Of a stretch of 64,000 bases of DNA, positions 1 through 64,000 are shown one piece after another. The notes under the pieces are model-generated. The model was not told the origin of the DNA. It did no database searches and saw nothing but the letters and a program-made list of their open reading frames with translations. The position numbers and the translations under genes are program-made. The DNA lies in contig MU401458.1 of the NCBI GenBank assembly GCA_022579005.1, positions 186,001-250,000 on the forward strand, in the 5' to 3' direction. Source of the DNA: Poronia punctata. Lineage: Eukaryota > Ascomycota > Sordariomycetes > Xylariales > Xylariaceae. Positions within the stretch are counted from its first letter, which is position 1. Every line of letters starts with the position of its first letter.

Positions 1-3000
1 CCTTATGGTCTTGGTGGCCGTATGCCGCACGCACGTATACAGGGTTACATTGCATCCACTATGGGCTTGCCCTGCTTTGCCCTGCTTTGCCCTATGGCGC
101 CTGGTGGTTGGGGAAATCAGAAAATGTTGTGATGAGTTTTGTTGGTACCGATAGATAATCTCGACATGACATTGGTAATTACAGGTTGACACGAGATAAG
201 GGGGGAATTCTTGCAAAATCTATAGCGCCAAATGTGAGCCTGTTGTTTCAGAGTTAAACATACAAGCAGGCTATGAAAGTTGGGCATGCGGTTATAGCGA
301 AAATCTGATATGGCGTCTCTTCTGTCCTATCAAACAAGGCAGGTAAGGGTTCATAGGTGAGAAGAGATATACGAGTACTCAAACGTACAAATGACGTGCA
401 TGATATGTCCAAGACATTGATTTACCATACCTTGGAACCCCAAGGTTTGGCATCGACCACAAATTGCAAGAACTGGGAAGGCATATACTAAAGGTGTGCA
501 TTGGTTGTGAGACATCAGAGCGGCACATATCGGCCAAGGCGGCGCCCTGTGAGCTTACGGGAGGCACCATTTGGTGATGCCGTCGGCCAAAAGGCTGGCA
601 GTTACATGTACTATCTATCTTGTGTAAGTATACATGAGCATACCAGACTTACTGTCTTCGAGTTCGTTACAAGTCAGACTTTAGTTTCATATTCAAGGAC
701 CCCTTCTTCAACAAAACGGTTAGCCCAATGGTCTTCCTCTACAATGATAGGTATGGTCAGCTCCCATCTCTACTTTGTACTTTATGAACACCCACGACCC
801 TCACAGTTGTACTCGATAATATCATTTGTCAATGCTCCCGGCCGAGACTTTTTCGTCATTTATGCGTATCACTTCCTGGGTACGTACGTTTTTGGTAAAT
901 TTTGCTGATCCCTTGACCGAAATGGAACCGTCCTCCGGACTAGAAAACATGGGGAAGCCGTGTGTATATGGATAACGTGGAGATACACACCTTGTACATA
1001 CGTGTATAGGTGGATGTCCATCATTAATATATTATTAGTAGGAAACTTGTAACGACAAACATCTTCGGTTACACGGCATCAGTACTTTTAAGGCTAAGAC
1101 TAGGTACGTTTCCAACGTACTTCATCATTAGCGGGCTATTGTACCAGAACTAAACGTCACAACCGTTTATCAAACCCACAAGTTTTTACCATTGCACCGT
1201 TGTCATCCGCTCCGCTTATGATCTACTTTTGACCTCACAAGCGGGTGATGGGCCAAATCCAACCCCAACAAGTAAACAATAACAGCAAGTCATGTTTGTT
1301 TGCGGTTTGAGGAGATCGGATTTAGATAGCAACGCCCGATTCAGTTGATAAACGGTGCGTGGAACCACGGCAGTTTGGCCATGTTGTGGAACAAGCAACG
1401 TATCTATCCTTGATACAGTCAGTTCCCCTTCTCGTCCATCGGTGTATCGGCATTGGGTGACGTTGGCCATTTGGGATGGCCTCAAGTTGGCATCAGTTCC
1501 AACGTTGCAACGACGTCTCAGAACTACTGAGTAAAGTTCGTTGGTATCAATCCAGAAAACAAATGCTGTGTACCTATGTGAGAGACAATACATAGTCGAA
1601 GTCAGGGTTGCCGAGTTCCCATCGTCCCCTCCACAAATGTTCATTCGGATTCTTACATGTGGACAGCCCCATTTATTACCTAATTGCTTGCTGTAGGTAG
1701 ACGAGACCCCATCAACCTAGACAACGTTGTCGCGAATACCGAGTCAAAATAAGAGCTTCGCCGCATAAAATCGTCCCAGATCAAAAGTTCGTTTTCCAAC
1801 AAACAATACCCATGTCGAACAGTATTGGATGTAGATACTGTACGTGTAGGTATGAGACGCTGTGAGAGGCAATCATGTGGTTGTTATGTATCGAAAATTC
1901 CATCATCACAACAAGAGACGAATTCGAATGACTGATTGGCTGATCTGGCAGGGAGTTCTTCGGCGATTTGGAGTCAAAACGAACACTTTCAGCTTAATGC
2001 GGGATTACACATCCTTCGACAACCCCCCACCAAGAGCCAAGGAGCACTATAATTCCACCACCACATGTACCTAGGCGCGTATTTCCTACGCCACTTTTGC
2101 CTGCTGTGACCCTTTCCGGGTGGTACTTCTTCCTGCTGCCGCTCTATCCCTTACGTGTGTTACTTTAGAGGCAGCCGATAAAGTCTTACAGGTCGGGCCA
2201 GATGATACTGGACACCGGCAATCTGAGACCGATCTCTGCTTTTTGAGCCGCCCCTCTCACGCGTTCGGGCTCGCCGTGAAATAGACATATTGGTTGAGAT
2301 TACCTGAGGGGTAGACTAGCAATAGACCTAAGCTTTGGATTGTCAAGCCGTGGTAGCTTGTTGTATAAACCGTGCAAGCTAGATTCGCGCTTAATTATTA
2401 CACGTACTAAAGAAACAGCTAATAATATGTGTTTGATAATATCTGCTTCATCTATCTTGTTCATTCTTCTGGGATCATAGAGAACCGACCTAGCTGATTG
2501 CTGCTAGGGTTTGGAAGAGGCGCTTTAAACAATTCAGGTGCGATCTTATTAACAATCATCAGCGACAACAATGCTGAAGTAGAATACCAACCCTGCCCGC
2601 CTTCCAAGATACCATAGTAAAACTTCTGCGCAGTGCGGATAGATAACCTAGATAATAAGCACTTATTTATTGTGCCTGCCTACTTCTACCTGGGATGTAC
2701 TTGTAGGCTAGGAAAAGTACCGCATGCGCCCTCTACATGTAACTACATGTAACCTACTAAAGTGCCCGCTAACCTACTCGTAGCTCCTGCGTTGGTGGTT
2801 AGACTGCTTTTGTACTGCAACAAGTCTTTGACCTCTACTGGAGGGTTGTCCGAGCTTGAATGCTTGGCCATGAATCCATGATGACCCCCCACCAGCACTT
2901 ATCCCGCATCCCTGAGGCCATGTTATCACACCTGCGGGATTCACTTACTGTAGGTATACATGTATATACGTAGACGGTAGGTAGATGGTCCCGCAATACA

Positions 3001-3928
3001 TAGAGCACATCCATGTCAGACCCAAGCAGGTACCTCTGTACCACTTCCACTGACTGGGGTTACAGCACAGCTCGTTGGACGATGGGTACATTCCTGGAAG
3101 GAAAGTACCTATCTGCATGCAGCCAGTACTTAGTGGAGTTATTCCCAGAACATTTGCTATCACCTCTGTTCTTGTCTTCTCCCAAGACAACAAAGGAGAC
3201 AAAACCAACCACCACGACAACTGCAGACATTTACGTTGTTGTAAATTCAAATTCTATGTATCCATAGCCCTCGAGGATATAGTGTAATCATTACACACCG
3301 AGATCTGGCGAGGAAGCTGTTTTTACTCAAATACTTTTCTGTCTACAGGTAGAGGAGCGCCTTCGGTTAGGCCTTTGAAAGGATTCCCACGCTTAGGACG
3401 TCTTTTTGCCAGCGGCAGCATTCCCACCCAGGCCAGGATTGCCGCATGCAACCTTCCAGTGCGCTTGTGTTGGTAACACGACAGCTTAGCAGCTATTGTT
3501 ATCTTTGCTTCTTCTTATTTTCGAAGCACGGCAATCAATTCTTTCACCTTCCCAGCGTTGCCCGGTTTTAGCGTCCTTATCTGTCGCAATCCTCTCACCC
3601 CTCATATTTTCGCGAGCCTGCCAGCCTAGAAGGGCCCAACTTGACGAGAGACGTATCCGAGTCCTACCGATCGCAGTAGTCGCCCTCGGGCTGTATGGGT
3701 CGTTGGTGTTATTGTTATTGGCGTTATCCGAATCAAACGATCCAGCCGGCCCAGCTTGTCGAGGACTATACAAAGGGGCGGCGCAGCATTTTAGACTTGC
3801 CAAGAATCTTACCCATCTTGGCCGATAAAGAGTACTTTGCGCTCGACACGCGATTAGAACCACCGATTTTTCCTACCTATACATCGCCTTCGTAGACCGG
3901 GCTGCGGAATTTGGCCAACCTTGCTGTC
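1..3928. other. Intergenic region, no gene recognised
   Basis: Both strands were read in six frames. Only short open frames without recognisable domains were found; the longest is about 140 codons on the minus strand around 1216-1644, and it has no convincing gene structure. The stretch from about 3480 to 3928 is pyrimidine-rich and probably forms the promoter and 5' leader of the gene that starts at 3929. A TACTCGTA octamer is present at 2775-2782 and a TACGAGTA octamer at 370-377. Confidence 0.5.
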
Positions 3929-4987
3929 ATGTATGGGCCGGAGTACACTGCGGGACGGCGGTCTCTCGAACCAGCCCTGCAATATTCCTATTCGAGGACG
4001 CCGACAACTTCATCGGGCCCATACGCAGCCCAACAATACCAACAACAACAATACCCACCGCAAAACGCCGGTCCTATGCCCACCCACTTACAACAGCCCC
4101 AAGCATCTATGGGCCACGCTCGACGGTCGCCTTCGGTTAATACATTTAGCACGACTTCCAGCCACCCGCCACCCGCTGCCTTTCGAACCTCGCCCACCAA
4201 CGATATTCGTCGGAGTACGTCTTCGAGATCCACCACCAATCAACAGACTAGCTACGTTGCTTTTCTTCGTAAACAGAAGGCTACGGTATGGTGTGATCGG
4301 GCACAACCTGAGGATCAACGCCTGCTTGCCCAGCAACGTGCCGCTAAACAGAGAGCCGCTCTGGAGGTCAATGCCCGCTCTTCTATGCAAACGCGCAGCA
4401 CTTCGGGCATCAGTGGTCCTGGCAAGGTGGTGACAAAATTCCGGCATCACGGAAAGCCCGGCGTTGTCGGGTACACGCCCGAGAACAATTATGTCGGTGT
4501 CGGTGGCGTACCGCTGCGGTTAAGCGCGACAGAGGTGGAGGGCGAAGACAGCGAGGATGATGATACTTCGTCAAGGCGGCTGCACCACCGCCGGACGGGG
4601 AGTAGCGGTCGCAGTAGCACGGCTAGTGGCCGGCGCGGTATGCAATACCGGACTTCGGGTAGCATCGGCCAAGGTAGTAAACGCTGGAGTCCGAACGACA
4701 CTCCCGACCGCGGCAGTATGATGGACGAACCTGAATACAGGCCCGGTGACGATCGACTCGAGCGCGCGCAGAGCACGCACAGCGGTAGCAGCGCCGAGCG
4801 GGCAGATGCCTTACCCGAGCTGGGTACATCCGGTGCCGCTAAGCTCGCAAGCAATAGCAAGCTGAATGCGGCCCTCACAAGAGAGAAAAGCGTGAAGAAT
4901 CCGGAAGAGCTGAGGAGAAGAGGTAGTGTCGACGAAAGGACTATGACTCTTACCTCTGGACGACTTTTCATCGCGAACCCAGACTAA
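3929..4987 (+). CDS. Conserved low-complexity fungal protein, function unknown
   Basis: This is an intron-free frame of 352 residues from the ATG at 3929; the frame is open slightly further upstream but only through non-ATG codons. The N-terminal third is rich in Gln, Pro, Ser and Tyr. A compact more ordered segment follows at about residues 105-150 (around SYVAFLRKQKATVWCDRAQ), which looks like the conserved part. After that come a glycine-rich stretch (about 170-200), an acidic cluster (EGEDSEDDD) and a Ser/Arg-rich C-terminal half with many basic patches that resemble phosphorylation sites. No catalytic domain, signal peptide or membrane segment is visible. I do not recognise a named family. 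The composition suggests an intrinsically disordered regulatory or scaffold protein, which is inference. An (ACACGC)n run follows the stop codon. Confidence 0.75.
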   Translation: MYGPEYTAGRRSLEPALQYSYSRTPTTSSGPYAAQQYQQQQYPPQNAGPMPTHLQQPQASMGHARRSPSVNTFSTTSSHPPPAAFRTSPTNDIRRSTSSRSTTNQQTSYVAFLRKQKATVWCDRAQPEDQRLLAQQRAAKQRAALEVNARSSMQTRSTSGISGPGKVVTKFRHHGKPGVVGYTPENNYVGVGGVPLRLSATEVEGEDSEDDDTSSRRLHHRRTGSSGRSSTASGRRGMQYRTSGSIGQGSKRWSPNDTPDRGSMMDEPEYRPGDDRLERAQSTHSGSSAERADALPELGTSGAAKLASNSKLNAALTREKSVKNPEELRRRGSVDERTMTLTSGRLFIANPD

Positions 4988-7584
4988 AACGAAACCGCAC
5001 ACGCACACGCACACGCACCCGGCGCGGCTCTCGATAGCGAACGAATTAATGTTAATTGCCTTGATGTTACCTGCCGATTTAAGACGCCATCCCTACCCTA
5101 CATGAGCCCGATATCTTGCATTTGTCACGAAAATCAAAGTGACGCCGTCTGCTCTCTTATCTGAGTTGAGCAATGGCTTGATATACCTACTCTAGGTCTC
5201 TCGCTCCTCCTTTTCTTATCTCTTTAGTTTTATCCCCCCCTTTGGGGACTGGGTCGGTCGAGGAAAACAAAATGAAGACAAAGGCACATTAGCCAACGCC
5301 ATACGGTCGTTAATCAACGTCACTCGCTTCCATTTTTCCCTTTTTGTTTTCCTATTAGCGCGTTTGCATTGCATTACCAAAACAAATACCCTCACTGCGG
5401 TTTCTACTTTACGACTTCTCCTTTTTACTAGATCGGAGCATAAGTGTATTCTGAACGGATTGAAAAAAAAACCGGCACATACGAGCTACTAAAACTTAAT
5501 GTGTATGTCTTCTACGGAATGATTAGAACGACGGTAGATAAGGACAGACCCCTCATGGCCAGGGGATGATACCAAGGGAGTTTCCCGGTTGTGAGTTTGC
5601 TCAGCTGAAAATACAGCTTTCTCAATCCAAATAATATGCTTTTCTGGATATCTTGCCTAGGCTTTATGGGCTCGTCTTGACCAAAGTCGGTGTCGTAGCT
5701 GTGATTGTTCTTGTGAAGTTAAGTATCTGTCGCTTCATCTCGTGCTCTATTACTATACGTGGATGATAATATCTACTATGCGCATATTACATAAAGACCT
5801 CTTACAATGTCCTAACTCCCCGGTCTAGAACCAAGTCTCCTGCACGTCGAGCATGACATTAAATTTTATACTTTTCTAAAGGTATGTCGAAACGCGCGTA
5901 GAATGCAGTAACCTACCGAGGTAAAGCCTACGTGGGGTTGCCGTCTAGACCATGACCATGACCATGTCAATGTAAGCATTTCAAAGTTTCAAAAGGCATG
6001 GGCAACGTGGGCATCACACTCCTGTCCAGACATATATTTACTGTGTTGGAAGTTGTTTATAGGCCAAACCAGGCTTCCCGTTTCCTTGTATGTATGAACC
6101 TTATACCCATGTTTTTCCCCCTTCTCCTCGGGCCGTCAGGGAAGGGAAGGGAAGGAAGGAAGGAAGGGAGGAAGGGGGGATATATACGAGTAAAAATGGG
6201 CATGGATATGGGCATCTTTTTGTGATAAAAATTTAATTCCACGGCATGTCGTATGTGTATATAGTGGTGTATGTGTATATATATATGTGTAACCCATAGG
6301 GTGAGGATTTGAAATTTGAAATTTGAAATCACGGGGATATGGTTGTTTGGATGTCGGGATGTATACTGTTTGGAGTTTTTCTTTTTTTCTTTTTGCAGGC
6401 ACTGATACTGGTATACTTGTAACATATCCTAGTCCCGGATTCCCGGTGCATAAGTTCCTGAAGTAAGTAAGTAGGTTAAGTAGGTGAACGTTGAAAGATA
6501 CATACCTACTCCCCCTTTTATTCTCATCCCCCTTGGTAATAAGAGGCGGGTTTTAAAGCTCTACTTATATAGATAGGTGATAGGTAAGATGTACCTACCT
6601 ACCTACCTGCTGAATCCGGGACATTGTATATATTAGGTAGTAGAGAATATTTCTCGGCTTTTGTAATTATACAAGTTGTCTTTTTGAATGTTGTCGGCTT
6701 ATACAGACGCAATTATCTATACTAGGTACTTACGACTCCGAGTACACCCTGGTAACAGGTTTAAGTTGCAAATACCTATTTAACCTAGGATATCGTAGTA
6801 AGAATTAGGACGTATAAAAACAAGGATAAATTACGTGCTGTGCGTACAAGACTAAGAATATAAATTCGTTGACTTGTCGCTTACAATATTTCCCATGTCC
6901 TTGTGTGTATATATATACTATAAATATGTCTGCCGGTCAACTGTTATGTTATGAGAGATAGGAAAAATCCGTATTTAGCGGGACGCCGCATGAAAATGTG
7001 GCTGAGGCCCTCCTCGGTTGATATCGGAAGTTGTTTTTACCGAATCCCGTAGTCTAGTTCCGGCCGGAAGAGGATTTCTCCCGGACTATCGGGCGTTGGT
7101 TGCGGGGGCCGGAGCTATTGGGTACGTCAAGGCCGGGCGGTTGTTTACGAGTACACGTCGTCCGGGATTTTAACTGTATTTTAATTTAGGTGTCTGCGGT
7201 TTAATACACTGTTGTGTTATGTATTTCTGAGATAGGGGGACAAATATTATACGGGTTCTTGAATCGTCTGATATCTCACATGACGGGCGGTCAAACGTTG
7301 AACTGTGGTGTACAAGAACGAATATAATTTTTATATTTATAAATCGGGTGTTGGTTCGTGATCATGGGTTCATGTCCGGAGGAGATGCCCCGAAGGGTAT
7401 ACACTGGGAACTTTGCCGGAAGAACGTCTCGAATCTTTTAATCTCAGAAGCTGGGCCCATTCGACTCTACCAAAAATATCTAGTGACGCTATGATCCTAT
7501 TTCAACCTGAAAAGGTCTGACAGATCGTTATTCCCCGCAATGGTCGTCTTCTGTTTTATTTGCCCATTCGGATAGTCGTCAAAC
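4988..7584. other. Intergenic region with simple repeats
   Basis: There is no gene with recognisable features. The region holds the 3' flanks of two converging genes (the plus-strand gene ending at 4987 and the minus-strand gene ending at 7585). It contains purine-rich GGAAG repeats near 6135-6178, TA/TG-rich DNA near 6250-6290, a (TACC)n run at 6592-6608 and TACGAGTA octamers at 6185 and 7146. Confidence 0.5.
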
Positions 7585-10423
7585 CTAACCACGGGGGTGA
7601 GGACGACTTTGGATTTCCCGGACAACCTCCCTAGTTCTTGCGTTATCAACAAAGCTCAGTCCAATCAATTCTACGACCTCATCAACGGTAAAGTAGAGGC
7701 TTAGATCACTCTCCATCCAAAGGAACTTGACATCTTGGAGATTGCTTTGCAGTACTTCGCTTAGATATTTCAGTCGCAGCCAGTTAGAGGCGTACTCTGC
7801 CGTGGCGGGTATCGTGTCCTTTGATGCGCCTGGAGGGAGGAATAGATCGTCTAGCTCTGTGACGTGGGCGATGAGGTTGGCAATATTGTAAGCATCGTCC
7901 TGGCCGATACCGGCAAGATCCATCACATCGGCGATAAGCTTTGACGCAATCGTGTCTACCAAGGAGCCCACTGCCTGACTCCAGGCCGATTTGGCTAATA
8001 CTTTGGACCAAGATGAAGCGATCGAGCGGACGTGAGTCGTAGCGTTGTCTACTTGAGATTGTAGTTCGGAAGATCCCAATCCGTCCTGCTGAAGGAGATT
8101 CTGAGAGCCCCCAAGCAGGTCCCGCAAAATCGTTCGGTGAGTGGCCATCTCTGTCGCGTAAGCACGGGCGGCAAACGACTGCAGCGCTTTAATATCGTTG
8201 TCCAACCGGAGCATTGATATCGCTCGTGGGGCCAAGTCTTCCCTCGTCTTCCAGTTGCTGGCAATGTCAGATAGCCGCTCTGAAAGATATGTGACATCGT
8301 TGTATAGAAACCTATACGGCGTTAGTACTGCCGGGAAACACGAGGCTGTAGTAGAGACTTACATGTTGCCGTTAGGGTCTGGTGAATAATAATGTGGTGA
8401 TACCGCTCGGAACATGGCTAAGACCAGTGTCGGAAGAGAGAACAACCCGGGAGCAGCAGGGGCCATTGGGTTGCCATTACTTCTACAAAAAACGTTAATA
8501 TCAAGGGACCTAATGCAGCTGATTGCCGAGAAAACATACCCGACTAATGTGGCACCATCCTCGAGTATAGACGTGATGAGGGCCAGGACGGGTTCAGGCA
8601 TCGAGGAGATGTTATATGTCTCCCTCAGGGTCAACTCGTGTGTCGAGCCAGATGGCTGCACCTCCTTATTCGCGACTGCGGCGTCTTCAACTGTGTCTGC
8701 AACAATATCGTCGTCTCCCCAGCCCCAGGCATCTGCGACATCTGCCTCGTCTAATGGGTCGTCCACTGTTACCCCTTTCTTGGCCTCCGTAGCACCAGCA
8801 GTCTTGGTCTCGGTCGGATCATCGTCGCCCCAGCCCCAGGCATCGGCACCATCGTCCTCGTCTTCACCCTTGGTTTTTGGTTTCTGTTCATCTTGCCACG
8901 CCGAGTCCCATCCATCACCTGCCGCTGCGTTGGCACCGTTCTGTGCAAACTTCTGCCCCTCTTCCTGGGATATCGTCTGGGTTTCGACCCGCTCAATCTC
9001 CCTTGGAGCACCCAGTCCTTGCGAAAGTCTGGTCCGTATGTAGTCCAAGGCTGTTTCTCTGCACTTAGAAAGCCAAACTCGTGGTACGTTTTGCGCCCAT
9101 TCTTGGAGATCCCCAAACCCTGAATATTTGAGTTTGGCGAGGTGATCGCAAAATGCCCTAGTCGCATCTTTGACGACCTGAAATCCGTCTATGTCCGACA
9201 GTGACGCAGGGACGGCGGGTTCCAGCCAGTCCGTGATGATACGTGACACTAGAACAGGCATCATCACATTGGACAGCGAATATATCAGCTCTTCTGGTAA
9301 ACGCCCTGCGAGGTAGTTGAGAACGGTTCCCAAGTCCTGGAAAAGTTGTGGCACTGTCCGGTCCGCTTCTCCCTTTAGCACCAAAGCTGACTGTAGAGTG
9401 TTAGCGCAACCTTCGCGGGGACAGAAGTCGACTAGCTTACATCTATCACTTGAATGGCAGGCAGATGTTCATTCGCAGCATTCGTCCTCGGAAGAATCAA
9501 GACTTGATCTAGTTCGTTCCATAGCACCGCCATCCGTTGGTCAACCTCCTTGTAAGCCTTGAGGCCAATCACGGCATCTGCAAGCGTCATTTGCTCATCT
9601 ACATGGTGTTAGCGGTGCCTATGAGAAGTCGCAGCAGTACAATAGTTATCTCACCTTGGCGTGAGTCGAACACGGCCACTTGCCCGGCCGAGGCATTTAC
9701 TTGCACAAGTGAGCTCCAAACGTGGTCAAAGACATCGTGCACCGCAGACTTGAGCTCAAATGCCCGGATATCTAGCAGTCTCATGACGCGACATGATTTA
9801 CTGACGGGGATACGGTCAAGGGCGGTCCAAGACTCTGGGCAGCCTGTTAGCGAGTCATACGTATCGTCTTTTAGAATCTCGAGGGTTCACCTTCTAGTAG
9901 ATGTAGTGATTGTAATATTCGTCGTTCGTCCCGCGCCAACTCGACCTGGTCAAGTAGATGGCTCACTTGTTTTATGCTATTCAGCGCATGGTATAATTGT
10001 TCGGTGTATGCCGTTTCGCGCCGGAGGAACTCGACTCTCTCTTCGGCTTCGCCGATGGTTTTCCCTGATACGTCTGGGGCTTCCGACCTTCGCACAATCT
10101 CGTTGGCCCAGCTTCGCGTTCGGTTGATGTCATGTTCGAGTGACTTGGCATTTGCGATCCATTGGCTTACATCCGATTCGGTTTCCTCGTTGATCTTTTG
10201 GATATCGGCCTGGACAAGAAAGTCAGCTCCGACCTAAATACAAGCTAAAGCTCCTGAATAGGCGTACCTCGAGAGATGATTTGGCCGCGGCTAATGACTC
10301 GAGAGCTGGGGCGAGAGTGCCGACGGTGAGGCGTGTTGAAGAAACGTCTTCCTCGGGGAATACGCCATGCAAAGAGAACTCGACCAACGCATGGCCAATT
10401 CGACCAGCTTCAGCGCTTTCCAT
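7585..10423 (-). CDS. Dsl1/ZW10-family vesicle tethering protein
   Basis: The gene is predicted to have seven exons: 10423-10268, 10209-9891, 9843-9655, 9598-9441, 9390-8540, 8482-8363 and 8311-7585. All junctions are GT-AG and keep the frame, giving 839 residues. The N-terminal half is helical with heptad-like stretches, as in ZW10/Dsl1. The central part is acidic and carries two copies of DAWGWGDDD (about residues 457-465 and 494-502) plus a GWDSAW segment. The C-terminal third is a helical tether domain. In yeast, Dsl1 sits on the ER, receives COPI vesicles returning from the Golgi, and binds coatomer through an acidic loop with tryptophans; the repeated motif here fits that role. Animal ZW10 also acts at kinetochores. 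I assign the family with good confidence; exact exon edges are inferred by eye. It is divergent from the M16 peptidase gene. Confidence 0.85.
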
Positions 10424-12203
10424 CTTGCTCGCGGTTGTAGCAGAAAGGCGGCGTGCACAGCTAGCTTGTACACATATCACTAGGTATTTATAGGCATGGG
10501 GGCCCAGCAGACGTCAACGCAGTGTGGGATAGGGGAGCTGCCCAGTAAAGTGTATTCAGTATTGGAAACAATTCGAGTCGGTCAAGTTATTTCCAGTTTT
10601 TGTTATGTTCAATGTTTGGGCCATTGAGTGACTATCGCAGGAATCTTGTTTGGTTTATGCTGCTGTTTACGGGATGGATTGCGCATGGCTCTATGTCAAC
10701 GGTCATGGGTGATCATGATGGCTTCATGGTAGCTAGCTACCTGGGTACCTAACAACATGTTAGGACATGTCATCACGAACTGCGGCTGAAGCTCGGGTCA
10801 TTTTCCAAGGCCCGGTACCAAGGTACTGTGTACGTACCTACCACTACGAGTACAGCCACAGGAGATGGCCGCGCTTAGTCGCTTGTCGTTTAAGCTTCCT
10901 TAAGCGCTGTCCAATCACCTGCTTTCTTCAGCTCAACAAGCACTGAACAAGGCTCCATTGTGAAGTAGTTTTGTGAGTTCCACCTACATCAGGTTAGCTC
11001 AAGCTTTGCGGCGGGGTACGAGGTCCTGCTTTCGGCATATACACGTAGCTATATCACTATGCAGATATTGAAGTTTCCCGCGGGGTTGCAGCTTCAATCT
11101 AGTCTCCATACGTCGTCCCTGAAGATCTAGGAAATACCCTGAAGAAGGTTGGACATTGCTTGTGACTTTATCAATATTTGTGTTCGGTTGTTTCATCAGA
11201 GGAACTTTCCAAGGCCTGATTACCATACAGCTGTTGATTTCGAATTCCTTGGACCGTCTTTGCTGAAGTGAAGATTAAGCTTGGCATAGCCACCGAGTCT
11301 GGGACATAAGGACCGCCACATCGCCCTCCCTTCCGTCTATTGTTCGACCGACCTTACACGTCGCTCCCCATGTCATAACTGCTTCATACCTGACTCAGTC
11401 ACGTCGTGTCCCCAGATTCTCCGTTTTAGTTGCTCTCACTTCCAGGTCTGGCTAAAGTGTTGATATCGATCCGGCCTTTGGCCCTTGGGTTCCGATTTTC
11501 ACCTTGGTCTCATTGGTCCTCAATCGAGCCACTGCATCGTCAGCTTAGGTATGTCAGCCTTTCGGGCCCCGGCCACGACGGGAAACCACTCGTGTTCCTT
11601 CACTTTCCCCGGTACCCCAGATCTGCCCCTTGGATTGCACCCCGCCACATTGCTGCAGGTGCTCTGGCGATTGATAGGTCATCGATTCAGGTGTTGGAGA
11701 CGGCGCATTCATCTGTCCCCTGTGTCCCTTCCCCCAATGACGTGATATAGGGTCGACATCCCTTAGACTGTCTCTATATCTTCCCTTCATCATGTTCGGC
11801 GTGTGGTCGACGCGGACGGGAATACTGGCGTGTTTTACAGCCACTGTCGCCATATTGTATTCGTATCTGAACAACAACCCAGGGTATGCCTCTTACTCAT
11901 CTACCCCGGTGAGAGTCGAGACACGTACTGAACGAGGCCTTCATCATACGCCAGGATCCCCAGTAGCTTGTTTAGTTGTGCTACCTTGATTCTCACGTCG
12001 CCGCGCAAGTGCCAGCCATAGTTTGAAACCCGAACTCACAGAGCACTATTCCCATTCCGATATTGTCGGGTTTGTCAGGCCCCTGGTTGTATAATAAGTT
12101 CAAGTGCATTTAATGGCACGGCACCGTCTTCCATTCGAGGGTATGAGCGTGCAGCTAATCATCTAGTAGACTTGGTCAATACTCACGTACCCTTTTTCAT
12201 ACG
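10424..12203. promoter_or_regulatory. Divergent intergenic region between Dsl1/ZW10 and M16 peptidase genes
   Basis: This 1.8-kb stretch separates two divergently transcribed genes and must hold both promoters and leaders. It is pyrimidine-rich on the plus strand from about 11310 to 11780, typical of fungal 5' leaders. A small open frame starts at ATG 11791 and encodes 65 residues with one hydrophobic helix (ILACFTATVAILYSYL). It could be a microprotein or an upstream open frame of the peptidase transcript, but I cannot tell which. A TACGAGTA octamer lies at 10845. Confidence 0.4.
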
Positions 12204-15200
12204 ATGGGGTCCCAGGATTCTGGCATACGCTTCCGAAAGATTCAGACTTTTGAGACGGATTATGCGCCTACGACTATCACGCAATATGAGTCTGAACGTA
12301 GCGGTATGCAGGTCGTTGTGGCTGACCGAAAGGGCCCAAAGGTGAACGGCTATTTTACATTGGCCACCGAGATATTTGATGACTCGGGCGCGCCACACAC
12401 TCTTGAGCATTTGGTCTTCATGGGCTCCAAAAGCTATCAGTACAAAGGCCTATTAGACAAGTTAGCCTCGCGGGCTTATGGAAATACGAATGCCTGGACT
12501 GCTGTGGACCATACCGCCTATACGCTAGAAACAGCGGGCTGGGAGGGCTTTGCACAGACGTTACCGGTCTATCTTGAGCACCTCATCGTACCTACTATCA
12601 CTGATGCCGCCTGCCTGACCGAGGTTCATCACATAGATGGCGAAGGCAATGACGCTGGCGTTGTTTACTCGGAAATGCAAGCGGTGCAACATACCAGCTC
12701 AGAACTCATGGACATCAAGGCCCGGCGCCTGCTATACCCTGAGAATGTCGGTTTTAGATACGAGACCGGTGGGATGATGGAAGCCCTCCGTGTCCTAACG
12801 CCTGAAAAGATCAGAGACTTCCATCGAACCATGTATCAACCGCGGAACATGTGTATCATCATCGCCGGTGAGGTGGACCACGAGAATCTCCTTCAGATAC
12901 TTGACACTTTTGAACAGAGTATCGAAGCCGATATCCCGCCTGTCGATGCGCCTTTCCGTCGCCCTTGGATAGACTCTGCGCAACCGCCGCCTCTGAAAGA
13001 GACCGTGGTCGAGACAGTCGAATTCCCCGAAGAAGACGAGTCTGTTGGCGACATAGTGGTTGGTTTCTTCGGCCCTAGTGCGGTCGATATAGTCAATATG
13101 ACAGCTGTGAACGTCCTCTTGACCTATCTATGCGGCTCTTCAGTTGCGATATTGGAAAACGTCATAGTGGAAAAAGAGGAACTGGCGAGCTCGGTCACGT
13201 ATTGGTGGGATGCACGCCCAAACACCGTTATATGGTTTTCGCCTACTGGCGTCGCCACGGAGAAGCTCGAGTTTGTCGAAAAGCGACTCATTTCGCTGCT
13301 CAAGGAAGTCGCTTCCAAGCCTCTAGACATGGCGTACATGAACGAATGCATTCAGCGAGAGCAACGACAAATCAAAGCGCAGGCCGAAGAACATGAGTCC
13401 TTTTATTCGACCAATATCATTACAGATTACCTATTTGGCGCAAGAGACGGGTCGACTTTGAAAGACCTTGCTACCCTTCGTGAATATGAGATTATAGAGA
13501 AATGGACAGACGAGCAATGGCGAGAATTTCTGCGCAAGTGGATTTCCGACGCCCATCACGTCTCTATATTGGGAAAGCCGTCACTGGCATTAGCCAACAA
13601 ACAGAAAGCGGATGAAATCGCCCGTGTCGAAAAGAGGAAGGAAGGGCTGGGACCGGAAGGGCTAGAGAAACTGAAGCAAAAGGTTGATCAGGCCAAAAAA
13701 CAAAACGAGGTGGAAATCCCTGCGTCTGTGCTAGGGAGATGGCCGGTCCCTTCGACCGACTCGATACATTTTATCGAGTCTCGAACAGCGCGGTCTGGCC
13801 TGGCTCGGAAACTTGGAGTGCGGGAAAACTCGGCGCAGAAGCAAATCGACGACGCCTTGCCCGGATCGCCTCTCTTCGTTCAGTTTGAAGACGTCCCTAC
13901 AAACTTCGTGTACATCAACGTACATGTGGGCACACACAAGTTACCTGTCAAGTACAAGCCGCTTCTGAGTCTTTTCAGCGACAACTTCTTCAATACTCCA
14001 ATCATCAAAGACGGCCAACGTGTGAGCTTCGAAAAGGTCGTCATGGAACTCGAGAAAGACACGGTTAGCTACAGCTTAGACGGAGGAACCAAGGTCGGCG
14101 ACTCGGAGAGTTTCCTGATAAGGATGCAAGTTGAGCCGAACAAGTACTCAACTGCCATCGAGTGGATCCGGACCATGATGTTTGATAGCATCTTCGATGT
14201 CACCCGCCTGAAAGCTAGTGTTTCGAAACAGCTGGCCGATATCCCCGAGAGTAAACGTGATGGTAGGGTCATGGCCAATGAAATCGAAATTGCCCTCCAT
14301 AACGAACGTTCGTCGATGCTTGCGGCGAAACGAACTCTGGTCAAGGCTACATACTTGCGACGGTTGAAGAAGTTTCTCGAGAAGGATCCCGACACAGCTA
14401 TTTCATGGTTTGAGGAGGTTCGCAAAACCCTATTCACCTCAGACAATATCCGGGTCCTTGTTACAGCAGATGTGACAAACGCCAAAGTTCCAGAGCCGGT
14501 AAAGGCTTGGGACATACTGAGCAGGTCACTCGGCGCACCACCGAATGACATACAACCTATCGTCAAGTCATTCACTCTGCTTAACGCAGAAGGCCGCGAA
14601 CCTGGCTCCGTGGGTGCGACAATTGTTCCTATGACCACCATCGACAGCTCCTTTTCCGTGAGCTCGGGTAAAGGCCTAACGTCCTTCAACGATCCATCTG
14701 TACCGGCGCTTCTAGTAGCTGTGCAGTACCTTGAAACGGTGGAGGGCACCCTATGGAACGCCGTCCGTGGGAACGGGCTTGCCTATGGCGTCTACTTTGC
14801 CAAGGAACTAGATGGTGGCTATCTTCATTTCAAGGTATATCGCTCACCCTCGGCCTCCAAAGCCATCGTTGCGGCTCGCGATGCCATTGCAGCCCTGGTC
14901 AACGGAACGGTCGAATTTGAAATACCCATGATCGAAGGCGCCATCAGTCAGCTTGTGATGGGTATGGCCGAAGAACAGGCTACAATGTCTACAGCAGCGC
15001 TGCAAAACTATGTCACAGGTGTCATCCGTGGTCTCGACCCTGACTACAACAACCGGATGCTTGCCAAGGTCCGAGCTGTGACGATAGACGATATTAAAGA
15101 AGCAATGAAGACTTGGTTGTTGCCCATCTTTGAACCAGGTCGTAGTAACATAGTCGTCTGTTGCGCGCAGATTATGGTAGAGGTAAGTTTTCTATACACT

Positions 15201-15466
15201 TTCTTTTTCTAACTCGACGATTAGGCAACCCTTTTATGTACGTGTCTACTAACTTCTCAATCTAGAAACTGGAAAAGGAATTCCAAGAAATGGGCTACAA
15301 AACGCAGATCAAGCAGCTTTCGGACTTTCACGATGACTATGGCCTACAATCCCCCGAGGGTGAAGAGGATGATGACCAAGGCGACGAAGAAGAGGAAGAA
15401 GATGATGATTCGGACTCGGGCGATGAAGATAGCGATGGAGATGAGTCCATGGAGTCGGATGACTGA
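12204..15466 (+). CDS. M16-family zinc metallopeptidase (Sdd3/SPAC3H1.02c-like)
   Basis: Two exons, 12204-15182 and 15266-15466, give 1058 residues. The inverted zinc motif HTLEH is at residues 65-69, and the distal glutamate is supplied by the downstream segment GVVYSEMQ, so the enzyme should be active. The size and the presence of paired M16 domains match the large single-chain M16C group (pitrilysin/insulysin/presequence-protease fold). No clear mitochondrial presequence is visible at the N-terminus, which makes a cytosolic location more likely than a Cym1-type matrix location. The second exon encodes a final segment that ends in a run of Glu and Asp with Ser (about 40 residues), unusual for a peptidase core and probably a flexible tail. 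The specific orthologue name is an inference from overall likeness. Confidence 0.88.
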
Positions 15467-15916
15467 TGATGGACTTTGACAGTTGGGACAATGGTGGTCT
15501 AGGACGCGAGCTGCAAAACTTAGATATAAAGGGGTTTAGATGTGCCACTTCCAGAATCTGCGTTGTTATCGTGGGAGGTACTTATTAGAAAAAATTTAAT
15601 ACCCTGGGGTGTATTAGATGATATCCCGCCTGCGGAACGTCCTTTGCCGGCATAATGCTAGAGAAAAGGGCATGTCTGTGTGACTGACCATCGACTTTTG
15701 TGTTTGTGTTTAACAACCATTCCTTTGTGCGAATAGTCTCCCTAATGCAGGTGGACTAGGAGAATGGAGATATTCTAGTGTGTATTTCCCATTGGTCCTC
15801 TACGTACCGTTCTACTAATATACTGGAACTTGATATATAGACTGTTTCTACACCAACTACCGACATCGTGGCTCCACAATTCCAGTCAAATGGATCAGAC
15901 GAGTTATAAAAAAACC
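15467..15916. other. Intergenic spacer before tRNA
   Basis: This is the 3' flank of the M16 peptidase gene and the upstream flank of the initiator tRNA gene. No coding capacity is seen. Confidence 0.5.
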
Positions 15917-15988
15917 AGCTAGCTAGCTCAGTGGAAGAGCGCCGGGCTCATAACCCGGAGGTCGATTGATCGAAACAATCGCTAGCTA
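15917..15988 (+). tRNA. Initiator tRNA-Met (CAT)
   Basis: A 72-base cloverleaf can be folded by eye. The acceptor stem AGCTAGC pairs with GCTAGCT; the D arm is GCTC-AGTGGAA-GAGC; the anticodon stem CCGGG/CCCGG encloses the loop CTCATAA (anticodon CAT at 15949-15951); the T arm is GATTG/CAATC. Four features mark it as the initiator and not the elongator. They are the A1:T72 pair, three consecutive G:C pairs next to the anticodon loop, the T loop ATCGAAA (A at position 54), and the AGTGGAA D loop, all shared with yeast tRNAi-Met. There is no intron. Confidence 0.95.
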
Positions 15989-15991
15989 AAA

Positions 15992-16001
15992 TTTTGTTTT
16001 T
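15992..16001 (+). terminator. Pol III terminator of tRNAi-Met
   Basis: A T4 run and a T5 run separated by one G begin three bases after the discriminator base, as expected for RNA polymerase III termination. Confidence 0.7.
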
Positions 16002-18027
16002 GTTTTGTTAGTACTTCTTCATTTTCTTTTCGCTTTTGGCCAACGAGAGAAACTCTCTCTCTTAACGCGTAAATGAGTACTTGTATAGCGATGGAAAAAA
16101 TAATATTACCTAATCCAATGTATTTTACGTGCTTGCAGGTACGACGTAAAGATACCGGTATTCTAGAAGTTTTTCTTTTTTTTTCTTGGCTTGATATCCA
16201 AGGTTAGCGCTTACCGCGTAGAATTACAATTTAATTGATAGGTTGATTGGATTGGATTGGAATTTGGGGGCTATGCGTCTCGTGCTTTTAACGTGACATT
16301 CGGCTTTTGCTTTTTAGTTTGTCTGCATTTATTTGGGGACATGATGATGCAAAATATTTGTTCTTGAGTACCTATATTATGTTCTAGAGCGCCAGGCAAT
16401 CTACTTACAAGTATGCGTTGTTGTTAGATATTGTATATAATTGTTGGGATTTGGCATTACGAGTAGGTAAACTGCTGAGGAATCAGGATCTACGAGTACG
16501 CAAATACCTATCTAGAAGAAGTATAGACACTTTGAGGCTGAAGAGCTAAGTTAGTGGGGAGAAGGGGCTGAATATGCTCGTCGTACTGTATTTGTACGTA
16601 GGATTCCGGCTGTGATTCCTCACTTGGACAACCAATTTCTTCTACTCAGGTACCTTTCTCTAATTGGAATGAGAATTCAACAGGGTCTTGGTCTTTTCTA
16701 GGGAGCCGATCATAACTCCTTTTACAGTCTTGAAGCGTCAAAAGAAATCTTAACTGGAATGCTGATGGGGTGTTGAGGGGGTTTGACTGCCAACATACGT
16801 ACACCGATGACCGGTTCATCCTGGGACCAAGGAGAATCCGAATTGTGGAAGCACGACCGACATGCGGCTAGGCCCCGACGCCTTCTTCAAGAATGAGGGG
16901 AACCCGAAAGGCCTGGTCACCTTGTGCAACTGTTGTTACCAATGAGGGGAAGAGCTGCCAGAAGGTTGTAGGTGAGATTTGGGTGGCAAGGTAACACCTT
17001 CCCCTCTTGTTGTCCGAGCAGGGTTGTCGACAGGTTGTCTTGCGTGATTCCAGTTTTCAGAGCCGCATATCATTTTACATGCAAGTATGTAACCACCTTT
17101 GTCCAACACCGATGATATTTGCCAGGCCATTCAGGAATCAGGCAGGTAGTTGGGAGGAGTTATAGCTTGCCTTGTATCATGCTTGAACATGATGCTCCCT
17201 GCTCCTGACTAGACGCCTTACAGAACCCTTCTCCGAAGCTAGCCTGTCGCTTTTTATTCCCACCCAAGAGAAAGCAAGCATTTGCTACGAGGATATGGGC
17301 CATGAGGCACGCCATGACAGCAGATGGAGATATGCAACGTAGAGCGTCAGCAAACTTTACCACAACTGGATCTCACTCCATATCCCCCACCGCCCTAACC
17401 AATAAAGAAAACGCTAATGTGGGCTTCATCCTGCAACTAATATTAATGTTAGTTCTATATATAGGACCACAGCCCTGCGTATTGAAAAGGCTTCAACAGA
17501 ACCGTTGGTGATTTTAACGGGCATTTGCCTCTTCGCAGGAGGAGACGAGACCCTTTGCAGCCTGTCAAGTCTTGCCTGGTCGCCGTTTTTTCTGCCCCAT
17601 TTGCATATTGTAGGAATGCATACCTGCTGATCTGCCGAAGGGGTTGTGTCGCAGCAATGGACAAACATCCCAGACATGGTTTAGGGTAAAGTGAGGAGCT
17701 GGTAGGGCTACCACGCATTGGGCTCAAGATGTACCAATCACACAGGGGCATCTTGATATTATTGTGGTAAGCATTTGTAGAATATTGATTAGTCTAGCAA
17801 ACGGCGAGCCCGTCTCGGTATGTATCCCTTGTCCGACTCTACCCTCCATCCCTTTGCTCAAAACCCCGAAAGCTGTACTCGTACGTCCCTACCTATACCG
17901 TGCCGCAGCCTCTTTATTTCCTCCCCGCAACCTCTCCCTTGGTTTATCACTTCGGTTTAACAAATCCAGCCTTGCGAGGTCAGAGTAAGGGTATCATATT
18001 TCCACATATCCGGCAACAGACAAGACG
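16002..18027. other. Intergenic region
   Basis: No recognisable gene is seen. Open frames between 16936 and 17990 are short and overlap on both strands without domain features. The last 200 bases are pyrimidine-rich and probably form the leader of the gene starting at 18028. TACGAGTA octamers occur at 16458 and 16491, and TACTCGTA at 17876. Confidence 0.5.
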
Positions 18028-18958
18028 ATGTTGGCTGCTATAGGTCTCCTGTTGGCGGCCTCGCTCGGCTCACTCGTCTCGGGCGACGAGGTGCAATGTT
18101 GGGCCCCCGATGGCATCACGTTAGCGGATAACGAAACGGTAGTGCCGTGTAACAAGCTCGGGATACAGCAAAACGGCGTCCACTCCAGCTGCTGCCGTTT
18201 GGACGGTGATGCGCGCCAAAGAGACTTCTGCACCACGGCTGGTCTATGTCTGAACACACACGACAGTGCTCTGCGGAGGGAGTACTGCACGGATAAAACA
18301 TGGAAGAGCCCTGCTTGTGTCAATATTTGTACAGACCCAGAGGTAAGTCACGGAAACCACCACCTTTGGTCGTGTAATCCTCCTCGCTAATCGGTGTCAT
18401 GTACAGGATGGCGGATCAAGAAACAGTAGTGTTAAGATGACGGCTTGTTCGGACGGATCGGGGAAGTACTGTTGCGGCGAAAATAACCTCGAATGCTGCG
18501 GCACCGACCGTGCCATCGAGATACCGACGCAAATGAGTGTAATCTCGGACGACGACCAAGATTCCTCCGACTCTTTCAAGAACGCGACAATCGGTCTCGC
18601 CGTCGTTCTGGGCGCACTCTTCCTCGCCGCCGCAGGCGTGATGACCTGGTTGCTCCGCCAGAACAAAGCGATTAAAAGGGAACTGTCGGAAAAGATCAAC
18701 CAGGAACAATCGCAGCCCTTACCGCCCACCATCGTCACGCCATATCAGGATACCTTTCCCACGAGCCCACAGCCGCAATACAAGCCGCCCGGATCACCAG
18801 GTATCCCCACGTATGAGATGAATAGCAGCCAGACGCAGCGATACTCGGAGTTGGATGCGAGCACGATGGCGCCTAGGAGTGAGATGAGTTCGCCGGGTCC
18901 TCATCTATATGATAATGGCATGGGTTCGCCTCGGAGTCATACTAGCTTCCATAACTAA
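18028..18958 (+). CDS. Cysteine-rich secreted-type protein with one membrane span
   Basis: Two exons (18028-18342 and 18407-18958) give 288 residues. Residues 1-19 form a signal peptide (MLAAIGLLLAASLGSLVSG). The outer part, up to about residue 150, contains some 16 cysteines, several in CC pairs (SSCCRLDG, KYCCGENN, LECCGTD), indicating a disulfide-bonded domain. A single hydrophobic helix at about 165-188 (TIGLAVVLGALFLAAAGVMTW) is followed by a basic stop-transfer segment and a Pro/Ser/Gln-rich cytoplasmic tail with many possible phosphorylation sites. This architecture recurs in many uncharacterised fungal surface proteins and resembles cell-wall stress sensors in layout, although I see no WSC domain signature. 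Function as a surface sensor is inference. Confidence 0.8.
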
Positions 18959-20286
18959 AACACCATGGGGTGGCCCTGTATGAGTAGAGATACCTTTTGT
19001 TTTAACTCGGCTTTTTCGATCTTTGACTCTTGAGCGAGCGGTGTTGTATTGCGACACAAAAATATACCAATTTAGCGTCGAGGATGGATCTGAAAGTTGA
19101 ACATGGGCATACTCAAAATGAACTAATATTTTATTTTTATTCGGAATTGCTCTTGCTTTCGCTGAACTGGTCAGAACGCGCTCGAACCTTCTCAGTCACT
19201 CTGAAGAAAGGGTTATGAGATCGCAGTGATACTTACAAGTACTTACTATTGATTGTTTGTGCGGGATATGCACCTGTCCCCATCTCAGTCCGTATACCCG
19301 GGACCCACATCCGCGGCGTCGGATAACCTTCATCTACACGAATGTTTACGAGGGGCCTTTTGAAAAAGGCCGCTTTGGCGTGATATGATAAAACTGGCCG
19401 ACAGGAAGACAAAAGCATGATAATCCGATACCCCATATCTGTCCAGCGATCATCTAACCGAGGTGGTTTCTACAGATATCTTGACGACGAAGCGCAGTTG
19501 TGCGCTCCCTTACTAATTTATTTATTTATACGGCGATCTCACCCACCCTCCCTCGTCGCTACGGACAAGACTACTCGTAACGTCGTAACGATATGTTCTA
19601 GGTACTAGATAGGTTAGGGAGATTTAAATGAACTAACGAGTCTAACTACATACGATAAAACAACACGACCAATCTTTCATTCAAGAACTTTGTTTTTGTT
19701 CGCTACGGGTTGTACGTGTATGGTCGCTGTCGAGACTCGAGAGTACCTCGAGGACAAGCTCTGTTCCTCTTATTTACGCAGGTCACCGCAATAACTAAGT
19801 TAAACCTAGATAAGGCTTATCGCTCACAATACAGACTAGGCGGGTATGGCGTGGGAGTTATTACGTGCCGTGAGCCCTGGGGCAAGTGGTTCGGGCCTCT
19901 GCCGCCCGGATTCTTAGATTCCTTTGAGTGCTGATAATTATCCGGTCGGGTCTAGGTCAAGGTCGGAGTGAGAGGTAGTCATCCCTACCCGCAATGTATA
20001 AATATGTGCTTGATGAGATTCCGATCCGCTTATACAATGTACTCGTAATTCGGGAGAACTAGGTAGGAGGTGACCATGGTTGCCCACGAGTTTCACGATG
20101 GCAACGCGACACAGGGCTGTCACTGAAACCGTGTAGACTTTATCTTTTACAGTTCTTTATTATCAAAGTTGTCGTAGCTAATTTACACTGCAACCTTTGT
20201 AGCAAACCCATACGCTTCATAACACCGTAATTGAACAAATAAACCCCCTCTTACCCTCCTACATTGCCTTGACATAGAAACATCGA
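18959..20286. other. Intergenic region
   Basis: No supported gene. The region lies between the 3' ends of the cysteine-rich membrane protein gene (+) and the hemerythrin gene (-). TACTCGTA octamers are at 19572 and 20040. Confidence 0.5.
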
Positions 20287-20664
20287 TCAAGGAGGCAGCT
20301 GCGACTTGGTGTCATCGGGGAACTTTCTGAAGAGGTCCCTGATGTGATCAATGGGCGCTGTGAGCAAGCCGACGACAGTCTCAAACGGCGGCTTGTCAGG
20401 CGCGTGAGGGTGGCTGCGTGTGGGAATAAACATCTTGGTGCGTCCGAAACTCTTGGTCATGCTCTCCGAATCTTTGGGATCCAACGCCTTCTCTAGAGCA
20501 GGTAGATCGTCGATTTCCTCTTCCTTGATGTGGGCGCTGAGGTTGGTCCAGAGAGCCTCGAGAACCTTATTGAAGTTCTCGTTCTCAGGATCGAGGTTCT
20601 GGAAGGTTTGCAAATCATTCTTGACCTATTTGACTTTGTCAGTATAGAGTTGCAAGCGTATTTA

Positions 20665-20763
<99 letters not shown>

Positions 20764-21133
20764 GGGATGGGTAGTAGTTTATAGGCTAACTTACAACCAA
20801 GTGTTCCTTTCGGTCCTTGTCGGCCATTTCCTTTCCGTTGGGAAGGAGTCGCTCAAATGCAGGATAGACGACGAGCTCTTCGCCGATGGAGTGGCGGGCG
20901 AGCTCCCAGGTGAATTGGTTACGCCATTGTGTCTTCTCATCCAAGGTCTTGGCGTTCTTGATGTTGTTGTAATATTGTTCAAGCTCTTTGTGATCGTGCT
21001 TGATCGAGTCACTAATTGAAACCATGGCGGCGGCGGTTGCGGAAAACGTTCTGGTGTTATTGAAAGGGAGATATGCTTTGCTTGCTGCAGAAGAAAGAGG
21101 TGCGGCTCTCACGAATCTCAGTGTCGAAAACAT
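20287..21133 (-). CDS. Hemerythrin-like HHE-domain protein, probably mitochondrial
   Basis: Two exons of equal length (21133-20795 and 20625-20287) give 225 residues. The N-terminal 35 residues are rich in Arg, Ser and Ala and lack acidic residues, as in a mitochondrial presequence. The remainder is a four-helix HHE domain. Likely iron ligands are H46/H48 (KHDHKELE), H81 and E85 (ARHSIGEE), H111 (RKEHLV) and H145 with E149 (SAHIKEEE), so both metal sites appear intact. Hemerythrin-like proteins of this type bind a di-iron centre and are linked to oxygen or iron handling; the actual role here is unknown. The single intron carries a 95-bp TG/CA microsatellite. The start at 21133 was chosen because it is the first ATG with a presequence-like continuation. 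Confidence 0.87.
20666..20760. repeat. (TG)n microsatellite inside the hemerythrin intron
   Basis: About 47 uninterrupted TG units (CA on the coding strand) fill more than half of the 169-base intron of the hemerythrin gene. Repeats this long and pure are expected to vary in length between isolates. Confidence 0.98.
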
Positions 21134-22174
21134 CTTGATCTCTTTTATATTTGTGCAACGGTGGAATGAGAGTGTTGTTTGAGTATTTATCATGAAGGGG
21201 AGCAGTCTTGGATGTTACCATACAAATATAAAAACATTCAGGTTCTCAAAAGTCTATGATGGAATAGTAATTACTGGCCTCTCATAGGCGGAGGCTTAGC
21301 TCCGAGCCTGCGATTGTACGTGTAATGATGCTATCATGACACCGTAAAAAGCAAGGGATGTACATACACGTACATACATATTGTGGTACAGTCATTATGT
21401 CATACATTAGGACATCAAACCAAAGTAGCCCCGTAGCTTCGCATCGAAGCATAGCTCCCGCAGACGGTTTGCTTGGCTGCTTTGAAAGTCTGGAGGTCTT
21501 CCCGGGTAGTGGCCCGGACAACCAATCATATTGTCTAATTACTAATAAATCGGGTGGTTGTCAGGGGCGCCCGTTTGCATTAAGCCAAATTGAGCGATGG
21601 TGACGGCTGTGACAGACCGTTGGGTTTTTGATGATTAATAAGGAAAACGTCACGATTCACCTACACACCTGCCGATGTACCTACATCTGTACCGACTTTA
21701 TATGCGTGTTCTGCACGCGAATCTCAATCTGTGGCAGAAGCCCGTGGCCGACCCGTGGCTTTCCTCACCGGTCTTTCGTTTCTGTACCTGCCAGGTACCT
21801 ACTACACATACGTTCGTTCCCGCCAGGTACATGATATTGGAGGTAGCTACTAGCTACCAGCCCATTCCAGGCATTAGTTTACTCGTAGGCAGGTACGCCC
21901 AGTAGGCCTGTTGAGATGTGAGCCGCAATGGAACTATCACATATCATTCCATTGTGTCAATGGCGAGAGGCTGGTAATAGCAGGAAGGAGCCGGATAGTA
22001 CCCTCCGGAACATAGTGGCACGTGCGCTATGGCAGTACTTATATCAACAACGTCGAGGTTACATCTTTGCATTACCTAAGTGTAGACCTACACACATACC
22101 AAGCTACAATTCTTTCGTGGAATTCAAGCGCATCAACAATCAACACAATTCAGACTCGCAATAACGCATCTGCA
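21134..22174. other. Divergent intergenic region (hemerythrin / NmrA-like)
   Basis: The hemerythrin gene and the NmrA-like gene are transcribed away from each other, so both promoters must lie here. No coding frame with recognisable features is seen. A TACTCGTA octamer is at 21890 and several GGTAC/GTACC palindromes lie between 21780 and 21900. Confidence 0.45.
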
Positions 22175-23391
22175 ATGTCGCGAAACGTGTGCATCACTGC
22201 CATTGAAGGCCAGACTGGCTCGCTCATTGCGGACCTCCTGCTTTCCGAACCCTTCGCATCCAAGGTCGACTCCATCGTAGGCCTAACCCTCGACCCATCC
22301 GCGCCCAAGGTATCCGAGCTCGAATCTCGCGGTGTCAAGATCGTTCAGCACGTGCCCGGCCGTGAGCGCAATGTTGTCAATCTGCTCAAAGAGACGGGAT
22401 GTGATACCATTTGCCTGATCCCTCCCGCTAAGAAGGACAAGATGGAAATTTCCATGGAGCTTATCAATGCTACTAAGAAGGCCGGCATTCCAAATGTGTG
22501 CCTGATCAGCTCTGCGGGCTGCGACTACGCCGATCCCCGCAGACATCCTCGTCTCAGAGAGTTCATCGACCTCGAGGCTATGACTCTAGCGGCGAAAGGT
22601 GACCCATCCACCAGCACTGGCCATTCACCCTGTGTAATTCGGTAGGCAAGATCAGAAAGTATTTGATGATTTATGCACTCACTAATTTAAAATATAGCGC
22701 TGGCTTTTATGCCGAGAACCTCCTGCTCTACGCACCACAGGCACAGACCGATGGAATCTTGCCGCTGCCTATCGGCAAGGACCACAAGTTTGCTCCTGTA
22801 GCCCTAGGAGTATGTCTTCTCATCCTGCCAACCAGACCACGTTGACTTTAACTGACCAATCCAAGGACGTCGCCCAAGTTGCGGCTCACGTGTTGTCTGG
22901 CAAAGGCCCACACGGGTTTGATGATAAGCACCGCGGACAGATGATGATCGTTACCGGTTAGTATGAACTCGGTATCCAACATAACAATGTCACTGACGAC
23001 GACGTCCCCTAGGCCCGATGCTCGCCACCGGTGATGAGCTTGCTACCGCGGCAAGTGACGCACTAGGCACGAAGATGGAGTTTGAGGACATCTCCGAGTA
23101 AGTTAAACTGACCCTATCACCTGTCATCTCACTTCCTTGTGTGGAGCAAGTGGCTAATTGAGGAAAACTAGGGCTGAGGCAAAGAAGGTCCTGCGCTCGC
23201 AAGCGGACAATGATGATTCCGAAAAGGAATACCTTCTCGAGTACTATAGTCTCGTCCGCGAAGGCAAGACTAACTACATCGCCACAACCGCATTCCACGA
23301 TGTCACTGGCAACCATCCCACCCAACCTGTTGATTTCTTCAAGATGTACAGCTTGGAGATCCGACCCCGCAAGAAGGCCAGAAAGAACTAA
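22175..23391 (+). CDS. NmrA-like NAD(P)-binding protein
   Basis: Five exons can be placed: 22175-22641, 22698-22809, 22866-22956, 23013-23097 and 23172-23391. Junctions are GT-AG and frame-consistent, giving 324 residues. The N-terminus has a Rossmann beta-alpha unit with the glycine motif EGQTGSLIA, a G-x-T-G variant of the G-x-x-G-x-x-G signature of atypical SDRs. Further conserved points are CLIPPAKKDK and VCLISSAGCDYAD, typical of NmrA-like proteins. NmrA in Aspergillus binds NAD(P) and controls the nitrogen regulator AreA, but relatives serve many redox-sensing or enzymatic roles, so only the family is assigned. Lack of the YxxxK catalytic pair argues against a classical dehydrogenase. 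The C-terminus ends in a basic KKARKN tail. Confidence 0.85.
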
Positions 23392-23872
23392 GCGGGAACT
23401 AAGCGGTAGATGAAAGCCTACTGGACTCGTAATGCTAATATGACTGGGATGCGGTATCACTACGCGGTATCACTACGGGGCAATGGATAGCTATATTGCT
23501 CGTCAAGACTGATTACGTGTAATATTAGTCCAGTCTTGTACTACTAGGTTAGGGTAATCGCTTTGGCAAGGTTTCGGAAAAAGTAACATTCTAATGCAAG
23601 GTCGTATAATGCTAAATGCTTGTGTTCCTTCCAATGGCTCTCTACTTCATGTACCTGCCTTTAGGATGTAGCGCTCATCACTCTTGTGTCTTGTCTACTA
23701 ACCAGCCAAGAAGCATTAGCTGTCGAGGGTCCAAAACAAAGCGTCCTAACACACTCTGCCCACTCCTAGCGAAGTCTATCCGCTTGAACTCCGACCAAAC
23801 TCACATCCTCAACAGCCCGATCTTCGATCGCATCGGTAAGACTCTGTCTCCCATGACAAAAACCAAATCAGC
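23392..23872. other. Intergenic region before tRNA-Val
   Basis: 3' flank of the NmrA-like gene. It contains a short direct duplication of GCGGTATCACTACG around 23451-23476. No coding capacity recognised. Confidence 0.45.
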
Positions 23873-23945
23873 GGTTCAATGGTGTAGTGGTTATCACATG
23901 TGTCTCACACACACAAGGTCCCCGGTTCGAAACCGGGTTGAGCCA
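23873..23945 (+). tRNA. tRNA-Val (CAC)
   Basis: A 73-base cloverleaf folds with acceptor GGTTCAA/TTGAGCC (one T:G wobble), a D arm built on GTG/CAC, anticodon stem TGTGT/ACACA with loop CTCACAC (anticodon CAC at 23906-23908), and T arm CCCGG-TTCGAAA-CCGGG. The consensus B-box GGTTCGAAACC is present. No intron is needed. Confidence 0.93.
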
Positions 23946-23956
23946 GCGGATCTAGC

Positions 23957-23962
23957 TTTTTT
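23957..23962 (+). terminator. Pol III terminator of tRNA-Val
   Basis: A T6 run starts 12 bases after the discriminator base of the tRNA-Val gene. Confidence 0.7.
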
Positions 23963-24952
23963 GACGGCAAGGGCGGCTAACATTTTTGTCGCGACGATTT
24001 CCGCCCAGGTGGTGACACTGGGCAAGGCGTTCGGCACATAAGACGGGAATTTGTTATCTTTTGGTTAAAACCTGCTGTGTTAGGCAACGTAAGATGAGTT
24101 CTGCGAACTATAATTTGGTGGTGTCCCGAAGGTTCGAGGATATACAATGGCCAGTTTAGCGGGTTGTGAGTAGGCCGGATACAATCAGCGGCGAAGGGCG
24201 TTGATATCTACGACGGTAGTATGTCCCATGCTCATGCGGGGCAATTCTGATGCGGGGTGAAGTGTGGGGTAATTTTGAACATCGAAGTCGGAACGGAGAG
24301 GACGAGGACGAGGACGTAGGTTGTTTAGAGGAGATATAGATCAACTGGCAAATGTTTGCGTAGAATTTACCTAGTTAGATATTGTTATAGCAGGAAGTGG
24401 GAATATAGGTACTTTTTTATGAGAGTATGTTTTTGCATGCCTCGCCCATTTACACGTGAAGTACGAGTAAACATGTTGCGGGTTCAACGCCTAGTCTAGA
24501 GACCCGATTACCTGTAACCTTTCAAGGGTCCGATGACGTATTAGGGTAGGGCACGCGCTCGTTTTCTACCAAGACTCTAACTAATAGCAATGCGACGATG
24601 CCGACGACATTATTGGAAGTAGGGTCAATAAGGGAGGGTATATATGACATCAAAACCATAAACGTGCTATGTAGTTGGTGTTTCTTAGGTAATGTAAGTA
24701 GGCAGGAGGAAAGTGGTGTGAGCCCTGATACTACTGCGTCATAAGCCATAGGTATTGATAAGTTAAGTCTTTGTGTATGTGAAACATAGCTGCTGCATAC
24801 ATTATATAAGGAAGGCTTGCGGGTAGAACTTAAGGCGGGCTACATTCCTTTCTAGGGATTTAATTCATTTTTCGAGCAACTATTCTATCTACCTACCTAA
24901 CTCGTACCTACACTGATATAATAATGCAAGTCTAAGCGAAATAAAGAGCACT
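23963..24952. other. Intergenic region upstream of CON-6 gene
   Basis: No gene recognised. The last 200 bases include a TATATAAGG box at about 24803-24811, roughly 145 bases upstream of the CON-6 start codon, and TACC-rich DNA at 24889-24912. A TACGAGTA octamer lies at 24462. Confidence 0.45.
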
Positions 24953-25278
24953 ATGGATTCAGCAGGCGCGAAATCGGCAGTATCTAGGGATATGCAAGAG
25001 CTCTCGCAGGGCAGGGAGCAGATCTCTAGAGAAGTACAGGGTCATAAGGCGAATCTGTCTAATCCGAGTACGTTTTTACCTACATACCTACCAGTAACTT
25101 TAAATGTGGATAGTATCTGTATTTACTCGAGACAGACACGAGCGAAAAGTCGAAAGAACACAGTCGGGACGTCATTCGTGATCTCGGCGGCGAGGCGGCA
25201 CATTATGGTGGCGAGGATGATCCGAGGTCGAAGACGGCGGCCGAGGATATCGATGGGAGTCGGGCGATGTTACATTGA
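24953..25278 (+). CDS. con-6: CON-6-type conidiation protein
   Basis: Two exons, 24953-25067 and 25136-25278, give 85 residues. The signature crosses the intron: exon 1 ends in VQGHKANLSNP and exon 2 begins with N-T-S-E followed by KSKEHSRDVIRDL, the typical Con-6 repeat pattern. A second half ends in DPRSKTAAEDIDGSRAML. The unspliced frame runs on as a different protein, so the family match itself supports the intron. In Neurospora con-6 is strongly induced during conidiation and the small hydrophilic protein accumulates in spores; its molecular role is not settled. Only one Con-6 motif is seen here. The symbol is used for family likeness, not proven orthology. Confidence 0.88.
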
Positions 25279-26750
25279 GGACACCTCAAGGGGTGGGAGG
25301 GATGGCCGATGATATGGTTGTAGTTAAAGAGTGAGGAAGGTTTAAGTGGCTTTTGTACTGTTGTTTTAATTGAAAAGCATTTACTGTGTGTATAACTGCC
25401 TGAAATGCATGAAAAGTTCAAAGTCATGATATGTCTGCCCTACCTAGACAATATTACTAGAATAAGGAGTATCGAATGCTCCCCTTTTCTCCCACAGCGT
25501 AACAGTGACGGTCTCCACGTAGAGTAACATACCATCATCTCATCTTTTTCCTTTCATCTATGATCCGGCTTGTCTGCTTTTGGCCCGATGACTGTTGACA
25601 TTCTTCTGATATTGAAGACCTGCAAGGAACCTTGATATTGATTAAGACGGTCATAAATCAGGAATCAACCTAATTATGGGATATACCTCGTTTGCTGCGG
25701 TGCAGTGCCAAGTTCTCCCAAAGAAATGCTGGTGTCCGCTGGTAGACACTTGTTGCTTGTGCTTGTAGGTGCAAGTGTTGTCCCTCAATTTCAAGGAAGG
25801 TGCTGCGGCAGAACTGCGATCGAGCATAAGGTACCACTACCACCCACCTCCACCCTCTCAATTACCTTTACATATGCCTCCTGCTGTTGGTCCGGGCTTT
25901 TTGTCCGATTGGCGCTGAGATTTATTCAACGCTGGTGAATTGATTACGTACAACGTCACTACGCATTGCAGCGAGAGCATTGCAGACTCAATGATACCAC
26001 ATAACGAGGACTAATTCTAGTAATCGTTGGCCCAGTTATACTAAAACTCAGACCTGACACACGGTGGGACGTCGTTTTTTTCGGTCTTTGGCAGCGCTGC
26101 GCCGCATGGTCACACATTCTCCCGCCACAGCTCCCGTAATGTGTATGATGGAAAATACGTTTGGGACTCCCAAGCCTGTCTGTCCATGACCAGTAACAAC
26201 ATGAAGTGCTACACAAAAGGGCCACATGAACCATTCGTGTACGTATCTATGCGAAAGAACCACAAGTGCAAGACTCGTCGCCTTCAGAAAGGGGTAAAAG
26301 ATACCCCGGGGAATAGAGTGAAGATGAAAATACTGGCATCTATCCGGTTGGAAGGTGCCGATATCTCCCTTCTCATCGTGTGGCCCGACCCCACGGCCCC
26401 CAGGCTCCAGGTACTCCAACGTCACCCTATCCACCACATGACTATATCGGCGGCACTGCTAAATATAGTTTATTGGGAAAGATCGAGAGTTTTGTGTAAC
26501 AAGAAAATATGTCCGGCCTTTACACATGATTCATGAAGGAACTCGTGCGTATAGGTCCTCCGGTTCTCTGTACGTTGACGGGTGTACTTCAGAATGGCCA
26601 TAGAATTGAGCATCCACATCGATCCCAGGTTAGAATGAGCGAGTAGGTGCAATGATTTCAACATAAAGCCAGTCCTAGTCCCAGGATTTATACCGCGACT
26701 GGATCGATAGTCGCTCACGCATTCAGCCCGGTGTTCTACCTAGAGAGCAC
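25279..26750. other. Intergenic region, possibly containing more gene remains
   Basis: No intact gene recognised. Open frames near 25705-25938 and 26141-26536 have no domain that I can name. The region precedes the two pseudogenes and may include their decayed 5' parts. Confidence 0.4.
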
Positions 26751-26763
26751 AATGGACATTGCT

Positions 26764-27745
26764 AATTTTGCCCTTACTGGGACGAAATCGACAAAGCCAT
26801 TAAAGGCCTGCTGGCACATCTCCTCCTTACCAGTATTGCACTATGGCTTGTTAAGCTCAACTTCTTGCTCTTCTTTCGGCGGCTCATTTGGAACCTGCCC
26901 AAACTGTATCGCATGGCGTGGTGGTTCATCGTGTTCGTTACTTTTGGTTGTGGAGCGACGACTGTTGCGTTGATCCCATTCCAATGCTTAACTGGAGATG
27001 GCCCGCAACAGATCGCACTGCATTGTAACAGACCAGCGCAACTACGGGCCGAAAGCAGACAGAACCTTACGACGGCAATCGTGGATGTAGTATCGGATGG
27101 AGCGAGTATGTTTCTACCTATCAATGGCCTGAACCCGTCAGACATTAACCTTGCTATGTATGGATATAGTCCTGGTCCTGCCCATGTTCCTCGTGTGGAA
27201 GGTTCGCCTTCCCACCAAAAGCAAGGTCATCCTAATGATTCCTTTTCCGGCGACCTTGCTCACAATCGCCCTGACAATCACTCGCGGAGCCTTTTTCACC
27301 GACGTCTACCAGAACAGTGGCACCAAAGTAACGAACACTGTCTAGGTTTGGTTTTGGTCCTCGACGGAGCTTATCGTGGGTGAGTTTATCTATGCCTACA
27401 TTCACTCATGTTTAACTTTTTATATATTAACTGGTTCCAGCAATCCTCGTTGCGTGTATTGTGTCGTTCCGGACTCTTTTCATGTCGCAGTCAGAGGCTC
27501 AGAAGACCAGGGCACAACTCTTAGCGCACGCCAAGCCCCCAACAACCCAACGCCAAAAGGCAAGAGGAGGAGCGAGAGGGTTATTTAAGAGCATTCTGGA
27601 TACTTGCAGGAGCCTCGAAGGCAGTACCACGGGTAGCCGTGATGTCTTTCATCTGGGTGAACCACCTTCTGGTCTAATGACCGTTGACTTTTCACACGAT
27701 AATGATGATGGATGGCGGAAGAATCTACCAACACCGCACCACTGA
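26764..27745 (+). pseudogene. Remnant of a fungal rhodopsin-domain membrane protein
   Basis: The recognisable part has three exon-like blocks: about 26764-27105, 27170-27379 and 27441-27745, with good GT-AG introns between them. Block 1 holds membrane helices typical of the fungal rhodopsin-domain family (LTSIALWLVKLNFLLFFRRL, then AWWFIVFVTFGCG, then LTTAIVDVVSD). Block 2 continues with ILVLPMFLVWKVRLPTKSK and LTIALTITRGAFF, and block 3 with AILVACIVSFRTLFMSQSE. Two defects are visible. The frame upstream of block 1 is closed by a TAA at 26763 with no start codon or first helices. In block 2 an in-frame TAG at 27343-27345 sits just before VWFWSSTEL, where relatives usually have Trp; TGG to TAG is one G-to-A change. 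An 18-bp GT-AG segment covers the stop but is too short for a normal intron. Confidence 0.75.
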
Positions 27746-28366
27746 CAAGCTCGTTCTTTTCGAGCACTGACCGATGGTGAAGTCTGAATAACGAGCATTA
27801 TAACGGATGTCGGTTGGTGGCAAAGTACCAGCTTGGGGATTTGATGTATTATGCTCATGTACCCTGTACTCTAGGGTAGGAATCACGGGGTAGGGATATG
27901 GCATTTTTCTCGCGGGTTTACTTTTTTTCGTCGTCCTCCCTTGCTTTAATGAAGGGAACAATCTTAGTCATCTAACCTGAACTTATGGTAGAAGCCAATA
28001 GGGTAATGGTTGTTAGGTTAGGAGTCTAACTTCATGCATGGTGAGCGAGCAACTAGGTAACCAACGACAACTTCTGATTGCACCGCAAAAGCTTCCCGCA
28101 AGTATATGTATACTGACATGGTTAGCTTTATTAGTAAATATGTGAGATTGTTTATTTTTGATACCCGCTTACGGCCTGTTGTTTTGCCTTGGTGACAACA
28201 AATTGCAATACACATGCTACCAACATGCATGATGAAGGGGTATGTGTAGAAACAATCACTTTGTTTGCATGCGAGTCTCCGTATATCACGCAGGGAGACA
28301 CAAGTTTCACACCCCAGCTTGTTAGGAGCAGCATCTTCTTCATCGCTACATTCGATTCTTCTGACA
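27746..28366. other. Spacer between two pseudogenes
   Basis: No coding features recognised between the end of the rhodopsin-domain remnant and the start of the P450 remnant. Confidence 0.4.
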
Positions 28367-29700
28367 ATGAGCTCCAACCTCGCAGCAGCAGTAGCAGGGA
28401 GTGTAGTGGGCTTGTAGGTAACCTACATCTTCCTCCGGATACTCTTATCTCTTACTCAAGATCCGAGAGAACCGCGTTCAGCCAAAGATGCGATTCCGTT
28501 TCTTAGTCGGATAACCGGTATGGTCTCAAAAAAGTCGAAATTTCATTAAAACATGTCAAGTAAGTACTTGTAAGTTTGCACGCGCGGCTTGTTTTCTTCC
28601 CGACTTTCCAAATCATTAGCGACAGGCAGAATATACCTACTGATACATACATACATACATCCATACATACACTTCGACTACCTGGAACAAGGCTCTGCAG
28701 ATGTCATCAACGACACATCTCTCATCTACATCCGTGCGTTGCGGAGAAAATGTGCAAACATTGTCCATTGGCTCCCTTACTGACGTCGTCACGGTCTTTT
28801 TCCCCATTCCATGGGCGAGTCACCAAGGTCTTCGTATCGTGCGCCGCCGGGAACCTGGTTGAAGATTTTGCGGGTTTAGAGTATATACACCAAATGGCGC
28901 TTTGAGACTACTTACCTACCTAGTCGTGGCTTTTGAACCCGGGGCCTTAGTCTTGAATCTTGATGATATCAATGGCAAGGCGGCGCCGTGGCATACCTAC
29001 CTACCTACCTACCTACCTCTGCGGGTCAATAGACTCGCTTTTGCATGGATGATGATAATAATAATAATAATAATAGGTAACCACCGGGTTGTGGGGACAT
29101 GTTCAAGTGGGCTTCGAAAAGAGGTTATGGCCACTACGACGAACTCTATCTATGGTCCTACCTAGGTTAGGAATCCGGTTTAATAATCCTGCTGTCAAGG
29201 AAGCTTTTTCGGCGAGTGTATCTACACGTAGGTACCTTAGTAGGTACATACCTAGTCAGTTCTTAATCAGGGTATCCAAGGACCATACTTATTACCTAAC
29301 CTACCGTACCTACTACACTGTCATGTGATTACGAAGCCGGGCTAGTAGTTACCTACTTTTTACCTACATACTGCTTAATAACTGGCTTTTTCCTAGTACC
29401 ACTCTTCGCTAGAAAGAGCCTTAAAGGCCGTGAAATCATAACGGATGAGTTCGTACGGTATTATACCGAAAACAGCCTGGAGGAGAGCAGCCCATCCGTC
29501 TACGCACTATCATGCCCTTTTCAGACCCCGTCGTACTTGGGGATTATCGCGCCGAAGTCGAGAAAGCTATACAAGAGAAAGATGGGGAGAAGTATTTGGA
29601 TTTGTCACTCGTTAAGAGCTCTTGTCCGATTTTGGTTTCAACAGTCAGAGGTGGCATGTCTTCTGTTCGGAAAGGGGAAAGAGCCGCGAAGCTCTTGAAG
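28367..29700 (+). pseudogene. Cytochrome P450 remnant with stops, frameshifts and deletions
   Basis: A P450-like start (ATG 28367) encodes an N-terminal anchor, interrupted by an in-frame TAG at 28415-28417, and continues FLRILLSLTQDPREP then KDAIPFLSRITGMVSKK, the typical N-terminus of fungal P450s. After a gap the next block gives LRLPGTRL (28672-28695). The following P450 sequence is scattered over three frames: VINDTSL at 28703, a block ending APLLT near 28790, and DVVTVFFPIPWASHQGL at 28782. Farther on are a block beginning ARKSLKGREIITDEF at about 29405 and FSDPVVLGDYRAEVEKA in another frame at 29518. The I-helix region between these last two blocks and the whole heme-binding end (FxxGxxxC) are not found. 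The gene is therefore dead. Family assignment rests on motif order, not on the heme site. Confidence 0.75.
28994..29018. repeat. (TACC)n microsatellite
   Basis: Six tandem TACC units lie within the decayed P450 region. A run of ATA/ATG triplets follows at about 29047-29075. Similar TACC/GGTA runs are scattered through intergenic DNA in this window. Confidence 0.9.
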
Positions 29701-29998
29701 GTATTAGTATTACCAGCGAGGTGGTGTACATGTCCACAACCTGCCTTGGGGGCCTACCCTGTAATTCAGGTGATTGCCGACCAACTCCTATCCCTTTACG
29801 GTTCACTTTTAACATACACGTACCTACACTGACGAAAGGGACCATCGACCCATATCTAAGCGACGCCATTAAACATGAGAATAATAAAGTGTGCTCTAAT
29901 ATCGAGGTATCCTTGGAAATCTAAGAACCAGCCGCGGGTATGTGTACAAAGGGCAAATAGCTACATCAAAAATATACAAAATCCCTCTCCTCACTCGA

Positions 29999-32095
29999 TT
30001 AGAACCGTCCCACCGTCCCATTCCCCAAATCATACCCCGTCATAACATAATCCTCAAAAATAGCCGCACCTTTCATCGCCAATCCGATCTGCTCCTGACT
30101 ACAAGTCTCAAACATATCCCAGAAATAGCATTCCTGCTTATGTTCCTCCGGAATCTCATTCAAGACATGCGCAATACTCTTCGGTCCCTTCGTCGCCTTA
30201 CCACATCCTCCATTGTTGTTCTTCTTGCCCGTCGAGATATCCTTGTTCAACATGACGCGTTCAAAAACCCTATACGCCGTCTCGGGCTGATAATAAGGAA
30301 TCTCGTGTCCGGCGTTGAATACGCGCGTGAAGGACAGGTTTCCAGCTTGTCGGACTTTTCCACCGACGTATTCCTCATTGGTATGGAGGTCTGCGTAGCC
30401 GGCTTTGTGGAAGGACGATGAAGGGGATGATATGGCTAGAGAGATGGCTTCGCCGCCGTACCAGTTGCATTGGTAGTCCATGTCGCCGTAGACGAGGGCT
30501 ACTTTTACGCCGCGGTTGAGGAGTTGTTCGAGGATGGCGAGGTTGTGGCCTCGGACGAAGTCGCCCGATTTGGTGAATGCTGTGTTTGTGGTTTGTTAGT
30601 TTGAGAATGCATTGGATGAAATCGATTAGGAAATAATAATACGTACAGCCAGCTGCTGCGGCACTCAAACCGGTAAAGTTCAGCGGTACGCCTAGAGCTT
30701 CTTGGATTTTGGCGTCGTTGAAATATCCGGCTGCGTATTTGGGAGGGAAAGAGCCGGGAACAGCAGATGTGATGTCGAACTTGTTGATCTGTGAGGTTGT
30801 GCAAGTACAGTCAGCTACAGTCCCCGATCCGTAAGTCAAGGAAAAGAGGAAGAAAAGAAAAACATACCTCGAGCTCATTGAATCCAAGTCTCATGGTGCT
30901 GAAACACAAGTCAAACGCACCAGCACACGCGGTATTGACTTCCTCGTTATTCCCCAGAGCTTTGGGGTCCTTCTCGTCCCCGAGGGCTCGGCAGGAGTCG
31001 ATGGCCTCCTTGCATGCGGGCCAGGCCTCGACTGAGAGCTTGTATTCCGTCTCGTTGTTGATCTGGATTCCGTATGTGTTGTTATGGGCCATGATTGGGT
31101 AAAAGGGCATTTGCACGCCAATGTCCACGCAGGCGTTGATCAGACCGACGGTATCGAGATGCAAGGGTACGCCGCCGTCGATTTCACCGTGGGCGATCTT
31201 CTTGTTCTGGGTTTCGAAATAGTCGGACATGGTGGGGACGTAGTGACCTGCGTAAGATTCACCCCACATGGAGAACTTGTTGTCTTTGGGTGTGTAGACG
31301 GGGAAGCTATATTATACGTCAGGATCGATGACAAATAATCAGGTAGGTAGATAATAAATGGAAGCATACTTCTTCATCCAGATCTGCATAAAGTGCCAAG
31401 CAGCAGCAGCAGCCACAGCGGTGGTATTAGCAGTGGTAGCCGGGTTCTGCGAGGCGAATGTTCCGGCCAAGGTATAATGATCGACGTCTTCGTAGTCTTC
31501 CGTCGGCGTCACCACGAAGGGGAGAGCTGTCTCATCAATCGTGCCGTTGATGAGACTGTCATAAGAGAATCCAGTCTGGACAGGCTGGTCGATGTAAAGC
31601 ATGTTCACTTCGTTGTTCCACGACCACTCGTTAAGAACAGTGTCTTTCGAGTCGGGCGTTACGCGACAAGGCCCGTTCTCTCCCACCGCCGCGACCATCG
31701 AAGGGGATCCCGGTCCGCCTTGAAGCCATAATGACATGGGCGCATCTTGCGGTCGATTCCGAGACTCGAAGAACCAGAAGAAGGTGTGGATGTCATAATC
31801 CACTCCTTCGATCGTGTTGGCAGGGAGGTTCACGTAACCCGAGTATGACTTGACACCGGGGGTGGTCTCGCAGATATGCGTCTACGTTGAAAGGTCAGCT
31901 GTATTTTTCTTCGATATATGTAAATGGGCCCTTGTCCAAAAGTCTACTGACCTCTTTGAAAGATAGCGATACGTTGGGATCGAGGATAGAGTTGACTGTC
32001 GTTCCCCCTTCGAAACGAGGTGGGAGTACTGCAGATAGTGCTCCGGATGCTAATAGTGAACTGCTCAGAAGGCAGTTTCGTAAAAGCCGAGACAT
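29999..32095 (-). CDS. Secreted serine carboxypeptidase, family S10
   Basis: Five exons (32095-31952, 31881-31370, 31306-30868, 30788-30647, 30579-29999) give 605 residues. The first 22 residues form a signal peptide. The catalytic triad is complete: Ser236 in GESYAGHY, Asp447 in GDMDYQCN and His504 in NAGHEIPYY. The oxyanion-hole segment reads LQGGPGSPSM, where many relatives have GGPGCSS, so the usual cysteine is replaced by serine. Several N-x-S/T sites and cysteines fit a secreted glycoprotein. Such enzymes remove C-terminal residues in the vacuole or outside the cell; a signal peptide without a visible vacuolar propeptide favours secretion, which is inference. It is divergent from the GH27 gene and lies directly beside the P450 remnant. 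ATG 32095 was chosen because it begins the signal peptide. Confidence 0.92.
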
Positions 32096-33938
32096 GTTGA
32101 GACGGAGAGAATGACGAGTTTCCACTCAGTTGATTAAGGGATTAAAAGTGAAAAAAGAAAAAAAAAAAACAAGTGACGTTGTTCTCTCAAGGATGTGTGA
32201 GAGATCTGTAGCTATGCATGGCTCTTTCATGTCTATCACTTTGCGGCTCCAAGCCGTTATATATACCCACGCAGACATCTACCATCTCATCTTGTTCGGA
32301 TCCGAAGATTCAAATAAAAAGTGCTATACAGTTACCGACATAGTGTAAACTGCATAAAGCTAGTTCCTGCCTCCGAAAATAGTAGGACTACTGGCAAGAG
32401 CTAACCAGTTATCTGGGATTGAGGCGAAGCTGCGGTGCGAAAAAGCTATAATTTCCATCTTGGACCAGTTGCGTCGTTTTGATTGGCTGGGTCGGACTTG
32501 TTTACCACCAGCTCTCCCGCCATTAGACGGATAAGAGTTTAATGTGCATCCTACCGCCGGCTGCCCCTTGCTTCAAGCAGTTTGTCCAAGCAGATGGGAT
32601 TCAGGTTAGTCTAGTATGTAACAGATCTAGGTCGATATGTGTATACTATTTAAAAATCATGTAATCTTACACGTGGCGGTCACGATCAAGAACCGTTTCC
32701 TGATAGCCACGCTCGCACTTCTGCCCCACACTTCTAAAGTGCGGCTAATGAACATGTCGGCTTTGCAAGTCTTGGCAGGCACTCAGAGTCTTGGTCGCAG
32801 ATGCCGGCAGCCTTGATTTAGTTTATTCGCATAATAGCTTATTGCATGCAGCATTGGGACTATTTCCCTAACCGAATTCCTGCTTTGACCCTCAAGCTTC
32901 CCATACGAGTACTCGAAACAAATGGAGCTATGAAATGGCACCACGCCCATGTGTTCCCTCACAAACCCATTTTCAGTCCATATCTCCTTCTTTCTTGTTT
33001 TGCAAGCACACGAAAAATATCTATCAATCTCGGACTATAATGGTAGGTATCTGATTCATCTTGACTGACACTAACTCGCACTGAAGACATTGGCGCTTGA
33101 TTCTACGCGGTGCTTCTCGTTCTTTTCTTACACCGTGTACTCAAATCCCGGGACCGAGTGTACGAGCCGCAATAAAACAGACCCCGTCACGCTTATATGT
33201 TGCGCCAAGATGGCCTGTGCGCGGGAAACCTACCCAGAGTAAATGGTGATTGAGAAATCTGACAGTAGATATCTCATCTTTCATGAAAACCCGGGGCATG
33301 GCCAAAGTGTGAATTGTTAGGTTAGTAGGTTCTGTCTTGCCCCAAACACCGGTATTCAACGGATTCGCCTGGTCGATGAATATCAGGGTAAACTGCGCCG
33401 GCATCGTGTGCAAAGAAAAAGAGCGCGATGAACCAACCGGGCAGCATGCCGCGTGCGGGGAACGGCCCGTCTCTTTTGTGCAGCTCCTACTTCGTTACCT
33501 ATTGTACCTACCTACTTACCTAAGTAGGTATGCTTACAACTTGCAACAACTAGACGGACGAACGGTATAAATGTCGGCGTCGATATGTCACCCCTCAATA
33601 TCCAACAAACCCCAATATCGTCGGCCGGCCGGTGGACAATTGCTACTGGTGGGTAAATATATCTCCCCGGTCGCAGCTTCGAAAATAGAAGGTGAGCATC
33701 TGTTTGGAGTAAAGATCACTGGGGTCGAAAATAAAAGTCGGTCGCAATGCAACATTGATCCACGCGGGGAAAGAAAACAATGATGTAAGATTAAGTAAAA
33801 CTTGTTTGACATCTGAATATGGGCATCACGATGTAAGTCCGAGTTATATAAAACTGGTGGCGTCCCCCCGCGTCTTGGTGCGAGTAGACGAGGAAGTTCT
33901 GTGCGTGGATAATATACAAAGCAAAGCAATACATCATC
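32096..33938. promoter_or_regulatory. Divergent intergenic region between S10 peptidase and GH27 genes
   Basis: Promoters of two divergent secreted-hydrolase genes must lie within this 1.8 kb. No coding frame with features is seen. TACC-rich DNA at 33505-33530 and a TACGAGTA octamer at 32904 are present. I did not find a well-supported regulator site. Confidence 0.4.
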
Positions 33939-35431
33939 ATGTCTTTAAAGGTCTTATTGTTATCCTCTATACCGGTGATATCGGCTCTCCAATGGGAAGA
34001 TGGCACAGGCAAATTACCTGCTCTTGGCTGGAACTCGTGGAATGCTTACGGATGCGACATTGATGAGACCAAGGTCCTGGAAGCCGCTCAAGGTTTGGTA
34101 GATTTCGGCTTCAAGGTATTTGTATTTCATCTTGTGAAATTGGAATGTTGCTGCTGACAGGTATTTAGGACGCCGGATATGAATATGTCAACATCGACGA
34201 TTGCTGGTCCATAAAAGACCACCGGGATCCCGACACGGACGAGATCATCCCGGACCCCGACAAATTCCCCAGCGGCATCTCAGGTGTCGCCGATAAAGTC
34301 CATGACATGGGTCTCAAGCTCGGCATCTACAGTAGTGCCGGGACGGCTACTTGCGCCGGATATCCGGCCAGTATCGGGTATGAGGAAATCGATGCTGCTA
34401 GCTGGGCGGCTTGGGGTGTCGACTGTAAGTGTGTCCCGCAAGAAAGATACAATAACTAAGTAAAACTCGGACTGGCTGACCGACTGACGGCTTCCAGATC
34501 TGAAATATGATAACTGCAATATCCCAGATGAATGGCATGACGAATGCGATGCTTGCGTTTTCAACCTTCGGAATCCTGATAATTACAACAACGGCACCTG
34601 TACCGACGGCGGAAACTATTGTCCCGATGGCTACGACTATACCAAGTCCAACTCTGCCAAGCGTTACCAAGCGATGAGGGATGCTCTCCAGGCGCAGAAC
34701 AGGACTATTTTGTACAGTCTTTGCTCGTGGGGTAGTGCCGGCGTAGAACAGTACGGAAATGCTACAGGAAACTCCTGGAGAATGAGTGATGACATTCAAG
34801 GTAAGTGAAAGCCGAAAGTAGATGAAAGGGTGGATGTTTTAAATCTCATCTTCTTCGCATCGCAGATAACTGGGACTCGGTAGTTTCCATCCTCAACATG
34901 AACTCCTTCATCGTAAACGACGCCGACTTCTGGGGCCACCCAGACCCGGACATGCTCGAGGTCGGCAACGGCGGACTCTCGACAGAAGAAGAACGCACGC
35001 ACTTCGCCTTCTGGGCAGCGATGAAGAGTCCCCTACTAATCGGCACCGACTTGAACGCGGCGTCCAACGAATCCAAGGCCATCATGTTGAACAAGTACCT
35101 GATCGCATTCAATCAGGACGACGTCTACGGCGCCGCCGCGAAGCCCTACAAGTGGGGTACTAACCCGGACTACACGTTTGATCCCAGCCATCCGGCCGAG
35201 TTCTGGTCCGGCGAGAGCCAGCTCGGTACCTTTGTCTTCATGCTCAACTCGCAATCCGACGGTCGCTCTATGACGGTTGATTTTGCCGAGGTTCCGGGCC
35301 TCGATGCTGATGGCGAGTATGATGTGTTGGATGTGTGGTCTGATGATTCGCTCGGTTCTTTCACTTCCGAGTTTGAGATTGATGTCTCGGCGCATGATAC
35401 AGCGGTGTTATTGTTTACTCCTTCGTCCTAA
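33939..35431 (+). CDS. Secreted alpha-galactosidase, GH27
   Basis: Four exons (33939-34115, 34169-34424, 34498-34800, 34866-35431) give 433 residues. A signal peptide (residues 1-16, [16 protein letters not shown]) precedes the family hallmark [12 protein letters not shown]. The nucleophile is Asp149 in YLKYDNC, and the acid/base is Asp243 in WRMSDDI, by position relative to human alpha-galactosidase. Conserved substrate-site pieces such as NIDDCW and [17 protein letters not shown] are present, and the C-terminal beta-sandwich domain is complete. Several N-glycosylation sites occur in the middle part. The enzyme releases terminal alpha-1,6-galactose from oligosaccharides and galactomannan, as part of plant cell-wall or storage sugar use. 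All features look intact. Confidence 0.95.
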
Positions 35432-36136
35432 GTTGAGGTTATTTATATAGGAGTAACGAGCACTGCGATCTTGGGGAGATACTAGGTATATTCCAATTAG
35501 TTGGCGTGGAATCGCGGGTATGAAATACAATACCGGCAATTGATCCCATACATTGCTCAGCATTAACACGTAGCATTTCGGTCAGCTCTGTGAAAACAGC
35601 GCCGTACAAATATGTGCACATTGTCCAATAATATGAGCTTGCCATTAGTATGAGTTGTACACCACGGCAGACAGCAAGGCGACCACGGGCAACGCACACG
35701 ATCTCTCTGTCGCCCTTAGGCTCCGGCAAGGAAACGAGGAGGAACCGGAGCATAACTTATCTCAATGGGCCGTAAAAGGACAATCGAGAGGAACCAATAC
35801 ATCCTCAACACACTGTGACGTTGCTCTGAGGGGTTGACACTAGGGTAGGTTGTCCCAGGATAGGGGGTCAATAACTCGCCTCCTTACCTATGAAAGCCTA
35901 GAGATCGTTTGGTAATCCGACTCGGCGGACTGTTGAACTATCTTCGGTCGGAAATGTCATCAGATGCATGCACAGAATTGGAAGCATCTGATGAGGTTTA
36001 CATTATACGTGCCTGTCTAAGCACTGATGACTACAGGCTGCTTTTCATAGAAGTTGATTTGATTGGCACTCAATGCAAGCTGGTCTGTCCCGTTGTCACT
36101 AATAACTACCTACCACCTACCCCATTAACAGCAGGA
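35432..36136. other. Intergenic region between convergent genes
   Basis: 3' flanks of the GH27 gene (+) and the proteasome chaperone gene (-). No coding features recognised. Confidence 0.45.
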
Positions 36137-36626
36137 CTAGGTAGCGAACTGTATAAAGGGCTGTAGCTTGTCAAGCGCAATAGCCACGACCTGTTTAAAC
36201 GCTTCCAACTCCTCTTCCACCGTACCACCTAGACCCGTGTTGGCCAAGCTGATTGAATTTCCCACATAGACGGGCATATTTGTCTTCTTAGCCAGAATCT
36301 TGGCAATTCGAGTGGCAAACTCTAGTCTCGACTCTGCCGAATATATTGTCGTCGACAAGGGTTGATTCGGATCGTATTTCTATGTCCGAACGCGGTATGA
36401 GTACTCATGAGCTTTCGAAGGGAAAGAGGATGAACATACATACATCAGGAATAGAGTAGACAAATGCGCCCATAGACGCGGGGTGAGATGAATCCTCGGA
36501 AGATACCGTGGTGAGAAATAAGGCGATGGCTTTAGATTGGACGGTCAAGCGCATATGTATCTTGGTGTCCCTGCTTCGAGGCAAGGGGAAGGATACTTGG
36601 ATAGCTTCATTATTTGGGGCGGCCAT
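36137..36626 (-). CDS. Proteasome assembly chaperone 4 (PAC4/Poc4-like)
   Basis: Two exons (36626-36444 and 36379-36137) give 141 residues. The protein is small and has the PAC4 layout: beta strands with MRLTVQSKAIALFLTT, then MGAFVYSIPD, and in exon 2 a helix (RLEFATRIAKILAKKT) followed by a strand (MPVYVGNSISL) and a final acidic helix (TVEEELEAFKQVVAIAL). In yeast Poc4 pairs with Irc25 to guide alpha-ring assembly of the 20S proteasome. The assignment is by fold-like pattern and fungal family resemblance. The partner gene is not in the window. The ATG at 36626 is chosen because a longer frame upstream has no better start. Confidence 0.75.
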
Positions 36627-37822
36627 TCTCAAAGTAAAAGTATGAAATAACAATCCGGGAAGTCTATAGGTAAAGTTGTGTCTATTTTAATCCACGCTCA
36701 CGTTGGCAGGGTTCGGGGTACCGAACTAACCTAACCTTAGGAGTCTAGGACACGGATCTGAAAATGTTCTTGGCACCGGTAAGGAGGGGCTACTTTCAAA
36801 CCGAGTAAGTTGGTTTGACTTTTGGGATTTTATTGTCTTTTCCTGCCGACTGGAGGTGAGGTGAGGTGAGGTGAGATCTTCCTTCTGCAGCTGACTACTT
36901 ATACTGCTTGTATATGGAGAGACGCTGGTAACTCAAGGGAACTTCAAGTGTGAATAAAAAGTGCATGTACTGTTTGTTTCATACATGTACTTCAAGTCAG
37001 GCGTGGTGTAGACCGACGTTGGCCCGAGCTTTTCAATCCGTATCTCCCACTCTACTTCTCGTCCCACACTAAACGTTATCCCGAGACTGGATACTGTACA
37101 TATGAAAAGGTTGGGTTCAAACCAACATTTCAAGTATTCAGGTGATGATTTGATGCGAGATTAATAAAAGTTTACTGAGGGGGCCTTATGGATAATATTC
37201 ATGGTTTCGCATTTAAATCGATAATCCCATTGTATTATGAGGTGCATCGGCCGTTGCCAGGAACCGTAACAGTCTAGGTACTATGGTAGCGATAAACCGT
37301 ATACCAACTGTGCGTACTCCGCCCTCTTGTAACAAACTACAGTGATGCATAACAAAGAGCAACTCGGACCGTTGAAAGATAACTATCGGAAATACGAGAG
37401 GTAAATAAACAATGCGATCACTTATCAGGATGTAAACAAACTGATTGTTGCCGTCCGAAAAGGTATACGTAAACCTTGCCGCAAAATTGGCGGCATCGGC
37501 CATGTGTACCATTCCTAGAGACCGCTATATGCACCTGTACATAATGTTATAATGCGATAATTGACAACTACCCCTCCTTGTCCCAATTACACCAGAATTG
37601 CGGCTTCCTCTTATTACTAGAAACAACTTCCATACATAATACATTGCTGCAAATTCTTTGAGATAAACCTACGTCACAGAGCTCGTCGGTGAAGCATTAA
37701 AATATTAGAACATTGGCTCTAGGTCTCGCTATATCCCTTCGTTCCCTTTATTGCTCAGACGCCTTCATTGCTCAGACGATTGTTTCTTCTTCTTTTTGGG
37801 CCGGTTGTAGACTGATGAGAGG
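36627..37822. other. Divergent intergenic region with two weak open frames
   Basis: The chaperone gene and the methyltransferase gene diverge here. On the minus strand a frame at 37512-37213 begins MVHMADAANFAARF and another at 37133-36933 continues with coding-like composition. They might be a small or decayed gene, but I find no domain or convincing splice model. GGTGA tandem repeats occur at 36854-36873. Confidence 0.35.
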
Positions 37823-39264
37823 ATGTCTGAGGAATGGGGTGGCATTGAGGACACCATCGAAGACCCCGAGGAGACTCGCGTCCTGTTTTGCGCTCTGGAT
37901 TCTTTCAGGTTGGTACATATTCAGTTTGACTTTTGTTTAATAGAATTCCTCCGTATCCCCTGTTCCGAATGCTATTTCACCAAAACAGCATTGCGTCTTC
38001 AAGTGAGGATGCGTTTGTAGTTCGGGCCGGGTTTATCATCTCCCACTGCTTACCCAAAAAGCCCCATAAACAACTGTCAGCTAACATATCTCATAGCCAA
38101 TATGCCAAAAATGCGCATTTAAACTGTACGCACTTCCGGAGGCAGGCGTTCTACGCCATGCCTCAGGCACACTGGCAGATGCTCGCAGCGCCACCGTTCA
38201 ACTATCTAGACACGTTGAACCGGGTAGATGACGCGATAGACAGCAATGCCGAGTTAGCCCGCAATATTCTCAAATGCGGTCTGCGCTCCTTCGTAGCCAC
38301 AGCACCCGACCAGGAGGCTGAGATGCCCGTCGAGTGGTCCGGCATCGCCAAGTACAGCGACATGGATAGGGCGCGTAGTACGCTCCGCCAATTCTACCGT
38401 GATTGGTCAGCCGAGGGTGTCGTTGAGCGGGAGGCTTGCTATGGCCCTGTATATAAAGCGTTAGAGGCCGAGAAGGCCCGGAGGTCCTCGAGCTTGAGCA
38501 ACGGCGAGGCGGTTGCAGCTGAGCAGCCTCTTCAGGTATTGGTTCCCGGTGCCGGTCTCGGCCGTCTTGTCTTCGATCTCTGCCGTCTCGGGTACGAGAG
38601 TGAGGGTAACGAGATATCCTACCACCAGCTCCTCGCGTCGTCCTACATCCTAAATTCGTGCGAGCGTGCGGGCCAGCACACCCTCTACCCCTGGATCCAC
38701 ACCTTCTCGAACCACCTCAGCCGCGAAGATCAGTTCAAGTCATACGGCGTGCCGGACATACACCCGCAGCAGGCGCTAATAGAGGCGGCGAAGACGAGCA
38801 AGATCGGCACGATGCAGATGTGCGCGGCCGATTTCCTCTGTCTGTATGGGGACGCCGCGCACGCGGATAAATACGACGCCGTGGCTGCCGTATTCTTCCT
38901 AGACACGGCGCCGAACCTGATCCGATATCTAGAGGTGGTCAGACATTGTCTGAAACCAGGCGGCATCCTAATCAACGTCGGTCCGCTACTCTGGCATTGG
39001 GAAGACAAGGTGGCGGACAATCACGGCTATGATGGCGACGCCGACCACGACGAGAACAACTCCCTCGGCATCGCAGACCCGGGTAGCTTCGAACTCACGG
39101 ACGACGAAGTCATCACACTCGTCGAGAAGCTGGGCTTCGTGGTCGAGACTAGGCAATCGGGTCTTACTGCCCCTTATATGCAAGACCCACAGAGCATGTT
39201 GCAAACCGTGTATCGCGCCAGCCATTGGATAGCGCGGAAGCCGGAGACATCCTCTCACGAATAG
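37823..39264 (+). CDS. N2227/carnosine N-methyltransferase-like protein
   Basis: Two exons, 37823-37908 and 38097-39264, give 417 residues; the 188-base intron ends after a CTAAC branch site. The N-terminus has the family segment SFSQYAKNAHLN then FRRQAFYAMPQAHW. SAM-binding motif I is VLVPGAGLGRL at residues 176-186. It is followed by the N2227 hallmark GNEISYHQLLASSYIL, the acidic motif AVFFLDTAPNLIRYLEVV and post-motif KPGGILINVGPLLWHW. These are the defining features of the CARNMT1/YNL092W family, which methylates carnosine-like histidine dipeptides to anserine in animals and yeast. Substrate in filamentous fungi is not established. A short acidic insert (DGDADHDENN) lies after the WHWED segment, as is usual in the family. 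Confidence 0.92.
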
Positions 39265-39679
39265 ATGGAAGTTTGGGCGGCACATGATGCAGGTCATAGA
39301 CTGTCACGATAGATTTGGCGAATAAGCGGGAAGAGCATGATGTTTATTGCAAATCTGCATCTACATGCGTCATCACGGGGGTAGATGCCCGTCAACTTGC
39401 TAGGTAGGTATATATAGAGGCATGCATATAGGCCACATGAAAGTTAATGTATATTGTGGTCGGTATTCCATCGAGGGGGTTGGCTGGAGGTTCCGGACAT
39501 ATACATTCATCGTGGGAGCTATCAGGCCAGGACTGGTGGCATGATATCCCATCATACATACCTACTTAAGAATATAATATTAATAACGCAATTGGACACC
39601 TTTTGGCCTATGAGATAAAATTTAATTTCGCTGCCTAGGATGGCGTTATATACTATAGTCTGACACTAAATGATACATA
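39265..39679. other. Intergenic region between convergent genes
   Basis: Shared 3' flank of the methyltransferase gene (+) and the SDR gene (-). No coding features. Confidence 0.5.
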
Positions 39680-40797
39680 TCATAGCTTAGATTCGGGCTC
39701 AGACGCCTGAATCAGATGTCCTGATGCCCACATGGCACCACCATCGATGGCAATATGGGCCCCGTTTACATGCGCTCCAGCCCGACTGGCGAGGTACACA
39801 ACGACGCCGGCAATATCCTCTGGCCTGCCCAGCCGACCGGCAGGGTTCGTCTCAGCATGCTTCTTGACACCACCAGTCAACTCCAACAGCCCATTAGCCA
39901 TCTTGGTAGGGAAGAAACCAGGGCAGATGGAGTTAACCAGGATATGTCTCGGGCCCAGATCAACAGCGAGGTTGCGACCCAGATGAATGACAGCGGCCTT
40001 GGAAGCCGAGTATCCAAACGTAGCCTGCTTACCCAGAGATCCGACGCTGAGACCGGCAACGCTAGCAGTGATGAGCACGCGCGAGGGCTCCTCGACAGAC
40101 GCGCGCTTCTGCAGTAGCGGGGCGAACTTCTGCACGGTGAAGAAGACGGACTTGACGTTCAGATCCATGACCTTGGAAAAGGCCGATTCGGGATGGTCGT
40201 CGAAACGCTCGCCCCATGTGGCGCCGGCGTTGGCGAACAGGATGTCTACGTGGTCCGTGTGCTGCGATACCTGGCTCACGAGGGATTGGATGCCCTCCAT
40301 TGTCGCGCTGTCGGCGGGGACGGAGATGGCGCGGGCGCCGGGCTGGAGGTTGGGGAGTTTGTTGAGTTGGGCTACGGCGCTTTCGCAGGCTTTCGCTTTT
40401 CGTGACGTGATGAATACTTTGGAGCAGCCGGCTTGGAGGAATCTGTTTGAATGGGATGAGGTTAGTATGAGATTTCTCTGGTGGAATTGGGAATGGACGT
40501 TTAGGATGGATGCTATTCTATGGTGGTTTTTGCAGGGAGCAGGGAGCTGATCCGCCAAGGGTTTGAACAAGAGTCCGATCCCCTTGTTTAAGTCAACCCA
40601 GAGCGGTGTAACAGAACAGATAGACAGGTCACAGAACGGAGGAACTAAGGGTAAGTAGGTAGTGAAATGGGAAATGCGCAAACTTACGCAGAGGCCGCGT
40701 TCAGACCCAACCCGCGCGAGCCACCCGTTACAACGGCGACTTTGCCCTTCAGGGAGAAGAGCGAGGGGAAGTCATGGAGGGAAGTCTCGTCGGCCAT
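39680..40797 (-). CDS. Short-chain dehydrogenase/reductase
   Basis: Two exons, 40797-40688 and 40442-39680, separated by a fairly long 245-base intron, give 290 residues. The cofactor motif TGGSRGLG is at residues 24-31, NAG at 108-110, catalytic Ser164, and the YxxxK pair Tyr181/Lys185 (YSASK), so the active site is complete. The segment ICPGFFPTKM and the C-terminal IDGGAMWASG are typical of classical SDRs that reduce ketones or oxidise secondary alcohols with NADP(H). The motif ITSRK after the second strand, with Arg, suggests NADP preference. The substrate is unknown. The C-terminus ends in SKL, a peroxisomal targeting signal of type 1, which points to a peroxisomal enzyme such as a fatty-acid or hydroxy-acyl metabolism reductase (inference). 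Confidence 0.92.
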
Positions 40798-41375
40798 GAT
40801 GATTGCGGTGGAGGTTGCCCGGGGTAGGAGTTAGTACTTCGAGGGAGTAAAGGCGATATAGGTAGTACGAGTCTTAAAGGTAGCAGATGGATTTCAAGGC
40901 GGCTCGATCAAGATGAAATATTCCTCCAAGGCCATTGATATATCAGACAGGCTTGCCTGCCAAAGCCTCGTTGAGCATTATGTATCAATAACCGCCCTCG
41001 GCTGCAGGTTGTCAGAATGCGGGCAAAGCCGAGGTTTCGGTAGGATTATGCGTATATGCGGATACGCAGTTACCCGTGTATTACGTGATACACCTTTTCC
41101 CAGTGGACAACGATAGTATGGCGCCAAGCGGAATCAATCATCTCATGATGAAGTTTGTAAATATTGAACTAATGAAAGTTCCTACGCTCATACCAATCGG
41201 GTAGGTGTTGTTGACTTGAATCCTTTTATGCTGTACTTGTACAGCTATGTACACGTACGCCTGGCTCTTCATTCATAGAATACTCTTGGACACAAGTGTG
41301 CTTTGAAGGGACAGTGCAACCAAGTGTTTTGCACCTCAGTTTGTAGAAGCTTTAGCTCTTTGTCATGCAGTTTAC
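40798..41375. other. Intergenic region upstream of SDR gene
   Basis: Promoter side of the SDR gene and 3' flank of the TFIIIC subunit gene. No coding features recognised. Confidence 0.45.
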
Positions 41376-43298
41376 CTACATCTCGTCTTCTTCAACAGCC
41401 CCGTCTTCATCCTCAACATCGGTGCCGACTATATTCTCCCACGGTCTATCTGGGGATGATGCCTCTGCATCGTCATCGTTCCTCTCAAGGAACCATTGGT
41501 TTGGCTCCCCTTCTACGTCTCCTTCATTGGCAGCCGAGCCCTCGGGCGTCGTACCGGTTTCCTTACGGTCTCTTAGCAGCGGGGGGCGGCGTCGTTTTCT
41601 TCCAGCGAGATCTTGCAGAGGGCGAAGTAGCCCCTCGAGTGAAACGGTAAAAGGCTTTTCAGAGTCGTCGGGGTATAGTGCTAGCCTACTGGCAATGAAC
41701 GAATTGTAGATATATCCCTTTTTCGGGGGGTCGTCACTGTCCGAGCCGAGTCTGTCTTTGGCGATGGCAATCATCTTCGCCTTCATCGCGGCTTTAATCT
41801 TTTGCCATGTTCCTCGAAAGAACCAGCCTGATTCGCCGAGGTCGCATTCCGTACGCACTGGAGCGTTCGCTATCAATTCCAACATGAATGGGTCGGTGAT
41901 GTCGCATATTTGCCACAGCTTCCCATCGGTAGAATAGCTCTCGCCATCCCATAGATGGCTCTTTGGATCTTCATTCTTGGTATAGCTCTTCACCTGGCCT
42001 CTCCTGATAGTCTGCCAGGGGAGCTTAGTGGAGCCGACAAGGTTCTTGGCCAGCTTGAAGGAGAGGGTCTGGTATTGACGATATTTTGGGTCATGTCGGG
42101 GGTCAACACCGTACTTGACGATGGCATCACGGAACGGGCCTCCCCTGAATTGGTATCCCATTAACTGCAGGGCCACTTTAAGCACCGACTCCGTATAGTT
42201 CCCCCGAACTTGGTTAACTATGGCACGACGTGTCCAGATCGGTCTCTTGTTTAAGGCAACACGTAGTTGCTCCATGAGAGATTCGGGTATCTTTTGCGCC
42301 TCGCCATCCATGCGTGTGGGCCTGTCAGGGGCCGGAAATGCGTCGTGGTGGATGAAATGGCCGTAAGAGAACCTGTTCCTGCCTTGGCGGTTTATCAGTC
42401 TAGTCTCGCCATCTTCGTCAAGTCCTTGGTCGATGATGCCCGGATTCTGTTCGTAGTTGTAGTTGAATCCAATCACTTTGTCCGTAAAATGCGGCGGTGG
42501 TATGATTTCGAGACCTAGATCGGTCGCCACACCTTCTTCCAATTTGAACTTGCGCAACTTAGAAACTGCAAGTAGCATCAGTACACCATTAACAGAGACA
42601 GGGGATGCTCGAGGCTGCCCATACAACTTAGCGGAAGTAGGTGCTCTGCCACATTCTTTAGGAAAGGTGTGTTGGTATTTGCAAATTGAAAGTCGGCTAA
42701 TCCCCGATATCTGTGGCTATCTCGAATCATGCCCACGGCTTCAACTTGATACCGGTCAGAATTATCCTGAAGCTTGCGCAGGATTCTCTTTGGGTGGTCT
42801 CTTCGGCCAACTGACCCGACACTTGTAGGCTGAGAAGCCAACGCCACATCGTCTCTCATACCGGCGTAGGCATCAGTAGAAAAAGGCTGGGCGCTCCCAC
42901 GTTTCCGCTTCCGTCCCGTCCGCTTTGGAACGGTGATCTTCAGCAAGACATTATTTGTGGCGGCGTGATGCGATACTATCGGCTTTGAGGCAGGATTGTC
43001 AGGCCTAAACCACAGAGGCAGTGCTTGCGGCTCTTGCACATCGTCCACAAGCTGTTATTATCAACGTTAGCCTGGCTGTTTTCACAGCGACTGCAACACT
43101 TACTTTTTGAAAATTGGGCTTTGGCCCGAACGACTTCAGCCCATTCTCAAGGTTCAGCAGGATGCACGGATGATCAACTGCAACTATCTTGCGCTCTGGT
43201 ACTTCAAGAGTGGGAGCACTAGCTGAGCCAGAGAACCCAGATGCCCGTGGGTCTACGCGGACCCTAGTGTATATTTCATCGTTGTGGGTTGTTCCCAT
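41376..43298 (-). CDS. TFIIIC subunit 5 (Tfc1/Sfc1 family)
   Basis: Three exons (43298-43104, 43051-42628, 42565-41376) give 602 residues. The N-terminal region (VVAVDHPCILLNLENGLKS area) corresponds to the Tfc1 dimerisation and triple-barrel part. The central domain carries the typical TFIIIC subunit 5 segments such as NKRPIWTRRAIVNQ, QLMGYQFRGGPFRD, YGVDPRHDPKYRQYQT and ESGWFFRGTWQK, and the C-terminus ends in an acidic tail. In yeast this tau-95 subunit binds the A-box of tRNA genes as part of the tau-A lobe and recruits TFIIIB for RNA polymerase III. Internal basic segments (KRTGRKRKRG, GRKRRRPP) are likely nuclear signals. The assignment rests on motif order and length close to the family's usual size. 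Confidence 0.9.
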
Positions 43299-45063
43299 GG
43301 CGAGTTGTATCTCTTGAGTCTTGAATGATGCAGATGATGAGACTTGCTGATTAATGTGTATAGATGTCGTTAAGCTATGCCCAAAGATACTTTGTTCTCA
43401 CCTACAGTGTACACATCAATTTTAACATTTAACTTGCATAGAAGGTACCACGTGCGGGCTACTAGTAGGTTCACAAAACCTACCCGCCCTATCAAAGCAG
43501 GTACCCAAAGCGCGGAGCTTTTGATTGTAATGGTTGCCCCTGCGAGCACTTGTAGGAGAGGTGGCTCTACCTGTTGGCCAATACTATTAGAGCCTGATAT
43601 GCTCGTTAGACAACAAACGTGTGCATCAGTTGTAAAGAGGCAACCTGAAGATAGAGGATGTGTATTTTTCTGGATAAGATGAGATGAGGCTAATGTAAAT
43701 GCAATGACAATATGCACTTTGACGGCAGTTATACTAGCTTACCTAATGAATGGTTACAGCCTGAGATGGAGAACAACAGCCAATCATAACACTACACCAG
43801 CCGCCATTTGCCTTCTTGGGTGAAGACGCGCATTGACCACACGTCAGGATGGTTCCATTCAGGTAGGGTAACCTTTCTCATAAGCAAATGCCAACCTCCT
43901 ACCTACATTAGCCTACATCATATGTGTACACGTGCATTGTAATGCTACATGATCTATGTACGTAATCAAGTACTGGCAAGTAATATTAGTGCATGCCTTT
44001 GAACAGGACGGTTGAACTACTCGTACAAGTAGGTAAAGTAAAGCAGTAAGCTTTATACGCATAACGTAGGTAGTAGGTAAAGTAGGTAGAAGCTGCAGGT
44101 GGGCTCTTTCAATTTCACTGTACATACATGCCTCTATTTGTACGTTTATAACTGCCTGTTTACTTGTAACGGCCCTGAAAACAATCCAAATCCTCAGCCT
44201 TGATGAGGTTACTACGTACACATATCTTCCCTACCTTAGTTTGCTTCACGTCTCTTAGCCTGACATTAGTTATCCCCCTTCATCCTGCGTAGAAAATGCA
44301 TTGGCCCATTAACAGACAACTCTTTGAATGGTGAAAGGGTCGTATCTAGTTTGTTAGCTGACTTTTGCCTGGCCATGTCTGTCATGTACGCACGTATATC
44401 TACTTGTAGCTTTGCTGTTACCCCTGTAGGATCACAGAGTGGTTCATTTCTCCACCTCCACACATTAACCAGTCTTAACTAAACCTCTGCCGACCGACCA
44501 ACCATAGTAGCGGAACCACGGTGCCCTCTTCACCTGTGCTGCTGTACTTTCCTGTTTACCTACTTCTACCTTCCTACTCCGCGATCATCCCTCCTTACCG
44601 AACCGTCCAACCTCTTTTACATCAAACAACTGAGGCTCTGTCTATGCATGCAACCAAGCCTGCTATTGGTTTTTTCGGCTTTGTTATGCTGGCTTTAGTC
44701 TAGGCCTCTGTTCCAGGTTGTCTGCAGTCTGTTGCCGAAACTCAGGTCCTCCCAATCCCTGCACCTTACGCCGTCATCCTTCGAGGCTCCGCACCTGAAA
44801 ATAGACGGTGAAATAAACAACACACTAGTTCAGATACTGTTGTATACACTTACCATCCCCATCCCCGTCATCTGTTTGCCGATTCCGTATCAGCATAATA
44901 CGTATGACCAGCCTCGGCCCTATTTCCCGGTAGCCAGCTCTGCCAACCTCGACGTCGAACTCTTGCCTAGTGCCGCTTCCAGCTTCAGCCCTCGCCCTCG
45001 CCCTCGCCCTCGTGTTGAGCGACCGACCCCGCCGTGACCTCCCCGTAGGTTATGACCTACAAG
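43299..45063. other. Divergent intergenic region (TFIIIC subunit / PP2A B56)
   Basis: Promoters of two divergent housekeeping genes. The last 550 bases before 45064 are pyrimidine-rich and include four CCCTCG units at 44988-45012, probably in the B56 leader. A TACTCGTA octamer is at 44018 and many GTAGGTA repeats lie at 44030-44095. No gene recognised. Confidence 0.45.
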
Positions 45064-47254
45064 ATGAAGCATTTCGATTTCAGGAAAAAAGTAGTACGTC
45101 CCCAGCCTTTCTTCAGAGTGCAACTGTAGCGGCTATCACCCAGTGCCAGTACGGCAAGCCGTAATGCTAACAACCCGTCTTCCTCACAGCTATCGCGAGG
45201 CAAGAGTGATAAGCCCAAGAAAAACAAGGACTCGAAAGATGGGACATCCTCGCCTTCTTCCAGCGGCAACCGCGATAACCAATCGCCCAACCTGACGCCC
45301 ACATCATCTACATCGACTCTGAATGACCCGAGAAACAAGCCCCTGCCTCAGAACAGTAGCGGGCCCGGCGGAAGTGATCCTGCGATCCAGAGTCCGGGAG
45401 CCCACGGCAGTCCAGCCCTTGGTCCGAACAACGGGCAGGATAGAGTTGGCGGTCAGCAATCCTCCAACGGCGCGCTTACGCCATCGCGACACGGCACGCT
45501 GCCACCGACTGTTGTGATCTCGCCTAGTGCTCCGGTAAGTATTCCTTCTCAATAATAGCTTTAGGCCTACTAGATTCGTCCCCCGGAGCTCACATTCAAC
45601 TACCTCAGCATGTCCCGCCTCCTGGCGCCGCCGAAACTATGCCTCATGACCTCGCGCCGCCAAAGGCCGGCCAGAAGTCTTTCGATCGTCTGCATCAAAC
45701 ACCAAAAGATGTCCCTGAGGGCCTCAGGACCCCGAAACGCCAGTCATCTTCTCGCTTTGATGTGTCACCTCATCCCCACCGAGATCTCGAGAAGCTGCCC
45801 GGTTTCCACGAGGTCCCCCCCAACCGGCGACAAGAGCTATTCATGCAAAAGATTGACCAGTGTAACGTCATCTTCGATTTCAATGATGCTAGCACCGACA
45901 TGAAGTCCAAGGAGATCAAGCGTTTGGCTCTGCATGAATTGCTCGATTACGTGGCCAACAACCGCCAAGTGATCACGGAGCCCATGTACCCACGTGTCGT
46001 CGAAATGTTCGCCAAGAACCTCTTCCGTCCTATCCCCCCGCCGATGAACCCTCAGGGTGAAGCATTCGACCCTGAAGAGGATGAACCTGTTCTCGAGGTG
46101 GCTTGGCCGCATATTCAGGTTGTCTATGAGTTCTTCCTTCGCTTCATTGAAAGCCAGGATTTCAACACCAACATCGCCAAGGCCTACATCGACCATAGTT
46201 TCGTCCTTCAGCTGCTAGAACTCTTCGACTCAGAAGACCCGCGCGAACGGGACTTCCTCAAAACGACTCTGCATCGCATTTATGGAAAATTCCTTAATCT
46301 ACGTTCGTTCATCCGACGTTCTATTAACAACGTCTTCTTCCAGTTTACGTACGAAACGGAGAGATTCAACGGTGTGGCCGAACTGCTCGAGATTCTTGGA
46401 TCCATTATCAACGGGTTCGCTCTGCCCCTCAAGGAAGAACACAAGCTCTTCCTGACTCGCACGTTGCTGCCTCTGCACAAGGTAAAGAGTCTGAGCATGT
46501 ACCATCCCCAGCTCGCCTACTGCATCGTCCAGTTCCTCGAGAAGGACGCCACTTTGACGGAGGACGTAGTCCTGGGGTTGCTACGGTATTGGCCCAAAGT
46601 CAATAGTACGAAGGAAGTCATGTACCTCAACGAGGTGGAAGATATCTTCGAGGTCATGGACCCAGCCGAGTTTGCCAAGGTCCAGGAGCCACTCTTCCAT
46701 CAGCTTGCAAAGTCGGTGGCTAGTCCTCATTTCCAAGTAGCAGAGCGAGCACTGTACTTCTGGAACAATGAGTACTTCTGCAACTTGGTGAGCGATAACG
46801 TCGAGATAATTCTTCCTATTATGTTCGCTCCGCTTTATGAGAATTCCAAAGGGCACTGGAACAGGTGAGTGTCATGTCGATCGGGGGACTGGGAAACGGC
46901 TAGGCTAACGTAGACAGAACGATCCATGGAATGGTTTACAACGCCATGAAGCTCTTCATGGAGATCAACCCTCAGCTTTTCGACGTTTGTTCCCACCAGT
47001 ACAATGACCATCAGAACAGTGCGCCACTGAGACAGGCACTCCGGGAGCAAAAATGGGCGGCAATCACAGAACAGGCTAATAAAAGAAAAGCAGGCGGTGC
47101 CTCGGGGGCGAAGTTACTAGGTGATGAGCCAGATTCGGTAACAGAGGACAACCAGAAGAGATTAGATTCTCTCAAGCTGCAAGATGGCGAGCGTAGAGAC
47201 CGTCGTCCCCATGAGCGGCAAAGCTCGATAGGCTCTTCGAGAAGCCAACGATAA
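45064..47254 (+). CDS. PP2A regulatory subunit B56 (B', Rts1/Par1-type)
   Basis: Four exons: 45064 to 45090 or 45093 (two possible donor sites that keep the frame), 45190-45534, 45609-46864 and 46918-47254, giving about 654 residues. The first 170 residues are low-complexity, Ser/Pro/Asn-rich and basic at the start ([13 protein letters not shown]). The rest is the alpha-solenoid B56 domain. It starts at [17 protein letters not shown], includes [49 protein letters not shown] and [15 protein letters not shown], and ends at [15 protein letters not shown]. In PP2A this subunit selects substrates and recognises LxxIxE motifs. A Ser/Arg-rich C-terminal tail follows. Family assignment is very secure; the first tiny exon is less so. 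Confidence 0.95.
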
Positions 47255-48558
47255 ACCCGCGTTTGGGGCCCACCATTGTACCAAGCCTAGTGGCTACCGG
47301 ACAGCTACTAAGGCTCTTTTACTTTTGCACGATAAGATCCCCAAACCGCTGGTACCCGCCAGTTGGCTCCGTTCTTTACGATTCCGGAAATCTGTATTTT
47401 CAATTCGCCTGGCTGAACGGCTTCCCAAGCCATGACGAGCATCAATTACCAGCCGAAACTCGCCCCGAGGCGCATATGGCTGCTGGACAAACGTCGCTCT
47501 CTTGCAAGGCAAGGTAGAAGGCGAGGTGCCTTGACCCTAGTCTAGCAAGTCGGGGCGACTACTGGAAACTACACGATGCTGGATAATGGACAGGCTCCTG
47601 GTGCGAAGCTGTATCGGCGTGTTTGTTAATGCATTTTTCACACAAGTTTTGTTTTGATACGTACATGAGAGCGACTTGACCCCCTTGCATGACCTCCCGT
47701 TCAAGGGGGTTGAGCATTAGAACGAAATGAAATGACGTCTCGCATAGAGGACGATGGAGCCTGTTGAAGTAGGGGGCAGACGGGTCTTTGCAAGAGGGAG
47801 TTTATTTATTTATTCTGGCAGAGCGGCATGTAGGGGGAGCAGCCGAGAGACCAGAAAACAGGGAAGAGACATGGAGGTGGATGGGCTCTTGGTTTCACCT
47901 CTCTTTCCTCTGCCTTTGTATTGACCCTATCCCCAAGTCAGAATAGGATTGAAAAGTGACTCGCAAACGGCGTAAGGAGGGAATTGCGGGTTAGGAGGGT
48001 TTATCATATGGTATCATTGATACCGGTGGCCCATTCTTGATAGAGTTGCTCATTTCTTCAGTGTTTCAAAGATATGATACACTTCCTTTTCAAATTTACC
48101 TACATGTTGCTATTGACCTAGCGATTGTGACTGGCCCAAGAGTAACGAAAGAATGGCGGTTGTCGATGGATTACTATAATAAATGTCAACTCTCGCAAGC
48201 AGTCATTGATTTTACATTTTCCGTCAACTATCCTCAGTGAGGCTTTTAAGATGGGCAGACACAGTATATAGGGGATAAGGCATTCGTTTCGAATCAGGGA
48301 ACATGAGACATTTGGGAGATCACAAGACTCCTACATCGCAATCTTTTTGATACAAACACAGCCACGCAGGTACTCCACTTCAATAGTATAGCTCGCCAGG
48401 GCATATACGCCCAGCAGGGGCAATGGTATGTGTTCTCGGCTATAAAACATTTATATACAAGGTACGATGCTTTCCCTACTTATCTCCCGTGTTGAGTGGA
48501 TGCTAAATTACAAGAGCAATCAATGATCAATAACTCCCAAAGGATACCAGAAGCTACA
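47255..48558. other. Intergenic region between convergent genes
   Basis: Shared 3' region of the B56 gene (+) and the phosphatidylserine decarboxylase gene (-). No coding features recognised. Confidence 0.5.
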
Positions 48559-50220
48559 TTATTCTTTAACACGACCTAACGCCTCTCCCATCTTGACTCG
48601 TTGGCCCTTCTCGACGGCCCAATGGAAGCCGCCTTCGGCACCGGGATGATGCGCAGCGGGGGCTTCGAAAACAAGAACAACTGTGCTTCCTAATTGAAAG
48701 CCACCCATCTCCTCGCCGCGTCGCAGGGCATGGCCGCCGAGAACGGCACTGGCGCCGGAATAGGTGGCCTCGGCGAAGCCGCTGTAGGGCTCCCCTCGGG
48801 CCGAGGCTTCCTCCGCAGCGCGGTCGGCGGCCGTGTCCGTTACCAGGGAGTTAGTCCGTAGCTCTTTGTCGAAGTTGACCTTGATGGAGCCCACGTTCGT
48901 GGCGCCGACGGGGGTGTAAGAGAAGAAACCCCAGCGCCAACGGCCGAGGAGCGCGATTCGCTCGTTCAGCGTGAAGAGGCCGGGGAGCGTGCGCTGCAGA
49001 TATGGGGACACAGAATACAGCTCGCCGGCGAAATGGCGACGGCGCTCGACGACCCAGTTGGCGGGGGAGTGGAAGCGATGGTAATCGCCCGGTGCAAGAT
49101 ATACGACAATGTAGTAGAGAGATGTCTTCGTGTCGGTGCCAAGGAGGTCGTACCAGGGCTTCTCGCCAAGCGCGAGTTCGGCCCGTACCTGGGAGACAGC
49201 ACCTGGACTCGAGGGGTCTGCCGACTGGTCTTCGATTGTGGTACTGCTTTGGCGGCTTTCGTCCGTGCTTCCTGACAAGAGGCTAGGAACCGTGTACGAG
49301 ATACCGTTAACCCGAGCAAACTCTTGGTCTGCCTGTACCAAATGGTCTTCTTCCCGCTCATCTTTCTCGTTGTTCTGTTCCAGACTCTGACTCGAAATGC
49401 TTGGTGTTGGTGTGTGCTTGCCTAGTAGCGCGTCCAGTGTATATGTCATGCCTTTCACCTGCTCGATGTCGCCTCCCTCGACTTTGCCAAACTGTAAAAC
49501 TCGGCCATCGGATGGTGACAGAAGCGCATTCGGGTCCGGATCTAATGGCCGCACGCCGGGCTTCAGGGTTCTATAGAAAAACGCTGCGAGATTTGGGTAT
49601 ACGTGCAGATCGGGTTCTGCGACCTCGTCGAGATTCACTCCGAATATGAATGCGTATAACTTGAAGCCGGGCACACGTAAGTAATAAGGGATAGTGAGCT
49701 CATTGAACTGGCCCCATATCCTTGATATCGCCTTGAGAGGTAAAGTGGACATGACTTGGACTTGCCTAGACAGAAATAACCGTAAGTAAAACAAAACAAC
49801 CGAATGAGGTCCCATTGGCAGGTCGGCTTACCAAGGTCCATCTGGTCGAACCCTCGGCCTCTTCTTGGGCCTAGACGACTCCCCCTCCTGTAACGCTTCC
49901 CTCTCCAATCTTTCCTTCTCCCGCGCCTGTGATTTATAAAACTGGACGAAGCCTAGGAACCCCACGCCTAGCCCTATCGGTATAGGGTACCATTTGACCT
50001 TGGTGTCGTTGAGCGCATGGCGTAGTCTAGAGCCGAATCGCTCTCGGTTCTGAAATACGGGTTGCGATTGACGAAAGGAAGCTGCGGAAGAAGCTGTAAA
50101 CTGACGTGCATATCGGGGGGTATATGTCGTCCTAAGGTTGCAGCGGGCACATGATGGACCGAATTTCGAATTCTTGGACAAATGGGCTCGTCTTTGCACT
50201 AGTCTCGTCGGGGTTGCCAT
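48559..50220 (-). CDS. psd1: Phosphatidylserine decarboxylase, mitochondrial type
   Basis: Two exons (50220-49832 and 49765-48559) give 531 residues. The N-terminus is basic and Ser/Thr-rich with few acidic residues, as in a mitochondrial presequence, and is followed by one hydrophobic span (IPIGLGVGFLGFVQFY) that anchors Psd1 in the inner membrane. The autocatalytic LGST motif is at residues 488-491; self-cleavage before Ser490 makes the pyruvoyl group and splits the chain into beta and alpha subunits. Other family segments are VPGFKLYAFIFGVN, LLSPSDGRVLQFG, APGDYHRFHSP with its conserved His, and GGFQLGS. The enzyme makes phosphatidylethanolamine from phosphatidylserine. An insertion rich in Glu, Gln and Ser of about 80 residues interrupts the domain after DALLGKHT. 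It is divergent from the UBL gene. Confidence 0.95.
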
Positions 50221-51331
50221 GGTCTGCGGCCTATGGGCAGTGGAGGGACTGCCTTTTTTCTGGTATGTTGCCCCCAAAATTGGACAGGGTGGTAGGGGGG
50301 TTCAGATTCGAGATTCAATCATCTGCTCATGCTTGAAAGATTAACAAGATATTATCTTCCGATGATGAGGTGCGGCAAGCGACATGGAACGAGCCGCTAA
50401 CTACGAGTAGGTGGCTCAGGTGGGTTTCTATCTAAAAAGTGGCTTTCCAAGCACTCAAGGTAACGATGTTGATAGAAACACGCTAAAACGCGCCTACCGG
50501 ACTACCTACCCTAGAGAGCGTACCGAATACTTGGGTCTTATTGCCTTTGCTGTTGTTGAATACTTAAAGTCACAAACAATAGGTAAACGCAGACAAACAC
50601 ATATCGGATACATATTAGCAACTAAAATTGGCCATGTGGACAGTCTACGAAAGTTGTAGAGGAAGCCCACGGCCACGCGACACAGGTACGATGACGCAGT
50701 TTAGGTAATACCTATGTACTCGTAGTTTGTCTCGACTACGAGTACGAGGAGATATTACTTGATGGGCGGTAAAAGAATGAGCAGCTAATGTGGTCTAACC
50801 ACAACGGTGTTGAAAACGTGCAATGTAGACTTCTTACCACTTGGGGAAGCCGCTAAACCCTGGGAGGCAATGATGGACAGGACAGGTCGATGTCATTCTA
50901 TGGATGTTACCCCAGTAAAACCTACTCGTCCCGAAGCCGACCAATACGCTACGTACTCGTACTTGTTTAGGACAACAAGACAAGTCGCTTATCAATACAA
51001 AAAGTAAGAACCAAACAATATTCAGCTTTAGCATACTTATAAGAGTGAACAACGTAGGATTAGCGAATCCATTGGCGATTTAGTTTCCTGCACGACTCTT
51101 TGTTTATTTTAGTTGTCTTGTATCACGGCGACGGGAGTTCCTTAGGTGGTTGTGAACCTCGGAGTTGTTGCTTCGCTGTCACTTTGCCTAATATGCCCAC
51201 CACGCCTTCAACTTCCCGGCTGTAGCTTTGCGGTTAAACTTCTGGCTCGATAACAGCGTCGGTGATCTCACCTTGGCCTTATAAAACCAGGGCACGACCA
51301 GCCTACCTAGTCACTTCTTGAACCGATCACG
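50221..51331. promoter_or_regulatory. Divergent intergenic region (psd1 / UBL-domain gene)
   Basis: This 1.1-kb stretch holds the promoters of two divergent membrane-biology genes. It contains four TACGAGTA/TACTCGTA octamers at 50402, 50717, 50737 and 50954, the densest group in the window; the pair at 50717 and 50737 form an inverted arrangement 12 bases apart. No coding frame with features. Confidence 0.45.
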
Positions 51332-53575
51332 ATGGCTTCCGACCCGACTGCCCCGGCGTCTGGGGCAACAGAGGTTGACAAGTTCGCACTACAACTCCTG
51401 TCGCCATCCGTCGGTGTCCCTCAGCCGCTCCTTTTCTCGGAACTTCCCGTGTCTACAACGGTTGGACAGCTGAAGGAACGAATCCGGGAGACCATCGATA
51501 GGAAACCACCCAATGACGCCCAGCGACTCATTCACAGGGGCCGACTCCTAGTGCGCGATAATGAGACCATGCTCGAGCTATTTGGCGAAGAAGCAGTAAG
51601 CGCACCGACTCTATAGACCTTCCAGGCACCCATCTTGTGTGTTTACTAATGGGTGGTTTTTCAGCTTCGATCCGCTCAGCGTCAGACTTTACATCTGGTA
51701 CTTCGCGATTTCCAAACCAGCCATCAGGGTAGTACACCAACACCTCCAACCTCAACACAACACGCAAATGCGAACGCACAACCTCCACCGTCCACATTAT
51801 TCCCAGGACTTGGTGGGCAATCTCGTATCAGAGTAGCGATTGCCGGACCACCCCATCCTCCAGTCTCTGGGGTCCCTACGCAACCTGGTCAAGCAGGGCC
51901 AACTCTGGCCCAGCTTCCGCCCGGCTGGGCACCGCAACACAACTGGCCGAACCACTTTCAGACCGCGGGCGGCGTAGGAGCTGGTGCAGCTACAAACCAA
52001 CCATTTCAAACCCCTGGATTCGCTCATTTAGCCGGTCATCAAGGTTCACATAACCCCGCCATTTCACCATTTGCGATACCGGGCAATCCGGGGTCTCCGT
52101 TCCAGCCGGAAGCTACGCGTGTCATAATGCGCGAAGGCGTCGGCCCTGATGGACAACGCTGGCGCGTTACCGTCAATGAATCGGTTATCAGCACGACGCA
52201 GAGGCTTGGCAGGTTAAGACCCCCGTACTCGCCAGCCTCTCCCCCCCTTCGCGCAGTTTCACAGCCGAGGTCTGTATCAAGCACCCGGTCAACCGGAGGT
52301 CATGACGCAGGATCGGCATCGCGCGTCATAGCGGACGCTATGCGTCGGAATGCTAGTAGCTCTTCTTTGGCAAATCTGGCGAGTCATCATGCGCAACAAC
52401 CAATACATCCTGGGGTAACAAGCCCATTGATACAGTCGCGCACCGGAAGCACTGCGGGTACCCCAGACCCCTTTAGAGCGAGTGGTTATTCTACCAATGC
52501 AGACACTTCGGCCGGGGCTCATGCGAACCAGCCATCGGCGAGTCCGGAGGTGTACATTCTCTCATCTCCCAGTGGCCCTCAAGCGATATTGATTAACAAC
52601 GACCTAAACGTATATCACACCCCTCAACTTCAGAGTCTTTCGCCCATGGGTCTCCCTCTTCCCCCACTTTCGCGCGCTATCACCCCAAGAGCCTTCTCGA
52701 CGGCTCAGTATGGCGTTCCACCGCAGATCGTCCATCGGTCTACCGCGCGTGGAGGTGTGCCAAATACAAATACTACTCGTATTGCGACGCCTCAAGGCCC
52801 GCAGGCTCAAGTACAGCGACAACAGGAGCTGCAATTCCCTCATCAAGGGCGGCATCAGTTTGGCCACGGGATGGACAATCCCCAGGTCCAGGCCATCAGG
52901 ATAGCGCAGGTATGGCCGCACATCTGGATGCTATTCCGTCTGGCACTGTTCATCTGGTGGTTCACGTCACCAACGTCGAGCTGGTCCCGATGGATCACGG
53001 TCGTGTCTATTGCCATCGCCCTGTTCGTTGCCAACACGGGGCTCTTGAACCCCTTGGCGGAGCAAATCTGGATTCCTCTTCGCCGTCACTTGCAAAACCT
53101 AATTCCGCTAGCAGCTGAGCCGAATCGGCGACGAGGTGCAGATGGGAACGATCAGAATCCAGAAAGACGAGGAAGGCCGGATCCGAACGAAGCTGCCGCC
53201 AGACTTGTCCAACAGCGCCGTCAGGATAATGCCGAATGGTTGTTACATCAAGTGAGACGGATAGAGCGGGCTGCTATCCTTTTCGTCGCCAGTCTCGCTC
53301 CTGGCTTGGCGGAAAGACATATTGCCCAAGTAGAGGCGGAAGCGCGGGCAGAAAGGCAGCGACAGGAAGAGGCCGAAGCCGCAGCGGCTGCCGCAGCGGC
53401 TGGTGATGCGGCTACCCCCGAAGATAATAACAATAACGACACCTCTTCAGGTGCAAATGCTACCACTAGCAGCGCTACTCCGCATTCCGATGAAGCTGAA
53501 GCTGGACCGTCCGGTAATGAGACCAACCCAGCTATCAACACTGGCGATCAAGAAGGGCCCGCTGTAACTGTGTAG
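51332..53575 (+). CDS. Ubiquitin-like domain membrane protein (HERP-like)
   Basis: Two exons, 51332-51595 and 51665-53575, give 724 residues. Residues about 15-105 form a ubiquitin-like domain split by the intron (VGQLKERIRETI, then AQRLIHRGRLL, then LHLVLRDF). A long Pro/Gln/Ser-rich middle follows. Two hydrophobic segments lie at about 505-550 (WMLFRLALFIWWF and WITVVSIAIALFVANTG). The C-terminus has a coiled acidic/Ala-rich helix and an Asn/Thr/Ser-rich tail. UBL domain, central disorder and paired helices match the HERPUD layout, in which the UBL works with the ER-associated degradation machinery. Fungal members of this type are poorly studied, so an ERAD role is inference. Confidence 0.82.
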
Positions 53576-53912
53576 GAAGCATCACAGGAAGTGAAGTGAT
53601 GGAAGATGTACAAAGATAGAAGAGTTGCGTGGTTGTTAGAGTCATGTTGTCAGTGTCTTTGCTGCAAGTGACGTTGATGCGTACGAACGGTAGAGCCCCA
53701 AGCCTTTTGTTTTTAGTCTTAATCGTCGTTGAAGTAGTATTGGCCACCACCAACAGCCTTTAGACGGCGACATTCACAGTTTTACTAAACTTGAGAGCGA
53801 AAAGAAAGTAGATGAAAACATGCGGTCTTTGCGCAAAGTTTAATGATATGTAAAGTAGCGAGTGAATTGAAATCATGTACATGTATGTGATAAGCTTCGG
53901 TGCAAAATTGGT
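53576..53912. other. 3' flank of UBL-domain gene
   Basis: No coding features; the stretch leads into the assembly gap. Confidence 0.5.
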
Positions 53913-54036
53913 GGGGGGGGGGGGGGGGGGGGGGGCACAAAAAAAAAAAAATAAAGGTAAAATTAAAGAAAAGGGTGATAATTAACAAGAGGNNNNNNNN
54001 NNCCCCGCGCCCGCCCCCCCCCCGCCCGCCCGCCCG

Positions 54037-54095
<59 letters not shown>
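53913..54095. other. Assembly gap with flanking poly-G and poly-C
   Basis: A run of 23 G (53913-53935) is followed by an A-rich stretch, then ten undetermined bases (53993-54002), then a C-rich block of about 93 bases (54003-54095) that is pure C for its last 60 or so. The pattern suggests a scaffold join made where reads stopped in a G/C homopolymer. The order and amount of DNA across the join cannot be trusted. Confidence 0.95.
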
Positions 54096-54182
54096 ACCAA
54101 AAGAAAACAAGAAAGGGAAAAGTTCAGAAAACTGCTAGTCTTATACACCTCCGCGCGAGAAAAGAAACCACACACACAAAAC

Positions 54183-55356
54183 TCAATGCCACTCAACAAC
54201 ATGGCTCACCTTCCTATTGCTCCTCTTGTTATTCTTATAGACCATGGCCGGCCCATCAGGTCCATCAAGCCCAAAGCAATCTTCCTCGACACCATTCCCG
54301 CACAAGGGCGCGAGCTCATGCGTCTCCATATCACAATACAAGCCCTCGGCAACGGAGACGAAATCCGGCCCATAACTCGTGTCGGAATCACAGACTTCGG
54401 TCGCGTTATGATAATTTCGATGGCTGACGACGATTCTATCGTCGGTGGACCGACGCGACTTGCGCGGTCCGTGTCCAGAAGAACGCTTCGCGAGACCAGC
54501 GGTGCCGTCGGGAGATAGGAGCTGCGTGCCGCCGTTGGAGTCCCAGGCACGCATGCCTGCTCCGCAATGGTCCTTGCCGTCGCCCTCTTGCTCTGGTCCG
54601 TTGGGTTCGGCGTAGAAGTCGGCCCAGGTAATTCCCAACACGGCGGCTTTGATGTCGTTGGAGTGGTCTTTGTCGATCCAGGTGCAACGAGGGCCTCTGT
54701 GAGATGGGGGTTTTAAGGGTTAGGGTTTGGAAGATAGTAAAATAAAATAGGGGGTTATTAGGGTTATTAGGGTTATTAGGGTTAGTGAGAGGGATTGATT
54801 ATGTAAGGTACTTACTTACCTGACTGATTGATCATCCCCGCCAGAATTTTGAAGCTCGTATCCGCTTGGATACCAATCTAATCCGCAGGTATATCCCCAA
54901 TCGCCTACCCAGCCCCATTTGGTACTTTCGGCAAAGGTGGCGCTTATGTAGGCTATACAGAGGGCATCGTTATCTGCGTCTTTTTTTTTTTTTTGGTAGT
55001 CGTCAGTTTATTGAATTGCATGATATAACATCTAAAAAGGGCTGGACCGGACTTGGGAACTTACAAAACTCGGTAATACTAGACTGCTGGGTCCCCTCCT
55101 GCTCGGCGCTGAAATCGGCATAACCCCCATCCTTGACTTCCCCGCCGCCGCCGGACCCCATGAGTTCCCCGTTGTGGTTGTACGTCTTGATGAGCTCGAT
55201 GGATCCGCCCGCGTTCTGGAGACCCCCGCCGTCCGACCCGTCCTTGCCTACTTGGATCCGGTACCGGGATGCTGCCTCCTCGGGGGCAGGGATCAGGTCC
55301 TCTGCAAATGTCCAGATTCCGAGAAGCGAGCCGACGACTCCGATTGCTGTTGCCAT
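54183..55356 (-). CDS. Secreted-type protein of unknown function
   Basis: Three exons (55356-55065, 54973-54820, 54696-54183) give 319 residues. The N-terminus (MATAIGVVGSLLGIWTFAEDL) is hydrophobic and can act as a signal peptide. The middle carries conserved-looking aromatic and cysteine segments: NDALCIAYISATFAE, KWGWVGDWGYTCGLDWYPS and then, across the second intron, PRCTWIDKDHSN, followed by ITWADFYAEP and a cysteine-containing C-terminal half with an LAKRSSGHGPRKSRR basic patch. This combination of CxAxIxATF, WGWVGDWG and CTWIDxDH recurs in uncharacterised secreted proteins of plant-associated ascomycetes, as far as I recall; no function is known to me. The gene begins just beyond the assembly gap, but its reading frame is complete. 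Confidence 0.78.
54713..54786. repeat. Telomere-like TTAGGG-containing repeats in an intron
   Basis: Within the second intron of the secreted-protein gene there is AAGGGTTAGGGTTTGG followed by four tandem 9-base units of the form GGTTATTAG (54753-54785). They resemble degenerate TTAGGG telomere repeats, the telomere repeat of most filamentous ascomycetes. Confidence 0.85.
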
Positions 55357-56603
55357 TTTTTTTGGGATGGTGGTGATGGTGGTGGTGGTGATATAAAATG
55401 AGTAAAAAGTAGATGTTGATTCTTTTGAATTTATCGGGTAAAGGATATGAGGTGGGTTGATATTTGTGCGTGTGTGTGTGTGTCTGTCTGTGTCTGTGTC
55501 CGTGTTTTGTGATGAAGCTTTGGAAGAAGAGGTGGTGAATGCCCAGTTATATATACTCGTTTTCCTCCCCTTCTTGGGTTCCGGATCCTGTGTTAGTGAT
55601 GATTTATTTCCCACACCTATTCCTTGGTAAAAACGTCAATTATATTATCACTCTGTCCTTCGATGCAACTCTAGGGGAAACTTTTGCCAAACTGACGAAA
55701 TGAGGATTTCTCCCAGTTGGATGAGGAAAGATGGAGGTGACGTAGGTAAAAAGGTGAGATTTCTCGTCATGGTTTTATGAAAAAACATCATGTCTTCTCA
55801 AAACGTTGCCTCCCCTGAATATGAACGTCGAACCTGGGAATCGCGGTCTCAGACTGCAGGTGAGATGACGATGTAGATCATAGGCAGACACGTTAGTTGT
55901 TGGTTTGTCCAATGTGGAAAAGAAAAAGGAAAGACTTGTGCCGCCATCCTACAGAAGGAAATATCGTATCGATTTCATACGGGTCTGAGAGGTGAAAAAT
56001 GTTCTCTACTCATACACATTGCTGTGTCTCTTCCCAAGTTATTAACAGTTATACGGCAAATCATGTAAAGCTAGGTACTGTTTGAGAGAGAGAAAAGAAG
56101 CTGCTTCACCCCTGCCTCACGTGTAAGTGGAACAGCAGTATGACGCTGCTGTGCCGCGATAGACGCATGTTGTTGGTTTGTTGGTTCCTAATTATATAAA
56201 ATCTCCAGCAGAAAGTTAGAGAATTAAAGGGGCACGGGGGCTTCTTTAACGTCATAACATTGATTGTGGGATTCGACATGAAAAAACATGACAGCAAAAA
56301 AGTTGTCTTCATCATACAAGGCAGGATGGAGATATTGAAAGGTGTTTGTCGATTTGGCGACTTACCTCGATTCGTTGGTTTTACGTGGATAGCTTCTTTG
56401 AATAGAGCAGGAAAAACAAGATGTTGTCGGTGGCCCCCGTCTTTCATACGAATATATATATATATCTAGTGTTTCTGCCATGCCAAACTCATATTTCCAA
56501 AAACAGCATCGCACAAAAGTCTTTTATCTCTAGAAGCAAGAGAAGAACCCAAACTATCCCACCCTCTTATTAAAAAAAAATCGGAAACCATCCACACTTC
56601 ACC
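55357..56603. promoter_or_regulatory. Divergent intergenic region between two secreted-protein genes
   Basis: This region lies between the minus-strand secreted-protein gene and the plus-strand small cysteine-rich gene. A TATATATA run occurs at 56455-56465, about 140 bases before the start of the cysteine-rich gene, and the minus-strand gene has a TATATAACTG box at about 55546-55555. No gene recognised inside. Confidence 0.5.
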
Positions 56604-57006
56604 ATGCAGGTCGTCAAGTCTTCCGCCCTCTTGATCTTTCTCATCGGCATTAGCCACAGCAAGGCCGTTGTTGTCAAGAGAGAGGACTCAGATGGCGTAA
56701 GTATCTATCTTTTTCTCCCCCGGGTCTATGAAATGGAAAAAGCGCAAGAGGAGACGGACTAACAAAAAAGATAGTTTTGCTCTAAAGCAAATAACGAATG
56801 TCTGAGTGACTCTGGTATCCTAGGAGATTGTGGCGACACTACTGTAAGTAGTTGAGAAAGAAGACAATGTTTACGCCATGGTCCATGGACACGGGTACTG
56901 ATTCTGTCTCCTATTTTCTTAGTGCACCAAAGACAACAATCCTTGCACTTTTGTTAGGATCTGTGGCGGAATGGGGTTTTGCGATAGTTGGAACGAATGT
57001 ACTTGA
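56604..57006 (+). CDS. Small secreted cysteine-rich protein, effector-like
   Basis: Three short exons (56604-56696, 56775-56843, 56923-57006) join through GT-AG introns in frame to give 81 residues. The exons are too short to stand out as open frames. The first 20-22 residues are a signal peptide (VVKSSALLIFLIGISHS region). A Lys-Arg at residues 25-26 would be a Kex2 cleavage site, and the remaining 55 residues contain eight cysteines and few hydrophobic stretches, so four disulfides are possible. All introns fall between codons (phase 0). The gene has good signals: an ATG in ACCATG context and a TATA-like run upstream. Features match small secreted proteins that plant- or host-associated fungi use as effectors or antimicrobial peptides; the function is not known. 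There is no family name that I can give. Confidence 0.75.
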
Positions 57007-57869
57007 GTGGGGAGAGTGGTTGTATTGTTTTGTTTTGTTTTGTACTTGTACACTTTGGCTTTTCTGCCATGGTTTTGGCTTGAGATACTATTGTTGTTAT
57101 TTTTACTTGCACCGTCTAAGACATGTCATGATTTATTGTTTTGAATCAAGTGGTTGAGTTTCCATAACATCCCGGGGGAATTACAAAAGTTATTCTCTCC
57201 GCCTCTGTCATTGACCGAGAGTGTAAGCTGAAACATCGGCACACCATGTAGAAAATGAGAAATGTAAAAGATCAGCTGTGATAACCCGGGAGAAAATGAT
57301 GTTGACATTGCCGCGAGGAACTACTTCTTCTGTCCCCTAATCTACCTTGTTATATTGTTCGTCTTTGCCGCGTTCAACATGTTGCCCTTGCCGTCTTACC
57401 TCAGTTATGCACTCCACAAATCTGGGGTGTATCCGCTCGGTTTCAATCCTGTTAGTCTAATTAGGTCGAATGTCAGTGAGATGCGGTAACAATCAAGATT
57501 CACGTGTTTAAAAAGTAGGGGAAAGGAGGGAGATCGGCAGATGGATTTGTCGTGCCACTGCCACGTGCGGCACAGACCAATAAGAACAGCCAATATTCAA
57601 AACATCGAAACCAACAACCAACGACATGCATTCAGACCAGCTAAAGTTACCAAATATATTCTTTCACCTTTGATAACTTGATTGTAACCCTTGTGTCCTG
57701 TTGGAATTCATTCTTTGTCTTGGCATACGTAGGTCAATCGTGTATACTAGTAATACAATATATATGTTATTGTCAAATCCACCCAGTCTTTCCACTTTGA
57801 ACATGTCCCTCCCTCTCCCCCATATTCCATTTCAACACGTAACTTGTAAAATCCCTGATACGTTCGACA
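57007..57869. other. Intergenic region
   Basis: 3' flank of the small cysteine-rich gene and promoter side of the next gene. GTTTT repeats occur at 57026-57044. No coding features recognised. Confidence 0.45.
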
Positions 57870-58664
57870 ATGAAGCTGTCCTTGATCCCCATCGCCGCAG
57901 CCCTAACGACACACTCGGCCTTGGCCTGGGATATATCAAAGGAGCACAAGTGCAATAGCGAAGAGCTCTGCCTCCAATCCTTCCTCTGGTGTCCTCCTTC
58001 TCATAACGGAGAGAGCTGTACATATCCTCCCGATGCTTACCCTCTAAAGCCACCTTCACATGGCGGAATCAACCCGGCCCTACTCCTATCCGGCAAATCA
58101 TACAATATCGCTTGGAAAAAAACTCAACATAGGGATGACAGTCGTGTACGAGTGCAGTGGAAGATGCCCGGAGGCTTCTCTTGGGAAACCAGTATGTCTG
58201 TCTCTTCTCATCGTAGGGTACCAAGAACTTAGCAGACGGGCTGACTGGGTAGTTTAGATACGACAAAAACCGAATTCGTCCTAGAGCCAGGTAAAATCCT
58301 CGACTCGTTCCCAACAGCGCAATATCCCAACGTCAGCAAGGAAGAGGCCTGGCACTCCGTCACGCAGGGCGTCACCAACGTCATCACCATCACCTTCGCC
58401 TCGGACGGGGATATCCCCGAGGGACCGTGGGATACGTCGCAACAGTTCGTTGTGCAGTCGTCATGGGTAGAGCAATACCTGAGCACTCAGGCGACAATGA
58501 CGCGAAAGGAGACATACGATAAGTGGAAGTTGGGAGTCGGCGTCGGCGTCGGAGTCGGTGTTCCCTTGCTGCTCGCTTTGACTGCCCTTGTTACTCGATT
58601 GGTTGTGAAGAGGGCGAATAATAACAGACCTGTAAATGATGGTAAACTGTCCGCTACGGGATGA
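57870..58664 (+). CDS. Secreted single-pass membrane protein of unknown function
   Basis: Two exons, 57870-58191 and 58258-58664, give 242 residues. Residues 1-19 are a signal peptide (MKLSLIPIAAALTTHSALA). The outer domain of about 175 residues has four cysteines near its start, a Pro-rich stretch and an alternating hydrophobic pattern (SYNIAWKKT, VRVQWKMPGG, NVITITFASDG) suggesting a beta-sandwich. A hydrophobic helix with a Gly-Val repeat (LGVGVGVGVGVPLLLALTAL) follows at about 198-222, then a basic cytoplasmic tail. This resembles many fungal surface proteins with an Ig-like outer domain, but no family is recognised. Confidence 0.75.
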
Positions 58665-60915
58665 TGGGTGATGGGTCAGCCTGATGAAAGAGCAGGTAGT
58701 ATAAAGGAATGTGAGGAGAGAGGGTTTGATCACAGATTTTTTGCTGCTCTATGTATTATATATACTCGTAGAGCGAGCGTTGGTAGGTGGCAGGTGCGTG
58801 GGGTAGCTAGAGTCCTAGACGTCACTATTGGCGCAGAACTTCAAAGGCCGGCAGTTGTTATATCAACGCGCACTGTACACTACTTACTACCCCTGAAGTT
58901 AGCCCGGACCCACCTAAGATAGACGTTAAAATTCTACTACTACCCCTGAAACAAACAGGAAGCAAAGACGAATGTAAACATAAGCTATACCATTGAAAAG
59001 ATTAGGTATCGTTCATGATACAAGATGAAACAAATATGGCCAGGGGCCAGGGCCCAGGGCGAGGACACCGTATACGGTATACCTACGCGATAGCCTGATC
59101 CAGTGTCTATAAGGTAGGTAAGTTTACATTAAATAGATGATATATCACATGCCAGCTAGGCCGGGGCCCGAATCTGCGCGGTAGTATTCCCGTAAACAAC
59201 CGAAGGACGAAACAAGCCGGATCGGCCGGATAATAAGGACGTTGATGGACCAGGATAGGTAGATATCTAACGTACCCGTGGGCCGTACGTGTCTTTCCAC
59301 CGAGGCCTCCATGGATCCCCGCGTACCTCTAGCTTGAGGTCGACGTTGACGCGTACTCGCATACGTACCAATCTTGACCCATGAACAACATGAAATTATG
59401 TGACAGAGATATTGACCAAGCGAAACCCTATCGTTGATTTACAAGAAACCCTAGCTCACTACGACCACGAATTTAAATATCGATTTCGGACTGTGGGCGT
59501 GGGAAAGAAGATTCGGCATCGACTATTAAAGGGGTTATCCCAATCAGGGTACCATTACTTCTACATTTAATTACTATTCGCCCGACCCGCGCACATCAGA
59601 CAGGCTACGAATTGACTCATTGCATCGGTCAGGGTTCCGGAGTAATCTCCGGTGTGTTGAGCACATATCTGTCTATATGCTGACTCTGTTATAGGTCTGT
59701 TCCTACTGTGGCGCAAGGCCGACAATCTGGTTTCCAGTTGCAATACAGTACGACGGCATTACCTACTTATAGGTCTCCTGCCTTCAGAATGAAGCTATTC
59801 CCGTATTTGCCACCCCGTGACACAAATTATATTGACTCGACCGACCTAATTATTCGCCACTCTTTTATCTAGATTTTTTAAACCCCCCCTTGAACCTAGT
59901 GTGATAGTAGTTGACGAGGTTCTGACCTGACAGCAGAAGCAGTATGTCATTATTTATAAACCTGCCTTGATATTCAGACTTTTGGGACTAGGGGAGGATA
60001 ATGATCATGGGGGGTCAGAAAGTATCATACCGCGACCTGCTGCTAGGTCCAGTCAACACTACCAAGTCCAACGTTTAACACAGCGTTGGAAAATATACTT
60101 AGACCGTTAGTATTGGTCAAGACGTGAGAGATAGTTTACTGTCCTGGCCTAGTCATAGTATCGTAGCCTGACTGTGAAGAAAGACCGTTCAAAGATAGTC
60201 CAATTCGCACCTTCCCTCCCCGCAAGATTGAGTCATTTCGACTCTAGTCTAGACTCTACACTTTGCTTACTTCCCAGGTAAAGAGGTATTTGTTGACGAA
60301 AAATATGCGCGCAAGTCTGCCTGCGTTATCTGCCTTACCTACCTACACTTACTGTACTTATCAGAACCCAACAGCGTGGTTGCGTCCTACATACATTATC
60401 TAAGTGATTACCTACTTATGCATTGATACTTTAACAGCACCTACCTTGTCAAGCGGAGCCAACTGGATTCTCGGTACCTACATCAGGATTAGTCTAGAGT
60501 AGATGCGCCAAAACCTCGGAGCTTTTATTTCAACGTCGAACCATCCACAACCTATCAAACCTTAGGTGGGGGGGGGGGGGCATTTAAGGTTTAGACGAAA
60601 CTCAAAACACCCGTTCAACATGTAAATATTTCACGTCATCGGTACACATCTACGAGTAGGCAAATGAAACGTCGGGTCCCAACTCCAACCCAAATTTCAA
60701 TTCTTCATTCATTACTATACATGTAAACGTATATAACTCGTGCTACCTACTTAGCTAACAGAAAATATCTGGGCGGAAACCTAGACTCTAGGTAGAGACA
60801 CGGAATTAGCTTGGTAACTACCTACTAACTAGGCACCTAAGTGGCTAGAGGTGGGATTTTTACTCACCAATCGCCGACCAGCTCTTCAATATGAGGATTG
60901 TAAAGTGAGGCTAGT
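58665..60915. other. Long gene-free region
   Basis: No gene is seen in 2.2 kb between the surface-protein gene and the repeat-peptide precursor. It includes a run of 13 G at 60568-60580, octamers at 58763 and 60651, and TACC/GGTA-rich DNA at 60335-60430. The 3' end of the precursor transcript lies at its right side. Confidence 0.5.
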
Positions 60916-61509
60916 TTATTCCTCACGCTTGCCCCAAGCGCCCTCGCGATAGGCAGCATCAGCTTCCACGTCCCGCTTTCCCCAGGCACCCTCGCGATAG
61001 GCAGCATCAGCCTCGACATCACGCTTGCCCCAGGCTCCTTCACGGTAAGCGGCGTCGGCCTCGACATCACGCTTGCCCCAGGCTCCTTCACGGTAAGCGG
61101 CGTCGGCCTCGACATCACGCTTACCCCAGGCACCTTCGCGGTAAGCGGCGTCGGCCTCGACATCACGCTTGCCCCAGGCTCCTTCACGGTAAGCGGCGTC
61201 GGCCTCGACATCACGCTTACCCCAGGCACCTTCGCGGTAAGCGGCGTCGGCCTCGACATCACGCTTGCCCCAGGCTCCTTCACGGTAAGCGGCGTCGGCC
61301 TCGACATCACGCTTACCCCAGGCGCCCTCTCTGTAGGCAGCATCGGCTTCTACGCCGCGCTTACCCCAAGCGCCCTCTCTATAGGCGGCATCAGCTTCAA
61401 CATCCCGCTTACCCCAAGCACCCTCGCGATAGGCGGCGTCTTGAGGTGCAGTAGGGGCAGCAATAACAGTTGAAGCGCAAGCAAGCGCGGCGAAGGCGAA
61501 GAATCTCAT
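60916..61509 (-). CDS. Secreted Kex2-processed repeat peptide precursor (dikaritin-type RiPP candidate)
   Basis: This single-exon gene encodes 197 residues. A signal peptide (MRFFAFAALACASTVIA) is followed by six residues and then eleven tandem copies of the 16-residue unit DAAYREGAWGKRDVEA; the last copy ends in KREE. Each unit ends its core in Lys-Arg, the Kex2 cleavage site. After each cut the next peptide begins D-V-E-A-D-A, resembling the X-Ala dipeptide spacers that Ste13-type peptidases trim, leaving a core near AYREGAWG. The core is identical in all copies; the only amino-acid change is one Gly for Asp in a spacer. Signal peptide, repeats, KR sites and a Tyr-containing core are the marks of UstA-type precursors, and the head-to-head neighbour is a UstYa gene. 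The alternative, an alpha-type mating pheromone precursor, is less likely because the core has no Cys and no Pro-Gly turn. Confidence 0.9.
   Translation of the reverse strand: MRFFAFAALACASTVIAAPTAPQDAAYREGAWGKRDVEADAAYREGAWGKRGVEADAAYREGAWGKRDVEADAAYREGAWGKRDVEADAAYREGAWGKRDVEADAAYREGAWGKRDVEADAAYREGAWGKRDVEADAAYREGAWGKRDVEADAAYREGAWGKRDVEADAAYREGAWGKRDVEADAAYREGAWGKREE
60919..61440 (-). repeat. Eleven tandem 48-bp coding repeats
   Basis: Repeats 4-9 counted from the N-terminus consist of only two sequence versions, arranged A-B-A-B-A-A, so that 96-bp B-A pairs are duplicated. Repeats 1-3 and 10-11 differ from these and from each other at many third positions. The array therefore grew recently in its centre while its edges are old. 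Confidence 0.93.
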
Positions 61510-62305
61510 GATGATGATGGTGGTGGTGGCGGTGTATATTGTATTTGCTTGACGTGGGGGTAAGTAATCGAACTGCTCCGTGAAGGAAAAACTCAGGTTT
61601 CAAGACTTGGGGATAGCAAATAAGAGAACGGGCTATAGAATGTGTGTTTGTTGTTGTTGTTGTTGTTGTTGCCCGAGTTTTTACCAGACAGGAAGACCTC
61701 CCCCCCTTTTATAGACAAATCTTCTCCCGTTTACAAGTCGAACCCAAAGAGTCCATCATCCCATCACTTTTTCTTTATTTTACCCCACGTTACCTATGAT
61801 GTCTCTGTGTCTGTGCCTCTTGTCTCGGACTCAACCCCTCTCCCCCTCTATCTCCCCCAAGAATCTTTCTGTATCTAGCTCTCACCAAAACTTCAGGGTA
61901 TCTCATCCTTGGCTCCATTTGCTTTTATATAGCTTCCTATTTCGTCCCTTGGCTTAACCCTTTCCCCTTTTCCCCCCTTCCCCCTCTCCCACGCCTAGAC
62001 TTAACAAACCCCCGTCAAATTGCCTTGTTTTACGATAAGCCGCATACTTCGTATCACCGCGGAAGAAACGGTTTCCACAAATTTCCTTCTGTCGTCTATC
62101 GGTAAGGTCGTCATCATGGACTTTGAACTAAACTAGGTCATATTTTCCGGGGAAAGAAAGATCCATGAGACAGACTCGCGCCCATAACCGACTATTTTCT
62201 GTTCTTTTCTTTTCTTTTACTTTCCACTATTTCTTTAAACTATTCTTTCCGTAAAAGAAAACAACGTAGAAAGTGAATCGTTCTGCTCCTCTTTTCAAAC
62301 CAAAT
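61510..62305. promoter_or_regulatory. Bidirectional promoter region of the RiPP precursor and UstYa genes
   Basis: The two genes start 796 bases apart and face away from each other. On the minus strand TATA boxes are visible at 61713-61706 (TATAAAAG) and 61931-61922 (ATATAAAAG core). The closer one lies about 200 bases upstream of the precursor ATG. A (TTG)n run lies at 61648-61671, within the likely precursor leader. The plus-strand side before 62306 is pyrimidine-rich (TTTTC runs at 62195-62225), as is common in strong fungal promoters. A shared regulatory region would allow co-expression. Confidence 0.6.
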
Positions 62306-62361
62306 ATGGCGGATGTTCTAAGCGAACCACTAATCGAAAAAGAAGAGGGCATCGTCGGACG

Positions 62362-62404
<43 letters not shown>

Positions 62405-63367
62405 CGACGACGAGGACGGAGAACCAATACCTCATGGTTCAAGCGAAATATAGGTTTCATATCTCTTCAAGCCGTCACCTTGGGCCTCATACCCGCTTCA
62501 TATTTCCTAGGATATCACCAAGGAGAAAAACATCTCCCTAAACTACCAACAGATGGTATGTTTCCGTTTCCGTTTTCGGTTTTTCTTTTTTTCGTTTTCG
62601 TTTCTTTTAGCTCCACCCCCCAAAATCCATCACAGCACATTTCTTTCTTTCTTTCTAACTCCCCTTAAATCAACACAGCGGTCTCCAGATCAGGTTACAA
62701 ACTCACGCTGAAACCCCTCGACGACGAATTCGAGGTGCGGGACCCGGAAAACCTCAAATTCAAAGGTCCCCCGCGTCCCGAGCTAGACGAAGCATGGGAT
62801 TCGCTGATATCACACATGAACATCCGCGTACGACCGCACGAGGCGCGCGAGTCGAACTATACCTCTGTCACTTTAAATGACGGCTCGGGCGATATGACGG
62901 GGATGCCGGCCGTGTTCCACAGTCTGCATTGTCTCAAGACGCTGCGACGGATCCAGTTCCCGGAATATTATCCCGAGGATTGGGAGAGGTATAAGCCGCC
63001 TGTTGAGGGGGGGATCAGTGATCATGTTGATCATTGTATTGATAAGTGAGTAACCAACCACATGCCTCTTCCGTTATTGTTCTGGATTGGACCGGACTGG
63101 ACTGGACTAACTCTCATTCCTCCAAGTATCCGTCAAGCCATCATGTGTCAAGGAGACCTAGCGCTATACACCAATAAATGGATACCAGGAAGAGCCAAGC
63201 CTTTCCCTCTGCCCCCTTCGAACCATATCTGTATCGATTGGGACCATATGATGAATTGGGCTTCTGGGCGAAGCTATAGGCTGGAAGATAGATTACTTCA
63301 GAATCCAACATTAGGTGAGATCGTAAAAGCCATGAAGGCCATGTTTTCGATGAGTAAAGAAAGCTAA
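62306..63367 (+). CDS. UstYa-like (DUF3328) oxidative modification protein
   Basis: Three exons (62306-62555, 62679-63045, 63127-63367) give 285 residues. The cytoplasmic N-terminus contains 14 consecutive Gln codons (all CAA) followed by an Arg-rich patch. One membrane helix spans about residues 48-70. The catalytic-type region carries both family motifs, H164-S-L-H-C168 and H199-V-D-H-C203, the HxxHC pair expected to bind copper, and the downstream segment NIRQAIMCQGDLALY followed by a final W-rich part that are also typical. UstYa/UstYb proteins carry out oxidative cyclisation of ribosomal peptides in ustiloxin, asperipin, phomopsin and victorin biosynthesis. Its position next to the repeat precursor makes that peptide the probable substrate. 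The poly-Gln tract is unusual for the family. Confidence 0.92.
62363..62404 (+). repeat. (CAA)14 tract encoding poly-Gln
   Basis: Fourteen identical CAA codons lie in the cytoplasmic N-terminus of the UstYa-like protein. A pure triplet run of this kind is expected to vary in length between strains. Confidence 0.97.
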
Positions 63368-64000
63368 CCTTAAGTACATAGATACCCCGTGGGACCCGAG
63401 TACGTAAAGTAAGTAGTCAGGTTGTTCCTTGTATAATAGGGAAAATGGTAAAGGGTCGGGGGTGGTTCATTGGTCAAAGCCTTTCTTGACTGTTTATCAA
63501 GGTTTAATGAGGATAGCTTGATAGTATGAAGACTAGTCCCTGATACCTAGCCAACATCGTGATGGTGAAATAAGCATATTGTAGAAAAGTAAACGCTCGT
63601 AGCTAATCGCAGGACCTGGCTTGATGAAGGACGTAGTAAACATGCGAGCAGGCTTGGACATTACGTGTATCTAGACCGAAAGCGTTATAAGTTACCAGCC
63701 TAAATCTACTGCCCCATAGTTTGCTTACCTCGATTACAGTGGAATGCCATCGTGTGCGATGCTAGATCCCCACTCGTAAACCAGATGCGCGTTTAAGGTC
63801 CGTCCCAACTTCGATCTGCTGTAGTCATGTGTAATCTGATGAGGGGAAAAACCCCGAGGCCCTCGCACGTCTTCTCCTGTCCCCTCACCAACAGGATGAG
63901 ATTCCCTGTTACCCCACGAACCAATCGACAACAAACGATCCAATCTTAGTTTTCGTGTATCGGTCAGACTTCCTGGCAAGTCCGGGCTACTTTGTATCTT
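63368..64000. other. Intergenic region to the window end
   Basis: No gene recognised in the last 630 bases. A minus-strand frame at 63979-63734 has no domain features. Confidence 0.45.

Follow-up and report, generated by a model that had tools for sequence, protein, structure and literature searches.

A repeat precursor with the core AYREGAWG divergent from a UstYa gene in Poronia punctata: a probable minimal dikaritin-like pair

The 45.05 Mb assembly of Poronia punctata comprises 573 contigs, and the window analysed here, a stretch of 64,000 nucleotides, corresponds to positions 186001-250000 of one of them (C5). On its reverse strand, an unspliced gene (60916-61509) encodes a Kex2-type repeat protein of 197 aa, as read from the open reading frame and its translation. 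The N-terminus reads MRFFAFAALACASTVIAAP, and its residues 1-18 (61456-61509) form a likely signal peptide, recognized by eye from an Arg, a hydrophobic run and terminal small residues. It is followed by an array (60925-61434) of eleven AYREGAWG-KR units with a period of 16 residues (48 nt), all 11 of which end with KR; a KEP is defined by at least three near-identical repeats split by Kex2 dibasic sites, and eleven are present here. We therefore recovered both the signal-peptide-like start and the eleven AYREGAWGKR segments reported in a preliminary description of this DNA. The spacer that it gave, DVEADA, is that of nine of the ten spacers, the remaining one being GVEADA. When searched as a degenerate DNA pattern, AYREGAWGKR has 11 matches in the 45-Mb assembly, all located in the array, and the backward control has none.

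The DNA of the 30-nt core varies at 9 of its 30 positions among the eleven units, leaving the protein unaltered. As the copies do not vary independently of one another, the cores of units 4-9 falling into two types, the corresponding figures serve as a description and not as a test statistic: over the 55 unit pairs, the core has a pS of 0.65 and a replacement-site difference of 0.014, the latter produced by path counting between CGN and AGA Arg codons, all 11 units being translated alike, while the ten spacers have a silent difference of 0.69 and a replacement difference of 0.014, with one real replacement. Core and spacer are thus under roughly equal constraint within the precursor gene. Since the silent sites diverge widely and the cores are translated identically, the repeat is more than a chance array, and the peptide is under selection.

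The second gene, on the forward strand, encodes a UstYa-family protein, and 796 bp (61510-62305) separate the two divergent start codons. We assigned its splice sites by eye from the sequence alone. Exon 1 (62306-62555) carries a poly-Gln tract and a hydrophobic stretch, also seen by eye, that is probably membrane-spanning; exon 2 (62679-63045) carries both HxxHC motifs, HSLHC (62918-62932) and HVDHC (63023-63037); exon 3 (63127-63314) is followed by exon 4 (63382-63407), which encodes DTPWDPST and the stop. Besides the introns 62556-62678 and 63046-63126, the gene most likely has a third one, 63315-63381, and then encodes 276 aa; if this last intron is unused, exon 3 continues to a stop at 63367 (286 aa). 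The four-exon form is the most likely because the closest relative, P0002, also ends with DTPWDPST. Hence, the end of the locus proposed earlier, 63367, is the read-through stop, and the gene most likely ends at 63407. The protein matches the profile PF11807, with exon 2 alone at 7e-21 and two stretches at 79.7 and 38.9 bits, so that the divergent UstYa gene with both motifs, about 0.8 kb from the precursor, is present as first described. A UstYa-family gene beside a KEP precursor and a protein with two HxxHC motifs are both expected of a dikaritin locus; at least two such motifs are also found in 54 of the 61 UstYa relatives that we collected. No CGG...CCG site (spacing up to 11) occurs in the 796-bp intergenic stretch. 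A TTG run lies at 61648-61671, upstream of the precursor gene, and a CAA/TTG repeat at 62363-62405 corresponds to the poly-Gln tract of the UstYa N-terminus, which is absent from P0002.

The best named relatives of the UstYa protein come from Xylariaceae sp. FL0594 (85% identity), Thozetella sp. PMI_491 (62%) and Cephalotrichum gorgonifer (60%), i.e., the relatives P0002-P0004. We built a tree of 55 rows, i.e., the locus protein and the 54 of the 61 relatives that reach at least 190 aa, the seven shorter ones being dropped. In this tree, the locus protein pairs with P0002 (support 100/99) and belongs to a wider group that also includes P0003, P0004 and P0005 (100/98); the place of P0010 in it is less sure (94/77). 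A neighbouring group of six rows, whose genera we take to be Leotiomycetes, adjoins this group.

To the left of the pair lie genes for a phosphatidylserine decarboxylase, a PP2A B56 subunit, a TFIIIC subunit, a short-chain dehydrogenase and a ubiquitin-like protein. The only methyltransferase in the open reading frames scanned is a carnosine-methyltransferase-like gene (37930-39261) that sits among housekeeping-type genes, 22 kb leftwards of the pair; a further, small gene (57843-58661) has a weak Mid2-like match. An assembly gap, written as ten N (53993-54002), is flanked by C- and G-rich simple repeats. To the right of the window, at about 66.9-69.2 kb (stretch L009, about 3400-5700) and about 3.5 kb away from the pair, a spliced gene looks Zn2Cys6-like by eye, and its pieces have no Pfam match; placed next to the UstYa gene, it could be a pathway regulator. 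Between 63.4 and 83.8 kb, we counted 25 open reading frames of at least 100 aa and ran 23 of them against Pfam (one as a piece), a screen that short or much-split genes could escape; the sole match at E<=0.01, near 83 kb, is to a phosphatidylethanolamine-binding-type domain, and next comes a ribosomal L4 gene, near 85 kb. Tyrosinase has 20 matches genome-wide and S41 peptidase two, and none of either falls on this contig. The additional cluster genes to be looked for beyond base 64000 are thus reduced to the possible zinc-finger regulator, and the cluster has no accessory tyrosinase or S41 peptidase match, a point against a dikaritin-like pair; later dikaritin definitions, as worded in the available text of PMC12048977, do not require these enzymes.

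Is the proximity of the two genes more than chance? Grouped by eye, the 27 UstYa profile matches of the genome form 20 genes spread over 15 contigs, with one gene on contig C5. Taking 20 UstYa genes in 45 Mb and a precursor start at most 796 bp from a UstYa start, the probability of a chance adjacency is about 0.0007 for one precursor and about 0.004 for 5.25 precursors per genome, the Ascomycota mean in the available part of PMC7329392. We also scanned the unspliced frames within 5-8 kb around the UstYa genes of the 14 other contigs (15 stretches) for a four-residue tail that recurs identically at least three times ahead of KR, RR or KK. Two other contigs, C37 and C197, hold a repeat precursor near a UstYa gene, which means that precursor and UstYa gene co-occur on at least 3 of 15 contigs, this count being a lower bound. 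The side-by-side occurrence of a Kex2-type repeat precursor and a UstYa gene, as initially proposed, is borne out, and this genome holds two further such pairs. The precursor on C37 (stretch L046, 4186-4734) has five units, all with a stretch that contains Cys and with the ending YAII-KR, and lies about 1.2 kb from its UstYa gene. That on C197 (stretch L049, 3626-3919) has units ending with SEGF-RR and devoid of Tyr, lies between two UstYa genes, and would have its signal peptide in an upstream exon.

The catalogue of PMC7329392, in its available text, comprises 7,878 precursors (838 types and 2,560 stand-alone), of which 1,758 have a UstYa-type gene at a distance of up to 15 genes, the adjacent position being the commonest. 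Having such a neighbour is thus informative, as 6,120 of the 7,878 lack one. Among the repeats with a UstYa-type gene nearby, 65.6% contain Tyr, which is thus not universal, and 20.5% contain Trp (same source). UstYa proteins also serve non-ribosomal clusters, according to the part of PMC12048977 at hand, and this counts against the dikaritin-like reading.

Relatives of the precursor were sought in two ways. A search with the whole precursor covered lengths of about 108-345 aa, the best 7,997 candidates by shared words being scored; a search with a shortened query covered about 47-149 aa, with 3,455 candidates and E up to 10. The first gave a single protein, P0001 (E 2.6e-5, source 'merc'), which we did not retain and regard as a case of convergence, since by eye it shares mainly WGKRDVE-like words. 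The shortened query yielded three relatives, P0063-P0065 (sources jgi and ena), on contigs of 503-3,593 bases (2.6 kb for P0063 and 3.6 kb for P0064) that are probably metagenomic. P0063 (E 3.3e-14, 85 aa) looks complete, with three units and its own signal-peptide-like start; P0064 (E 8.8e-5) and P0065 (E 3.5e-3) are partial. As in our precursor, the starts of P0063 and P0065 are signal-like by eye. These sequences show that the precursor belongs to a wider family. Among the named fungal genomes, no precursor was found in the candidates scored, FL0594 (the source of the 85% UstYa relative) included, where short genes are possibly unannotated. Prokaryotic and viral sequences gave 33 and 11 pattern-matching stretches, respectively, none of which was confirmed.

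Of the six complete units of the relatives, all with KR behind them, two read LLREGAWG, two AYREGAWG, one LYRGGAWG and one IFREGAWG. IFREGAWG opens P0064, so that its first residues may stem from a wrong start. R, G, A, W and G are kept in 6/6 units (R-x-G-A-W-G-KR), and V-E-ADA or V-K-ADA recurs upstream of the core. On the contrary, the second core position, Tyr in 11/11 units of our array, is Y in three of the six, L in two and F in one. The core Tyr expected to be conserved in a dikaritin is therefore replaced in half of the relatives' complete units, and the suggestion that an invariant Tyr may be cross-linked fails, whereas the invariant Trp of the same suggestion is present in all six.

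The locus is, in our view, probably a minimal dikaritin-like pair. The available parts of the literature (PMC7329392, PMC6339444 and PMC12048977, together with PMC10512285, PMC8403587, PMC7099791 and PMC9233826) lead us to think that it most probably works as dikaritin pairs of the asperipin-2a type do. The cross-linked product is a prediction and the Tyr is not conserved in relatives, so that we do not claim membership of the dikaritins. We infer that the UstYa protein acts on the precursor, and likewise the product and the role of the peptide. Judging from its N-terminus, the precursor would enter the secretory pathway, where Kex2 would cleave after every Lys-Arg; the genome has one match to a Kex2-type P domain and two DPPIV-type matches. 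A Kex1-like carboxypeptidase would then strip KR, leaving mostly copies of the 14-mer DVEADAAYREGAWG, and the divergent, probably membrane-anchored UstYa protein would oxidise the core. The enzyme of C-terminal amidation, for which Gly-Lys-Arg would be suited, was sought with Cu2_monoox_C, which has no match in the genome, its controls likewise giving none.

The preliminary description assumed that X-Ala trimming would release exactly AYREGAWG. This is doubtful because X-Ala removal starting at the Kex2-made end would run into DV at this locus and into EL/VV, VV or PQ/VE in the relatives. Moreover, as V[E/K]ADA recurs in the relatives, the residues preceding the core probably serve for recognition or remain in the product, rather than being a filler that dipeptidyl trimming takes away. 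Every relative found retains Arg, Ala, Trp and both Gly, which does not hold for Tyr; hence, the Trp or a neighbouring carbon is a likelier modification site than the Tyr. We tentatively propose, as a possibility that we would not yet favour, that the UstYa enzyme targets Trp (or R-x-G-A-W-G carbons) and not Tyr, and that this two-gene locus makes a Tyr-independent cross-linked or dehydro peptide of an RxGAWG family present in several fungi. A constant Trp beside a replaceable Tyr puts a sharp question to UstYa chemistry, and it is the sole potentially surprising point of this locus; it speaks either against an ether link through Tyr or in favour of a linear peptide.

This linear peptide, i.e., an unmodified secreted hormone or outward signal whose UstYa neighbour is there by chance or has another substrate, is the strongest competitor of the dikaritin-like pair, although we consider it unlikely. 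The locus spacer consists partly of Ste13-like dipeptides, EA and DA, and sites of this type characterise linear signalling peptides in the available text of PMC6339444, which ties X-Ala spacers to hormones and describes them as absent from dikaritin precursors. The same text holds the conserved Tyr to be essential for the known cyclisations, and the Tyr that is cross-linked in several known dikaritins is not conserved in our relatives; for this core, the pairing of precursor and UstYa gene is moreover, among the sequences compared, seen at this locus alone. However, the dipeptides do not form a clean series: it opens with DV here, and EL/VV or PQ/VE interrupt it in the relatives. The chance adjacency of about 0.004 and the large majority of catalogued precursors without a UstYa-type neighbour (6,120/7,878 in the available text of PMC7329392) also speak against an incidental neighbour.

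That the precursor would be the alpha-type mating pheromone of this fungus is very improbable. The layout of the precursor is alike and the classical gene was not located: a genome-wide scan for C-x3-G-x2-C-W-K-R, the classical alpha-pheromone motif, gave 0 matches, perhaps because this fungus has another motif or because its gene is absent from the assembly. A loose form of the pattern gave 5 matches against 6 for the backward control, none of them in a repeat precursor. On the other hand, the core has neither the Cys pair nor PYGxPxG, the known core motifs of the two pheromone types treated in the available text of PMC6339444, and a UstYa-type gene lies within 15 genes of only 3 of 216 filamentous-fungus pheromone precursors (213 thus lacking one) and of 0 of 227 yeast ones in that of PMC7329392. 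As for a functionless repeat expansion or a misread frame, tandem arrays do arise easily and the cores of units 4-9 copy two types, but the large silent differences under a constant protein, and P0063 with a signal-peptide-like start of its own, make it scarcely credible.

We consider the core as new and its kind as well known. The core was rightly regarded as distinct, the whole string AYREGAWG having no match in a text search of the literature (supplementary tables excepted); among the matches listed for shorter pieces, only 'ayreg' appears, apparently inside ordinary text. RxGAWG was likewise not met in the main text of PMC7329392 and PMC6339444 as available, supplementary tables and figures excepted, and an earlier listing of the core is possible. 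To speak of a new family is too strong, as the 1,758 precursors with a UstYa-type gene nearby in the catalogue of PMC7329392 (available text) already represent pairs of this kind, against no more than five dikaritins described up to the end of 2022 according to the available part of PMC10512285.

The locus agrees with the published definition of a KEP, the repeats and Kex2 sites being tested here and the signal peptide judged by eye. It shares the layout and the partly X-Ala spacers of alpha-type pheromone precursors and differs from them by its core and its UstYa neighbour. With ustiloxin, phomopsin and victorin, it has in common a signal peptide (a likely one here), many Kex2-separated cores and UstYa-type proteins (PMC12048977, PMC10512285 and PMC9233826, in their available parts); it differs by its core and by a contig with one UstYa gene and no tyrosinase or S41 match. 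The asperipin-2a locus of Aspergillus flavus similarly combines a Kex2-site repeat precursor with a single UstYa-type gene and no cluster peptidase (PMC7329392 and PMC12048977, in their available parts). Its core is a different one, and it is the relatives of the present locus that do not keep the Tyr. The asperipin cluster has further genes, i.e., a reductase and a transporter. By its unusual simplicity, a two-gene locus with one uniform core would lend itself to asking how a UstYa protein acts by itself.
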